64,000 bases of DNA, taken from Clarkia xantiana subsp. parviflora. Its lineage: Eukaryota; Streptophyta; Magnoliopsida; Myrtales; Onagraceae. The stretch is from positions 5,686,763-5,750,762 of the forward strand of contig JAPTYO010000007.1 in the NCBI GenBank assembly GCA_036873135.1, written 5' to 3'. Shown here piece after piece: positions 1-64,000 of the stretch (its first letter is position 1; each line of letters begins with the position of its first letter). Below the pieces are notes generated by a model, which did not search any database, was not told the origin of the DNA, and was given only the letters and a program-made list of their open reading frames with translations. Made by a program: the position numbers and the translations under genes.

Positions 1-616
1 TAATTTTATATTAAAATAGTGAGGAAAAACTTGCATGTTATTTATTTACCGTTTTATTTTTTATGCAAATTGCTAGATGAACATTTGAAAAATGTGCACT
101 TTGCTAGTTAAACTTTGAATATATATATACGCAATTTTAAGCTAAATATTAAGGAAAGTTGCAAGTTTGTAGCTGAGTTCTCATAACGTGATATATACAC
201 GTATATGTTTCGTTCGTCAACTTTAAACAACAAAATTAAACAGAAATAGTAAATTACATTTTTGCAATTTTTATGGAAAAAATTCAACTATCAAATTGTT
301 AGGACTTTTCATAGCCCTTATATTTATTTGGAAAACCAACCAAATATATAATTACATAGTACAGACAAGTAGAGTACGTAGGCTTTTGTATGAACTTAAC
401 TATTCATATTTTGGAGTCTGATTTGATTGGTCTGATGAGTTAGCATATTTATCAGTCAGTTTGAAATATATATGTACAAGTATATGTATATGTGTATAAC
501 TAAACCCGTGAAAAATTGGAAGTCACGTTACATTTGTTTTGACATAGATGTTTCAGTAAGCAGCGGATTCTTAACTTTCAAGACACTGCCCTTCTTCTTT
601 TTGGATTGAAGCTACT

Positions 617-675
617 ATATTATATTATATTATATTATATTATATTATATTATATTATATTATATATATATATGA
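617..675. repeat. TATTA/TATA microsatellite
   Basis: A run of about eight TATAT/TATTA units followed by TA repeats, seen directly. Confidence 0.9.
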
Positions 676-1470
676 TATTAGCTATAGAGCTAGCAATATA
701 ATAATATATATACAAACAGGCACAGAACCCTACAAATTCTAAACACATATCGAAAGAGAACAGCACAGCTAACCTTTCTCGGATACAAAATACCGTGTCT
801 GTTGTTTTCGTGTTTGTTTCTATATATATAGAGTATAGACACATAAAAAACTATATCGATCCTATTAATTAATAACTCATTGACAAGTTCAATTCTCTAA
901 TAATTTCATGTTGAATCATCAACATATATAGAGATATATATTATATTATTATATATATACGGTCCCATATACACATGCATATGTTGTGTATAAATAGTTG
1001 GCCGTGTTGAGCTGCCCTATTGATCATAACTATATATTAGATTGTCCCAATTCGATCCATCATCATTCAAACTTTTCAAATGGTACGTAATTCATAATAA
1101 AAAAAAAAACATAACAACTAAATAAATAAAATATAGTTTTTTTTAATAAGAGTTTTTTTTTTACTACTGAAAAATAACCTTATTATATCATAATTTATTA
1201 TATTTTAGTATACATAAAAGACGCATCTAGAGTAAACAGAATCTAACAATTAACTCAGACTCAAATCGAACCATTTGATTCGAGCTCAAACTTGACGAGC
1301 CTTATTTTTTTAAGTTCGAACTCGACTTGGTGCTATACTTGAATGAGTTTGAATTCGACTAGATTCTACTCCCAAACGTAAAATTGTTCATTTAAATCAT
1401 AAATGGTACACTTTAACTCAAACTCGACTCAACTCAGATCTAATGTAAATCTCTAGTGTGTGAGCGCCTT

Positions 1471-1479
<9 letters not shown>

Positions 1480-1538
<59 letters not shown>
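1480..1538. repeat. AT dinucleotide microsatellite
   Basis: About 29 uninterrupted TA units, seen directly. It is likely to be length-variable. Confidence 0.95.
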
Positions 1539-1539
<1 letters not shown>

Positions 1540-2385
1540 CTCTTATAAGCTTGAACTCAATTCAAATAGACATTTGACAAAAAAAAAAAAAATCAAATAG
1601 GCTTTGAGCGGCTCGAGTGCATCAATGAACTTATACCTTGACACGTGCTAAAAAATGCTCGAAATTTATACCTAAAAATTTATGACGGATGAACTCCATT
1701 TTATTTTTTCTTCTACACATCCATCTTTAAAATAATATTTCCTCGCATTTGTATGATGAAAAACACTAATAATAATTTTTTTTTAATTTTTTTTCAGAAC
1801 TCGATGTCGGGATTTGTAATAAAAAATAAAAATATTAAGCGGCTACAGTATGTGACGTACCGTGTCTGATAGGAATTAGGATAATAGAGCTAGAGTGACT
1901 TCTGTCGTAGATTTTTTTTTTTTTTTGTGCATAAAGCTGTCTTAGTATTATTATTAGGTATGAAAAGAAAGAGAGAGCAAGAAGAAATCAGCTCTCATCC
2001 AACTAAAACATTGTTGATCTTACACGAAGAGGAGAGTGTTTCTCTCTTTCTCTCTCTTCCTGAAGAAGAAGAAGAAGTTGCTATATGTTTACACAGTATA
2101 TGTTTCGGCAGCATACTAATTAGAAGAAGCAACAGCAGCAGCTCCATGCCAAAGCAAGGCAACACTGCTCCTCTCTCGGCGTTTCCTGTCTTTTGGAAGT
2201 AATATCCATTTTTGACTCTCAACAACACACACCTAATTTATCCCCTTGCGTTTGTTTCTTCACACAAACATTCTCACTTCTTTCTTCTTCTTCTTCTTCT
2301 TCCTTTCTCTCTCCTCTCTCTCTCTACCTCTTTTGTACGTACGCTGCCTCCTATCTCTATTAGTAGTTTCAGTCCAAACCCAGAT

Positions 2386-5300
2386 ATGAATCTCTTGTCC
2401 GGTGATGCCTTCTCCATCTCCAATTCACTCAATGGCTTTCTCCCTCAAGACCACTTCCTTCCTCCCCCTACAAACCCTAACCCTAACCCTAATCCCTCTG
2501 CTGCTTCCTCCAAGAAGAAGCGCAATCAACCCGGTACACCAGGTAATGATTTTAACTCATCTATCGTGTGTATTATTCTTAATATAGTATTAGAGCGCAT
2601 ATGCTTAAATCATGGTGTAGATATTAGATATAAATTTAATTATGGGTTAATAAGAACCTAAAACAATCACAACTATAGGTCATGTCGCTAATTGACGTCC
2701 TAGATTTAAATTTGAATATTCGGTGTTCCAACTATCAAATTTGTTACTTTGATACTTTCCAGTTTTTCCGACATATTTTGGTGTTAAAGTTGGCTTTATA
2801 AGCAATAAAAATATGTTTATCCACTTTTTTGAAGTATCATGAACGTTGCTCTCATGAGTTAGGCCTATTTGATACTTCAAAAAAATATGTTTTATTTTAG
2901 TTAATTTTAAGATAAAAAAAAGTGTAAATCAACAAATCTGATAGTTAGATATCAAATATCAACATTTTAAAAACTGGACAAAAATTAGCAACATAACATA
3001 CAATTGATGTAACAATATGCATGAGAGGGCATCGAAAATCTTCACTCATATAATTCAGTTTATGAAACAGTTATTGCTAAATCTAAAAAAGTTTTGATTT
3101 TTATTAACTTTTTTGATCGGTTGGGTTGAAAAATGGGTTGCAGATCCAGATGCGGAGGTTATTGCTCTGTCACCGAAGACGCTAATGGCGACGAACCGAT
3201 TCCTCTGCGAAATATGCAACAAAGGGTTCCAGAGAGACCAGAACCTGCAGCTTCACCGGAGAGGCCATAACCTGCCGTGGAAACTCAAGCAGCGGTCGGA
3301 CAAAGACGTTATAAGGAAAAAAGTGTATATCTGCCCGGAGAAGTCGTGTGTCCACCACGACGCATCGAGAGCTCTCGGCGACCTCACCGGAATAAAGAAG
3401 CATTTCAGCCGCAAACACGGCGAGAAGAAGTGGAAGTGCGAGAAGTGCTCTAAGAAATATGCGGTTCAGTCGGATTGGAAGGCGCACTCTAAGATTTGCG
3501 GCACCAGGGAGTATAAGTGCGATTGCGGCACCTTGTTTTCTAGGTACGTACGTACCATATGAAAAAACATCATCCTTACTAGTAGAAAGTATTTTATTTA
3601 GGGTTAATTAAAAAAATTAATAACGTAGAAATAGTCCTAACTATATATCATGTTGATGTTGTCAACCGATGTTCTAGATTTAAAATTAGCAACATAACAT
3701 ATAGTTGATTGATTGATTTCTATTTTTTTTTTCTTTTAAAATTGTCAAAACAAAAACATATTTTTAAGTATCGAATAAGGCTAAACCAATAACAAATCTG
3801 ATACTTCGGAAAATCGAAAATACTATGTTTTTCATGCTTAAAACGTTAATATTAACGCTAAAATCAGTCGGAAAAAAATGTAAACTAACAAATCTAATAG
3901 TTGGGACAACGAGTATCAACATTTTAAATTTGTAACAACGATTAACACAATATGACATATAGTTGTGACTGTTTTTAGATTCTCAGTATTTTGATGAAAA
4001 ATAAACATTTTTTTTTTCTGAATATAAAGCAAATTGAAAATAGGAAAATTAAAATTGTATTGATTTTTCTGTTAAAATGTAACAAGATTCGAGAGTTGCA
4101 ACCACCGAATGTGTTCTAAAATTGATGCTATGTTGATTTAGGTCACATTTAATGAAAAGACAACACATTTCACAGTTTACGAACACTAATAAAGTCCGGA
4201 GTCCCCGGACTTTTTAATTTCTTGTAATTAACCCGAACCTAAATATTGGCGTGTTTTAATTCGAGGTTCATTAAATGATACTACATTTTTCATGCATGAT
4301 TGGACCTTAAATGAAGGCCGTGCGTTCCAAACATATGATTGATTCTTTAATAAAACCGAAACCAATTAATGAGGTTGTTCTTGTTGATAGGAAAGACAGT
4401 TTCATCACCCACAGAGCATTCTGCGATGCCTTAGCCGATGAAAGTGGAAGATTCGCATCGGTCGCTGCCGCGAACCTTAGCTTCAAGACTAATATGGTCG
4501 GGAATGAGAGCCAAGCCAATGCATTTTCGGGTAACTTTTCACATGGATTCATCGGCCGGAGAATGCAGGATCATATCGCGAGTATTTCGCAACACGGGAC
4601 GATTTTACATCCTCATGATAATTTCAATGGTACGTGCGTAAATAGTGATTTGAAAGGAATTGATTGAATTAAAATTACATAATAATAATAATTTTATCAA
4701 ATAATTTCAATCACATGTTTGAACTAATAATACAGTTCATTAAAACGAGTTAGACCAATAATTCATTGATACGCGATTTAAATTGGTCTTGTGAATGTTA
4801 CTATTGTGCATGTGACGAGTCAGAATGTCAACACTTTTTAAACATGTCAAAATTATTACTCACAGTCACAGCTCTCTTGTGGGGACTCTATCTACTATAG
4901 TACTAGTATCATTCCCAATCAAACAACCGAACCACGACCAGCTACTACATGAAATCTTAGATGATTAAGTTTTCTAATTAAAATGTGTAAACACTAAACA
5001 ATCATTTTCAGGATATTGGTGATTATTTTTTCTTTTTTTACCAGCAATAAGTTAAAAGGATGGGATGGTCAAATCTACTTTCTAATTTGACGCTCAATTA
5101 GACTTAGAAATAATTCCAACGATATCACTCAATTAGAGTCTATTTGAAAGTATTTTACTGTATTCTTTTCAAGTTTTTTCGAATCTATATTACACATAAA
5201 AGAAAACCTCACGTGGCAATCGCTTGCTTTTTTTCTATCAAATTTGAGAAATATTATAACGGATATAGCAATTTGTTTAGAAATTAAATTACAAATAATC

Positions 5301-6015
5301 GATTTTTAAAAAAATTATAATTTAGAATAGAGGTTAACTTAGATATAATTAAGAATTTTTTAACGAATAGAGGAATTCAATTTATTCATGTTAAAGTATA
5401 ATACTATAATGTCAAAACATACTTGATTTTTGACACTTTAAGACCGGTGCAGGATTTTCCGACATGGGGCTAATGGGGTCGACGACGAACGGCCTTTTCG
5501 GTTCATCTCTATCGACACTGCCCGGCCAGCTCGGAGGGCTAAAGGAAGAAGGTCTAAACGACGGAACCCTAGCATCCTCGTCTTCTTGTTTCTCCGACAT
5601 CACCACCACCAACAACAAGCTTCTGCAGAAGCCACCGCCGGCGCCGATGTCGGCCACGGCTCTTCTGCAGAAAGCAGCTCAGATGGGGTCCACCAGGAGC
5701 AGCGCCAGCGGCACGGCGTTCGGTGGCCTGATGACGTCATCCACGACGGGTCATCGGAGCACGAGCCCCGAGCAGTTGTTGATGGCGGCGCAGTCGATGA
5801 GTAACAGTGAAAAGCTGCACCAGTACGGTGGCATGGATTTGAACTTGACGAGGGATTTTCTCGGGATGGGCGGCGGAGGAGGTGGGCCCCGCCATGGCCA
5901 CCGTGGCCATGATGATGATTCGATCTTCTTTCAGGAGGAGTTTGCCAAGTTTGCTTCTTCGATGGCGTCTTCGTCGTCGGGGTCTGCCATGGCTGGGTTC
6001 ACGGGACATGTATAA
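2386..6015 (+). CDS. INDETERMINATE-domain (IDD) C2H2 zinc-finger transcription factor, JACKDAW/BALDIBIS-like
   Basis: Nuclear DNA-binding regulator; the JKD/BIB members of this family work with SHORT-ROOT and SCARECROW in root tissue patterning (family knowledge). Four exons: 2386-2542, 3144-3543, 4391-4629 and 5453-6015, all GT/AG, encoding 452 aa. The N-terminus has GDAFSIS, a PNPNPNP stretch and the basic KKKRNQPGTPD nuclear signal (about 43-53). The ID domain follows: finger 1 C2H2 at about 74-94 (CEICNKGFQRDQNLQLH), finger 2 from CPEKSCVHH (about 116), then two C2HC-type fingers ending near HRAFCDAL (about 192-199). The C-terminal part carries both family signatures, MSATALLQKAAQMGSTRS and LTRDFLGMGG, the latter pair linked to SHR/SCR binding. 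The ATG was chosen because exon 1 matches the conserved IDD N-terminus. Symbol left blank because orthology within the clade cannot be settled here. Confidence 0.93.
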
Positions 6016-7413
6016 TTCAAGTTTGACCCTTTTTGTTTCGACAATATTGGTGTTATTTTTCAGCAACGTAGTTTATGTTGTGTTTGTTACATTTGTGTCC
6101 AAAAATGCTTTGTTTATAATGTTAAGTTAGTATCTTATTGTGGCACAAATATGTTGTTCTTCACGCTAGAAGATAATTAGTCGTATCTTGTAATAACATT
6201 TATCACTGATAGAATAGTCGTATCTTATAATTAACTAAATCTACGTCTAATTCTTCACACTAAGTCACTAAGTTTATCATTTTATAATTTTTTGTAACGA
6301 TATTTGTGATTCTTGAGTCGATACAAAATATGAACATGACTAAGGTTGGAGTATTTAATATCGACTCAGTCTCAAATATATTTACAAAAATTATAAAATG
6401 AAAAACAAATTACTAGTTAATAAGGTTGAAATATGAACACGACTTTCACAAATGCTGAAATTAATCACAGCACAACATTATCGATGTTGTGTTAATTAAG
6501 GATGTCCTATATATCCTTAAACTAGATATATATTTGGAGTTTTCTTCTTGTTGTTCAGTGTATCTTTTGTTGCGTTATTATGGCATTTTCTTGTACTATA
6601 TATATTTCGACCCTTTATTATTATCATCAGTAAAGCAGCTTCACTGGAAAGTACATACTGTATAAAGTAAATAACCAGAGAGAAAGAGAGAAGCTCTGTT
6701 GTACACACTGACCCTATAAATTCAGCACAGACAATAATTTATTTCACAGAAATGCAATCAAGTGTGAATAGACTGACAATGAGAAACAACAGTTCACTAG
6801 CTAGCTAGCGATGCTCATCTCGATCGACCCCATGGTCAGTTATGAGAAGATTGCCGATGAAAAGTCTGAATCAACTCAGTCTGTTAAGGTACGTACACAT
6901 AAAGATATTATTATTAGTTATAATAACATAATTAGAAAATCGCTAGCTAACCTTTTTTTTTTTTAAGATTATTAATTAGCTAAACTTCCAACTGAACAAT
7001 TTGTTAATTAACTCTGCCCTGATCATATGCATTTTGTTCAATTTAACGGAAAAAAAATTGTGACAACAAAATACACTCTACTTTTGATACGATAGTAAAA
7101 TTTCATCAAATGTATACTATTCGCAAATCAAACGTGAAATAAGTTAAGCATAAAAAACTAAATAATTTTGTTCTTTCAAAATCTTGAATCAAAATAAACA
7201 AAAGTATTTAAAAATAATAACGAAATTATGGTGCTTCTAATAGGACTGATGGGATACCTCCTATATTTGGGTCGGACTTAGACGTATAGTGCACTGATCC
7301 TGATGTACATAATCATATGACTTATTTATATTTTTAAAAATTATATAAAACAAAATATTTGTTCTCTGATATTCCAGATTGTAACTATGCTTTTATTTAT
7401 TTATATATAGTAG

Positions 7414-7447
<34 letters not shown>

Positions 7448-8850
7448 CGTATTTAAATTTAATTTTAAATTCTAAGAATTTTATTTGATTCATGTAAAAT
7501 TGAAAAACATATTATCATCAAAGTAAACGGAAAAAAAAAACGAGCGATCGGCTTAAAACAACTGAGAGCAATTTGCTAGATCGGCAGTAGGGAGGGAAAG
7601 AGAGAGAATGGTGGTCTCGTGAATGGACAGAAACACAGGGAGCCGAGACAATGTAAAAGAGAACAGATGGGTGGGATCCACGTCTCATCTCCTCTCATTT
7701 CTGCAAATAAAATGCATGTAATGTATGAAAGAAAACCCTAACCCTAAACAAACCCAACGGTAACATGAGTGGTGCTAGCTCTACATCAAGCGATAACTCC
7801 AACCCATGCACGTTGCTCTTCTTGTTTTATTCTCTGTCTTCATCTCCTTATCCTTTTCCTTGTTTTTTATTTTATAATAATAATTATAATAATACATTTT
7901 CCTCCCTATAATCTAACCCTATATATTTATTTATAATAATGTATGTGTATTTATATATTAATTATAACTTATAAATATTATTTTGCAAAAGTTAACTCTA
8001 TATGTTAATATATTAAACAAATTGTTCACGGAAAACAAAGTCAAGTTGACCGGCCGTCAAGGAAATTCCGGCAAATTAAACCACACTCTTTGCGTCGTCA
8101 ACGGTGGTGGATCGTGGTTTTGGAGATATCGAGATGCGTGTCTCCTACTAGCTCTGCGCTGTTTGAAACCAAGTACACTCAATAGGTGATGCAGTAATTT
8201 TTTTTCTTCCCAAAATTGTATATTGTAAATTCATCATGCTAGTATGGAAATCTTCAAAACTCATATTCATATTATCCGCGTTTAGGGTTTTTCCAACGGA
8301 ACTTAATAAATAATTCGTGCATACACTAATCTCGTAAACGTTATAACACCATCAACAACTTAGTGTAGTCATACTGTCTGTCTGTTAGACTTAGTTTGCT
8401 TCACATCATTTTATGTCTACATGGAATGTGTATCAAGCATGACATGATATTTAATTAGGTCACCACGAGGTGAATCCAAAAAACATTCAAACCTAAAACT
8501 AGATTAAAGTATACCTTTTTAACCACTTAATCATCGTAAACTTACCGTTGCGGTAGTTAATTATAGCTAGATTTTTGTTAATGAGTAGACACTTCTAACA
8601 ATAAGTTCTTTGAGTAGTAAAATATGTAAAAGCTTTTATATATTTTAAAATAATACTATCGTCTTTTTATTTTATTTATTTATTTACTTACAAGAAAGGG
8701 GTCCAATTACCAAGTATCTAGCTAATTTAACAACCGCAACAGGCTAGCTAATTGGGGGAAGAGGCGACTTGCCATTTGGATCGTATATTCACGTGCATTG
8801 GATCTTAGTTGCCATTGGAAAGTAGAACTAAACAAGTAATTGATTATAAT

Positions 8851-8903
8851 TTATAATAACTTGATAACTTCACGGCCAAAAATAAATAAATTATAATAAC
8901 TTG
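8851..8903. mobile_element. Short GGCC(A)-tailed insertion with 13-bp direct repeats
   Basis: The 13-mer TTATAATAACTTG occurs at 8851-8863 and again at 8891-8903. It brackets 27 bp that contain GGCC followed by an A-rich tail. A second CTTGGCC-A(n) tract follows at 8904. Read as a severely 5'-truncated LINE insertion with its target duplication. The AT-rich repeat makes this less certain than the copy at 9264. Confidence 0.45.
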
Positions 8904-8959
8904 CTTGGCCAGAAAAAAAAAAATCAACTTTCTTCGATGCAAAATTAAAGCTATTTTGG

Positions 8960-9138
8960 GAACTACCAACAAGAGGTCAGTGTTCAGCACCTTACGTCCT
9001 TACCCCTTACGGGCTGACCCCGGTGCGAGTGGGGACGGTGCGAGTGGGGATTAAAAGTCTAGGTTGGAGCAAGCATGCTACATGTGCTGCCCTCCTAATT
9101 GGGGCCCACCTAGGATCACCCCGCGGAAAAAAAAAATG
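8960..9138 (+). mobile_element. Possible short poly(A)-tailed insertion of unknown family
   Basis: A GC-richer block ending in CCGCGG and ten A residues. It is flanked by similar words (TTGGGAAC at about 8954, ATGGGAAC at about 9137). It contains a local duplication of GGTGCGAGTGGGGA at about 9022-9050. It resembles a retroposed fragment, but I recognise no tRNA-like head that would make it a SINE. Confidence 0.3.
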
Positions 9139-9248
9139 GGAACCATGCACATTATTATTATAATAATAAGTTACCTGCTAATTGATCATTAATTAGTTTT
9201 ATAACAATAATAATTAATGAATATCTATACCACTGTTAGTGGTATTCT

Positions 9249-9298
9249 AATAGTTGACAATCTCTGGCCAAAAAAAAAAAAAAAATAGTTGACAATCT
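9249..9298 (+). mobile_element. Extremely truncated LINE-tail insertion with 15-bp target duplication
   Basis: The perfect 15-bp duplication AATAGTTGACAATCT at 9249-9263 and 9284-9298 brackets only CTGGCC plus 14 A residues (9264-9283). The insert matches the GGCC(A)n 3' end of the LINE at 24.05 kb. Confidence 0.75.
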
Positions 9299-10337
9299 TA
9301 CTCTTATTTGTTTGACTTTGAAACCTTTGATTCAAAACTCTTAGATAATTATTTCGCGGTAAGCAATTAAAATATCAAATCGCCTAGCTTACGCACTGTA
9401 TCAGGTATAAGAGATGGCAAATATAATCAAGTTGAACTGTCCTACCTCTTGATTATACTAACACGTTGGTGGAATCAGTGTATGTGTTTGTTGTTCACTA
9501 AGTCCAGTAGAAAAAAAAAATCATAAAATCATAAGTATGAGATCTCAAACATTACGCAACAAAATAACTATACAATCACCACATCAATTCCAAAAAAAAA
9601 AACATTATAATTACCATAGAAGTTATATATATGCTGCTTATTCTTCATATTCATATATGCGTGTTAGATTAACTGAATTAGCTAGATCTGAGGCTCTTTT
9701 TGGCTTTATATTATAACCACCTCTTTTCGGGAATCTGTTTATTCTATTTCCTTTCATTTCGGTGCACCAGCACCACCATAAAGCAGGAGTCGGAATATGG
9801 AAGTCAACCATAGTTGAAAAGTGAGAATTAAGAATTTATGTGCACTTCGCTATGAATCCGATATATAATCTGTTCTCTCCTTTTACTTAGATAATTTTAT
9901 ATATATATTGAAAAAGCAAGTTTTAAAATTTCCGTCTAATTTAGATATAATGATTCATGTCATAAACAAGTGAAAAATACTAGTTGATATTTAGGCACTT
10001 GAAATAATTTCAAGCTATTTTTATTTTCACATATTTAGTGCGTGAGTGATTCTGTCATAAAAAAAACTAACAAAATTAGCAATTTGTAGATATATATAAT
10101 TAGAACTAACAATATATTAAAAAAAAAAAATACAAATTTGTTGGATTGCATTGCACCTATATAACTACTGGGCCTTTTAATTTTATCTATAAATAGAAGT
10201 ACCTTGGGCCTTTTTCTTTGAGGACTAACTTAAGAACTGGCCCAGTTAGCTGATGTCTCCAGTTCTACACTTCTACCATACTGCCGTGTAATCGTCTACA
10301 GCGCACATATAGTATGGGCTTCAGCCCAACATAGTCC

Positions 10338-10438
10338 GACGTGGATGTCCAATACGTGGCGATACTCTGTTTGCTCCAACCACGTCATGCCACGTACCAC
10401 GTTCCACGTGGCTTTCGTCTATAGGCCACAGTACGTGG
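10338..10438. promoter_or_regulatory. Cluster of ACGTG/CCACG elements, likely unfolded-protein-response promoter
   Basis: Within 100 bp, about 130-230 bp upstream of the P58IPK start, lie GACGTGG (10338-10344), CCAAT (10349-10353) followed directly by ACGTGGC (10354-10360), CCACGTCATG (10380-10389), further CACGT words (10391-10403), the palindrome CCACGTGG (10404-10411) and TACGTGG (10432-10438). These match G-box and ERSE/P-UPRE type cores bound by bZIP28 and bZIP60 in plant ER stress (established knowledge). Use by this gene is inferred. Confidence 0.65.
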
Positions 10439-10566
10439 AATCCCGCGAGAAACTTTGTTTCCTCTGAACTCTTCTTCTCCTTCGTAACAGTCAGCGTCTT
10501 CAACCTATAATCTCCGATAAACAGAGTCGGAATCAATAGATCAATCAATCCAATCAGGCTGTGACA

Positions 10567-13500
10567 ATGAATGTGGCGATCCTCAGCTCCGCCATGGAAG
10601 GCGTGGCGTGGAGAGGTCTGCTTTATACAGTGTTCATTCTCCACTTTGTGCTCGTTTGCCAGCTTCTCCTTCTTCAGCCACTCGTCTCCGCCCTAGGTAT
10701 GTCGAGCTCACTCAGATCTGCTATATACGTTCCTTTTCACGTGTTCCCGGGCCTTGAGGCTCGCTCTAATTGTATACTCTGGTTAATGCTGTTAGCTACT
10801 GATAGTACGTAGTAGCGTGTAGTCTCCGTGGATCGATCTGGAACTATACTGGAGTTATTCGGTTCCGAAGTTAATATTTTGCTTCACTTGGTAAATATTT
10901 TTAACCTCCTTCAAAGCTGACATTTTTAAGAAATTGCCGCATTGCCAAGTAAGCGTTTTTGGAATTGATTATGTTAGTTATAAAGCTTGAAAGTTGATCA
11001 GAATGTATTGTAAGGTAAGGTTGTAGCTTTATGGGTCTATTTGATGTTCATAGTACATTGGAAGCAAATCTTGAACTCTCGAGTCTCGAGTGTAGTTCCC
11101 ATTTTAGCATAGTTGAAGTTCTAAACAATGCTTGAAATTTGGGCAGTACTTGTAATTTTATAATACAATTCAAAATTACAACTTGGTAAAATTCAATGGT
11201 CTTTGGATTTTTGGGCTCTATCATTATGCTTTTGTTAATCCCAACCTAGTTAGAAGTGATTTATAAGAAAAGAAACTTAGTTAATACTTAAGTATGCATT
11301 GTGCTGTTATATTATCATCGTTCTTTTGTTCATCTTTGCATAATTACATGATGCAGATGGAAAATCCGTTAATACCGTTGAGTTGTTCGAGAGAGTATCA
11401 CAGAATATCAAGGTGAAGCGTTACAATGAGGCGCTTGATGATCTTAATGCTGCCATAGAGGCAGATCCTACTTTATCAGAAGCTTATCTTCACCGTGCAT
11501 CCACTCTTCGCCTATTGTGCAGGTTTCAACTTTAGAATATATTTTTGCATTAGAATCTACATCTGTTGACATCAAATTTCCGCCTATAGCCTTTTTAAGC
11601 GATATTTTCAACTGGAATAAAGTCCACTAATTTTGTCAAAAAATACCTACACCCACTGTCTTTTATCTGTTTCCTGATTCAAGCAATATATATGATTCAG
11701 ACGCTTTTTTGGCTGATGTAGATTTGAAGAGTCAGAAAAGAGCTACAATAAGGTCTTGGAGCTAAAACCTGGAAGTAAAACGGCAGAGAAGGAGCTCTCT
11801 CAGTTAATTCAGGCTCGGAGTGCTTTAGATACTGCTATGTCACTCTTCGATTCAGGAGAATTCCCCAAAGCTTTGGATTTTGTTGATAAAGTGGTTCTTG
11901 TCTTCTGCCCAGCATGTTCAAAGGTGACATTATGATTCAGTTGTTCATTCTCCTGGTGTTCTAGTGACAGCTGGACAGAGTACTCCTTTATAAATGGCTC
12001 TTGGTTCAGTTTATATTTTCTTTACACCATTTGTTTTGGTACTGCAGGCTAAATTTTTGAAAGTAAAGGTGTTGTTAGCAATAAAAGACTATTCTGGTGC
12101 AATTGCTGAGACGGGGTATATTCTCAAAGAGGACGAGAACAACTTAGATGCATTGTTGCTTCGTGGCCGTGCTTATTACTATTTGGCTGATCATGATGTG
12201 GCTACACGGTATGCATATAACAAACAATGTTTACTAAAAAAAATCATTATTAAATTTTTATTATTTTGGAAAGAAAGCCAATGACGAAACATTTTTTTGT
12301 ATGATTTTCATCAGGCATTACCAGAAAGGTCTCCGGCTTGATCCAGAGCATAGCGAACTAAAGAAGGCTTACTTTGGATTAAAAAATCTTCTCAAGAAAT
12401 CCAAAAGTGTATGTTGTCATGTTAATGGTGTTTTACAATTGGATTATCTGGTAAATTATTGATCTTTAAGTTTACACACACTTTCCATACTTTAAACCCA
12501 TCAGGCAGAGGATAATGCAAACAAGGGCAAGTTGCGGGTTGCTGTTGAGGATTACAAAAGTGCTATTGCCTTGGACCCTGATCATGTAGCATACAATGTA
12601 CATCTTCATCTTGGCTTGTGTAAGGTCTTAGTCAAGCTCGGTAGAGGGAAGGATGCCGTAGCTAGTTGCACTACAGCTCTTGACATAGATGGAGAGCTCA
12701 ACGAAGCTTTAGTTCAGGTCTGTTACCTCTAATGCTACTTCTTCGGATCCTAATAAGTAAATATTGAGATAGTTTAAGCTGTTTTTTACTGTGTATATAT
12801 ATACATACTGCTTATTTACTCTATGGGTCTTTATTCATTATACAATTGCATTTATTTTTAGAGAGGAGAAGCTAAACTTTTGATCGAGGACTGGGAAGGC
12901 GCTGTAGAGGATCTCAAATCTGCAGCTCAAAATTCGCCTCAGGTGCCTAGTTATCTGTAATTTAAGAAATAGCTTTGCAAACTCAATGAGAAAGTGCTAT
13001 CCGAACTGAAAATAATAAAAAAGGCACTCAAATTTAAGAATGCTCATTTCAAATACTCTTATTGCAGGATATGGCCATTAGAGAAGCACTAATGAGAGCA
13101 GAAAAGGCCTTGAAGATGAGCAAAAGAAAGGACTGGTACAAAATATTGGGGGTCTCAAAGACCGCCTCTGTAGCAGAAATCAAACGTGCATACAAAAAGC
13201 TCGCTTTACAGTGGCACCCAGATAAGAACGTAGATAACCGAGAAGAAGCAGAGAACAAATTCCGGGAAATCGCTGCTGCATATGAGGTTTTTATTTTTAC
13301 TTTACTGGATTAGTTTAGAACTAAAAGAAATGTTTGGTTGCTTGTGGTCTAAGCTAAGTCTTGCTGTTAGGTTCTTGGAGATGAAGAGAAACGTGTAAGA
13401 TTTGACAGAGGGGAAGATATTGAAGACATGGGTATGGGCCATGGTGGTGGTGGCCACGGTTTCAACCCATTTGGTGGTGGTGGTGGTGGTGGTGGTGGAT

Positions 13501-13577
13501 ACACTTTCCACTTTGAAGGCGGTGGTTTCCCTGGTGGTGGATTTCCGGGAGGGGGTGGATTCGAGTTTCAGTTTTGA
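10567..13577 (+). CDS. P58IPK: ER-lumenal TPR-DnaJ co-chaperone, P58IPK/DNAJC3 homologue
   Basis: Hsp40-type partner of BiP in the endoplasmic reticulum. It holds unfolded clients on its TPRs and stimulates Hsp70 ATPase through its J domain (family knowledge). Nine exons: 10567-10696, 11357-11522, 11722-11923, 12048-12208, 12315-12408, 12505-12717, 12862-12942, 13068-13286 and 13371-13577, giving 490 aa, close to the usual length. A hydrophobic signal sequence lies at about 20-42. TPR repeats fill about 47-345 and the J domain starts at about 370 ([12 protein letters not shown]) with the essential HPD at 399-401. The C-terminal tail is glycine- and phenylalanine-rich (about 423-490). An ATG at 10594 is an alternative start. 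The GTG six bases upstream of the chosen ATG is not a likely eukaryotic start. Regulation by ER stress is suggested by the promoter cluster. Confidence 0.95.
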
Positions 13578-13754
13578 AGGAAGCCATGAAGAGACACAGT
13601 TGACTACTGTAATATACAATTTAGATTACCATAATCTCATATAATCCTCGTTTTTTTAGAGGTCAGTTAAAATGAAGTCGTATTTATGTTAACTTGATTT
13701 TTCAATTGTTAGATTAGATGAGATTATAAATTAAATTCTTACAATGATCACAAG

Positions 13755-13822
13755 GTGCATAATTCAAACTTTTAGGGTTCTGGTCCGAAAGGACGTGTGG
13801 TTCAAATCGCACTCTCAACATA
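13755..13822 (+). pseudogene. tRNA-Leu-derived fragment
   Basis: The stretch GGTTCTGGTCCGAAAGGACG followed by GTGGTTCAAATCGCACTC closely resembles the anticodon-stem 3' side, variable arm and T arm with B-box of nuclear tRNA-Leu. The preceding ACTTTTAGG suggests a UAG-type anticodon loop. AAGGTGC upstream may be a remnant of the D arm. The acceptor stem and 5' half do not fold, so this is a fragment or pseudogene rather than a working tRNA. It lies just after the P58IPK 3' end. Confidence 0.5.
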
Positions 13823-13883
13823 AATTTTCTTTCTGTTTTTACTTTTTATGTTCTTAGTCATGGCCTTGATTTGTTATTCTTAA

Positions 13884-14460
13884 GAGCATCCACAATGGTA
13901 TTACGTAAACATTACGTAAACGTGGGTGGGCCCTACATATTTATTTAAGTAAAGTAAAAAAAACTCTCTGCAGTGGTTTTACATAGCATTTCTTAAAGAT
14001 GGGACCCACACGTAAATTTATGTTTTTACATAAAACATTCCTTAAATATAAGTAATGCACTATGTATTACGTAACCAATTTTTAAATATAAATTAATTCA
14101 TTTTATAATTAATGCTAATATTTTATTGGTGGTTGTTGGAAAATTTAATAATAAAATATATTTAAGTAATGAGTGTTGCTACAAACTGTGAAATTTCATG
14201 TGAAATTTCAATAGAAAGTGATATAGGGTCCCACCAAGCACCAATACATTTGTTCATTTACTTTCTCTTTCTTACTTTCTATTAAAATTTCACAAGAAAT
14301 TTCACATTTTAAAGATTTACTCTTAAGTAATATGTTTAAATAATACGATTGCAGAGAAAATATTTTTTACGTGTGTCTTAACTTTACGTATTACTTAAAG
14401 TGTACATAAATGTCTACGTGGCAATTTTAAAAAATACAATTTATGTAAAACTATTGTGGC
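13884..14460. mobile_element. PIF/Harbinger-like MITE (GAGCATCCACAATGG family) with nested element
   Basis: Begins GAGCATCCACAATGG and ends CTATTGTGGC (terminal repeat partly deleted), with TAA on both sides (13881-13883, 14461-14463). That 3-bp duplication is typical of Tourist/PIF-Harbinger MITEs. Its body is closely related to the element at 19275-19683. It is interrupted by the small element at 14171-14322. Confidence 0.75.
14171..14322. mobile_element. 152-bp MITE nested inside another MITE, 9-bp target duplication
   Basis: Absent from the related MITE at 19.3 kb. It is flanked by a perfect TTAAGTAAT duplication (14162-14170, 14323-14331). The ends form a long imperfect inverted repeat built around GTGAAATTTC(A/T)TGTGAAATTT and its complement. 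A 9-bp duplication points to the Mutator superfamily. Confidence 0.75.
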
Positions 14461-14769
14461 TAATCCTGAAATTTTTTCTCTAACATATAGATATATAGTT
14501 AAATAAATGGTTTATCATGCATTCTGATATATTGCTAGAACCGGACTGTCAGTGTGTCCAATTCACGCCCAACCACCGGTTCGGTCCGATTTTCAAAAAC
14601 TTTGTGGAAAAACTAATGGAGAAGTGTCACTCATGGGTTGATTAAATTGGTTTGAACACACTTAAAAATAGGTGGCAAGCAATCCAAAATGGTGTTGATG
14701 AAGATGGGTAACTTCGGTCCAGTAAACTTTGAATGTGTAGTGGGCATGACCCACTTATTTTTCAAATGG

Positions 14770-15383
14770 AGTGAATAAAAAAATACCAGGGCCCAAAAAT
14801 AACCTGTTGTTTTTCGCTAGGGTTTCTTTCTGTCTCCATATAAAAAATCGCCAGCATATCTCTTCCGTTTCTCCGTCTGTTGTAGCTGCTGCCATTGTCT
14901 TCTTCGCGGTAACCTTCCCTCCATGTATCTTCTTGAGCTTTGTTTTAAAACATATATAGCAGTAAAGTGACAGCCATTACTTTCGTTGTTATCACCTAAG
15001 AAGAACGATCTGGTTCAGTATAGATAGATAGTGTATCAAGTAAGTTCATGATGCGATTTTAAGAAGTCGAGAAATTGACACGATGAACAACAAGCGTTGC
15101 ATTTATGAAATCGGTAGCTTTCGCGATCAAAGAGATCATGTTGCTGTGTTTGTCAAGGCGTCCCATTAATATGTTTACTTGATGTTGTGTGATGAAATGA
15201 GATCAATTTGGTAGTTGTCATTTTGCGTTTTTTGTTTCTAAGGTATCTGAACTTCGGGTTAAATTCCGAATTTCATAGCTTGTTTTTTTCAATCCTCGTG
15301 CAAGTGATATAAAAGAATTTGCTAATTAGATGAATTTGGTACTCCTATCTAGCTAACATAAAAGAATTTACTAATTTGATTAA
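14770..15383 (+). promoter_or_regulatory. Promoter, 5' leader and probable leader intron of the eS21 gene
   Basis: GGGCCCAAAA at about 14790 is a Site II-like (TGGGCC) element. GCTAGGGTTTC at about 14817 is a telo-box. Both are standard for plant ribosomal-protein promoters (established knowledge). A pyrimidine-rich leader follows, and TTCGCG|GTAACC near 14910 is a plausible donor of a leader intron whose acceptor is the TTGCAG just before 15390. The ATG lies in the next exon. Inferred from sequence only. Confidence 0.5.
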
Positions 15384-15425
15384 TTGCAGGTATTTCGGTT
15401 GGGCGTTATCAGAAAATCATCCAAG

Positions 15426-16259
<834 letters not shown>

Positions 16260-17781
16260 AAGCAGCTCTGTGGTTGAGCAGAGGAAGAAGGAGATGGTGT
16301 AGCAGTTTGCTGCTATGTTTTTTGTTTTTCTTTTGACTGAACTGATTTATGTAGCTTAAGCCTCCGCAAAGATTCTAGTTATTACTATTTGCTTGTGCAA
16401 TCCACATTGTCCTTTCTGCTTACTTTGCCTCCAAGTTATTAAGTGTAAGCTAGCAGTAGCATGGTTACCTAGCTAATGATGCAAGCTGCTTAAAAAGTAG
16501 TATAATTTTCAAATTTAAGAAACTTGGAATGCAAATATGTCATGCAATTTGAGAGTGGACAAGTGAAGAATTTTGTCTGGTAATATTATGACATTATAAG
16601 AAATGTAAGATGTAAATGATATGCTTTAGATGAATGTTCTATTAAATTTGGTTATTTTTAAAATGAAGTTTTCTTAAAATAGTGTAGCGGTTCAACTCAA
16701 AACAGATGATTGATGAAAAAATAAGTGGATGGTTAGAAACTTTAGAGTTTTTAGTTTAAATCATGTTGACCTTAGGGAATACCGGAAAAAATGTTAGACT
16801 TTAGGAAATGAAAAAATAGTCACGGTCAACATTTTACTCTTTATCGATTGACTTGATGTGTTTATATATTATATATTATTATTATTCTGAAGTAAACTGA
16901 GACAGCTAGATATTACACCGGTGAACAAGGAAACAATCTACTGCAAGTCTGCAACTTTAGTAGTTTTGGCATTGTTCTTAAAGATGTAAGTTGAGGTTGC
17001 ACTGGTGCAAATTTGCCGTAGAGAACGTCTCTCTCCCACTTCTTGAGAAAAAGGCAGAACCAAACCAACTTCCTCTCCCGCAGCTGCAGAGAGCCAATCA
17101 GGTACCTCCGAGACCATATTAGGCGCTAGCTTGAAGGGCAAGTCTTTGTCATCAAATAAGGTAGCAAGTTCGAATTTCAAGCAATGACATATTTAAAATG
17201 GGAGATTTTTGCTAAAAATGGAGGGATTCGTACAAAAGATCACGGTGATTGAGTCAGTTCAGATTGTAAATGTAATCGAATTTTATTTTCATTTGATTGT
17301 TGAATGAGCTGAGGTTTGCTGTTATGTATAGTTTCCGGAGGAGATGTAGGTAAAATCATAACTGCAGTATCAATCGGCTGCTATTCAGAGAAATAATGAT
17401 ATTGAAAATGTGGAGTCTAGTGTTAATGTATTGAGTTTAGTCTTAGTCTCTATACAAAGTGACATGTTGAAATTTGGTGTCTCGGTTGGTTAATGTTTGG
17501 GGTACCTAACAATATATTGAAAACAATATCATAAAATGACTGACAATCAACTACAGATTGACTTACCCATAGCTGTGGAAAATTTTCCACTTCCTACTAT
17601 AGCAAAAGCACTTTTCTTATTTCTTCAAATACGTTCCCCTAAATACAATAACATCATTCCTTGCATAACAAGGAACCAAGTCCCACCTCTTAGAAATTAT
17701 AATAATAAATATATATCAAATTAATGAACAAAATGACAACTTCATTCGTTACAATAACAAACTCAGCAACTAAACCGCTCC
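16260..17781. other. eS21 3' region and intergenic DNA
   Basis: Contains the eS21 3' UTR (to about 16600) and then AT-rich DNA. A minus-strand ORF at 16938-17180 (80 aa, with LPFKLAPNMVSEVPDWLSAA) looks more protein-like than chance. I do not recognise it and see no splice-linked neighbours. It may be an exon remnant. Confidence 0.4.
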
Positions 17782-18405
17782 TCAAAAGATAATATCGTCA
17801 TCCTTCTCCATCGCAGCAGACAATAAGTTGTGAGCAGAGTTCAAAGAAATACCTTTCTTCAAAGAAACCTTCTCTGCAAACTGTTCTTCCGCAAATTGCT
17901 TAGTAGATGCAAGTTGCCTTTCGATTTCCCTCTTCTTGTACCCCTGAATCTTCTTCAACCTGAAAAAATCCTCTCTTTCGATTCATCCAACTCACCCTTA
18001 ATATAACTAATCATATTCTCTAGCCTCGGCTTCACAACATTTTCCAGAGCATTGACTCTCCGGTTTGTGGTCTTAATTAATTGCCTCATCGAGGGTCAAG
18101 AACGATGTTTGGAGTGAAGCAAGCTCGACCAGAACCTCAATTGCCGTCACATACGCGGTTTTGCAGAGTTGGATCTGCTGGCCACCTCTAGCAAGTCCAG
18201 TGAGACTGTTCTTGGTCTCGCCTTCAATCAAACTTTGGAAGCTTCACTCCAGCAATGTTCTCTTGGCGGGACCGGACTTTGAGAGACGCGGTTTCCACAT
18301 TTTCTAAGACAGTGTGTTTGATATTTTCTCCAGCCACGTATTTTGCCTCGGTTAATGCAAAAGATGAAGCTTTGAGTGAAACCAGTTGGTTTTCAGCACT
18401 AGATG
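17782..18405 (-). pseudogene. V-type proton ATPase subunit D (VHA-D) pseudogene
   Basis: The reverse strand reads as about 190 codons of the central-stalk subunit D of the vacuolar H+-ATPase. Recognisable are the SSFALTEAKYVAGENIKHTV and ENIAGVKLPKFD region, LTGLARGGQQ, VLVELASLQTSFLTLDEAI, TNRRVNALENVVKPRLENM and RLKKIQGYKKREIERQ, ending with a stop at 17782. It is broken: about 8 bp are lost after KLPKFD (creating TGA), AATT is inserted after DEAI, and there are further small indels around ELDE. The first ~75 residues are missing. Subunit D genes are often intronless in plants, so the lack of introns does not prove retroposition. Confidence 0.9.
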
Positions 18406-19274
18406 AGAAAATACATAAAAGTTAAGTAGGTTACTGATCAAGCTAATGAGTCAACTACTGATACAATTAGCAAAGAGTTAAAACCTTATGGACAGACAAT
18501 CTTTGTACTATAAGCATGCTATGAGCTTATGTAGCTTTAAGCAAAAGGCTGGTACAGTGGCATCTACACTAAACAGAGTTTAATCCCACTCCTTAATATT
18601 TTTTAATTGTACAGACAAATGGACAAATTCTGCTTTGTGGGAATTGAATCGATCAATCTCACCTACTGACAGATAGAAGCAGTTTATCAAGTTGGCCTAA
18701 ATCTGTTGAAGTATGAATTGTAGTATGGAAGATTAGCAATTTTGACTCTTTCAGCTTCATATTAATAGTAAAGTTGTAATTTTCTAAAATTCTATTAGAT
18801 ATGACGAATTCTAGAAGATTTAAAGATTACCTCTAGTGTTCATCAAATAGTATACATTTTACATAAAAAAAATATGTTGCTCCAACATTTATTAGTAATA
18901 TATACTATATAATAATATCCAAACTAATGTTTCCAGACCTTTTTGCGTTTGAGCCCACCACTTCAAGAGAGTGGAAATAGCAAAATTAAGTCCTCACCCA
19001 ATGCGTATATAACTTGCGTCACCGACCAGTAAATGTCTCATAGAGACTTCACACAAAATTGAGTGAGAAATAGGTCCATCCATATAAAGCCACGTGTCAT
19101 TGTAAACCAATCACATTATTCCTATGAGATCACTCTGTCACCGTCGGGTGATCAAACCTGGGGTGGAAAAAGAGTTGCCATGGTGCTTTTTTTTTTTTTC
19201 TTTTTTGTGGCGCGGTGCTACTTGAATCACAGTCTCTCTCAAACGGATTGATTGAATAAAAGTAAAACCTCTAA

Positions 19275-19683
19275 GAGCATCCACAGTGGTATTACGTAAA
19301 AAATACGTAAACGTGGGTCCTATATGTTTATTTAAGTAAAGCATTAAAAACTATCTACAGTGGTTTTACATAGCATTCCTTAAAGATCACACCTACACGT
19401 AAATTTATGTTTTTACATAAAGCATTCCTTAAATTTAAGTAATGCACTATGTATTACGTAACCAATTTTTTATTATAAATTAATTCATTTAATAATTAAT
19501 GTTAATATCTTATTGGTGGTTGCTGGAAAATTTAATAATAAAATTATTTAAGAAATATCTTTAAGTAATACGATTGCAGAGAAAATATTTTTTACGTGTG
19601 TCTTAAATTTACGTATTACTTAAAGTGTACATAAATGTCTGTCAACTTTTAAGAATACAGTTTCTAAAACCATTGTAATGCTC
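19275..19683. mobile_element. PIF/Harbinger-like MITE in the promoter of ECT copy A
   Basis: Inverted termini GAGCATCCACAGTGG ... CCATTGTAATGCTC, with TAA duplicated on both sides (19272-19274, 19684-19686). It belongs to the same family as 13884-14460. The corresponding place in copy B (about 35920) has no element, so an empty site exists in the same window. Confidence 0.88.
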
Positions 19684-19868
19684 TAAACCCCCAAATCTTT
19701 GGCGGCTGCCTCGTCGTGGTCTCCTCTTCTTCTACCTTCTCTAGGGTTTTCGTGTATCTCCTACTAAACCCTAATATCCTGTACGGAGCCGTTGGAATTT
19801 AGGGGTTTATTTATCTCCTCCTCCGTTTTAAACTCCGGCTGTCGAACCTCCGGTGGTCGAATTCCGAC

Positions 19869-22800
19869 ATGGCTACAGGCGCTGCTCAAGCAGATCGTAT
19901 CCTTTGAATTACCATCTAGTTTATGAATTCAATCTTGATGTGTTGTAAATCTGAGCTTCATGGTTCCGTTCTTTGTTTTGTGTCAATTTGCCTTTTAAAG
20001 GCGCGAGCTTATGTCTGTAAATTCTTTTTTTTTAATGTACTTTTCAATTTCTCTGTTGTTTATTGGAGTTTCTGACTGTCTTATTTCTTTTGGATTTGAA
20101 TCGCGTTGGTGGGTGCTTCTTCTTGTTTCTTGAACTCATGTTAAGAATTGAGTATCTGCATGGCTTAGTCACTTGCGTGTTTGATTCTATCAAGAAAGTA
20201 TGTTGGTTCCTTTACGTTATTTTCGATAGAAGCCTCCGGTTTGCTGCAAAATCTGTCGTTAGATGCTCAGCCTAAGGCCCTGGAGATGCCACAGCCTACC
20301 AAGAAGGTGATTAACTCATTTATTTTAATGATTTATCGGTTCTACTATTTGAAATATTCCTAAAGAAAATTTCTTTTAACTGCAGCCTTCAACTAAGCAA
20401 TATGCTTCTCCCGAGTCTGGTAATGCTGCAAACGGGCAGGTCTTTCCGGTTGAACGATCTATGACCCCTGGAATGGAGTTTGATCCTAACATGTTCTACA
20501 ATCCAAATCTGTATCCATCTCCTGGCTATTACTATGGAGGTTGGTTGACTGAAAACTTAGTTATTGTTTTAATTGGTATCACGTGGTACTAAATTATTAA
20601 CCTTTAAACTTTTAGGATATGATGGAACCAGAAATGATTGGGAAGATTACTCAAGGTATGCTAATGCTGAGGGGGTTGATATGGCTAGTGTAAGTTTCTT
20701 TCATATCTTTCATTTTTTTTTAACTTTTAAGTTTTATGAAACCCCTTAATTGTCATGGTGATTTCTAATGCTTACCACATTTTTCTTTCAGGGGTTATTC
20801 AGCTATGGATATTCTCCGTATGGTCCGTATTCTCCTGCGGCTACCCCTGCTCCTGGAAATGATCCGATGTATGGAACTCAACACTATCACTATCCATCTC
20901 CTTATTTCCAGCCTGTGGCTCCAACTAGTGCCCCATATTCAGGATCTCAAGGGGATGTTTCCTCGTCTAATGACCAGAAGCCTGTGCTCATGGAGACTGG
21001 CAATGCCAACTCTAACTCAGCAGCAAATGTGGGCACCAAGGGTGCCAATGGGTCTACTGCTGTAAAACCGACAAATCAGAACTCTTTTAATGGTAATGGT
21101 TCTTATTCCAGGGGTGGTATTGCTTCTGGGTACCAGGACCCAAGATATGCCTTTGATGGGGTACACTCCCCTATTCCATGGATAGATAGCCAAGTATTCT
21201 CAGATGGTCAGTCTAGGCCTGCAGCTTGTGGTGGAATGACTAATTCTCTATCAAATGCAAATAGTTTCCAATCTTCAAAAAACCAGCCTTTCCAGCCAAA
21301 CTCCCAATTCATGGTAATACATTTTTCCCACTTTATCTTTTATTAGCTTTTTGTAGGTGTCATGAATGTTATATGGGCCCATTTTATGCGTTTAACTTCA
21401 TGTTTCTAATTGGTGGTGGTTGTCATGTCATAGTTTGTATTTCAAGGTAAGAGTTATTCAAGTGTAGTGTCTAAACTCTAATAAGTGTGTCTCTTTTCAT
21501 CTTCCATAGCCAAGACCCGTACCTGGAATTGGAGCTACTAATGCCTTCATGAATCAGATGTATGCAAACAAGTTTTTTGGTCAGTACAGCACAGTCAGAT
21601 CTGGTATTGGCTATGGGCAAACAGGACGTGGTTGGTTATCCTATGACACCAAGTATAAGAACAAGGGACGTGGAAATGGTTACTATGGCTATGGCAATGA
21701 GGGTTTGGATGGTTTAAACGAGCTTAATAGGGGACCAAGGGCCAAAAGTTTCAAGAGCCCAAAACCAGTCACTCTGGTAGTGAAGGATCAGGCTTTGCCC
21801 AGTACTGATGGGACATCCGAGGATGTCAATGAAAAGAAGATTATAACACCTGACCATGAGCAATACAACATTGTTGACTTCCCTGAGGAATATGCAGATG
21901 CCAAATTCTTCATTATTAAGTCATACAGTGAAGATGATGTTCACAAGAGCATAAAGTACAATGTTTGGGCTAGCACGCCAAATGGTAACAAGAAACTTGA
22001 TGCTGCATATAGGGAATCACAGGAAAAAGCTGCTGGCTGCCCAATCTTCCTCTTTTTCTCAGTAAGAAAATGAGAGATTCAGATTATATCAAATATTTTC
22101 AATTCTACTTTAGATTCTTTAGTCTTTGTTTATGTTGGTGTTTTTTTGCTTATCGTTTATTTACCACCCTTGCCTAGGTCAATACAAGTGGACAATTTGT
22201 TGGTGTTGCGCAAATGGCTGGTCCAGTAGACTTCAATAAGAATGTCGAGCACTGGCAACAGGATAAGTGGTATGGTTGTTTCCCTGTAAAGTGGCATATC
22301 GTAAAGGATGTACCGAACAGTTCATTGAAGCACATTATCTTGGAGAACAATGAGAACAAACCCGTTACAAACAGCAGAGACACCCAAGAGGTAACTTGAT
22401 TCTGCCTCTTGAAATGATTGCTTTGACAAAGTCTTCGTCATATACCAATTTTGGCCAACTGTATATTCTGGCAAAACTGCAACAGGTAAAGTTGGAACAT
22501 GGGCTAAATATGGTGAAGATATTCAAGGAGTACAGTTCCAAGACGTGCCTTCTTGATGATTTTGAGTTTTATGAGAACCGTGAAAAAGCGATTAAAGAGA
22601 AGAAGGCCAAGCAACAGCAGCATAAGCAGGTAGGGTATTATTATCTTTGATGTCTTGTTCTGCAATCTATCTTGTGGTTAAGTTTCATTGAAAGAAGCTT
22701 TTAACTATGTTGGTTAATTAATGAAGGTTTGGGAAGGTAAGCTCTCTAGTGAGAAAAAAGACACAGTCACTGCTGGTGAAGTGAGTTCTCCAGAAATTGA

Positions 22801-22882
22801 GCAAGAAACTGCTGATGCCGAGGAAGTATCGTGTTTGAAGCCTGGAGTTGCTGTTACAAAGTCGTTGGCAAATGGCTGTTAG
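19869..22882 (+). CDS. ECT2-like: YTH-domain m6A RNA reader, ECT2-like, copy A
   Basis: Cytoplasmic protein binding N6-methyladenosine in mRNA through a C-terminal YTH domain (YTHDF class; ECT2/3/4 of Arabidopsis). Nine exons: 19869-19896, 20230-20306, 20386-20539, 20616-20689, 20792-21313, 21510-22061, 22178-22390, 22486-22629 and 22727-22882, giving 639 aa. The N-terminal ~415 residues are low-complexity and rich in Y, P, G, S and N, typical of phase-separating YTHDF proteins. The YTH domain spans about 417-555 and the three aromatic-cage tryptophans are present ([15 protein letters not shown]). Position 481 is Q where copy B and most YTHDF proteins have E (VAQMAG versus VAEMAG). The tail after the YTH domain is 11 codons shorter than in copy B. 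The first exon encodes only MATGAAQAD plus one base. Confidence 0.94.
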
Positions 22883-23325
22883 ATGGATTGAGCCATGAAT
22901 TATGGCCGTGGCTTATAGATTCTTCTTCTTTATATATATTAAGGAAAAGTTGGGATTGAGATGAGGGTGTTGAAGTTGAACAAGCATAGAGGCCATATAT
23001 ACAAGTGTTTCTTCTTCAAAGAGCTAATAAATCCAAGGAGGTGTGGAATTCAATCATCTCTGCGGCATTTTGAGTAAAGGGGAGGGAAATTGGGAGTTAG
23101 GTGTTATTTTGATTGTGCTTAATCTTCATTAGAGTAGTGTCTCTTTTAGATACCTAACAGTTTTCCAATTTCTTTAGGGAGTTTGTTTTAGCGTTTTAAG
23201 TGGGTTTTACACCACTTTTTTTTTTTTTTTTTTAATCTTTCTTGTCTGATTTTGCTTTATATGTTCCCTTTTTCCTTGTATGTTGAGAGCTAGAATGATG
23301 CTAGAAAAATGCAGCAAATGTGTAA

Positions 23326-24034
23326 AACAAATTTATAAGTATGAAATATACTACATTGACCACAAAGCTTTTTTCTTCTTCATTAATCATGATATGGATA
23401 TGTTGTCGTGTACATAACACGACACCAATGGATGTGCCGACTCTATTGTCCAAAGGTTAAAACTAAAAGTAGGTGTCTGAACTTTTAAATGTTATACTGT
23501 AGTGTTCAAGTTTTCAATTTTTTCCTAATAATTGCTGTACTTCACAAGTGACATTAATTTCTTGGCCGAGAGTATCTCGACCTTTAACTACTAGAGCGTG
23601 ATAAGTATTTTGTTTAAATGTGCTGTCTCGATGTGATTACTTTAGAGAAGTCAATTTTGACGAAACCGACTATCAAATTCGAGCTTACATACACACTCCA
23701 TTCTCGTCATCTTGTCGAGACCGTCACTTAAGAAACGGGTCCCATCCGCGCAAGTAAATCCCGCTCCGTTGTCGTTGGGAATCGCTCCACACCACTCTGC
23801 TATAAACATTTTCTTTTGGATATTCAACTTTTGGGTGAAATTTGACGATTTTGTGAAAAATAAGGAGGGATGGATTATGAGTGAGTTGATGAAAATGATT
23901 ATAGGGAGATGACAATACGCGCAGATATACTAAATTTCAACAACAATGAAACCTGTGACAGTTCATTTTAACATTTCAAACTTCAGACACCTACTTTTAA
24001 TATATGGTAAACTTTTGATAATTTTTTAGTTATT
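23326..24034. mobile_element. Candidate TIR element (about 23465-24000), family unclear
   Basis: AAAAGTAGGTGTCTGAA at 23465 and its inverse TTCAGACACCTACTTTT ending near 23998 form ~35-bp imperfect terminal repeats about 535 bp apart. I could not identify a clean target duplication. The interior encodes nothing recognisable. Confidence 0.55.
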
Positions 24035-24050
24035 AACCCTTATATTAATT

Positions 24051-26265
24051 TTTTTTTTTGGCCAAAGAAAAACTCTTTATTAATAAAGCAAAGAACAATA
24101 CCAATCCGGAGCAATATCAATCAGCATAATAGAAACAAGAGGAGATGGGGGTATTGAAACCCAATTTAAATGACACATCTCATTTCTGGATTGAATAGCA
24201 ATCCAGTTGGCGCATCGGTTCGCGTTGCGTCGGATAAATTTCCAACGAATCTCCGCTATAAGTCTTGCTCTTTGATGTATGGAATCTATGATATTGGAAC
24301 GTTTCCAATCAACTTCGGAGTCTCCCCGGATTTGACGAATTATATACTCCGCGTCAGATTCGATGACCACCTTGTTCCAACGATGGTAGACAGCCAAATC
24401 CACCGCTTGCAAGATAGCCACCGCTTCAACATTGGTTGCGTTGATATCCCGACATGAAGAGTGACGACCTGCTATGAGTCTTCCACCATTATCTCTAGCA
24501 ATAACGCATGTTCCTCCTCGTCCTGTACCCCGCATCCAAGACCCATCACAACAAATCGATATCGTATCAACCGGCGGCCGAAGCCACATTTGAGGCGCAT
24601 CATGGTTGCTATTTGGTGCGGTCCTCTCCAAACTTCGAATTCTTGTGCTCCATATATCTGCACAAAGGCGACGAATATGATCCACCACAAACATAGGTTT
24701 TGGAGCATCCCTCGTATAGACGGCCCGACACCGTTCCTTCCAAATTTCCCATGCTGTGACCTCTATTTGGAGCTTTAAGAATGCCTCAAACTCAGCCCCC
24801 CGATCCTCATTTATTCCCGCCTCCTCCAAAATATCGAGCCAACTTGGTGCACCTCATTGTTGCAAACGAACACCCAGGGACGAAGCCAGGATTGAAATTC
24901 AGAGGGGGCAAAATTTCTTATTAAGATTTTATTTAGATAATTTTTTTTAATACTAGATCAATCGTTAACTATTTAAATTAAATCCTTCATACTTTTATTT
25001 TAAACACTTCACAATTATTTTTAAGATGTTTATTCTTAATTTATTAATTTTCTTTTACTTATACTAAAATTTTAATCGGTAGTTTTTCAAATGAACTTAC
25101 CATTCTTATTAAATGGAATATATTTTTAGTAGAAAGTTAAAAAGTTTGATTGCATATTTTTATTAAATATTATTTTTGATGGGTTTTTTTACAATATATA
25201 TATATATTTAAATTATAAAATCTCATTGCATATTTTATAGATTGTACTAAACTGATTTAAGTTATAATAATTGGCAATAATTATTTTCATTTAAACATAA
25301 AACAGTTAAATGGTGATTTAGGTGGGCCGACTTTAACAATTAAAGTCCATTAGTCACTTTTCATGTATATATATATTAAAGCCTACTGATGATAGCCCAT
25401 TCACGTTTTTAGACCCAAAAAAAAAACTAATAATAATTAGCATAACACCATAACCCTAGAATCTAGATTAACACACAGCAGAAGCAGTTCTCTCTAAGTT
25501 AAGGCGGCAGACGGCAGACGGCAGAAATGGTTCTCCATCAAGTTTTTGCAATTTTTAAGTCAATCAAGGTTCTAAGTGAAAGGAGCAACAAGAAAATACA
25601 GATACCTTTCTTGATTGAAGACTAAATTTATGAATCTGATGCCTTGAATCTTATGGTTCGGTATTTCTTGTTATATAATTCAGTATTTTGTGGTAATTTG
25701 CAGCCGATTAGAGAGGTAATGTATACTCTTTTAAACTTTGAAAATGGATGAAACTTCAATACTTGTTGTAGGAAACATGTATTTCAATTTTCAACTCCTC
25801 TCATGTCTCTTTTTTTTTTCAAATTTAAGAAAAAATTCAGTTTATTTGAGGAACTGGTGGCATTTTTTTCTTCTGCATGTGTACATTTTGATGAAAGACT
25901 TTCTAATTCGGTGTAAGTTTGTACTCTGATTTTGTGCTTTCCTCGTAGCTATTGTTTGTACTCTGATTCTGGTGAAAGACTTTCTAATCACTGGACATTT
26001 TCTGAAGTCGGTGGGGCAAACTGAAATTCAACAGGGCAATTTGCAAATCCAGAGGGGGCAAAAGTGCAATTTAGTGGAAGCAAATGTGAATTTCATCATA
26101 TTCTTAAGGGTATTACTGATATTTCCAAAAAGTTCAGAGGGGGCAATTGCCCCTCCTGGTCCCTTGATAGCGTCGTCCCTGCGAACACCCATACCACCAA
26201 ACCAAACAGGTTTAGTCCACGAGCAATGCAATAGAGCATGGTCCACAATTTCCGTTCCATTACAA
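24051..26265 (-). mobile_element. 5'-truncated LINE (RNase H end) split by a hAT element
   Basis: On the minus strand the sequence reads from a zinc-binding reverse-transcriptase tail (DHALLHCSWTKPVWF, about 26190-26246) into an RNase H-like domain (ICCDGSW at about 24553, ESDAEYIIRQIR at about 24330). It ends in TTTGGCC(A)n at 24051-24062. A perfect 16-bp target duplication AACCCTTATATTAATT flanks it (24035-24050, 26266-26281). Without the inserted hAT it is about 900 bp, so only the 3' end of a LINE arrived. The RNase H part is still open for 249 codons (24080-24829), which suggests it is fairly young. Confidence 0.92.
24875..26181. mobile_element. Non-autonomous hAT element inserted in the LINE
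   Basis: Termini CAGGGACGAAGCCAGG ... GGTCCCTTGATAGCGTCGTCCCTG, with the 8-bp duplication CGAACACC on each side (24867-24874, 26182-26189). The CAGGG(A/G)CG(A/G)AGCCAG terminus is typical of plant hAT elements. Subterminal GAGGGGGCAA words recur near both ends (about 24902, 26050, 26137). At 1307 bp it has no transposase-like ORF. Confidence 0.92.
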
Positions 26266-26281
26266 AACCCTTATATTAATT

Positions 26282-28522
26282 GAGTCACTTAAATTATAAC
26301 ACGTATCGTTTTCTTTTAGTGTGTTGGAAAACATTTCCGATAACCAATGGTTTTGAATTTTGAACATATTATATTCTATTTATAATAAATATTTATAATT
26401 GTATTAAATTATATATGTATAAAGAGGATTAAATTATATACACAATTTATCTTATTATTTTAAAAACAATTCTACTCCCTATATAAATTTATTGGTGTGT
26501 AAATTAATCTTCCTCACATCCATTAGTAAAATTATAGTTTCCTATCACTTCGTAAATCATTAGTCCATCACTTTATTCCATGAGATATAACAAGAGGAGA
26601 CTTATCATTCTATTTTGTTAAAAGTAAGATTGGAGAACCCCTTCCGCCAAGCCGAAATACAGCCGGTGTTCGGGATCTTAGAAAAGGAGGACAACGCCAA
26701 ATGTTGTGATGATAATCTCGCCATCACTTGTAAGTTTCCGATGAACTACTTGTAGTTAATGATTATCCTATGTTATTTCCAACAAGTTAATTCATTCCAC
26801 CTTGAGATATAGTTGGTGGAGACTTATCCTTCTTTTGTGCTAAGAACAAGATTGAAGGACCCCGTCCGGCAAGCCGCGGTACAGCATGCGTTCAAGATCT
26901 TAGGAGGTGGGCAACATCAAAGGACTTGTAAAGATAATCTCGTCACAACCGGGTAGTTTTCTTGTTTGAATTATAGTTACTTGTTAATGATTATCTCGTT
27001 ATTTCCTTCAACTCTACCATCATGAATCATCTAACTTTTCGAATGGGCTATTAGATATGTGCGTAAAGGTTCTATTGCCTCATGGCGTCAATTGGAATGT
27101 CAAAGCTTTTGCGTAAAGAGTTGTTATGGCCGAAAATTAAGGTGTATATGGTTTAATATGTATATCGTTATTAACAACTTGTTATCCTTTAGGACTATCA
27201 ATAGTTATGAATTTAACATTATATTTCAAAACCAATGTCAAAGATTGTGCGGACTTCGGCGTTTTGCAACATTGTCTTATTGCGGAGTGTAAAGAATTGT
27301 CAAATGGTCTATAATTTCTATCTTATTACATATATTGCTGAACGCACTAGAAGTAGATTCACTTCCTTTGTCGATTCGAAGAGTTTTAGCCTTTTGGTGT
27401 AAATAATTCCATTTAGAAGTTCAAACCCCGCTCAAAGCATCTGATACATATATGTCATATTATTTTGGACCTAGCAAAAGTAAAACTCTATGATGTAATT
27501 TATACTTCATAACTTTCGTTATGTCCGCAAACGTCCGCGTTCGGTATACCTACTATGTAGGTGTCTAACCTATACATCTTTTACTCTTAAATTTGGCTAA
27601 GTTATAAACATCTCACACAATAAAATGATTTGAAACGGTAAAATTTAGCAACCATTGAAACTACGAGTTGGTTTATATACAATGATTTTCACATAAACAT
27701 TACCATGAACCGCTTTCGTTATTCCATTGGTGTTCGCTATTCATTTTACGGTCCAAAGCTCACACAATGTCATGACGCAGTGAGTGGTCTAGCGGGATCA
27801 TATCCCCGCGAGGTAACACCTTAGAAGGGGTTTCGCACCTGCGTACTAAAAAATACATAGGAGCAAGTGTTATTGACCATTAAACTATCACTCCTGATAT
27901 TTTATTGAATTTTGTCAACTATCACGAGATTGAGATTGAATAAATTGTTGTTGTTCGAATTTGGAATCCGAAACTACAACAATAAATTATTCAAACATAT
28001 ATTTTTTTCATAAAGATATAGAAAATCCACGTGTCTTAAGATTATGACTAGAAATAATATTCTATAATTTCGTGGAGCGAGTTGGATATTTCAAAGAATA
28101 GAACTTAGCATTCGCGGTGTCACAAGGCTTTAGTTCACATTCCTCTGATGTTGGTCGACAAATATTCATCTCAAACTCCTGTAAATTCTACATAATGTTT
28201 AGGAAGTATCTTAGCAAGATTCATAAGCTTGATCAACTGGATCATGATGTTGTCTCTAAACCTCAACCCCATCGACGTTTTCAGTTTCGATTAACCATAA
28301 AGGTATACCTTCTTTGGATTTGCGTTATACCAATCGTTTTTGTTCAGTTATACTATTAATCTCATAACAGTTTTCTAAGTTGAGCAGATGTCTGTGATCC
28401 GCTATGAGTTGTTCACACATGTTAAATTATTTTATTATATCACTAATTCGGAGCCACCGGCCTCCTTGCTAACAACGAAATAATTAGCTAATATTATGAT
28501 TTCTAGATCCTTACATTGTAAT
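26282..28522 (-). mobile_element. Degenerate Copia-type retrotransposon remnant
   Basis: The minus strand at about 27220-27412 reads as a decayed Ty1/copia integrase core, with KTLRIDKGSE and a YTPQ-like motif interrupted by stop codons. No LTR pair was found. A diverged tandem pair at about 26580-26720 and 26802-26945 shares GAGGAGACTTATC, CGGCAAGCCG and AGATAATCTCG words about 220 bp apart. The rest is AT-rich with no other feature. Confidence 0.55.
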
Positions 28523-29859
28523 CACTACAAGAATTAATGATTATTGCGACGGCCAAAATCATCGCAATAGCCCAAAAATTCATCGCTATATGTATGTTGC
28601 GACGACGAATCGTCACAATAGCTTCGTCACTATAGACCCCTAGCAATAGGTCTCTATTACGACAAAACGAGATGTCATCGCAATAGAGTGTATTCTATTG
28701 CGATGACGATTATCAACACACCTGCGACATTAGTTGTCGCAATTGATCTATCTATTGCAAGAATTTAATAATCATATTGCGATGACAAAATTTAAATTAT
28801 TGTCGCAATTGATCTCCTTATTGTCGAGCTTTAATAAACCTATTATGACGACACATCTAAAAAATATTGTCGCAAAAGGTGTGCCTGTTGCGTGTATCTT
28901 TTAATTCATTTGTGACGATCCAAATGAAAATTTATCGCAATATAGTATTTTACTTATTATTTATTCACTTTTTTGCGACAATTGGCAGTTTTGCTGCGAC
29001 GATAAATTTTGAATATATCGTCGCAACAGAGATAGTTAGAAACCTGTTGTAACGATATATTTTCACAATATAGGTTTGTAATATTTTGTACACTTGAAAC
29101 TATCGCGGTGAAATTTTCATCGCAATAGAAGTATTAAGTTTTTATTTATTACCGATAATGTTAAATAAATAATTAAAAAATAATTACATGATTAAATGAT
29201 AATACCATAAAAACATCTATAATTAAATATTATAAAGTACAGAATACTATATAAACTATACACTTGACATAACCGAAATCTAACATCATCCATATTCATA
29301 ATTCTATGATATCATAAAAGTTTCCATACAAAAAATATAACTAACCATCACAGAGATGTCTAGAATAGTGTCGCTGGAAGATATTCTTTTTCGCCTTGTA
29401 AATTTATTGGAGTTGTCACGTTTATGTAGTCTAGAGAAGACACTTCCCAAAATAAGATGGAGTAGGCAATTGTGTCATTTCAATAAATTTCTGCAACCGG
29501 TTGCTTTTGACAGCTGATCCCCATAGAACATATGGTTCTAATGAGAGGGTTATCCTGCAATTCAAATAATATATATCAATCAAAATATAAGAGACTCTTC
29601 AATAGACATCCTAGGCAATAAAAGTGACATCAGAATTCACTTTATGGATTAATATTGAGGAAAGAACAACCCAAGCATCAATTGATGATAGAAAGACTAA
29701 AAACAATCAATGCATTATATTTCTATGTGTGGAGTAACAAGGTTCTCAATCGCATCTAAACCATTATTGAAACCAATTATGGCCTTAGACCGCATTTCTA
29801 TCTCAAAACTTGCAATTAAATGTGATTTTTCAATTAGTTAGCAAAATCAAATTCTATGT

Positions 29860-30785
29860 AGTCAAAGTCGAGTTTCTACGTAGAGACGGAAAAGGAATGC
29901 TAGAATCGAGTCGTAAACTCGAGTCGTAGAAACGTAGTTTTTATGAAACATGTGAAAGTAACTTTATAATATACATATATGTATTTTAATTGTGTTGTGT
30001 TCGGCCAAAAAAGTTAAACTTGTCCACCAATAATGTTATATAATCTATTAATTTTAATGTCTATAAATATACTTCTTTATTTTTATTTACTATAATACAT
30101 TATTTAATTTTGAAAATCGAATCAAATAGTTATATTTTTATAAAATACTCTGATTTATGAATGATTTTTGTAAGTAAAAATTGATCTAAAAGCTTACAAA
30201 TAATATATGATATCTTCTGAATCTAATTTATGTATATTACATCACTAATTGAATAAGAACAACTTGTTTATAATATTATTTTTAATATATATATACAAAC
30301 GAATTAGTCATTTTTTCCATTATTGAATTGGTCATTAATTAAATATATAATTCTATATTTTATATTATTTTTCCAAAAACAAATGTATACTTACTATATT
30401 TACATATAATTATTTCTCTACGAAGTTACATTTGTTAAGTAAATTAAGTGTTTGTGCATTGTGCTAAGCAAAAAAAAATGATCTTAATATCTTAATCAAA
30501 CAATTAATATATAGCTCTAGTAGGCTTTTTTGTGGGCCACACTGACCACTAGGTCTAGAAATTGGAAAAGACAGCTCATATTTTTTACCGAAAACAAACT
30601 TCAGATTGGAAACGTTAAAAACGACAGAGACGGGCGTTTCTAACGCTTCTACGTTTCTAAACGTACATTTTCGGCGTGTCTACCAAAATTCGACTTTATT
30701 CACGACTCAATTCGAATTTGACAGTAGAATCGTAAAAACGTGCGATTCTACGTGTTAAATACGAGTTTTTAACTACATAGTTCAA
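29860..30785. mobile_element. Inverted-repeat element nested in the CACTA transposon
   Basis: CTATGTAGTCAAAGTCGAG at about 29857 and the inverse ACTACATAG ending at about 30780, with matching GATTCTACGT/ACGTAGAATC-type words further in, form imperfect long termini. AT-rich interior without ORFs. CAAATT-like words flank both sides, but the target duplication is not clear. Confidence 0.5.
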
Positions 30786-31094
30786 ATTTGATTGGCCAAC
30801 TTGTTTCTCTATCGAAGATAACAAACTATCATCATAATCATTGACGAGGATACAACAATTTATACCATCAGAAGTTAGTGAAACCCATAAGAGAATGATT
30901 AAAAAGCTCTGAATACAGTATTTATAATTGTATTGTCAGGGGTCAATCTTCAAACTTGATTTAGCCCCATGGTTATATCTCAAGAACTGTAAATCTGAAT
31001 CCCAGCTTGTGAGTGACCAAATAGCCGATTATAAGTACTGATAGAGTGTATTTACGAAGCAAAATAAAATAACTTTTGACGATGCACAATTTTT

Positions 31095-31325
31095 TGGAGA
31101 TAAAGCACCTGAACGTGGCTGGGACAAGAACGTGGCAACTGGGGCGGCTGGGACAGCAGAGAGGCGGCTGGGACGGAAGACAGGCGTCAAGTATACGCGG
31201 CAAATAACAGGTCTCTCAAGTTCTGGTCGGCGCCGGCGCTGGAAGTGAAGTTCTACGTCTCAGAATTGCTGGGACGACACCGAGCGGGCGCCGGGCGGCG
31301 GGACGCTGCTCAGGTCCATGGCGTT
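31095..31325. other. GC-rich island inside the CACTA element
   Basis: A local GC-rich patch with repeated GGCGGCTGGGAC words in otherwise AT-rich DNA. It might be captured host sequence or transposon interior. No protein was recognised on either strand. Confidence 0.4.
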
Positions 31326-32859
31326 TGTGATGGCTGGATTGATGTTATTCTTAATGTCTTTGAATTGCTGCTAATCGTGAAAAGATTATAGTAATATTTT
31401 TGATAAATTTTAGTAAATCCCAATCTAGAATATAAATATAGAAAGCAATTATATATAATTTTTTTTTTGCCTAAAATTGAATAACTTTTTTTGGTAAAAA
31501 TTAAATACACCTATTGCAAAAAAAAAAAAAAAAAATTGCCGCAACATGATTTTTTGTTTATTTTTGGGAAATTCATAACATGATTAAATATTGAGTCTTA
31601 ATGCAATTTCCAGAATGTTAAAATTATTTCTAATTTCTAAAAATACTTATACATTTTTTTTCAATTTAATAAATTTTCTGCGCAATGTTTTTACATTTGT
31701 TGATTTTTTATAGCTATTTTTATTTGTGAGGACATAATAGAAAGGCATAATCGTTACTTCATGTATCTTGCTTTATTATTATTATTTTGCCATGATGTAA
31801 CTTGCTTTATTGATTGCCATTGTTAGAAAAAATTTTGAAACAAGAGACCTGATAAGAAAACATATTGTACCGCCGAATCGCATGATCCAAACATATTGGT
31901 TCTCTGATTTATTAACAAATTTTTCATGTGAACTATTAACTTCACTTATTAAGTTTTTTTGTTGTGCACTTCCTTAATTTTCATAATTTGGAAAAAAAAA
32001 ATGATTCACTAGATTTTTAAATTTTTTTAACTTAAAAAATATTTAAATTTTTTCCAAATTTAATTTTTTTAACTATTTTTATTACATACATTTTTTTTTT
32101 TATAAATTAAATAAGGTTTTATGTCTGATAGTGCCACATGTAAAATGTTTGGGTCATGTTCGCAACATGTACAACAAGTTATTTTAGATAAAATTTGGTA
32201 CAACATGTTTTCAAATGTTGTCGGATTGTGCTGATTGCGAGGATATGCTGTTATCACAATAGATTACAAGTTATTATAATTAGTTTCTCTGAAATATGTA
32301 GTGTTAATTTTTTGGTGAAAATTTTCTTATTGCGAGAAACGGTCGTTGCCTACTACACATTCTCGCAATAAATCAACTCTATTGCGAGAATATATAGACA
32401 TCACAATAGATTACGTATTGTCGGAATTTGTCTCCAATAAAGTTAGTGCCAATTTTGTGTGTGACAAAGTTGTTCTCGTGAAAACATGTTGTCGCAATTG
32501 GATAATACACAACCTCACAAAAAACTCATTCCATTGTGTCAGTATGCTGCCCACCCAATAGAGTTCACGTCATCGTAATTTTTTTCTTAAAAAACTGTCG
32601 CCAAAATTTTTGGTGGAAATATTTTATTGTGAAAACCTGCCATCGCAATTGAATATTATACATCCTCGCAGTAAAACCACTTTATTATAAGGATATACAA
32701 TCATCACTTTATTGTAAGGAAGTTACTTTCTAAATAATAAATAGTGTCTCTAATTAACAAATGTTGTTCATGGTGAAAAGTATATATGAGTAAACAATGC
32801 TTAAAAAATATAGTAAACGATGGTTTGGAAAAATAAACCAATAAATGAGGGTAAATTAA

Positions 32860-33300
32860 GAATAGAACAAATTGACGTGGTTGAATTAGAGTTTAAGGTT
32901 TTGAGTATTAAGATTTTAAGTTATAAATATTAAGGTTTTAAGGTTAAGAATTTAATACTTTAATTATTAAGGTATTTAGTTTAAGATTTAAGGTTTTGTG
33001 ATTTAGAGTTAAAGATTTTAAGGTTTCGGACATTAATGCTTTAATGATTAGAATTTAAGGTTTAGGGTATTATGGTTTTAAAGTTTAAAATTTGAGGTAT
33101 ATATGGCATTAAACTTTAAGATTTAAAGTTTAAGGTTTAAGGATTAAGATTTTAAGCTTTAGGTATTAAGTTTTAAGGTGTAAGGTATTAAGGTTTTAAG
33201 ATTTAGAATTTAAGATATATGGTATAAAACTTTAATGTTTAAAGTTTAATGTTCATGGATGAAGCGTTTAGAGTTTAAGGTTTGATGATGAATGATTAAG
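32860..33300 (+). repeat. Degenerate TTTAAGG/TTTAGGG-like tract
   Basis: About 440 bp made almost entirely of variants of TTTAAGGTT, GTTTAAGG and TTTAGGG separated by a few bases. It resembles a decayed plant telomere-type array or an independent short tandem repeat. Confidence 0.6.
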
Positions 33301-34300
33301 GTATTAAGCTTTCAATTATGTCGCAATACTATAGATTTGACATCTTCACATTGTTTACCTATGTATAATGGTATCAATATTTTTTGGAAATTTATTTTTG
33401 CGATAACCTGTCATCGTAATTATATATTCAAAAATCCTAACTATAAACTCATTATATTTGATAATATGAGATCATTGCAATATATTATGTGTCGTCGCAA
33501 TTAGTTTTCCAAAAAAAATAGCATAACCGTTTTGGTGGGAAAATTGTATTGCGAGAAGCATTCATTGCAATTTGATATTATATTTCATCGTAATAAAATC
33601 ATTATATTGCGAAGACATATGATCATAACTATAGATTTAGCATCATCGCAATTGTTTTCATATAGATAATTGGCGCCAAATATTTTGTATGAAAAATGTT
33701 ACTGCGTGAACCGGTCGTCGCAATTAGATAGTCAACATCCTAGCAATAAAGTAATTATATTGCAATGAGATGCAGTCATCTTAATAGATTATGTATCTTC
33801 GCAATTGGTTTTCCAAAAAAATTTGCTTCAAAAATTTGGCGGGATATTACTATTGCGCGAGGCATTCGTCGCTATTAGATATAACATATCACCGCAATAA
33901 AATCATTATATTGCGATGACATATGATCATACCTATAGATTTAGCGTCGTCGCGATTGTTTTCATATCGATAAGTGACACAAAATATTTTGTACGGAAAT
34001 TGTTATTGCGTGAATCGGCCGTCGCAATTGGATAGTTAACATCATAGCAATAAACTCATTATATTGCGATGATGTGAAATTATCGTAATAGATTAGTTGT
34101 CGTCGCAATTGGTGTTCCGAATTTTTGTTGTCGAAATTTTTGGCGGGAAATTACTATTGCGAAAAGCATTCGTCGCAATTGGATACTAGAAATCCTCGCA
34201 ATAACCCATTATGTTGCGAGAATACGCGGTCCTCGCAAAAGATTTGTCGTCGTCGCAACACTTTATTTATTGCGATAACCCGTCGTCGCGATAGAATATT
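33300..34300. repeat. ~150-bp tandem subterminal repeats of the CACTA element
   Basis: Units containing TTATATTGCGATGA ... TCGTCGCAATTG ... TTTGGCGGGAAAT recur at roughly 150-bp spacing, with about six or seven copies. Related units begin already at about 32330. Each unit holds several TTGCGA/TCGCAA boxes. Confidence 0.7.
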
Positions 34301-34432
34301 GTGATGATGTTGTCGTTATGTGTAAACAGTATGCGACGAAAGGTGTATGTCGTCGCAATAGACACGATCTATGATGACATAATGTCATCACAATAGAATT
34401 CGTAGCTATAGACCAAATTTCTTGTAGTGAAT

Positions 34433-35535
34433 GCTTGTCTCCGAAACAACTTCCAATGTAAAGACTAATGATTTAGTCATTACGACCGTGTAGGAAATAA
34501 CTTAAAATAATAATAAAACAATTAGAAGTAGTTCATCAAGAATACTAACCGGTTGTGGCGAGATAATCTCCACGGCTTCTTTTATGTTGTCCTCCTCCAA
34601 AGATCTGAACCCACATTGCATCTTTCACAAAAAAGAAAAAAATTATCATCATCATCATCTTCTACAAAACTACTAGATAGGATATCTTCCCAAGTTCATG
34701 GATGGATGCACAAACTACTCTCTGGCGGGAAAGAAGTACTCCTCAAATCAACAGCCTATTCCTTGTCTACCTATACAATGTCCTCTATCTAGCTTACCCG
34801 CACGACTACATACCGGATTGATCGTATTTTTCGAATATTTTGGTGGAAGAACTCTAAGGATCGATCAGGTATCTGCTGGATGGCCTGGGACAAAATAACG
34901 ATAAGTAGGCGGCAGGTGGTCTAGGGTTTCGAAATACGTATATCTTTAACAAGGCCCTCTTCCTTAAACAAGTGTGTCAGATTCTAACATCATCTTCTTC
35001 CATATGGGCTGACTGGCGCAAATACCTTCATACTTCCTCGTTTTTTCAGGTCACACCATTATCCTCACATTCTGTTGTTTGGCGTGATATGGTACGTCTT
35101 CGTCCTTTAATGTAACTAGGGTCATGTTAGCATGTCAGCTCGGGTTCCCAAATTGATTTATGGACCGATCCTTAGGTCCCAAATCATGGACCCCTCCTCT
35201 CGTGGAGCTTAGAGAACTCAGAAGCCCTAACAAAAACCAAGTGGGAAACTTAATTATTCCAAGGCCGCGACAATGGAATCTACTCGGCCTTCAGAATATC
35301 TTACCCCACATGTGGTGCATTCCATCTCCAACATCCAATTACCAATGTTGTTCAACTTGTTCACACTTTTTGTAAGTAGGGCGTAACTCATCACATGGAA
35401 GGATCGTGGGCGTTCCCCTCAATCCTGCCAGGTCTTCAGGTTGCTCTTTCTTAACAGGCTTGCTGTTTAGTTGCTTGCGTTTTCCTTTCCTTTGTTGTTG
35501 TTTTATTTGTTGTTGATGTGTTTGTTGTTTGGAAC
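34433..35535 (+). pseudogene. LINE reverse-transcriptase remnant
   Basis: Broken plus-strand coding traces match the 3' part of plant LINE reverse transcriptase. One is a frame with GWMHKLLSGGKEVLLKS at about 34700-34755; LPARL and FWW-type remnants follow in other frames. Several frameshifts and stops separate the pieces up to about 35400. It is unrelated in position to the LINE at 24 kb and lies directly before ECT copy B. Confidence 0.7.
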
Positions 35536-35568
35536 AATCCTAGTGACATAAAAAAAAATCCTAGTGAC
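35536..35568 (+). mobile_element. Tiny poly(A) insertion with 12-bp duplication
   Basis: AATCCTAGTGAC occurs at 35536-35547 and 35557-35568, bracketing ATAAAAAAA. It is similar in layout to the other short retroposed tails in this window, but there is no GGCC before the A run. Confidence 0.45.
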
Positions 35569-35614
35569 TTATAAATGACAATATGACATATTTAAAAAAT
35601 ATATTACAGATTTA

Positions 35615-38600
35615 GCTAGGGTTTTCCAGACATTTTTGCCTCCTTTGAGCAAACCACTTCAAGAGGATGGAAATAGCAAAATTAAGAGTCCTCACCTGAT
35701 GTGTATATAACTTGCGTCACGGACCAGTAAATGTCTCATAAAGATGTAAAAAAAAAACTAAGTGATCCATTCGTATAAAGCCACGTGTCATTATGAACCA
35801 ATCACATTATTCCTATGAAATCACTCTGTCACAGTCGGGTGATCAAACCTGGGGTGGAAAAAGAGTTGGCGTGGTGCTACTTGAATCACAGTCTCTCAAA
35901 CGATTGATTGAACAAAACCCTCCCTTTTTCAAAGCCCCCAAATCATTGGCGGCTGTCGCGTCGTGGTCTCCTCTTCTTCTACCTCCTCTAGGGTTTTCGT
36001 GTTTCTCCTTCTAAACCCTACTATCCTGTACGGAGCCGTTGGGATTTAGGTTTTTTTTTAAATCTCCTCCTCCGTTTGAAACTCCGGCTGTCGAACCTCC
36101 GGTCGACGAATTCCGACATGGCCACAGGCGCTGCTCAAGCAGATCGTATCCTTTGAGTTACCTTCTAGTTTATGAATTCAATCTTGATGTGTTGTAGATC
36201 TGACCTTCATGGTTCCGTTCTTTGTGATATGTTTCGGTTTGTCTTTTAAAGGCGAGAGCTTCTGTTTGTAAATTCAGTTTTTTTTTGTTTATACTTTTCA
36301 ATTTCTCTGTTGTTTATTGGAGTTTCTGGCTGTCTTATTTCTTTTGGATTTGAATGGTTCGAATCGAGGTGGTGGGTGCTTCTTCTTCTTGTTTCTTGAA
36401 CTCTTGTTAAGAATTGAGTATCTGCATGGCTTAGTCACTTGCGTGTTTGACTCTATCAAGAAAGTATGTTGGTTCCTTTACGTTATTTTCATTAGAAGCC
36501 TCCGGTTTGCTGCAAAATCTTTCGTTAGATGCTCAGCCTAAGGCCCTGGAGATGCCACAGCCTACCAAGAAGGTGATTAACTCATTTATTTTAATGATTT
36601 ATCGGATCTACAGTTTGAACTAATCCTGAAGAAAGTTTCTTTTAACTGCAGCCTTCAACTAAGCAGTATGCTTCTGCCGAGTCTGGTAATGCTGCAAACG
36701 GGCATGTCTTTCCGGTTGAACGATCTATGACCCCTGGAATGGAGTTTGATCCTAACATGTTCTACAATCCAAATCTGTATCCATCTCCTGGCTATTACTA
36801 TGGAGGTTGGTTGACTGAAAACTTAGTTATTGTTTTAATTGGTATCTCGTTGTACTGAATACTTGGCCTTTAAAATTTTAGGATATGATGGAACCGGAAA
36901 TGATTGGGAAGATTACTCAAGGTATGCTAATGCTGAGGGGGTTGATATGGCTAGTGTAAGTTTCTTTCATATCTTTCATTTTTTTAAACTATTACGTTTT
37001 ATGAAACCCTGTACCTTTTTATGAAACCCCTTAATTGTAATGGTGATTTCTAATGCTTACCACATTTTTCTTTCAGGGGTTATTCAGCTATGGATATTCT
37101 CCGTATGGTCCGTATTCTCCTGCGGCTACCCCTACTCCTGGAAATGATCAGCTGTATGGGACTCAACACTATCACTATCCATCTCCTTATTTCCAGCCCG
37201 TGGCTCCAACTAGTGCCCCATATTCGGGATCTCAAGGGGATGTTTCCTCGTCTAATGACCAGAAGCCTGTGCTTATGGAGACTGGCAATGCCAACTCTAA
37301 CTCAGCAGCAAATGTGGGCACCAAGGGTGCCAATGGGTCTACTGCTGTAAAACCGACAAATCAGAACTCTTTTAATGGTAATGGTTCTTATTCCAGGGGT
37401 GGTATTGCTTCTGGGTACCAGGACCCAAGATATGCTTTTGATGGGGTACACTCCCCTATTCCATGGATAGATAACCAAGTATTCTCGGATGGTCAGTCTA
37501 GGCCTGCAGCTTCTGGTGGAATGATTAATTCTCTATCAAATGCCAATAATTTCCAATCTTCAAAAAACCAGCCTTTCCAGCCAAATTCCCAATTCATGGT
37601 AATGCATTTTTCCCACTTTATCCTTTATTAGCTTTTTGTAGGTGCCATGACTGTTATATGACCCTATATTCAATTGGGCCCATTTTATGCATTTAACTTC
37701 ATGGTTCTAATTGGTGGTTGTTGTCATGTAATAGTTTGTATATCATTGTAAGAGTTATTCAAGTATAGTGTCTAAACTCTAATAAGTATCTCTTTTCATC
37801 TTCCATAGCCAAGACCCATATCTGGAATTGGAGCTACTAATGCTTTCATGAATCGTATGTATCCAAACAAGTTTTTTGGTCAGTACAGCACAGTCAGATC
37901 TGGTATTGGCTATGGGCAAACAGGACGTGGTTGGTTATCTTACGACACCAAGTATAAGAACAAGGGACGTGGAAATGGCTACTATGGCTATGGCAATGAG
38001 GGTTCGGATGGTTTAAACGAGCTTAATAGGGGACCAAGGGCCAAAAGTTTCAAGAGCCCAAAACCGGTCACTCTGGTAGTGAAGGATCAGGCTTTGCCCA
38101 GTACTGATGTGACATCCGAGGATGTCAATGTTAAGAAGATTATAACACCCGACCATGAGCAATACAACATTGTTGACTTCCCTGAGGAATATGCAGATGC
38201 CAAATTCTTCATTATTAAGTCATACAGTGAAGATGATGTTCACAAGAGCATAAAGTACAATGTTTGGGCTAGCACGCCAAATGGTAACAAGAAACTTGAT
38301 GCTGCATATAGGGAATCACAGGAGAAAGCTGCTGGCTGCCCAATCTTCCTCTTTTTCTCAGTAAGAAAATGAGAGATTCAGATAATATCAAATATTTTCA
38401 ATTCTAATTTAGATTCTTTAGTCTTTGTTTATGTTGGTGTTTTTTTGCTTATCGTTTATTTACCACCCTTGCCTAGGTCAATACGAGTGGACAATTTGTT
38501 GGTGTTGCGGAAATGGCTGGTCCAGTAGACTTCAATAAGAATGTCGAGCACTGGCAACAGGATAAGTGGTATGGTTGTTTCCCTGTAAAGTGGCATATCG

Positions 38601-39632
38601 TAAAGGATGTACCGAACAGTTCATTGAAGCACATTATCTTGGAGAACAATGAGAACAAACCCGTTACAAACAGCAGAGACACCCAAGAGGTAACTTGATT
38701 CTTCCTCCTGAAATGATTGCTTTGACAAAGTCTTCGTCATATACCAATTTTGGCCTAACTGTATATTATGGCAAAACTGCAACAGGTTAAGTTGGAACAT
38801 GGGCTGAAGATGGTGAAGATATTCAAGGAGTACAGTTCCAAAACATGCCTTCTTGATGATTTTGAGTTTTATGAGAACCGTGAAAAAGCAATTAAAGAGA
38901 AGAAGGCCAAGCAACAACAGCATAAACAGGTAGGGTATTATTATCTTTGATGTTTTGTTCTGCAATCTATCTTGTGATTAAGTTTCATTGAAAGAAGCTC
39001 TAACAATGTTGGTTAATTAATGAAGGTTTGGGAAGGTAAGCTCTCTAGTGAGAAAAAAGACACTTCCACTGCTGGTGAAGTGTATTCTCCTGAAATTGAG
39101 CAAGAAACTGCTGCTGCTGCTGTTGAAGCTAATGAGGAGACGAAATATTCTGAGGAAGTATCGGGTTTGAAGCCTGGTGATGCTGTTACAGAGTCTGTGG
39201 CAAATGGTTGTTAGATGGATTGAGCCATGAATTATGGCTGTTTCTTATAGATTATTCTTCTTTATTAAGGAAAAGTTTGGATAGTGATGAGGGCGAGGAA
39301 GCTGAACAAGTATTGAGGCCATATATACCAGTGTTTGTTCTTCTACAAGCTAATAAATCCAAGGAGGTGGGGAATCCAATCATCTCTGCAGCATATTGAG
39401 GGAAGGTAGGGTAATTGGGGATTTAGTTGTTATTTTGAGTGTGCTTAATTTTCATTAGTAGTCTCTTTTAGATACCTAACAATTTTCCATTTTCTTTAGG
39501 GAGTTGGGTTTAGCGTTTTAAGTGGGTTTAACACCACTTTCTTATTTTGCTCAGTCTTTCTTTTATATGATTTTGCTTTATATGTTCCCTTTTTCCTTGT
39601 TTGAGAGCTAGAAATATGCAGCAAATGTGGCA
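35615..39632 (+). repeat. Segmental duplication, copy B (ECT gene with promoter and 3' region)
   Basis: Direct partner of 18930-23325 in the same orientation, about 16.7 kb downstream. It lacks the promoter MITE and has a small in-frame expansion in the last exon. Confidence 0.92.
36118..39214 (+). CDS. ECT2-like: YTH-domain m6A RNA reader, ECT2-like, copy B
   Basis: Paralogue of the gene at 19869 with the same nine-exon structure: 36118-36145, 36496-36572, 36652-36805, 36882-36955, 37077-37598, 37809-38360, 38477-38689, 38786-38929 and 39026-39214, giving 650 aa. The first eight exons have exactly the same lengths as in copy A and differ by scattered substitutions. The YTH domain (about 417-555) has all three cage tryptophans and keeps the usual E at 481. 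The last exon holds 11 extra codons around an alanine run ([13 protein letters not shown]). Both copies look functional. Copy B has no MITE in its promoter and may represent the ancestral promoter state. Confidence 0.94.
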
Positions 39633-40204
39633 AAAAAAAAAAAAGGTTATTAAATATACTACAGTGACTACCAACGTATGTGCCAACTCTGTATTAATTA
39701 AATTAATAGAATCAATTATGGATTTTATTTGTTCAACAGTTTTACATTTACCACTGCAATTGAATTGAGCAAAGAAAGCTGCTAAAATTAGATAACGTTC
39801 TTTTTAGTTCCAATTTCAACATAAGTTCTTCGTTTAGTTTTACAACTAAAACTACTACCATAAACGGTTCAGAAATACAATTAATCATATTTGATTACTT
39901 ATGATCCAAAACCTGCATTCTTCAATCCAATTCAGTGTTATGATCGCAGACAGCAGTGTTTCCTTGGGTTGCTTTCTGGTTTCTGATAGAATCCATCACC
40001 AATAAAATCATATACACCCCCAGTAAGCCTCTATTTACATTTCAGTTCAGGCTCACCAATCACTGCCCAAGTAAAAATCTGTAACAAAGATGTTCGCAAT
40101 ATAAATGAGAAGATCTTCATCTAATGCATCCTCTAAATGTTGGTAGGATGATGCGAAAGAGTTCATTTTTAAATTTTTTAGCAAAGATAAATACAGTTGG
40201 CTGC
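39633..40204. other. Intergenic spacer between convergent ECT copy B and TBP
   Basis: About 570 bp containing the 3' flanks of two convergent genes. The AT-rich sequence holds the TBP 3' UTR on the minus strand and no other feature I can support. Confidence 0.6.
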
Positions 40205-41944
40205 TTACCATTGTTGGACTTTCCTGAACTCGGTTAGCACTGGGTATATGTTCTCAAACGCCAAATAAGTCTCATCTCGCACCTTGATAATACAATAACG
40301 CCACTAGAGATGAGCGAAACTGAGGATAGAACCGAGGATTGAACTAAAAGGACGTGTCAAAGAATCACCTTGGCTCCGGTGAGGACAATTTTGCCCGATA
40401 CAAAGATGAGCAAGACAATCTTAGGTTGTTTCATCCGATAAATCAGGCCAGGAAACAGCTCTGGTTCATACTGTAAAAATCAAAACTCCAATTGTACCAG
40501 CATGATTTGAAAGTTGAAATAAAAATCATTGCTATCTCAGGATTGTATCCAATTTATTGTGTATCTGATCAGGCAATCAGTGTTATTCAAATCTTTAAAC
40601 TTGTCATTTTTGCCTATCCACCAATCAGTAACTTAACGGCAGTATGACATAATAACTTACACTGGAGAAAGCGCCGTGGGAATATGCAAGACCTTCAAGT
40701 CTTATGGGAAATTTAACATCACATGAGCCAACTATGTTCTGAATTTTAAAATCCTGAATAAACATAAGCACATACAATTTAAATGCAGCTGCTTTACCAA
40801 GAAAATCCGAAATTTTTATGAGAAGACAAAGAAGCATGTGTTTAGGACATGACCAATACCTTAAATTTAGCTGGGAAGCCAAGTTTTTGGATGATTCGAG
40901 CATACTGTAAGGCAAAAAGAACTTCATTAGACTGTACAGCTCAAGCCAAATGAATATCCTCCCAATATAACTCAAAGATGGCACAAAAACATGTACGTTA
41001 CTCTGACCTTTAAGAGCATAAAAGAATAACTGTTTTGAATACTTTATTTCTTATAGATACCTTTCGTGCAGCTAACTTCGACTGCTGTTCACTTTTGGCT
41101 CCTGTGCAGACCTAAAGAGAGCACAAGGTCAGACATTTACTATATAGTAGATATAATGGAAAACCTCTGTCAGTGCTGAGTGCACCCGACTTTAAAGGCC
41201 AGATCGCAAAAGTAGCAACACAAAATTTCCAAGTTAATGGAGTTGTAGAAAATGGTTTACCATCTTCCCAGAGGCAAATATCAGTGCTGTTGTTTTGGGT
41301 TCCCTTATCCTCATAATGACGGCAGCAAAACGCTGCATAATTAGAATAACTTATCATTACATGTTAAATAAAGAGTACAACTCATAATTGGACTTCAAAG
41401 TAAAATACGCTTGTTCAATGACATAAGATGGTATAATGAGTCATAACTACTTCAGTAAATTGTACCTTAGGGTTGTACTCAGCATTCCGAGCCTGTAAAG
41501 CAATGGCTTTCAAATCCAATTTGCAGTCTAAGTTCACAGTTGAAACTATGTTCCTGAACCAAGAACAGGAAATTCCATCTCAGAAAAAAAATGAGCACTG
41601 AGATGTGAACATCCTACACAAATGGATTCCACCAAAAATAAAGAGCCTCGAAAAAGTCAATTAATGATGAACCTTAATCTAATTTACATTCCCTTGAATT
41701 GATCTTATCAATAGCAATCTCAAATCAGCTAAAACTCAGCCAATAACCACCGTCTCTTACGAAAGTAAAACTACAACCCATAAAAAAAAGAATGCAACAA
41801 ATACATCCTAGCGGCCAATCTTGAATTTAGGGTACACACATCTATGCTATTCAAAGTAGCAACTCACTGTAAGGTTGGAACTATCCCAGAAGGATGCTTG
41901 GACAGATCAACTGGTTGGCTCCCCTCCAATCCTTGATCTGCCAT
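40205..41944 (-). CDS. TBP: TATA-box-binding protein (TBP)
   Basis: Core transcription factor that binds the TATA element and nucleates TFIID and related complexes of all three nuclear polymerases. Eight coding exons on the minus strand, in order: 41868-41944, 41466-41553, 41261-41332, 41061-41111, 40860-40904, 40661-40753, 40369-40470 and 40205-40282, giving 201 aa. The short plant N-terminus [20 protein letters not shown] is followed by the two pseudo-symmetric saddle repeats. Key motifs are [48 protein letters not shown], then [33 protein letters not shown] and [12 protein letters not shown]. It ends VQQW. At about residue 106 it reads [10 protein letters not shown]. The leader appears to contain an intron between about 41950 and 42240. 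Confidence 0.97.
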
Positions 41945-44115
41945 TCCACGCCTTGAATCCTTTCTTGAACCGACCTCACCTCTAAACAACAGTCCAAGAA
42001 AACCACCAATTAAGAAAAATCCAACAAAATTCAGACAACCCAGAACCCTAATCGACACAACCCCTATCGTTTCTATACACCAAATCCCCTTAAGGAGCAT
42101 ATTTTTCCATCGCATATTCGTTAACTGCAATTAGTAATCCATTAAATAGGTTGAATCGATACAGAAAGACGCGATGATTGACCTAATTGAAGAGAAAGAA
42201 GGTTCCGATTGATGTGAAGGGTCAGTAAGGAGCAGATTCGTTGTAGTGAGCGCCAAAAATTCGAAACGTTAAGTGTTTTATATGGAATTTCGTATTGGGA
42301 GCCTTAAAAAGAGAGATGGATAAAAGGGAGGAGAGGATGAAGAAAGGAGATGCGTTTGCTTTTGGGTCTGTGGAAAAGATCTGGAGACTGGAGATTATGG
42401 AGGGCGAGCAGATTACTGGCCAGCTGTTTTTATATATCTCTCCAATAATGCCCTCAGTTCTTTAATATAGGTCGGCTGGTCAATGAGGGTAGTTTCGGAA
42501 ATGATGTTGGATATAGTGCCATAGTGGTTGGGTAACTTGGGTTGACCGGTAGTTCTGGTCCTTCTGGAGGTGGAGGAAGTCCAATGGTTACTCGCCACGT
42601 GCCCATTGAGATATCAAACAAGAACTCTCCATTGCAATTTGGCACTTACATTTTTTTTTTGGGTAAATTGGTACCTACAACTTCGTATAGTTTTTCGCAG
42701 TCCTCTATATTTGACTTTTTTTTTTTTCGTTAGGTGGGCCATGAATATTTTTCGAGACATTAGTGGGGATTGATTTCCTGACCTTCTCAGATAAATGATG
42801 AGACGCTAAACCAGCACATCATGTTACATGTTCTCACATTTGATACCTAAAGACTAGAGTTTCTTCAAAATGTTTGTTCACCCACATTCATTCTTCCATC
42901 AATTAAACCCTTTCAAGTTTGTTGGCAAAAAAAAAAACCCTTAAAGTTATAAGCAAGTTTGTCGGAATTTCAATCCGGATCTTAAAACATTATGATTTTA
43001 CGAATTGAGTGAAGTAAAACGGTCTCGATCTATTGTATAATTTTAATCTTGTAGAATTTTAATAGATCATGATCTTAATCTTAGGATCTTACGACTTTGC
43101 AACCTCTGTTAAACAGAACGATCATACGATTCAAAGTAATATAAAGTCATCCATATTAAGAATGAATTTGAGAATTAATTTCGAATTAAGAGATTTAACT
43201 CGATAGTATATTTATAAATTTAGAATGACAAAACCGAATTTTCTCAACTTTAGAACTAATTTTATGATTTTTTTAAAAAATATAAAATTCACGGGGCAAT
43301 TAGTTACCTAACAATTTTTGTGTTTTTTTTAATATCTATATCATCTTTATAAGGTTAATTATTACAAAAGTTATTGGCCAAAAAAAGTATTACAAAAGTT
43401 AAATTATTCTTATATTATAAAAACTATTTAAGATTTTATATAGAAGATGATTTTGATAACTCAGTACATGTATTAAATGATTTTTTTGTGATAGTTATTT
43501 TTTTAACAATAAAAGGAATATGCTAGTAGTGGTGACTCTATGCCCATCCTGTTACGTAATGTCTGAATTTTTCTGCTCACGGTCTGGATTTTTGCTGACC
43601 AGATTTAGCAAACAACCAGCGTATGTACTGCTATTGTTTATTTACTTGATAGATAGTAATTTACATACAATAATATATATATAGTATAACGTGTCAGATA
43701 AAATTATTCATATTTCATAGGTTAATTATACTTATTATAGAATTTACCTGATCCTAGTTAGATCTTAATCTACAACTTGTTTTTGAAGAAAAAGACATTA
43801 GATAAACACATTTTTAGAACCTTCAGTTTCAATCTTCGATAATTTTCTTTTCTATCTAATAGCACTTCAATCTTTTTGTCATTTTGTTTACAGATTTTTT
43901 TTAACATTATACCATTCAATGTAGCAGTTCATTGGTCCTGGTAATTAAATCACTTTCTTGTCATTATGCAGCACTGCTATATCATTATGCAGTTCTTGAT
44001 GATGTAGTTTTATCTGCGACTCTTTAACATCAGTAGCTCCACTTCCTCAGATATGTCTAAGGGAAAATACTCAAATCCAAACACAAAATATAAATAAAAA
44101 AAAAAATTAATAACT
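41945..44115. other. TBP leader/promoter and AT-rich intergenic region
   Basis: The first ~400 bp hold the TBP leader and promoter on the minus strand. A GC-richer patch at 42400-42640 has overlapping ORFs (up to 67 aa) on both strands that I do not recognise. A short duplicated A-rich tract lies at about 42905-42955 and a LINE-tail stub at 43360-43401. Nothing else was recognised. Confidence 0.5.
43360..43401 (+). mobile_element. Extremely truncated LINE-tail insertion with 14-bp target duplication
   Basis: TATTACAAAAGTTA at 43360-43373 and 43388-43401 brackets TTGGCCAAAAAAAG (43374-43387). This is the same TTGGCC(A)n end as the LINE at 24051. Confidence 0.75.
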
Positions 44116-44885
44116 ATGAAAGATATGAAGTTTAATCAATATTAATCGAAGAAGTATGACGTTTCAAAAGTTAATATGAAATGTCTGAAGTTTCAATTTG
44201 TTGAATTTTAGTTTTTCGTCAATTTTTAGAATTAAATTTAACAATCTAGTCTGAAATAACACTTTCGCCCATTTTAATATTTTGTTTTATTTAATATTTT
44301 ATTTAAGGAAATGTGAAATAACAAAATTACCCCTAAAATCAAATTATGTATTAAATCTCTATTTTTTATTTTATTCAATTTAATCCTCAAAATTATATTC
44401 TAAGTTTTAATTTTTACAATTAAGTCCATATTATTTTCTCCGTCACCACACAAATGCACTGGCCACCACCCGAGGCCGCCGAACACCGCCCAAGGTCGAC
44501 GACTACCACCAGTTGGGTCGGGCACCACTAAATCGTGGCCGGTCAGCCACCAATTGGGGTTGTGGCTGGCCGATCACGATTTGGTGGTGGCTAGCCTTTG
44601 TGGTCGTCATCGGCCTTGGGTTGTGGTCGGCCACGATAGAGGCATTTTCATCTTTTTATTTCAAGCATGTGAGGGTGGACATTTTTTTCTTTTCATTACA
44701 AGTATACGAGATGCACGCTTTAATAAAATGATATTTTTGAGATTTAATTTTATTTTCAGTCACATGAAAAGCTCGTGACAACTTCCATCAATTTTAACGG
44801 AAAATTTAAAATTAACGGAGATCTAAAGTTAAAACTTCAAATATTTCATATTAATTTTGAAACTTCTAAAAAAAATGAAATTAAG
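44116..44885. mobile_element. Old, diverged relative of the 49-kb Mutator-like element
   Basis: Shares in order with 49033-49970 a TTAAATTTAACA block, TTTTAATATTTTGTTTTATT, AAGGAAATGTGAAA..ACAA, a GC-rich middle rich in GGCC, a CATGTGAGGG word, CAGTCACATG and a TTTTAACGGAAAA block. The terminal repeats are eroded (AAGTTTCAATTTGTT/AAACTTCAAATATTTCATATT). It lies immediately next to the snoRNA cluster. Confidence 0.65.
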
Positions 44886-44926
44886 AAAATGAAATTTAAT
44901 TGAAGGGAAAGTTCAAAGAAGAATGG

Positions 44927-45021
44927 ACAGTTCCCCTCAGACAAATGCCTCGTTTTGTCATCAAGATTTTGAATGGAAAATCAGACTCGTCATCGTATCG
45001 TGATGATCACTAGGAAACAGC
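44927..45021 (-). ncRNA. U15: Box C/D snoRNA, U15-like, copy 1 (probably decaying)
   Basis: Most promoter-distal of three tandem copies (~180-bp period). Box D CTGA, box D' CTGA, box C' TGATGA and both guides match copies 2 and 3. Box C is GTGATCA instead of GTGATGA, and the terminal stem is weakened (CTGTTTCC on the 5' side against GGGGAACTG). This copy may be poorly expressed or a pseudogene. Confidence 0.7.
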
Positions 45022-45109
45022 CATTCATTTTAATCATACCAAACAAGAAAAATCAAAACTTTATTAACCACCAACAGAAAAAATTTAAGAGTAGTTGAAA
45101 GAAGAATAG

Positions 45110-45204
45110 GCAGTTCCCCTCAGACAAATGCCTCGTTTTGTCATCAGGATTTTGAATGGAAAATCAGACTCGTCATCGTATTATGATCATCACTAGGAAA
45201 CTGC
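45110..45204 (-). ncRNA. U15: Box C/D snoRNA, U15-like, copy 2
   Basis: 95-nt unit: terminal stem GCAGTTTCC...GGGGAACTGC, box C GTGATGA, box D' CTGA, box C' TGATGAC and box D CTGA. The guide next to D (ACGAGGCATTTG) and the guide next to D' (GATGACGAG) are complementary to overlapping parts of one 25S rRNA segment, CAAATGCCTCGTCATC. That pairing is the hallmark of U15 (rRNA and U15 sequences recalled, not searched). It directs 2'-O-methylation of rRNA in the nucleolus. Confidence 0.88.
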
Positions 45205-45287
45205 CATTCATTTCAATCATAACAATCAAGAAAAATCGAAACTTTATTAACCAACAGAAAAAAAAAATCGAAGAGAAAGAAGAATGT

Positions 45288-45382
45288 GCAGTTCCCCTCA
45301 GACAAATGCCTCGTTTTGTCATCAGGATTTTGAATGGAAAATCAGACTCGTCATCGTATTGTGATCATCACTAGGAAACTGC
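45288..45382 (-). ncRNA. U15: Box C/D snoRNA, U15-like, copy 3
   Basis: 95-nt unit nearest the promoter. Box C GTGATGA (45365-45371), D' CTGA (45342-45345), C' TGATGAC (45318-45324) and D CTGA (45298-45301) are closed by a 9-bp terminal stem. The D guide is the complement of CAAATGCCTCGT (45303-45314) and the D' guide of CTCGTCATC (45347-45355). The fifth base upstream of box D pairs with the third A of CAAATG, the predicted methylated base in 25S rRNA. Confidence 0.9.
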
Positions 45383-45470
45383 CATTCATTTCAATGATAC
45401 CAAACAAGAAAAATCAAAACTTCATTAACAAACATAAAAAAAAAACTATTTATCCACAGAAATATTGAGA

Positions 45471-45564
45471 GAAGGCTTCAGAGAAGATCTTGGTGTATAA
45501 CATTCATCACTGGGATCAAAGATACCATCAAGAGTAGCAAATATTTCTAACATCACTAGCCTTC
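45471..45564 (-). ncRNA. U24-like: Box C/D snoRNA, U24-like
   Basis: Terminal stem GAAGGCT/AGCCTTC (45558-45564 with 45471-45477) directly encloses box C GTGATGT (45550-45556) and box D CTGA (45478-45481). Internal box C' is a perfect GTGATGA (45504-45510) and D' is a CTTGA variant (45528-45532). The two guides are complementary to AGATCTTGGTG (45485-45495) and AGTAGCAAATATT (45533-45545). As I recall it, these lie two bases apart in plant 25S rRNA and are the U24 target region. Spacing to the D boxes differs from vertebrate U24, so the exact methylated bases may differ. Confidence 0.85.
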
Positions 45565-45658
45565 CCCCAAATCTTCATCAAAATCAATTAAAAAATAAAA
45601 ACTTATGCATCATCAATCAAGAAACCAAGATCGCAATTAACAGAAACAGAAAGAGAGC

Positions 45659-45756
45659 AAGCACGGTTAAGAGTCAGAAGTAGCTGGTTGTAATTTCATA
45701 CGAAAACGTCAATGACAATTCGTCTATTCTTTCGTCATCCATCAGTCACCATGCTT
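45659..45756 (-). ncRNA. Candidate box C/D snoRNA guiding the AGTAGCTGGTT site of 25S rRNA
   Basis: Stem AAGCATGGT/ACCGTGCTT encloses a weak box C (CTGATGG, 45739-45745) and box D CTGA (45674-45677). Directly upstream of box D lies an 11-nt complement to AGTAGCTGGTT (45679-45689), a conserved 25S rRNA sequence as I recall it. The non-canonical box C and the few unpaired bases between stem and boxes lower confidence. Its position as first in a snoRNA cluster raises it. Confidence 0.62.
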
Positions 45757-45869
45757 GAAATTTATAGCAGAAAATGGAAAAGCTACAATTGAAGTGACGG
45801 AGAAGATAGGAGTGGGGAGAGGGAAGAAAAGGAATGTGAATGAAGGAAGAAACGTTGCAGCGCTCTGCT

Positions 45870-45960
45870 GTTAAATAGGATGGCCAGAAAGAGAATCGGC
45901 GGCTGGGTTGCTGTGAAACCCTAAATCGAATCGGTGGAGGAAGGGAAGATAGAACCCCCG
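45870..45960 (-). promoter_or_regulatory. Promoter of the snoRNA cluster (telo-box and TATA)
   Basis: On the minus strand a telo-box (TTTAGGGTTT, 45916-45925) is followed about 40 bp downstream by a TATA-like TATTTAA (45871-45877). The five snoRNA units then follow in the same orientation. Independent polycistronic snoRNA genes of plants typically have telo-box/Site II plus TATA promoters (established knowledge). Confidence 0.65.
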
Positions 45961-45981
45961 AGAGTTATATGGCGTCGTTTA

Positions 45982-46610
45982 GAGCACTTCCAATGGCAAA
46001 AGACACTATGAAGGACATTTACCGCCACGTCATCGCCATGTCATTAAAGAAAGAGAATAATGGAATTTGGCCAAAGTATTCACAATGTGCAAAAGTCATT
46101 GGACACATTAGATAAGCCATTTTGGATTTATATGATTTTTATATGATATAAATAAATAAAATATATTTACTTATAATTTTTTTAATTAACTAATTATACT
46201 ATCATACTATTCAAGTAATTATCTATGAAATATTAAAAAAAAAAATACATGATTTAAATCATTAATAATATTATAAAATAGAAAATTTTATTGCATTAAA
46301 TTTTATACTAAATAATAAAGTTACGTAATTAATTACTCAAAGTAGACTTCAACGTAAAGAGGCCACTAGGTATATAATATATAACAATTTAATATTACAA
46401 ATGTTACCATCATTTTTGTAAGTTATTTTTTATTGTTATTAAAAATAAATAAATTAATTTTTTATCTTGGAAACACAAATGTCTTAGGACAACTTAGAGG
46501 AAAGAGAAAATATTTATATAAGGACAATTAGTGGTAAGATATAAAATGTCATTCACTCTCTCTTCCACATAGGCAAAATGTCCTAACATATTTGCCCATT
46601 GAAAGTGCTC
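45982..46610. mobile_element. PIF/Harbinger-like MITE next to the snoRNA promoter
   Basis: Termini GAGCACTTCCAATGGCAAA ... TTTGCCCATTGAAAGTGCTC with TTA duplicated on both sides (45979-45981, 46611-46613). AT-rich 629-bp interior, no ORF. It lies immediately upstream of the snoRNA cluster promoter. Confidence 0.85.
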
Positions 46611-46679
46611 TTAGGTGGTCTGATTATGTTGGGTTATATAGCAAAAAATAGACACCGTCACTTTTCGATTAGATTACTT

Positions 46680-47015
46680 TATTTTAAAGGTGTTATGTAT
46701 AATATTACGTACACTTTAAATAATATTTAAAAAATTAAAATATAAATATAAATAAATAATATTTATTCTCTAATAATGTTATTTAATAAATTCTAAATAT
46801 ATTTTAATATTAAATTATTTTTATAATTACCAATAAGCTATTAGTATTAACTATGAATGAAATGAATTAATTTTTTTTTAAAAAAAAATTATTTAATGAT
46901 GTGACAACATATTGTATTCCTTAAATTTAAGGAATACGTTATGTAAAAATAAATTAGTCTCACTTTTAAGAAATAATATGTAAAACGATTGTAATACATT
47001 TTATATATTTATATA
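46680..47015. mobile_element. Diverged MITE relic of the 13.9/19.3-kb family, inverted
   Basis: Read in reverse it shares with 19275-19683, in order, an ACGATT..TACATA start, GGAATACGTTATGTAAAAAT-like and TTAAATTTAAGGAAT words, an ATTAATTCATT region, CCAATAA and a TACGTACACTTTAA word. Termini are eroded. Confidence 0.6.
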
Positions 47016-47718
47016 TAAAAAGAAAAAAAAAACATATTAAACTCATATTTAAATAGTACTATATAATAACATAATATACCATCGTGAATAGTATTAGTGA
47101 ATTGTTGAACTGATCCAGTTTGATTAATTGCTAATTTGGTTCAATTTATATTTAATCATCCTAAACTAAACTGCACCTTTTAAATATAAAAAAAATTGGT
47201 TTGTTTATTAAACGGTTTAATTGAACCGATTATAACTGATTCGCTAAACCGATTTTTATGCCCGCCTCTATTAGTTACGGAAAATAATATAAATTATGAC
47301 GGTAAAGTCTATAGTTGATCTTTGGTCCAAAAAAAAAGAGTCTATAGTTGATCAAAAGCTACACATATTGACATATACCCATTGTGTCAAATGAAATATT
47401 ATGAACTCTCAGAACAATAGTTATGTGGGAAAAATGTGGAGCTTGATCGGTGTTATAATGTATCCGATGGATGAAATATATAAACAAGTGAGATCGGACA
47501 TGAAGTCAGATTTTTTTTTTTTTTTAGAGTTGGTAAAAATTAAACTATAAATAAATAATTAAAAAAATCAAATGGAGCAAATATAATATTTTAAAGAGTT
47601 ATATTAAGAATAATTATAATTTTTAGGGTCAAAAGTACACATCGTCAAAAGTTGAGAGAGGCGATTATCCAATTTCTTCCTCATGTGGCCTCGTCCATGA
47701 GTGAGACTCCAAACACGT
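47016..47718. other. AT-rich spacer 3' of the RING gene
   Basis: Contains a LINE-tail stub at 47306-47353 and probably the 3' UTR of the RING gene close to 47719. Nothing else recognised. Confidence 0.5.
47306..47353 (+). mobile_element. Extremely truncated LINE-tail insertion with 15-bp target duplication
   Basis: AGTCTATAGTTGATC at 47306-47320 and 47339-47353 brackets TTTGGTCCAAAAAAAAAG (47321-47338). It resembles the TTTGGCC(A)n LINE end with one changed base. Confidence 0.72.
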
Positions 47719-48699
47719 TCAGTTTCCATCGGTCGGGTTCGACGACCTACCGACTACTGATCCCGACGTCGACGAACTTGACGTTGTGTTCCCGAATAAA
47801 CCACTAATAAGCCACGGTATCGAAAACCTTCTCCGATTCCAAACCCTTCCTTCTCCCTCTCCATTATTCGCGCCCCGATTCCCCACATTACCTGAACCCG
47901 CATTCACATTCCCACCCATATCGACCTTCGGCTCGTCAACAGGCAGCTGAAAGCGGCAAACCGGGCATGTGCTATGTAGCTCGAGCCACGGCAAAATGCA
48001 CTTTTCGTGGAACCTATGCTTGCAAGGCGTCTCCTTCGCATCTTTCCCGACCTCAAACTCGTCCAGGCAAACCGAGCATTGCGAAGCTTCCTTAATCTCA
48101 ACCGTCGGCAATGCCTCAATCGCCTCTTTCCGGGTCGGGTTAGTTCCGTGTCGGTTCGGATCGGTCTCCGCCAAGTGTTGCAGGACCAAATCCAAACCGC
48201 GCCCCATGAAATAATTCCCGAGAAAGTCCACGAGGCTCGTGCTGACGGCCGGTCCACGGAGAATGATGGTTCGGTTGAACGGTTCGATCGCTAATCCGCG
48301 GTTCGTGTCTCTTTCGTCTGAGTCGATTCCCCCGTTAGTAAGTCCGGCTCGAACACCCTCCAGAAGCTGCAAAATTGTGGCAGCCCGGTCCTGACCCGAC
48401 TCTTGCCCGTTGCCACGGCCGATATCGTCACCATTAACGCGGTTGAGTTCATCGGAGTCAAATGTTGACTGCCTCGTCCTTCTCGTATTGTTCATCACAC
48501 CGAGCAAAATCGGGGCCCACACCGAGAGGACTCGGTCGGTCCCGGCATCCATCTCGGCACGGGTTTCGTGATCGTTAGCCATTTCTTCGACAAACCCGTT
48601 GTGGCAATAGGGACATTCTAGGTTAACTTCGGTTGCTAGATACACCATCCTCGAGCACACGTGGCACCAATGTCGCGTCGGCGCAACTACATTATCCAT
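47719..48699 (-). CDS. RING-H2 E3 ubiquitin ligase with N-terminal zinc ribbon
   Basis: Probable E3 ligase that brings E2-ubiquitin to substrates. Single coding exon, 326 aa. An N-terminal C-x2-C...C-x2-C zinc ribbon (C12, C15, C29, C32; HWCHVCSRMVY, ECPYCHNGF) is followed by a disordered stretch and a C3H2C3 RING-H2 finger at 208-248. Its ligands are C208, C211, C226, H228, H231, C234, C245 and C248 (CSVCLDEF, PCKHRFHEKCILPWL, STCPVCR). The tail is rich in G, N and S. This layout matches the plant RING1/RDUF/SIRP group; members often act in stress responses, but the substrate cannot be inferred here. It is GC-richer than its surroundings, as a real coding exon should be. A leader intron probably lies at about 48720-48830. 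Confidence 0.94.
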   Translation of the reverse strand: MDNVVAPTRHWCHVCSRMVYLATEVNLECPYCHNGFVEEMANDHETRAEMDAGTDRVLSVWAPILLGVMNNTRRTRQSTFDSDELNRVNGDDIGRGNGQESGQDRAATILQLLEGVRAGLTNGGIDSDERDTNRGLAIEPFNRTIILRGPAVSTSLVDFLGNYFMGRGLDLVLQHLAETDPNRHGTNPTRKEAIEALPTVEIKEASQCSVCLDEFEVGKDAKETPCKHRFHEKCILPWLELHSTCPVCRFQLPVDEPKVDMGGNVNAGSGNVGNRGANNGEGEGRVWNRRRFSIPWLISGLFGNTTSSSSTSGSVVGRSSNPTDGN

Positions 48700-49032
48700 T
48701 TCTGTTTTGAATTAAATTCCGATTCTCTTCTTCACCGGAAACAGTTGTCTGAAATGAACAAAAAAAAGGTGATCAATCAAAGAACAGAAAAGTTGATGAA
48801 AATGAAAAGATTTTAATCAAACCTGAATTCCAGTGGTGAAGAAGAAGCTGCAAGGAAGAGATGCGGGATTTTGTTGAAAACGGATCTGCGTGATAAATAA
48901 AGCTTTTAGAAGATTTGCAAATTTGGGTGCTAAATTTAAGGAATCAATGGGTGTTGCTTGTTGATGCTTTTGGCTCCATCGCCAATATCCAATGGTTCTA
49001 TCTATAAACGACAACCTAACTAATTTAGATAA
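48700..49032. other. Leader and promoter of the RING gene
   Basis: Minus-strand leader with a likely intron (acceptor-like TTTTTTTGTTCATTTCAG just above 48745) and then the promoter. The MULE insertion at 49033 lies about 330 bp upstream of the start codon. Confidence 0.4.
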
Positions 49033-49378
49033 GGGTTAAGAATCTATGAAAGGTCTGAACTATCACCCATGTTAACGGGAGAGGTCTGAAATTTAAAAAG
49101 TTAATAACAGAGGTCTGAAATTTCAATTTTGTTGATTTGAGGTTTTCCGTCCATTTTTAGGGTTAAATTTAACAGAATTGTGTGAAATGACATTTTTGCC
49201 TCTTTAATATTTTGTTTTATTTAATATCTTATTTAAGGAAATGTGAAACGACAATTTTACCCCTAAAGTCAAATTAAAACCACCCAACTCCGGCCACCAC
49301 CACCCGACTCCGGCCACCACCACCTCGGCTCCGGCGACCTCGGCTCCGGCGACCCGACTCCGGCCACCACCTCGGCAA

Positions 49379-49620
49379 AAAAGCTCCGATCGGGGTCAAA
49401 AAGCTCCGATCGGGGCCAAAAAGCTCCGATCGGGGCCAAAAAAGCTCCGATCGGAGCCAAAAAAGCTCCGATCGGAGCTTTTATGGCCCCGATCGGAGTC
49501 CAATCGGGGCCGGTGGCTCCGATCGGAGCTTTTTTGGCCCCGATCGGAGTCCAATCGGGGCCGGTGGCTCCGATCGGAGCCCAATCGGGGCCGTGGCTCC
49601 GATTTTGGCCCAATCGGAGC
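49379..49620. repeat. CTCCGATCGG repeat array with inverted halves
   Basis: Units AAAGCTCCGATCGGGGCCAA recur at ~19-20-bp spacing on the left. Units of CCCCGATCGGAGTCCAATCG and GGTGGCTCCGATCGGAGC recur on the right, so the array can fold on itself. Confidence 0.85.
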
Positions 49621-49624
49621 CTTG

Positions 49625-49705
49625 GTGGTGGTCGCCGGAGTACGGTGGTGGTCGCCGGAGTACGGTGGTGGTCGCCGGAGTACGATTGGTGGTCGCCGGA
49701 GTACC
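49625..49705 (+). repeat. GGTGGTGGTCGCCGGAGTAC tandem repeat
   Basis: Four consecutive ~20-bp units (the last varied), seen directly inside the Mutator-like element. Confidence 0.9.
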
Positions 49706-49979
49706 GTGGTGGCTTCAAGGGCATTTTGGTCTTTTCACTCCATGCATGTGAGGGGCACACTTGATAGAAGGGCATTTTTGGAATTTTATTTAATTTCCGG
49801 TCACATGCCAAGCATGTGACCAACTTCCGTTAGTTTTAACGGAAAAAACTAACGGAGACCGCTGTTATCAACAAAACTGAAATTTCAGACCTCTGTTATT
49901 AACTTTTTAAATTTCAGACCTCTCCCGTTAACATGGGTGATAGTTCAGACCTTTCATAGGTTCTTAACCCTTTAGATAA

Positions 49980-51935
49980 CTTTACTAGTTGATATATAAG
50001 TAAGAATTGGAATGAGATGGCTTAGTCTTTAATAAGTGGCGGATTCGGATTTGAATAATGGAGGATATTATTATTCAAAAAATTTGATTTATGGTATTTT
50101 TAGCTAAAATATAAAAATACCATCACCTCAATTATGTTATATTAGAGTAGATTATATGTTTTATTAATAAGCAAAATAAATAGTAAGAAAAAAAAAAACT
50201 AATGTTGTAATAATCATAATTCAAATCTTTCTACGGTACTAGAATGATAAATCGATACGAAACATTCCTATGATCTATGATTGGCTTAAGATCTGGATCA
50301 CTAATTACTATTTTATTTGAATATTTATTTAAAAATCTATTTTGTTCTGTTTGAATGGTTATTTTGTTTCTCAATTATATATTATTTTTTTATATACATT
50401 TAATATAAGATCTGTTATACATTTATAGGCATATTTTTATTCATCATCGTCAGACGATTCACGTTTATGGACATCCATGAGATCGTATTAGTAAATGAAT
50501 TATATACTATTATTCATTTATTTTTACTATTAATTTTCAATATCCATAAATCAGAAATATATTATATATATATTGATCTAATAGTATAATTTTTTATAAA
50601 AATTTATCATAAACATAATATATTTCTTTCATATAATATAATAAGTAAATTATATAGAAACATATTTGTATTAAAATAATATAATATTTTTTTCATTTTT
50701 AATAATTTGAATTTTATACTATTTCAAATTTTAGAATTGACGGTTGTTCAACATGGTAAAAATAAATATTAGATCTGGAAATTCTGAAATTGATTCGAAG
50801 TTAAAAAATAGTAATTTTTGTTTGTGTCATTATTATTTTACTTAATATTAAAATTACTGATTACGGCTCATGTACTTGTCTGAATTAGCGTAATAAATAT
50901 ATATACAATCAAGTAGATAATCAAAACAATCGAATAAAACATGTTAAAAAATAGGCACCGACATGAACAGTAATGTGGTAGTTCCTACCAGGAGGCACTC
51001 TGCGACTTCTCTCTCAACTCGATAATGGTAAAACATTAATATTTGTAATCCTAGTCACTAGTTGCGTCCAATGACAAAAACTGGAATTAAGAACTCCCAT
51101 TTTAGAACAAGACAATATTATTGGAAAAGCAAGTTTCTATTTAATTATTACTAGTAGATTGTAGTATGTCTACAATAATAAATTTATAGTATGGAACTGG
51201 GAACTAGGAACTAGGCACTACCATTGATAGTACTCGAGGTCGCTCTTCTCCTCCCGGGACCCAGATTTTCGGTCACTTTCCTGAATTCAATATCTGGGTG
51301 TGTCTATCGTGGAAGTTACGCGGTTAGGTATACGGTGCGTAAACTAAATTAACCATCCGTTATATGTGAATTAAGTTCAATAATCTGGTAGTTTGGGTGA
51401 AAAATTCAAAGTATAAACGGATATTTTCGATCTATTTTGAGATGGATGCAAAAGATTTCATTCACCTAATTATAGAGGAGTTTAATAAAAATATATCTCT
51501 AATGCCTTTGATTTTGGATTGTAAGAAACTTTTTCAATCGTTAGTAAGATTTAAAATTAGACACATCTTCGAGAAGGAAACAAAGTGGCGGATTAACTAA
51601 CAAAATTCGCGGTGAAGATAGATTGTCCTTTAATTGTCAATTCGGTTCTCCCTAGTAATTTAAGATAGCTTATAATGTATGATGCTCTAAGCATATCCCA
51701 AGATATGGATATTGTAAACTAGACTTCTGTTTGTTGTTATTGTGTTCCTTTATTTTAAAAAAAAAAAAAACCTATATTTTCACCATATTGATATATTAAT
51801 TTGTCAATGGAAATCTGGACTTTTTTTTGTCATAATACAAAATGACATTTTTAACTGTTAATAATCATTTCGAATTCGATCATCAATATCCTCAAAACGA
51901 CAAATGTGAATATACAATCAGATCGTTAGATCTCT
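49980..51935. other. AT-rich intergenic region with a LINE remnant
   Basis: Mostly featureless AT-rich DNA to about 51300. A plus-strand remnant of a LINE RNase H end follows: a 67-codon frame at 51397-51600 with a DCKKLF..RFKIRHIFEKE pattern typical of that domain, then a poly(A) run at about 51757-51770. Confidence 0.5.
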
Positions 51936-53684
51936 TTAGATGGTGTAAGGTGGCGGCTTGGGCGCCCCGACAACGGCGCCACACAACGGTGTATTATCTG
52001 GCATGTTGTACTCGTCCCTCAGCGACCGCTCCGGCGAAGTCACGCTGACGTACATCTGCTGACCCAAATACCTCCTCTCCGCCATCTCCGACCTCAAGTT
52101 CCACATCCCGGCGTTATCAAATGTCAGCATCACGGCGGCCCACGATTTCGGGAACACCTGGACGGTGTGTCTGCTCACCGCATCAAGGAGGTTATACCCC
52201 TTCCTCTTCTCCGGCGACCACCTCCCCGGCTCCACTGCCACCGCGAAGAATGAGTACCCGTCGAGATTCCACGATTGGATGCTCTTCTCGTGGTTCTCGA
52301 AAATGATCTCGATGAAGTCACGGAATGTGGCGTTGACAACGTTGGGTTGCACATTGGCGGTCTTCTCCACCTCCTCGGTGGGCCCGTCGGAGATGGTGTT
52401 GTATTTGAAGACCTTGTCGGAGATCTGGAAGTACTCGGCGAGCTTCAATGGAGTCTCGGGGTCGGTGTGGGAGACACCGTTAATGGCGTACCGTAGCTTT
52501 CCGTCAACTTTATTGGCGGAGTTCACAATCTTGATGGTTCGGGTGATGTTGATCTGGCCGTAATGGTACGAGCCCTGCGGGTTGGGCCTGGCGGCACTCG
52601 CGGTCAAGTTCCACCTAAATGTCCTAAACTGGTTCAGGGACCAGGCCCAGCCCTCGGGTTGCTTAGGCAGTTCGGGCTCAACGGGCCCATTTCCGTTCTC
52701 GTACCGGATAATACCCGTGGCGGTCAAAACTTCTTTAGTGAACCGGGTCGAGGCAACCGCATAGTACTCCTTGGGCTCCTGGTCAGCTGTGACCAGGACC
52801 CCGAAGCATTGACCCACATGGACATCGAGCGACTCGTAGGTGTTCTGCACAGTGTGGGACCCTTCCATCTCGACGAGCTTCATGGTGTGGCCCTGGATTC
52901 TGAAGTTCAACGAGTTCTTCAACCCGACATTGCAAATCCTATACTTATAGGTCTTTCCGGGCTTCATTGTAAACAAGTTGTTGCTATTGCCGGTCTTTCC
53001 GTTAATCAAGACGCCTTCGGGTCGGGCCATGGATCGACCACTGTCCAATATGTTCTTAAGCTCCTTATGGGTCTTTGTGTACCAATCCCCGATAAGAACC
53101 GTGTAGTCATCCTCAGGGTCAGCGTAAGGGACCGGGATCAGTAGCCTACTATTAACCCTCAGCCCACCGAACCCACCCGCAGCCCGCTGGAGCCCTAATG
53201 TAGGGTAGTAGAAGTAGCTTCCGATCTGATCCTTAACCTGTACCGAAAAGTTATAAGATACTTCCAGAACATTCCTAATAAGTCAAACTATTCCATTATA
53301 ATATTTTTTTATAATATCGTATTTGTAAGAAATTTTCAATATGCTGACCTGAAACCGATATGTGAAATTAGTTCCCGGGAGGATGGGGCAGTTAGTCCCG
53401 GGAAGACCGTCCATCCAAGAGTTCTTGCGTTGCTGGATCCCGCTCCAGGTGAAGAGCAACGACTCGTCGAGGTTGTTAAAGACATTGATGACAACGTTGT
53501 TGTTGGTGGTGGAGTTGATGTTGGGGCCAGGAAACTCGCCATTGATGAGGATGCCCTGTTGGGGGACACCTAAAGGGGAGATGGTGCCGTAGGTGACGTT
53601 CCATGTGAAGAACAAATACGGGTCCTCGGCATGGACAGCGACCAAGAGGCAGACGAAGGTCAGCAGTTTAAGGTTTGATGTCAT
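51936..53684 (-). CDS. SKS: SKU5-similar (SKS) multicopper-oxidase-like secreted protein
   Basis: Secreted or apoplastic cupredoxin-fold protein of the plant SKU5/pollen-specific NTP303-Bp10 group, related to ascorbate oxidase. Two exons on the minus strand: 53349-53684 and 51936-53237, giving 545 aa. A signal peptide ends near AVHAED (about 19-20). Three cupredoxin domains are recognisable (about 22-145, 155-300 and 370-510). The copper ligands are lost: FTWSGIQQ (78-85) replaces the HWHG motif and GMWNLRSE replaces the HCHIE motif, as in SKS proteins, so oxidase activity is unlikely. Family roles are in directional cell growth and pollen tubes (established knowledge). Start chosen at 53684 because it gives the signal peptide. 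Confidence 0.95.
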
Positions 53685-54640
53685 CAGTAACTACCTGCTG
53701 CCCAACACACCACCACCGATGTTGTCCCTTTTTATTTTGAGGATGTTTTTATTGTAATGATTTAGTTTGATTATGGCTTTCAACTTATAGGGCTCCTCAG
53801 GGTTTAAGGACCGTTCGTTTTCTAGCTAGTTTCGAATTACTAATTATAGCATATTCTATCCGAAGAATAAGGGGATGTCGCAACTTACATAAAAGAATAT
53901 TATGTAACATTATCTGTACGTGTTACAACTTGCAACATATACAAATACAAAAATGTTAATATGTATTTCAAGTAATATCTCAATATAATTAGTAAAATCA
54001 GAATCATTGACTTGAATACCAGTTAAAAAATCTTACTACAATGAAAAATATATTATAATATTAATGATGTTAGTTTTCGGATGACTACTTTTAATTGTTC
54101 TATTTCAAAACTAAAGCTATATATATGGTATTTAGTATAAAAACAATATGATAAACTAAATAAATGACTCCTGGTTAATCGAGCACTTGATTTTAAAAAA
54201 ATTAAGATTTTTAACATTTATTTTATAACATTGAGTCACAAGATTTATTTAATTTATTTTTTTATTCATAAATAAATATCTATTTTTGTGTTATCTTCGA
54301 AGTCCAACTAATTATGTTATTGTACCATCATTATAGTCATGAGTTACTACTAACAAACTATCGCTCAATTTTTTATAGCTTAATTTTAAAATTTGTAAAA
54401 ACACTTAGTTAATTTTATAATATTGAAAAAAAATATGTAGCAACATTTTTTTAATGACGGAAGTAGTAATTAAAAATATTTTATAAACATATTATACATT
54501 TTGACATTAATTTTTTTTTTTTACAAAGACGTATGGTTGTTACATACTTTTCCACGTAATGTCAAAATAATATTACTGGGCTGAGGAAATACCACTCAAT
54601 GGGCCTACAGCCCATAAGTAAAAGAAATCTCTAAAGACGC
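53685..54640. other. Divergent intergenic region between SKS and U6
   Basis: Contains the SKS promoter on the minus strand and AT-rich DNA with nothing else recognised. The Pol III promoter of U6 starts at about 54653. Confidence 0.6.
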
Positions 54641-54652
54641 CAGTTAGTTTTT

Positions 54653-54696
54653 CTCCCACACCGCTCCCATGAAATAGTATGACAACGTTTATATTC
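54653..54696 (+). promoter_or_regulatory. Pol III-type U6 promoter: USE and TATA box
   Basis: CTCCCACACCG (54653-54663) matches the plant upstream sequence element RTCCCACATCG with one change. TTTATATTC (54688-54696) is the TATA box. The spacing of about 24 bp is the Pol III arrangement in plant snRNA genes; Pol II snRNA genes have about 33-34 bp. The U6 start lies 22 bp after the TATA. Confidence 0.88.
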
Positions 54697-54717
54697 AGCA
54701 TAGAAGCAGTATAGATC

Positions 54718-54737
54718 GTCCCTTCGGGGACATCCGA

Positions 54738-54769
<32 letters not shown>

Positions 54770-54820
54770 GGCCCCTGCGCAAGGATGACACGCATAAATC
54801 GAGAAATGGTCCAAATTTTT
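54718..54820 (+). ncRNA. U6: U6 spliceosomal snRNA gene
   Basis: Full-length U6, starting GTCCCTTCGGGGACATCCGA, with the invariant ACAGAGA box and AGC triad (ACAGAGAAGATTAGC) and the 3' end GAAATGGTCCAAATTTTTT. The T run at 54816-54821 is the Pol III terminator. No deviation from the canonical plant sequence was noticed. U6 forms the catalytic core of the spliceosome. With its USE and TATA intact this is a likely active locus, not one of the common U6 pseudogenes. Confidence 0.97.
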
Positions 54821-55030
54821 TCGACCTTTTTGCCCTTACCTGAAATGACGTTTCTGCCCTTTGCTCTTTCTCTGTACCATGGGCCTTGATAGCGGTCCAT
54901 GACTACGGTGGTCGGTGTGAAACGAAGACGGAGTGTTCAATTCAATGAATCTCTCGCCGAACAGTAGGTTTAGTAAAAATATTTGAAGTCCTAAACCAAC
55001 GGAAGAAACGAAGACGAAGGAGTGTTCATC

Positions 55031-57453
55031 ATGGTGAGATTAACTGCGGATTTGATCTGGAAGAGTCCTCACTTTTTCAATGCTGTTAAAGAGCGGGAGC
55101 TAGATCTTCGAGGTACCGTCTCTTCCTCTAAAACCCTAATTTCTCCAGCTTTTCAGCTGTCGTTATCTTCACCATTTTGTTAACAGTAGTTGCTTTTGAA
55201 ATTTTGTTAGAATCATGAATGTTTTCGGTATCTGTTTACAGGTAATAAGATTCCGGTGATTGAGAACTTGGGTGCCACTGAGGTTAGTTCATTTCTCCAG
55301 TTAAGCTATCGTTGCTGAGCTATTGCAAATTGTAACGCCTCACGCTGAACTTGAATTCTCATGAAATTTGATTTGAGCCCTAGCTTCATACCGATATTCA
55401 AATTGACAATTGCCTTGCTGGAGGAAATGGCGCCTTTAAGTTTGATGAATTGAGATTTCTATTGGAAGAAGGCAAGAATGGGTGGCATATACATCAATTA
55501 GCTCCAGATTATTGCAAACCTTGCACTGATGACTTGCTTCCTAGTTTTTTCAGCTTTCACAGTTTGAATTGGCTGTTTAAACTTGCACCCTCCTGCTTAC
55601 GATGGATTTGTCTTTAGGAGTTAATGCTTACTGATGCTTTACTTTGTTGACAGGACCAATTTGACACCATTGATTTGACTGACAATGAGATTGTCAAGCT
55701 GGAGAATTTCCCGTACCTGAATCGGTTGGGTACTTTGATTATAAATAACAATAGAATTACTCGTATCAACCCAAATCTTGGAGGTAATACATCATTTAGT
55801 CAGTTATCTGCTTGTTTAGATGAAAATATATCTTATATTGCCTTCTTCTTTATGAAACAGAGTTCCTGCCAAAGTTGCACACCTTGGTATTGACAAATAA
55901 CAGACTTGTCAACTTGGCGGAGATTGATCCTCTTGTATCACTGCCAAAGCTCCAATATCTTAGTCTATTGGATAACAATATCACCAAGAAACCAAATTAC
56001 AGATTGTATGTGATTCACAAGCTAAAATCACTGCGGGTGCTTGATTTTAAGAAAGTGAAGAACAAGGTGATGCATTCTATTCTCTTTATAATATCATGTT
56101 ATTTAGTTTCTAACATGTTTTTGTTGGATCTTTGCAAATCAGTAGCAATAGCATAGGCCAACATAGAAAAATATCTTCTTTAGTTAGTTATGTATTTGTA
56201 TATGAGTCTGGAACTGAAGCTGTCATGTGGTTGGGATAATATGCATGCTCATTCAGGACCATGTACACCTCTACCTAAGGCATCTTCGTAATAACAGTGA
56301 AAACTAGATAAAAGCCAGCTCTTGCTTATTGTAATTCTTGTTCTATTGCCTTGATTTTTGTTCAAATTGATGGAAATGGTTGATGGTACATGTTTGAACT
56401 TGACAAACATTATCCCATTATATATCTTAATATATATGAAATACCTCTCAAACAGCATGTCTGCATTTGTCTGGATTCAGGAGAGGCTGGAAGCTGCAAA
56501 CCTATTTTCATCTAAAGAAGTTGAGGAGGAGGCTAGAAGAGAATCTCCCAAAACTTTTACACCAGGAGAGATTCAAAAGGTTGCAGAGGAACAACCAGCA
56601 GCTCCTAAAGTCGTCGCTCCAACACCCGAGCAGATTATTGCCATCAAGGTTAGCATCTATCTACCATCCATTGTGATCACATCAGTCTCTTCCCATGCTC
56701 TTGATTTCTGGTATGCAGCTTGTTGGAAGTTAAATTATTAGTTGGTCAATTAAGAATCATTTTCTTGGTGATTTCCTAATCTCAACCTTGCTTCGCACCC
56801 AGGCTGCAATTGTAAATTCCCAGACTCTTGAAGAGGTTGCTCGGCTTGAAAAGGTCTGTCATTTGCTTTAGAAGATCTATATTTATTTTATCTGTTTTGT
56901 GGTTTTTGAGGTTATCACCAAATCTAAATCCTCCCCTTGTTTGGTACACATAGGCATTGAAATCTGGACAAATTCCAGCAGATTTGAAATTTTTTGACGA
57001 TAACAAGGTGGCCGAACCTGTAAAGGATGATAAAGATGAAGAAATGACTCCGGCTAATGAAACCAAGACAGACGGCGAACAGAAAAACAGTGAAGAGAAG
57101 AGCAACGAGGAGCCTGCCGCTATGGATCAGGTATTATTGGTAGTGTGACAGATGTGCTATACGCTTTGCTTCTACTCCCGTGCTTAGTCCACACAGTATT
57201 CATCTGAGTATCTGCATTGACTTATTTGAACCATGAATATTAGTTTGACAGATACTTACATGTGGATTGTCTCCATTTATTATATGGAGGTGATAATATA
57301 ATTAATATTGAATCTGTATGCGGTTTTCATATCGATTTGATATAGATTTGTACCTTTGGTACATCTAGCGAGTTGAGTTTGTGTTTCATACTCTTCTTCT
57401 GCTATTTTCGGTTCTGCAGCTGTTAATGAATGATCATTGTTTTTCAGGAATAG
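55031..57453 (+). CDS. U2A': U2 small nuclear ribonucleoprotein A' (U2A')
   Basis: Leucine-rich-repeat protein that binds U2 snRNA stem-loop IV together with U2B'' in the spliceosome. Eight exons: 55031-55112, 55242-55282, 55654-55783, 55861-56066, 56481-56648, 56803-56853, 56954-57130 and 57448-57453, giving 286 aa. The N-terminus MVRLTADLIWKSPHFFNAVK and LRR units (LDLRGNKIPVIENL, TIDLTDNEIVKLENFPYL, TLIINNNRITRINPNL, TLVLTNNRLVNL, YLSLLDNNITKKPNYRLY) with the LRR cap (RVLDFKKVK) are diagnostic. The acidic, lysine-rich tail from about 230 is longer than in Arabidopsis. The last exon encodes only E and the stop. It lies about 210 bp downstream of the U6 gene, same strand. Confidence 0.95.
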
Positions 57454-58733
57454 GAACTGAGATGATGCTACGCTTTTGTAGGCACGGTTTGCGTAGGACA
57501 CTTAAGCTAACGATGGGATTGTTCCGAGTATGTGTAGGAGACTTTGTTCATGTGTAATTCTTCTAATGTATGAGAGCTTTTGCCCTTATTTTGAGTAGAA
57601 AAACACGAATCCTCCTAATGTTTGAACTTACTTCCATTCAAATTATTAGCTCAGCTGGAATTTCTGTCTAAAACAGTTCACATGCTAAGCAAGTGAAGTA
57701 CAAACGTAACAAATACGCAATAAATGACTGACTAATTTTTGGTCAATCGAATATAATCTTGCTATTTACTTAATGTATGTCCGACCATGCTTAACCTTCC
57801 ATTAGTAGCACGTTGAGTGGATAATGCATTCATAAGCACAATAATAAAAGTTTATAAGTTTCTAATTCCTTGAAATTTATTTAATCAATATATAAATACA
57901 TAGTATCATATTACGATGTTGCAATCGTTGTGTTGAAATTTAAACTCGACATAATCGAGCTCGACTCGTTAGCCAATTATACATTACAATAAATTAGCAT
58001 TTCTCATAATTAAAAAAATCGAGCTCGACTCGACTCGGCTATACTCGAACTCGGATGACCTATGTAATATTTAATTAGTATTAATTAATAATAATAATAA
58101 TAATAATAATAATCAAGCTCGACTCGACTCGACTTATAAACTCGAAACTCGTTTAGGCTTGAGAATCATTCGATCCGAGTATTATCAAGCTCGACTCGAT
58201 ATATCCAAAAGCTCAACTTGAACTTGCTTAGCTCGAAATTTTTTTGAATCAAATTCGAGTTTTGACCGAGACGATATCACGAGTAGGTCGTCTCATTTAC
58301 GCACCTAATTAAGATGTTGCTAAATTTATAGAATGTTCTTCCGAAAAGTAAAAAAGTTTATAAAATGAGGAGGCCCAACCAGTGAGTGCCGCGTGGACTG
58401 GTAAAATAATACGCTTCCCAATGTAAAGTAGTTGCTTAATGCTGACACAGAGCAGAGATATTTTCTGCGTAGTAATTTAATATCGGATATTCGGCATTAA
58501 CTGTGCTTCTTCTTATTCAATGAAGATAGCCGTACACTCCATTGAAGAAGAAGAAGACGATACAGTACAATCCAAAATGACAAAGGTCTCGCCTTTTTCT
58601 CTTGTTCCATTGTCACTGTGAAGAGTGTGCGTCCAAGGAAGGATAGTACAGGCCACCATCAAGAAGACGACGACGAAGGAGAGAAAGGTGCCCCTCTCTC
58701 TCCTCAAGAAGAGAGACGGAGGAGAAACGAGAC
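57454..58733. other. U2A' 3' region and promoter/leader of the acetyltransferase-like gene
   Basis: After the U2A' 3' UTR (to about 57600) lies an AT-rich stretch with a block of AAGCTCGACTCGA-type words (57940-58260) related to that at 1.25 kb. It contains an AAT microsatellite (about 58086-58112). The last ~250 bp form a GA-rich leader of the next gene. Confidence 0.5.
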
Positions 58734-61700
58734 ATGGGTGTCTACGAGCGGATCAAGACAGACGAGGAAAATGTCCACGGCGGCCCTGATAAGGACGACA
58801 AAGAGGTTCTGGTGGCTGTGGTGGAGGACAGTGCGTTCTCTTCCTCAAGGTGGGTTAGTGACGCAAATGCAGATACATTGGGTGCTGATTTGGAGATGGC
58901 GGCTTCGCAGCAGATCCCCAACTCAGCCATCACTGTTCGAGACTGCTCCGCCGCTGTTTTAGACGATCGACGGCGAGAAAAGTCGCATCATAGCCAGCGG
59001 CTGGTCTCTCTCGACGTCTTTCGAGGCGTCTCCGTTGCGGTATTTGCTTTTCCCTGATACATTGTGCAAGTGTCTTCATGATCTGCAAAATTGAGCTCAT
59101 CCTGCAAAGTTTAGTATTAACAAAAATCATTCTTTTTGTAATTGTGTTTCATTGATTGCTGCTATTATAAGAAACATTTGCCAATCTACTTCTAACTCTG
59201 AGCTTTCATTTCTTCCTTTTCTCGCAAAGATGGTGTTAAAGTTATAATGTTAGACCATGCTGCCTTAATGTATCCTTAGCGCCATAAATAGTTGTTTTAC
59301 TTTATCCCTCTATTCTCCATGCTTTGGATTTGGGAGTGGCAATCATTTTACAATAACATAGCAAAGTGGAAATGAATCAGAAATAGAGAATTCTTTGCTT
59401 TGAGGAATTGGAATTGCTATGTTGATTAATTGTTCCTTCCATTTTGTGGATGATTATCTGCCTTATGTTCTGTTTATACTCTAATACTTCCATAAAGTTG
59501 GTGCAACCTTAATTGATTCATCTACTTCAAGCAGCTTATGATCATTGTGGACGATGCTGGTGGAGTCGTACCTGCTATAAACCATTCACCATGGAATGGT
59601 TTAACTCTTGCTGATTTTGTCATGCCTTTTTTTCTTTTCATTGTTGGAATATCCTTAGGACTTGCATACAAGGTAATTTCTCATTAGCTTTACTTACATC
59701 TTCACCAAAGTAGCATTTCGCTAAATCTGAAAAGTTCGGGTTATGCATACAGAAATTGCCGAGCAGAGGTCTAGCCACAAAAAAGGCCTTTCTTCGGTCT
59801 CTGAAGTTATTTGTTCTGGGTCTTTTTCTTCAAGGTACTTTTGAGATACTAAACATTATTAACAAATATGCAGCAGACCGCCCTTCCCTCATTTTTGCAT
59901 TTCTTTATTCACTACAATTTGATTAGCAAAGCTCATTTTTCTGGTCTCCTCCATCTAGGTGGATATTTCCATAGTATTGGTAATCTAACATTCGGGGTCG
60001 ATATTGGGCAAGTTAGGGTCTTGGGAATATTGCAGGTAACTATTGCACAACTTCTTGCTTCTCTAGTTTCAACTCTTTAGTCAGGAGTGATTTTTTTTTT
60101 TTTTTTTTTGCATTTCACATATTTATTTTTTCTTCAGAGAATCGCGGTAGTGTATTTAATTACAGCATTGTGTGAGATTTGGCTAAAGGAACAAGATAAC
60201 TACAGATCTGGGCTCAGTATCTTGAAGATTTATCAGTTCCAATGGTATCTGAACTATTCTTATGCAGCTGTAACCTATTAGAGGATTTGAAGTTGACTAG
60301 TAATATCCATCTCTCTTTCTCAGGGCCATGGTTTTTGTCCTTACTGTGACATATATGTCATTATTCTACGGCTTATATGTACCGGACTGGGAGTACCAGA
60401 TTCCTTCTGAAGCATCATCCTCTGCTTCAGTCACCATTTTCTCTGTGAGTGACATCTTGATCCAAGCTTCTTCCTTAAACATGTTCCAGATTCAGCAGAA
60501 GATCCATCATCTGTCCATCTGATGTTTTATATCATCGATTTTGTGTTGATTAAGGTGAAATGTGGAGTAAGGGGCGACAGTGCACCCGCTTGTAATGCCG
60601 TTGGAATGATCGACCGCACATTGTTGGGAATTCAACATATGTATAAAAGGCCTATTTACGCACGTTCAAAGGTCCTCACTTCTGCTAAACCATTTTTTCC
60701 CTTTATTGTCCAATTTTACCATTTTGAGGTTTACTAACATGTTTATCTTCCTAAACCTTTTATAGGATTGCAGTATTAACTCGCCAGATTATGGTCCCTT
60801 GCCTCCAAACGCTCCTTCATGGTGTCAAGCTCCTTTTGACCCTGAAGGCCTTCTAAGGTTATTAGATAGTTCACAAAATTTTATTTTGGTATTGAATGAT
60901 TAAAGAAGATTGACAGTATGATAGTGTTTTCTTTCCCATGTTGTAGCTCAGTGATGGCCGTGGTTACTTGCTTGATCGGGTTACACTTTGGACACATAAT
61001 CGTCCACTTTAAGGTGAAAATTCAATCCATAGCCTAAATAATATCGTTTAGTTGGAGATTCTTATGCATCAACTAAAGTTTCTGGGGAACTAATTGCTAT
61101 CAGGATCATAGCGATAGGCTTTTCCACTGGATGATGTTATCTTCATGCCTAACAACCGTAGGCTTTGTGCTGAATTTCTTCGGTGAGATTGCTAAATTTC
61201 TCAAACATGAATTTATTCGCGTAAATAGTTGAGAAATAACTGAAACCCTGGTGTTCTTTTTAGGGATGCCTGTGAACAAGGCTCTATACTCATGCAGTTA
61301 CACCTGCGTAACTGCTGGTGCTGCTGGTTTCCTCTTCATTGCTATATATCTCTTGGTTGGTCATTTCTTTGCCCCGATTCAAACTTCCATCAATAATCAT
61401 CAATAATTTGAAATGACTCTTTTCGTTTGCTGCTGCTGCTGCTATGTTTATCAATGATCTTGATTTTTTTGGGGACCGGGATTTTGTTGTAGGTTGATAT
61501 AAGTAGATACAGGCGAGCAACAGTAATTTTGGAGTGGATGGGGGTGCATTCCTTGGCAATTTACACACTTGCAGCCTCGAATCTCTTACCGATAATTGTG
61601 CAGGGGTTCTATTGGAGGCATCCCCAGAATAACATTGTAAGTCTACTACTTAACTTCCATTCCTCTGTTCTTGGATTGATTTTGTCGAATTCATGGCCTG

Positions 61701-61761
61701 AGATTATTATGTCAATTGTTTGTCTCGACAGTTTAGCCTGTTGGGGATTCAATCTGGATGA
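58734..61761 (+). CDS. Heparan-alpha-glucosaminide N-acetyltransferase-like multipass membrane protein
   Basis: Plant member of the HGSNAT/YeiB-like acyltransferase family; the plant substrate is not known. Thirteen exons: 58734-59039, 59535-59672, 59753-59834, 59959-60035, 60138-60244, 60324-60444, 60555-60671, 60766-60857, 60947-61013, 61104-61182, 61264-61355, 61493-61636 and 61732-61761, giving 483 aa. A hydrophilic N-terminus (~90 aa) is followed by about ten membrane segments. Signature LVSLDVFRG (about 91-99) is followed by NHSPWNGLTLADFV, where H119 aligns with the catalytic histidine of human HGSNAT. Cysteine-rich lumenal loops (KCGVRGDSAPACNA, PSWCQAPFDPEG) are typical. If the last intron is retained the frame stays open to a stop at 61783, adding a different tail; the spliced ending (NNIFSLLGIQSG) fits the family better. 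Confidence 0.92.
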
Positions 61762-62688
61762 TGAGGGTGTGAATAACCCTTGATCAGATCAGATCAGCTA
61801 GCGCTTACATTCATTCTACTGAGATTGCTCTGTGAAGAAGCAAGGCAACTAACTATTTTAATTAAGTTGTAATCTTGAGATCCTCTTCTTCTTCTTCTAT
61901 TCTTTGAATGCCATTTGTTGCTAGCTTTTGCTGCAATTGAGTCAGTCTGCTTGGTTGGTATATCAAGTAACTTTCCTCTGTTAATTGAAAATTAGATGAT
62001 GTTCATGCGACCGCATAAGTTAAAAAATGAGATGTCAAATTTTAAAACAATTTAACAATACATCTGAATATTGAATTGGCAAAAGATTCAATTAACGCAT
62101 ATTTTAAAGTGACAAGTATTGGATTAACTCAAATTTTAGAACACTCCGTGGAAATCTAAATGTATTGGATGTTGAATGGAATTGACTAAACTATTAAAAC
62201 AGCAAAAAAAACAGAACGAACTTGTCTTGATCTCTAAGTAACTGAAGTTTGGAACGAAAATTGAGCAACTAACAACTTAACAACATGATGCAACTAATCA
62301 CTGAAAATCAGTGGACATCAACTAGAAAATCTCAACTAAGCTCTACTAAAAAAAAAAAACTATCCAAAAATAAAAAAACCGAGCAAAATCCGTCAAATTT
62401 AACTATAAAGTGAACGGAAAACAAAAAAAATAACAAAAACGAAACATGAAATACCTACTAGTAACAATTTAAACCTAAAACTAAAGTAACATGATACAAA
62501 CTTAATACCGTGATTAAGTTCTTAACCACTAAAATAAGAGAATTGCTTTCATTGTGCAAAAGTAAACCTGCAAATGTCATGTGAATGGAACAAAATAGTA
62601 AAGACACGTGATATCACACCCAAGTCACGTGATGTTTTGCTTCTTTTGCACTGTACTCGCATGCTAAACTTACAGCGACATCGTTTGT
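61762..62688. other. Intergenic region between the acetyltransferase-like and DUF247 genes
   Basis: 3' UTR of the upstream gene to about 61950, then AT-rich DNA rich in A runs. Convergent gene ends; nothing else recognised. Confidence 0.55.
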
Positions 62689-63459
62689 TTATTTATTAGG
62701 GTAGACGGTGAAGAAAGTTTGAGTAGAGGTTAAGGCGAATAGGAAGATCGTAGCAACCAGTGAGATGCTGGCCCACGGACTACGAAAGTAGGTGTGGTTC
62801 AAGTTCGCAAAGTGAGCTCGCCACGCGTGGCGCGGCTTATTGCAGTAGTCATTTACTGCGCGGTGTACCACCATAAGATACCCATACTTATCCGTATTCA
62901 CGTGACTACTCACGTGACGCGACAGGCAGTTGAACATCAGCGCCACCTCCTGGTTGCTCCCCATTGCATTCTGAATAATCCCCTTGGACCGTAGCAGCGC
63001 CACGTCACGCTCACTATCTACGATGCTCTCCATGAAGTAAATGAACGATATGACGTCGTTTCCAGCGCCCACGTGGAACCGCTCGAAGGAAGTGAGGTTG
63101 AGGAACGTTGACTCGGTCGTGTCGTCAACCACGAGAATAGGGAGTCTCAGTACGGAGTTGGAAAAGGAGATGTCTCTTAGGTTGGTGCTGTCGCTCGGCT
63201 TTAACTTGAGACCAGCTTCGTGTAGTTCCGTTGCTGTCGGTAGCCGAATGATGAGTGCACCACCATCCTCGATGTCGTCGTCGTTGACATAGCTGGGCTG
63301 CTGTCGGGTCGGTGGTTCGGGTTCGTGGCTCAAACCCTTACGGTATACGTCCAACACGTGGAGGCATTTGTCTGGAACCCTAGAATCCCTCTGGTCGAAG
63401 AAGTTTAGTATGAGCTTGTTTATCACTTGATCATTATTATTCTTTTCCTGCGGCTGCAT
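62689..63459 (-). CDS. DUF247 (UPF0481) protein, C-terminal part only
   Basis: Plant-specific family of membrane-anchored proteins of mostly unknown function; some members act in grass self-incompatibility. The open frame gives 256 aa, while full members have about 400-550. Present are the ATELHEAGLKLKPS motif (about 76-89), LPILVVDDTTESTFLNLTSFE, YFMESIVDSERDVALLRSKG and a C-terminal segment ending in a transmembrane helix (ISLVATIFLFALTSTQTFFT). The N-terminal half (plug of conserved W/P/Y motifs) is absent. An in-frame stop lies just upstream and a possible acceptor (GAGCAG) precedes codon 1, so either an upstream exon lies beyond the window or the gene is truncated. The downstream 540 bp of the window show no matching exon. 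Confidence 0.8.
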   Translation of the reverse strand: MQPQEKNNNDQVINKLILNFFDQRDSRVPDKCLHVLDVYRKGLSHEPEPPTRQQPSYVNDDDIEDGGALIIRLPTATELHEAGLKLKPSDSTNLRDISFSNSVLRLPILVVDDTTESTFLNLTSFERFHVGAGNDVISFIYFMESIVDSERDVALLRSKGIIQNAMGSNQEVALMFNCLSRHVSSHVNTDKYGYLMVVHRAVNDYCNKPRHAWRAHFANLNHTYFRSPWASISLVATIFLFALTSTQTFFTVYPNK

Positions 63460-64000
63460 CCAATAAGTAATGTAACCCTGCTCGACTTATAATAATATAT
63501 ATAAATATTGACTTCACTTACAAGCAAGTAAAGTGTTGTTCATAAAATATAAAATATAGAGAGTTATCGTGAATATATTAAAGTATGAATAAGTAAGACA
63601 CTCTTTCAAAAACATTTCAATCACAAGTTCGAAAATTGAACTTATGGAACAGTTAGTTAAGAGATACATCTTATTTTTTACATGATAACAAAGAACACAT
63701 TCAAATCGTGGTGATGTTATTTAAAATTTAAAACCCTTCACTTTACTCACAATCATGTAATTAACATCACAAAATAAATAAAACATCAGTTCATAAACCG
63801 ATCGAGGTTAAAGTATGAATTTGAAAGAAGAAGCGCTGAAAGTCACTCATAAGTATAAATTTATAACATGATAATTAAAGCTAGAGAAATGTGAATGGTA
63901 TATATATTATCTAAGTTGAATATAATAGATACAAGATGTAAAACATAATCAAATAATATATCAAAATATATTTATTCATATATAATAAAATAAAATATAT
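63460..64000. other. Upstream flank of the DUF247 fragment
   Basis: AT-rich DNA without a recognisable exon of the missing DUF247 N-terminal half or any other feature. Confidence 0.5.

Follow-up and report, generated by a model that had tools for sequence, protein, structure and literature searches.

The window analysed here, a 64,000-nucleotide (64-kb) stretch of DNA from Clarkia xantiana subsp. parviflora, carries five box C/D snoRNA genes on its minus strand between 45744 and 44932, which in order of transcription are snoR12, U24 and three copies of SNOR75 (Table 1). Together they form a real and well-built box C/D snoRNA cluster. When the whole 64-kb window is searched with Rfam models, four of the five units pass the gathering threshold and snoR12 lies just below it. 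The first-pass annotation had proposed a minus-strand C/D cluster of at least four and probably five units, one of them U24-like, together with an Rfam search as a check; five units are indeed found, and the SNORD24 match as well as the three SNOR75 matches exceed their gathering scores. No stop-to-stop ORF of at least 110 aa overlaps the cluster, and a plasmid similarity search returned 15 records with listed E-values of about 3. That snoR12 and U24 might enclose a sixth unit was considered and rejected, because CTGA is absent between 45674 and 45481.

Table 1. Positions of the snoRNA units, their sequence elements and the neighbouring genes within the window.
Feature	Position	Strand	Basis or details
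Telo box (AAACCCTAA read on + strand)	45916..45924	-	Pattern search; ~170 nt upstream of first snoRNA
TATTTAA, more plausible TATA	45871..45877	-	Pattern search
snoR12 box C/D snoRNA	45669..45744	-	Rfam RF00204, 34.8 bits (gathering score 39)
snoR12 boxes	C box AUGACGA 45738-45732; D box 45677-45674	-	
snoR12 external stem arms	45757-45748 and 45667-45658	-	10 bp, -16.2 kcal/mol
U24 (SNORD24) box C/D snoRNA	45474..45561	-	Rfam RF00069, 52.6 bits, E 2.5e-6
U24 boxes	C GUGAUGU from 45556; D' UUGA from 45531; C' 45510-45504; D 45481-45478	-	
SNOR75/U15-type copy a	45293..45376	-	Rfam RF02539, 65.6 bits, E 2e-11
SNOR75 copy a boxes	C 45371-45365; D 45301-45298	-	
SNOR75/U15-type copy b	45115..45198	-	Rfam RF02539, 65.5 bits, E 2.2e-11
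SNOR75 copy b boxes	C 45193-45187; D 45123-45120	-	
SNOR75/U15-type copy c	44932..45015	-	Rfam RF02539, 60.1 bits, E 5.9e-10
SNOR75 copy c boxes	C changed to GTGATCA, 45010-45004; D 44940-44937	-	
RING E3 ligase-like gene, upstream of cluster	47719-48708	-	Domain match
Ascorbate-oxidase-like gene	51939-53282	-	

The D box reads CUGA in every unit, and the C box is full (RUGAUGA) or typical of its family in three of the five, namely SNOR75 copies a and b and U24, where GUGAUGU stands in place of the Rfam consensus AUGAUGU. In snoR12 (AUGACGA) and SNOR75 copy c (GUGAUCA) the C box is one base off, so that the earlier statement that C/D boxes occur in every unit is accurate for the D box and has to be relaxed for two C boxes. 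Under the kink-turn model, the base changed in copy c is the G whose partner is the C of the D box; this copy is probably weak or dead.

The snoR12 unit, with an Rfam E-value of 2.9e-4 in a search of 2.1 kb, owes its name to more than its score: it immediately precedes U24, and its D guide matches LSU rRNA, both of which support the call. What had previously been listed as a further candidate guide is thus a real unit, to which a family, left unnamed at the time, can now be given, with a score below gathering.

The three SNOR75 copies are contained in a direct repeat of 171 nt, which recurs at spacings of 183 and 178 nt and whose outer two copies share 90% and 94% identity with the middle copy. 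Since the repeat includes the spacers, tandem duplication of a unit some 180 bp long is the most likely origin of the copies. All three match the Rfam SNOR75 model over its full length above the gathering score, and they differ from the consensus by gaps totalling 5 nt and by two inserted bases, in addition to the changed C box of copy c. Among the copies, 4 of 74 ungapped columns vary in the core from C to D, whereas the spacers vary at 24 of 73 (Fisher p 1.7e-5); 4 of 37 columns vary in the stem arms, and both guides are invariant in the alignment. The earlier description of these genes as three U15-like copies is correct by target, as the guides fit both 25S sites of Arabidopsis U15, and does not carry over to the Rfam U15 model: SNORD15 (RF00067) was rejected as a name for them, its single listed match, to copy c and after removal of lower-scoring matches from the same clan, reaching 21.9 bits where the gathering score is 75. 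The yeast-type snR75 model was rejected as well (25.7 and 25.5 bits, below 40).

Closing stems had been claimed for each unit, and flanking stems of 10-15 pairs do enclose all five when the 20 nt preceding C are paired with the 20 nt following D. U24 has 13 contiguous pairs (-22.7 kcal/mol), SNOR75 copies a and b have 15 bp with one bulge (-22.2 kcal/mol each), and copy c has 14 bp with interruptions (-17.6 kcal/mol). Among 2000 random minus-strand places of the same spacing, 11, 2, 2, 4 and 4 are as good as the stems of snoR12, U24 and copies a, b and c, respectively; in the same order, 8, 0, 0, 0 and 0 of 1000 shuffles are as good. When arms are swapped between families, they reach only -3.7 to -11.3 kcal/mol; swapped arms of the SNOR75 copies, by contrast, pair no worse than the native ones. 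A general repeat finder reports no inverted repeats of at least 14 nt in the region; G-U pairs and bulges occur in the stems. A C/D snoRNA usually has a terminal stem of 2-5 bp (PMC7671301); the flanking stems described here are long by comparison, and such length may aid processing.

The targets of the guides were sought in conserved LSU rRNA stretches of other eukaryotes, present in stray public contigs, rather than in the 25S rRNA of the species itself. LSU is called by Rfam in four of these contigs (L001, L004, L005 and L129), and in L003 a conserved LSU stretch lies at the contig end outside any Rfam call. Nine of the ten guides pair with conserved LSU over 9-13 bp, the exception being the D' guide of snoR12; the first-pass annotation had all guides directed against 25S rRNA, which thus applies to nine, by pairing with the LSU of other eukaryotes, and not to the tenth. 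The published Arabidopsis sites are A945 and A2127 for snoR12, C1447, A1459 and G1460 for U24, and A2282 and G2289 for U15 (PMC8053127).

The D guide of snoR12 forms 11 bp with LSU in L005, with an A at D+5. For its D' guide no LSU target was found, and 20 of 60 shuffles scored as well on L005; the Rfam consensus guide forms 10 bp with LSU in L129, where the longest run of the D' guide present here is at most 7. The apparent loss of this guide is a sign of drift. In U24, the D' guide (D' box UUGA) forms 13 bp with LSU in L001 and places D+5 on an A twelve bases after C1447, and the D guide forms 11 bp in the same contig, but in a shifted register. The LSU of L005 is divergent: there the U24 D' guide has no run at the target and the D guide only 9 bp. 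In all three SNOR75 copies the D guide pairs over 11-12 bp with an A at D+5 and the D' guide over 9 bp with a G at D+5, seven bases after the D site, which by the D+5 rule, under which the fifth base of the guide marks the methylated site, corresponds to A2282 and G2289. These distances equal the published ones for Arabidopsis, seven bases between A2282 and G2289 and twelve between C1447 and A1459 (PMC8053127).

Shuffled guides were scored on L005 alone and the observed guides on L005, L001 and L004. On this basis the best match of each of the five D guides is reached by none of 60 shuffles, and the same holds for U24 D', for which the shuffle run had the box shifted by one base. The short matches of the SNOR75 D' guides are equalled by 3, 2 and 3 of 60 shuffles in copies a, b and c, the best score of copy b in this comparison being a chance match elsewhere in L005. 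A loop common to all three SNOR75 copies, UCCAUUCA, is moreover complementary to UGAAUGGA (8 nt) downstream of the target in L003, and its complement is absent from L005. Pairing beside the target, of which this loop would be capable, has been described for Arabidopsis U15 (PMC8053127).

That all of this reflects chance or low-complexity resemblance, and that no snoRNA genes are present, has virtually no probability left. The snoR12 score below the Rfam threshold would fit such a view, which is already refuted for the other four units by E-values of 2e-11 to 2.5e-6 in the whole window; in addition, at most 11 of 2000 random places equal the stems, and the guides fall at the correct target spacing.

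Upstream of the cluster, a promoter composed of a telo box and a TATA element had been suggested. The telo box is present. Counting both strands, the window contains 6 instances of its 9-mer, while the seven 8-mer telo permutations begin at 51 positions (28 on the plus and 23 on the minus strand); because of this frequency the motif alone is weak evidence. The TATAAA nearest to the cluster (45766-45761) was rejected as a promoter element: its end is 22 nt ahead of the snoR12 C box, and transcription starting some 30 nt further on would begin within snoR12 itself. Between the telo box and the first snoRNA lies TATTTAA, the more plausible candidate. A pattern search of 45746-46950 finds neither site II (TGGGCY) nor TEF1 motifs. 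The suggested promoter stands as a telo box followed by a TATA-like element, though not with the nearest TATAAA and not with site II or TEF1. It resembles the TeloSII promoters found in plants at ribosome-biogenesis genes and snoRNA clusters in its telo box and in the TATA-like element between this box and the first gene, and differs from them in that site II and TEF1 are missing from the roughly 1.2 kb upstream (PMC4660826; PMC3022908). As TeloSII promoters are defined by a telo box plus site II or TEF1, the locus falls outside that class, in contrast to 34 of 40 non-intronic snoRNA loci of Arabidopsis, which are reported to combine a telo box with one of the two motifs (PMC3022908). Runs of up to 10 T occur in the spacers, and polymerase III should therefore stop there.

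Instead of having a promoter of their own, the snoRNAs could reside in an intron or UTR of a longer host transcript, for example one reading through from the RING gene, which lies upstream on the same strand; intronic snoRNA clusters are known in rice and UTR clusters in maize. We consider this improbable, since a telo box and a TATA-like element occur shortly before the first unit and a search for stop-to-stop ORFs of at least 110 aa, rather than for shorter exons, finds none on either strand between 44779 and 47718. In Arabidopsis, besides, snoRNAs are mostly encoded at non-intronic loci (PMC3022908). The homologues listed for the RING and the ascorbate-oxidase-like gene come from many rosids and other eudicots, the best named match of the RING gene having 47% identity. 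In Bauhinia variegata and Corymbia citriodora the listed homologues of the two genes bear neighbouring locus numbers, which suggests a conserved gene order beside the snoRNA cluster.

The combination of units had been presented as one without match among known plant clusters, which is too strong, because snoR12-U24 is itself a known and conserved plant cluster. It corresponds to cluster 19 of rice and to 'U12.2-U24.2' of Arabidopsis (PMC5122169), and in tomato it is found at two loci, including the SlsnoR12-SlU24a cluster (PMC7762058). As in these plants, snoR12 and U24 are adjacent here, in this order and on the same strand, with the reservation that snoR12 scores below gathering; the gap between them measures 107 nt by Rfam ends, compared with 105 nt in tomato (PMC7762058). 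What does hold of the claim concerns the U15-type tail: in the literature searched, within which older surveys and supplements did not fall, we find no description of U15 copies behind snoR12-U24, and the same cluster does not appear in passages of papers on cotton, maize and Ostreococcus. Known plant U15 clusters, such as U15a-U15b-snoR7b-snoR18b of rice and U15a-U15b-snoR7.1 of Arabidopsis, likewise hold neighbouring U15 copies (PMC5122169), directed at the same two 25S sites (PMC8053127). They differ in having two copies rather than three and snoR7 or snoR18 rather than snoR12 and U24 as partners (PMC5122169). Half of the snoRNA families of rice have reportedly expanded by tandem duplication (PMC6172812), and the three-copy tail looks like an addition by this common route. 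With its first two genes already known in plants, the cluster is mostly ordinary; its value lies in being one more plant snoRNA locus whose anatomy is described in detail, and one in which tandem copies of an unrelated guide follow snoR12-U24.

The one testable oddity of the locus is the register of U24. Alignment to the Rfam model reveals three extra bases between its D guide and D box, so that D+5 misses C1447 and lands on a G located three bases ahead of it. The guide, as read from the alignment, is out of register, a sign of drift. One might speculate that the U15-type array joined an old snoR12-U24 gene in this lineage and that U24 now methylates G1444 in place of C1447, a scenario to which we attach little credence. 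G1444 (Arabidopsis numbering) is not among the sites given in the inspected 25S stretch of a published table (PMC8053127). If this shifted reading were true, it would represent a natural change of methylation site through a slip between guide and box. In any event, the insertion offers a natural test of the D+5 rule with three possible outcomes: C1447 is left unmarked, the G three bases upstream is marked, or pairing that begins at position 4 still marks C1447. Printed U24-like strings were also sought in the literature, and no plant snoRNA study is recognisable by title among the matches listed.

The shifted U24 guide and the changed C box of copy c raise the point that the locus may be decaying. 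It could accordingly be a partly degenerate duplicate of snoR12-U24, weakly or not at all transcribed, with the working snoRNAs supplied from another locus, and the lost D' guide of snoR12 as well as the lack of site II and TEF1 in 45746-46950 agree with this. So do the two snoR12-U24 loci of tomato (PMC7762058) and the two U24 variants of Arabidopsis, of which U24.2, accompanied by snoR12.2, is the more abundant, and of which a U24.1 mutant shows no effect (PMC8053127). The guides of the three SNOR75 copies are nevertheless identical while their spacers differ, nine of ten guides still pair, the flanking stems are kept in all five units, and the telo box is present. We hold such a duplicate to be unlikely; it agrees with the explanation that we prefer on what the units are and differs from it in activity, and the confidences placed in the two overlap.

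The explanation preferred here, which we regard as highly probable, is that the locus is a non-coding eudicot gene which is transcribed independently, encodes its C/D snoRNAs as a polycistron, and belongs to the snoR12-U24 kind, with an extension of three tandem U15/SNOR75 copies. We infer that RNA polymerase II would initiate a single precursor near 45845, downstream of the telo box and the TATA-like element, that this precursor would be cut in the U-rich spacers, and that trimming would then leave five snoRNP cores, which the flanking stems and the C/D kink-turns mark out. The snoRNAs would direct 2'-O-methylation of 25S rRNA, in Arabidopsis numbers, at A945 (snoR12), A1459 and G1460 (U24), and A2282 and G2289 (SNOR75), and the tandem SNOR75 copies would raise the dose of the U15-type guide.

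The window contains several further features. A U6 spliceosomal RNA gene lies at 54718-54820 on the plus strand (113.8 bits, Rfam), with the TATA-like TTTATAT about 30 nt and what we take to be a degenerate USE, CTCCCACACCG, about 65 nt upstream; the exact core USE (TCCCACATCG) is absent from the window. A direct duplication of 3.8 kb with 91.5% identity occupies 19682-23366 and 35929-39674 (plus strand), and each copy includes an ORF with a match to the beginning of a YTH domain (positions 1-51 of 135). Domain matches are also found for DUF247 (62692-63486, minus strand) and for a reverse-transcriptase-like/RNase H domain (24083-24853, minus strand). Downstream of the cluster, at 44519-44593 (plus strand), lies a G+C-rich inverted repeat with a weak match to mir-9209 (25.7 bits against 90), perhaps a small transposon. 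Among public contigs, the conserved LSU stretch AAATGCCTCGTCATC directly follows unrelated sequence in L003, L006 and L008, from a bin named endosymbiont of Escarpia laminata. That unrelated sequence ends in AACCCTAGCC in L003 and L006 and in AACCATAGCC in L008, and the junction may represent rDNA interrupted by an insertion.
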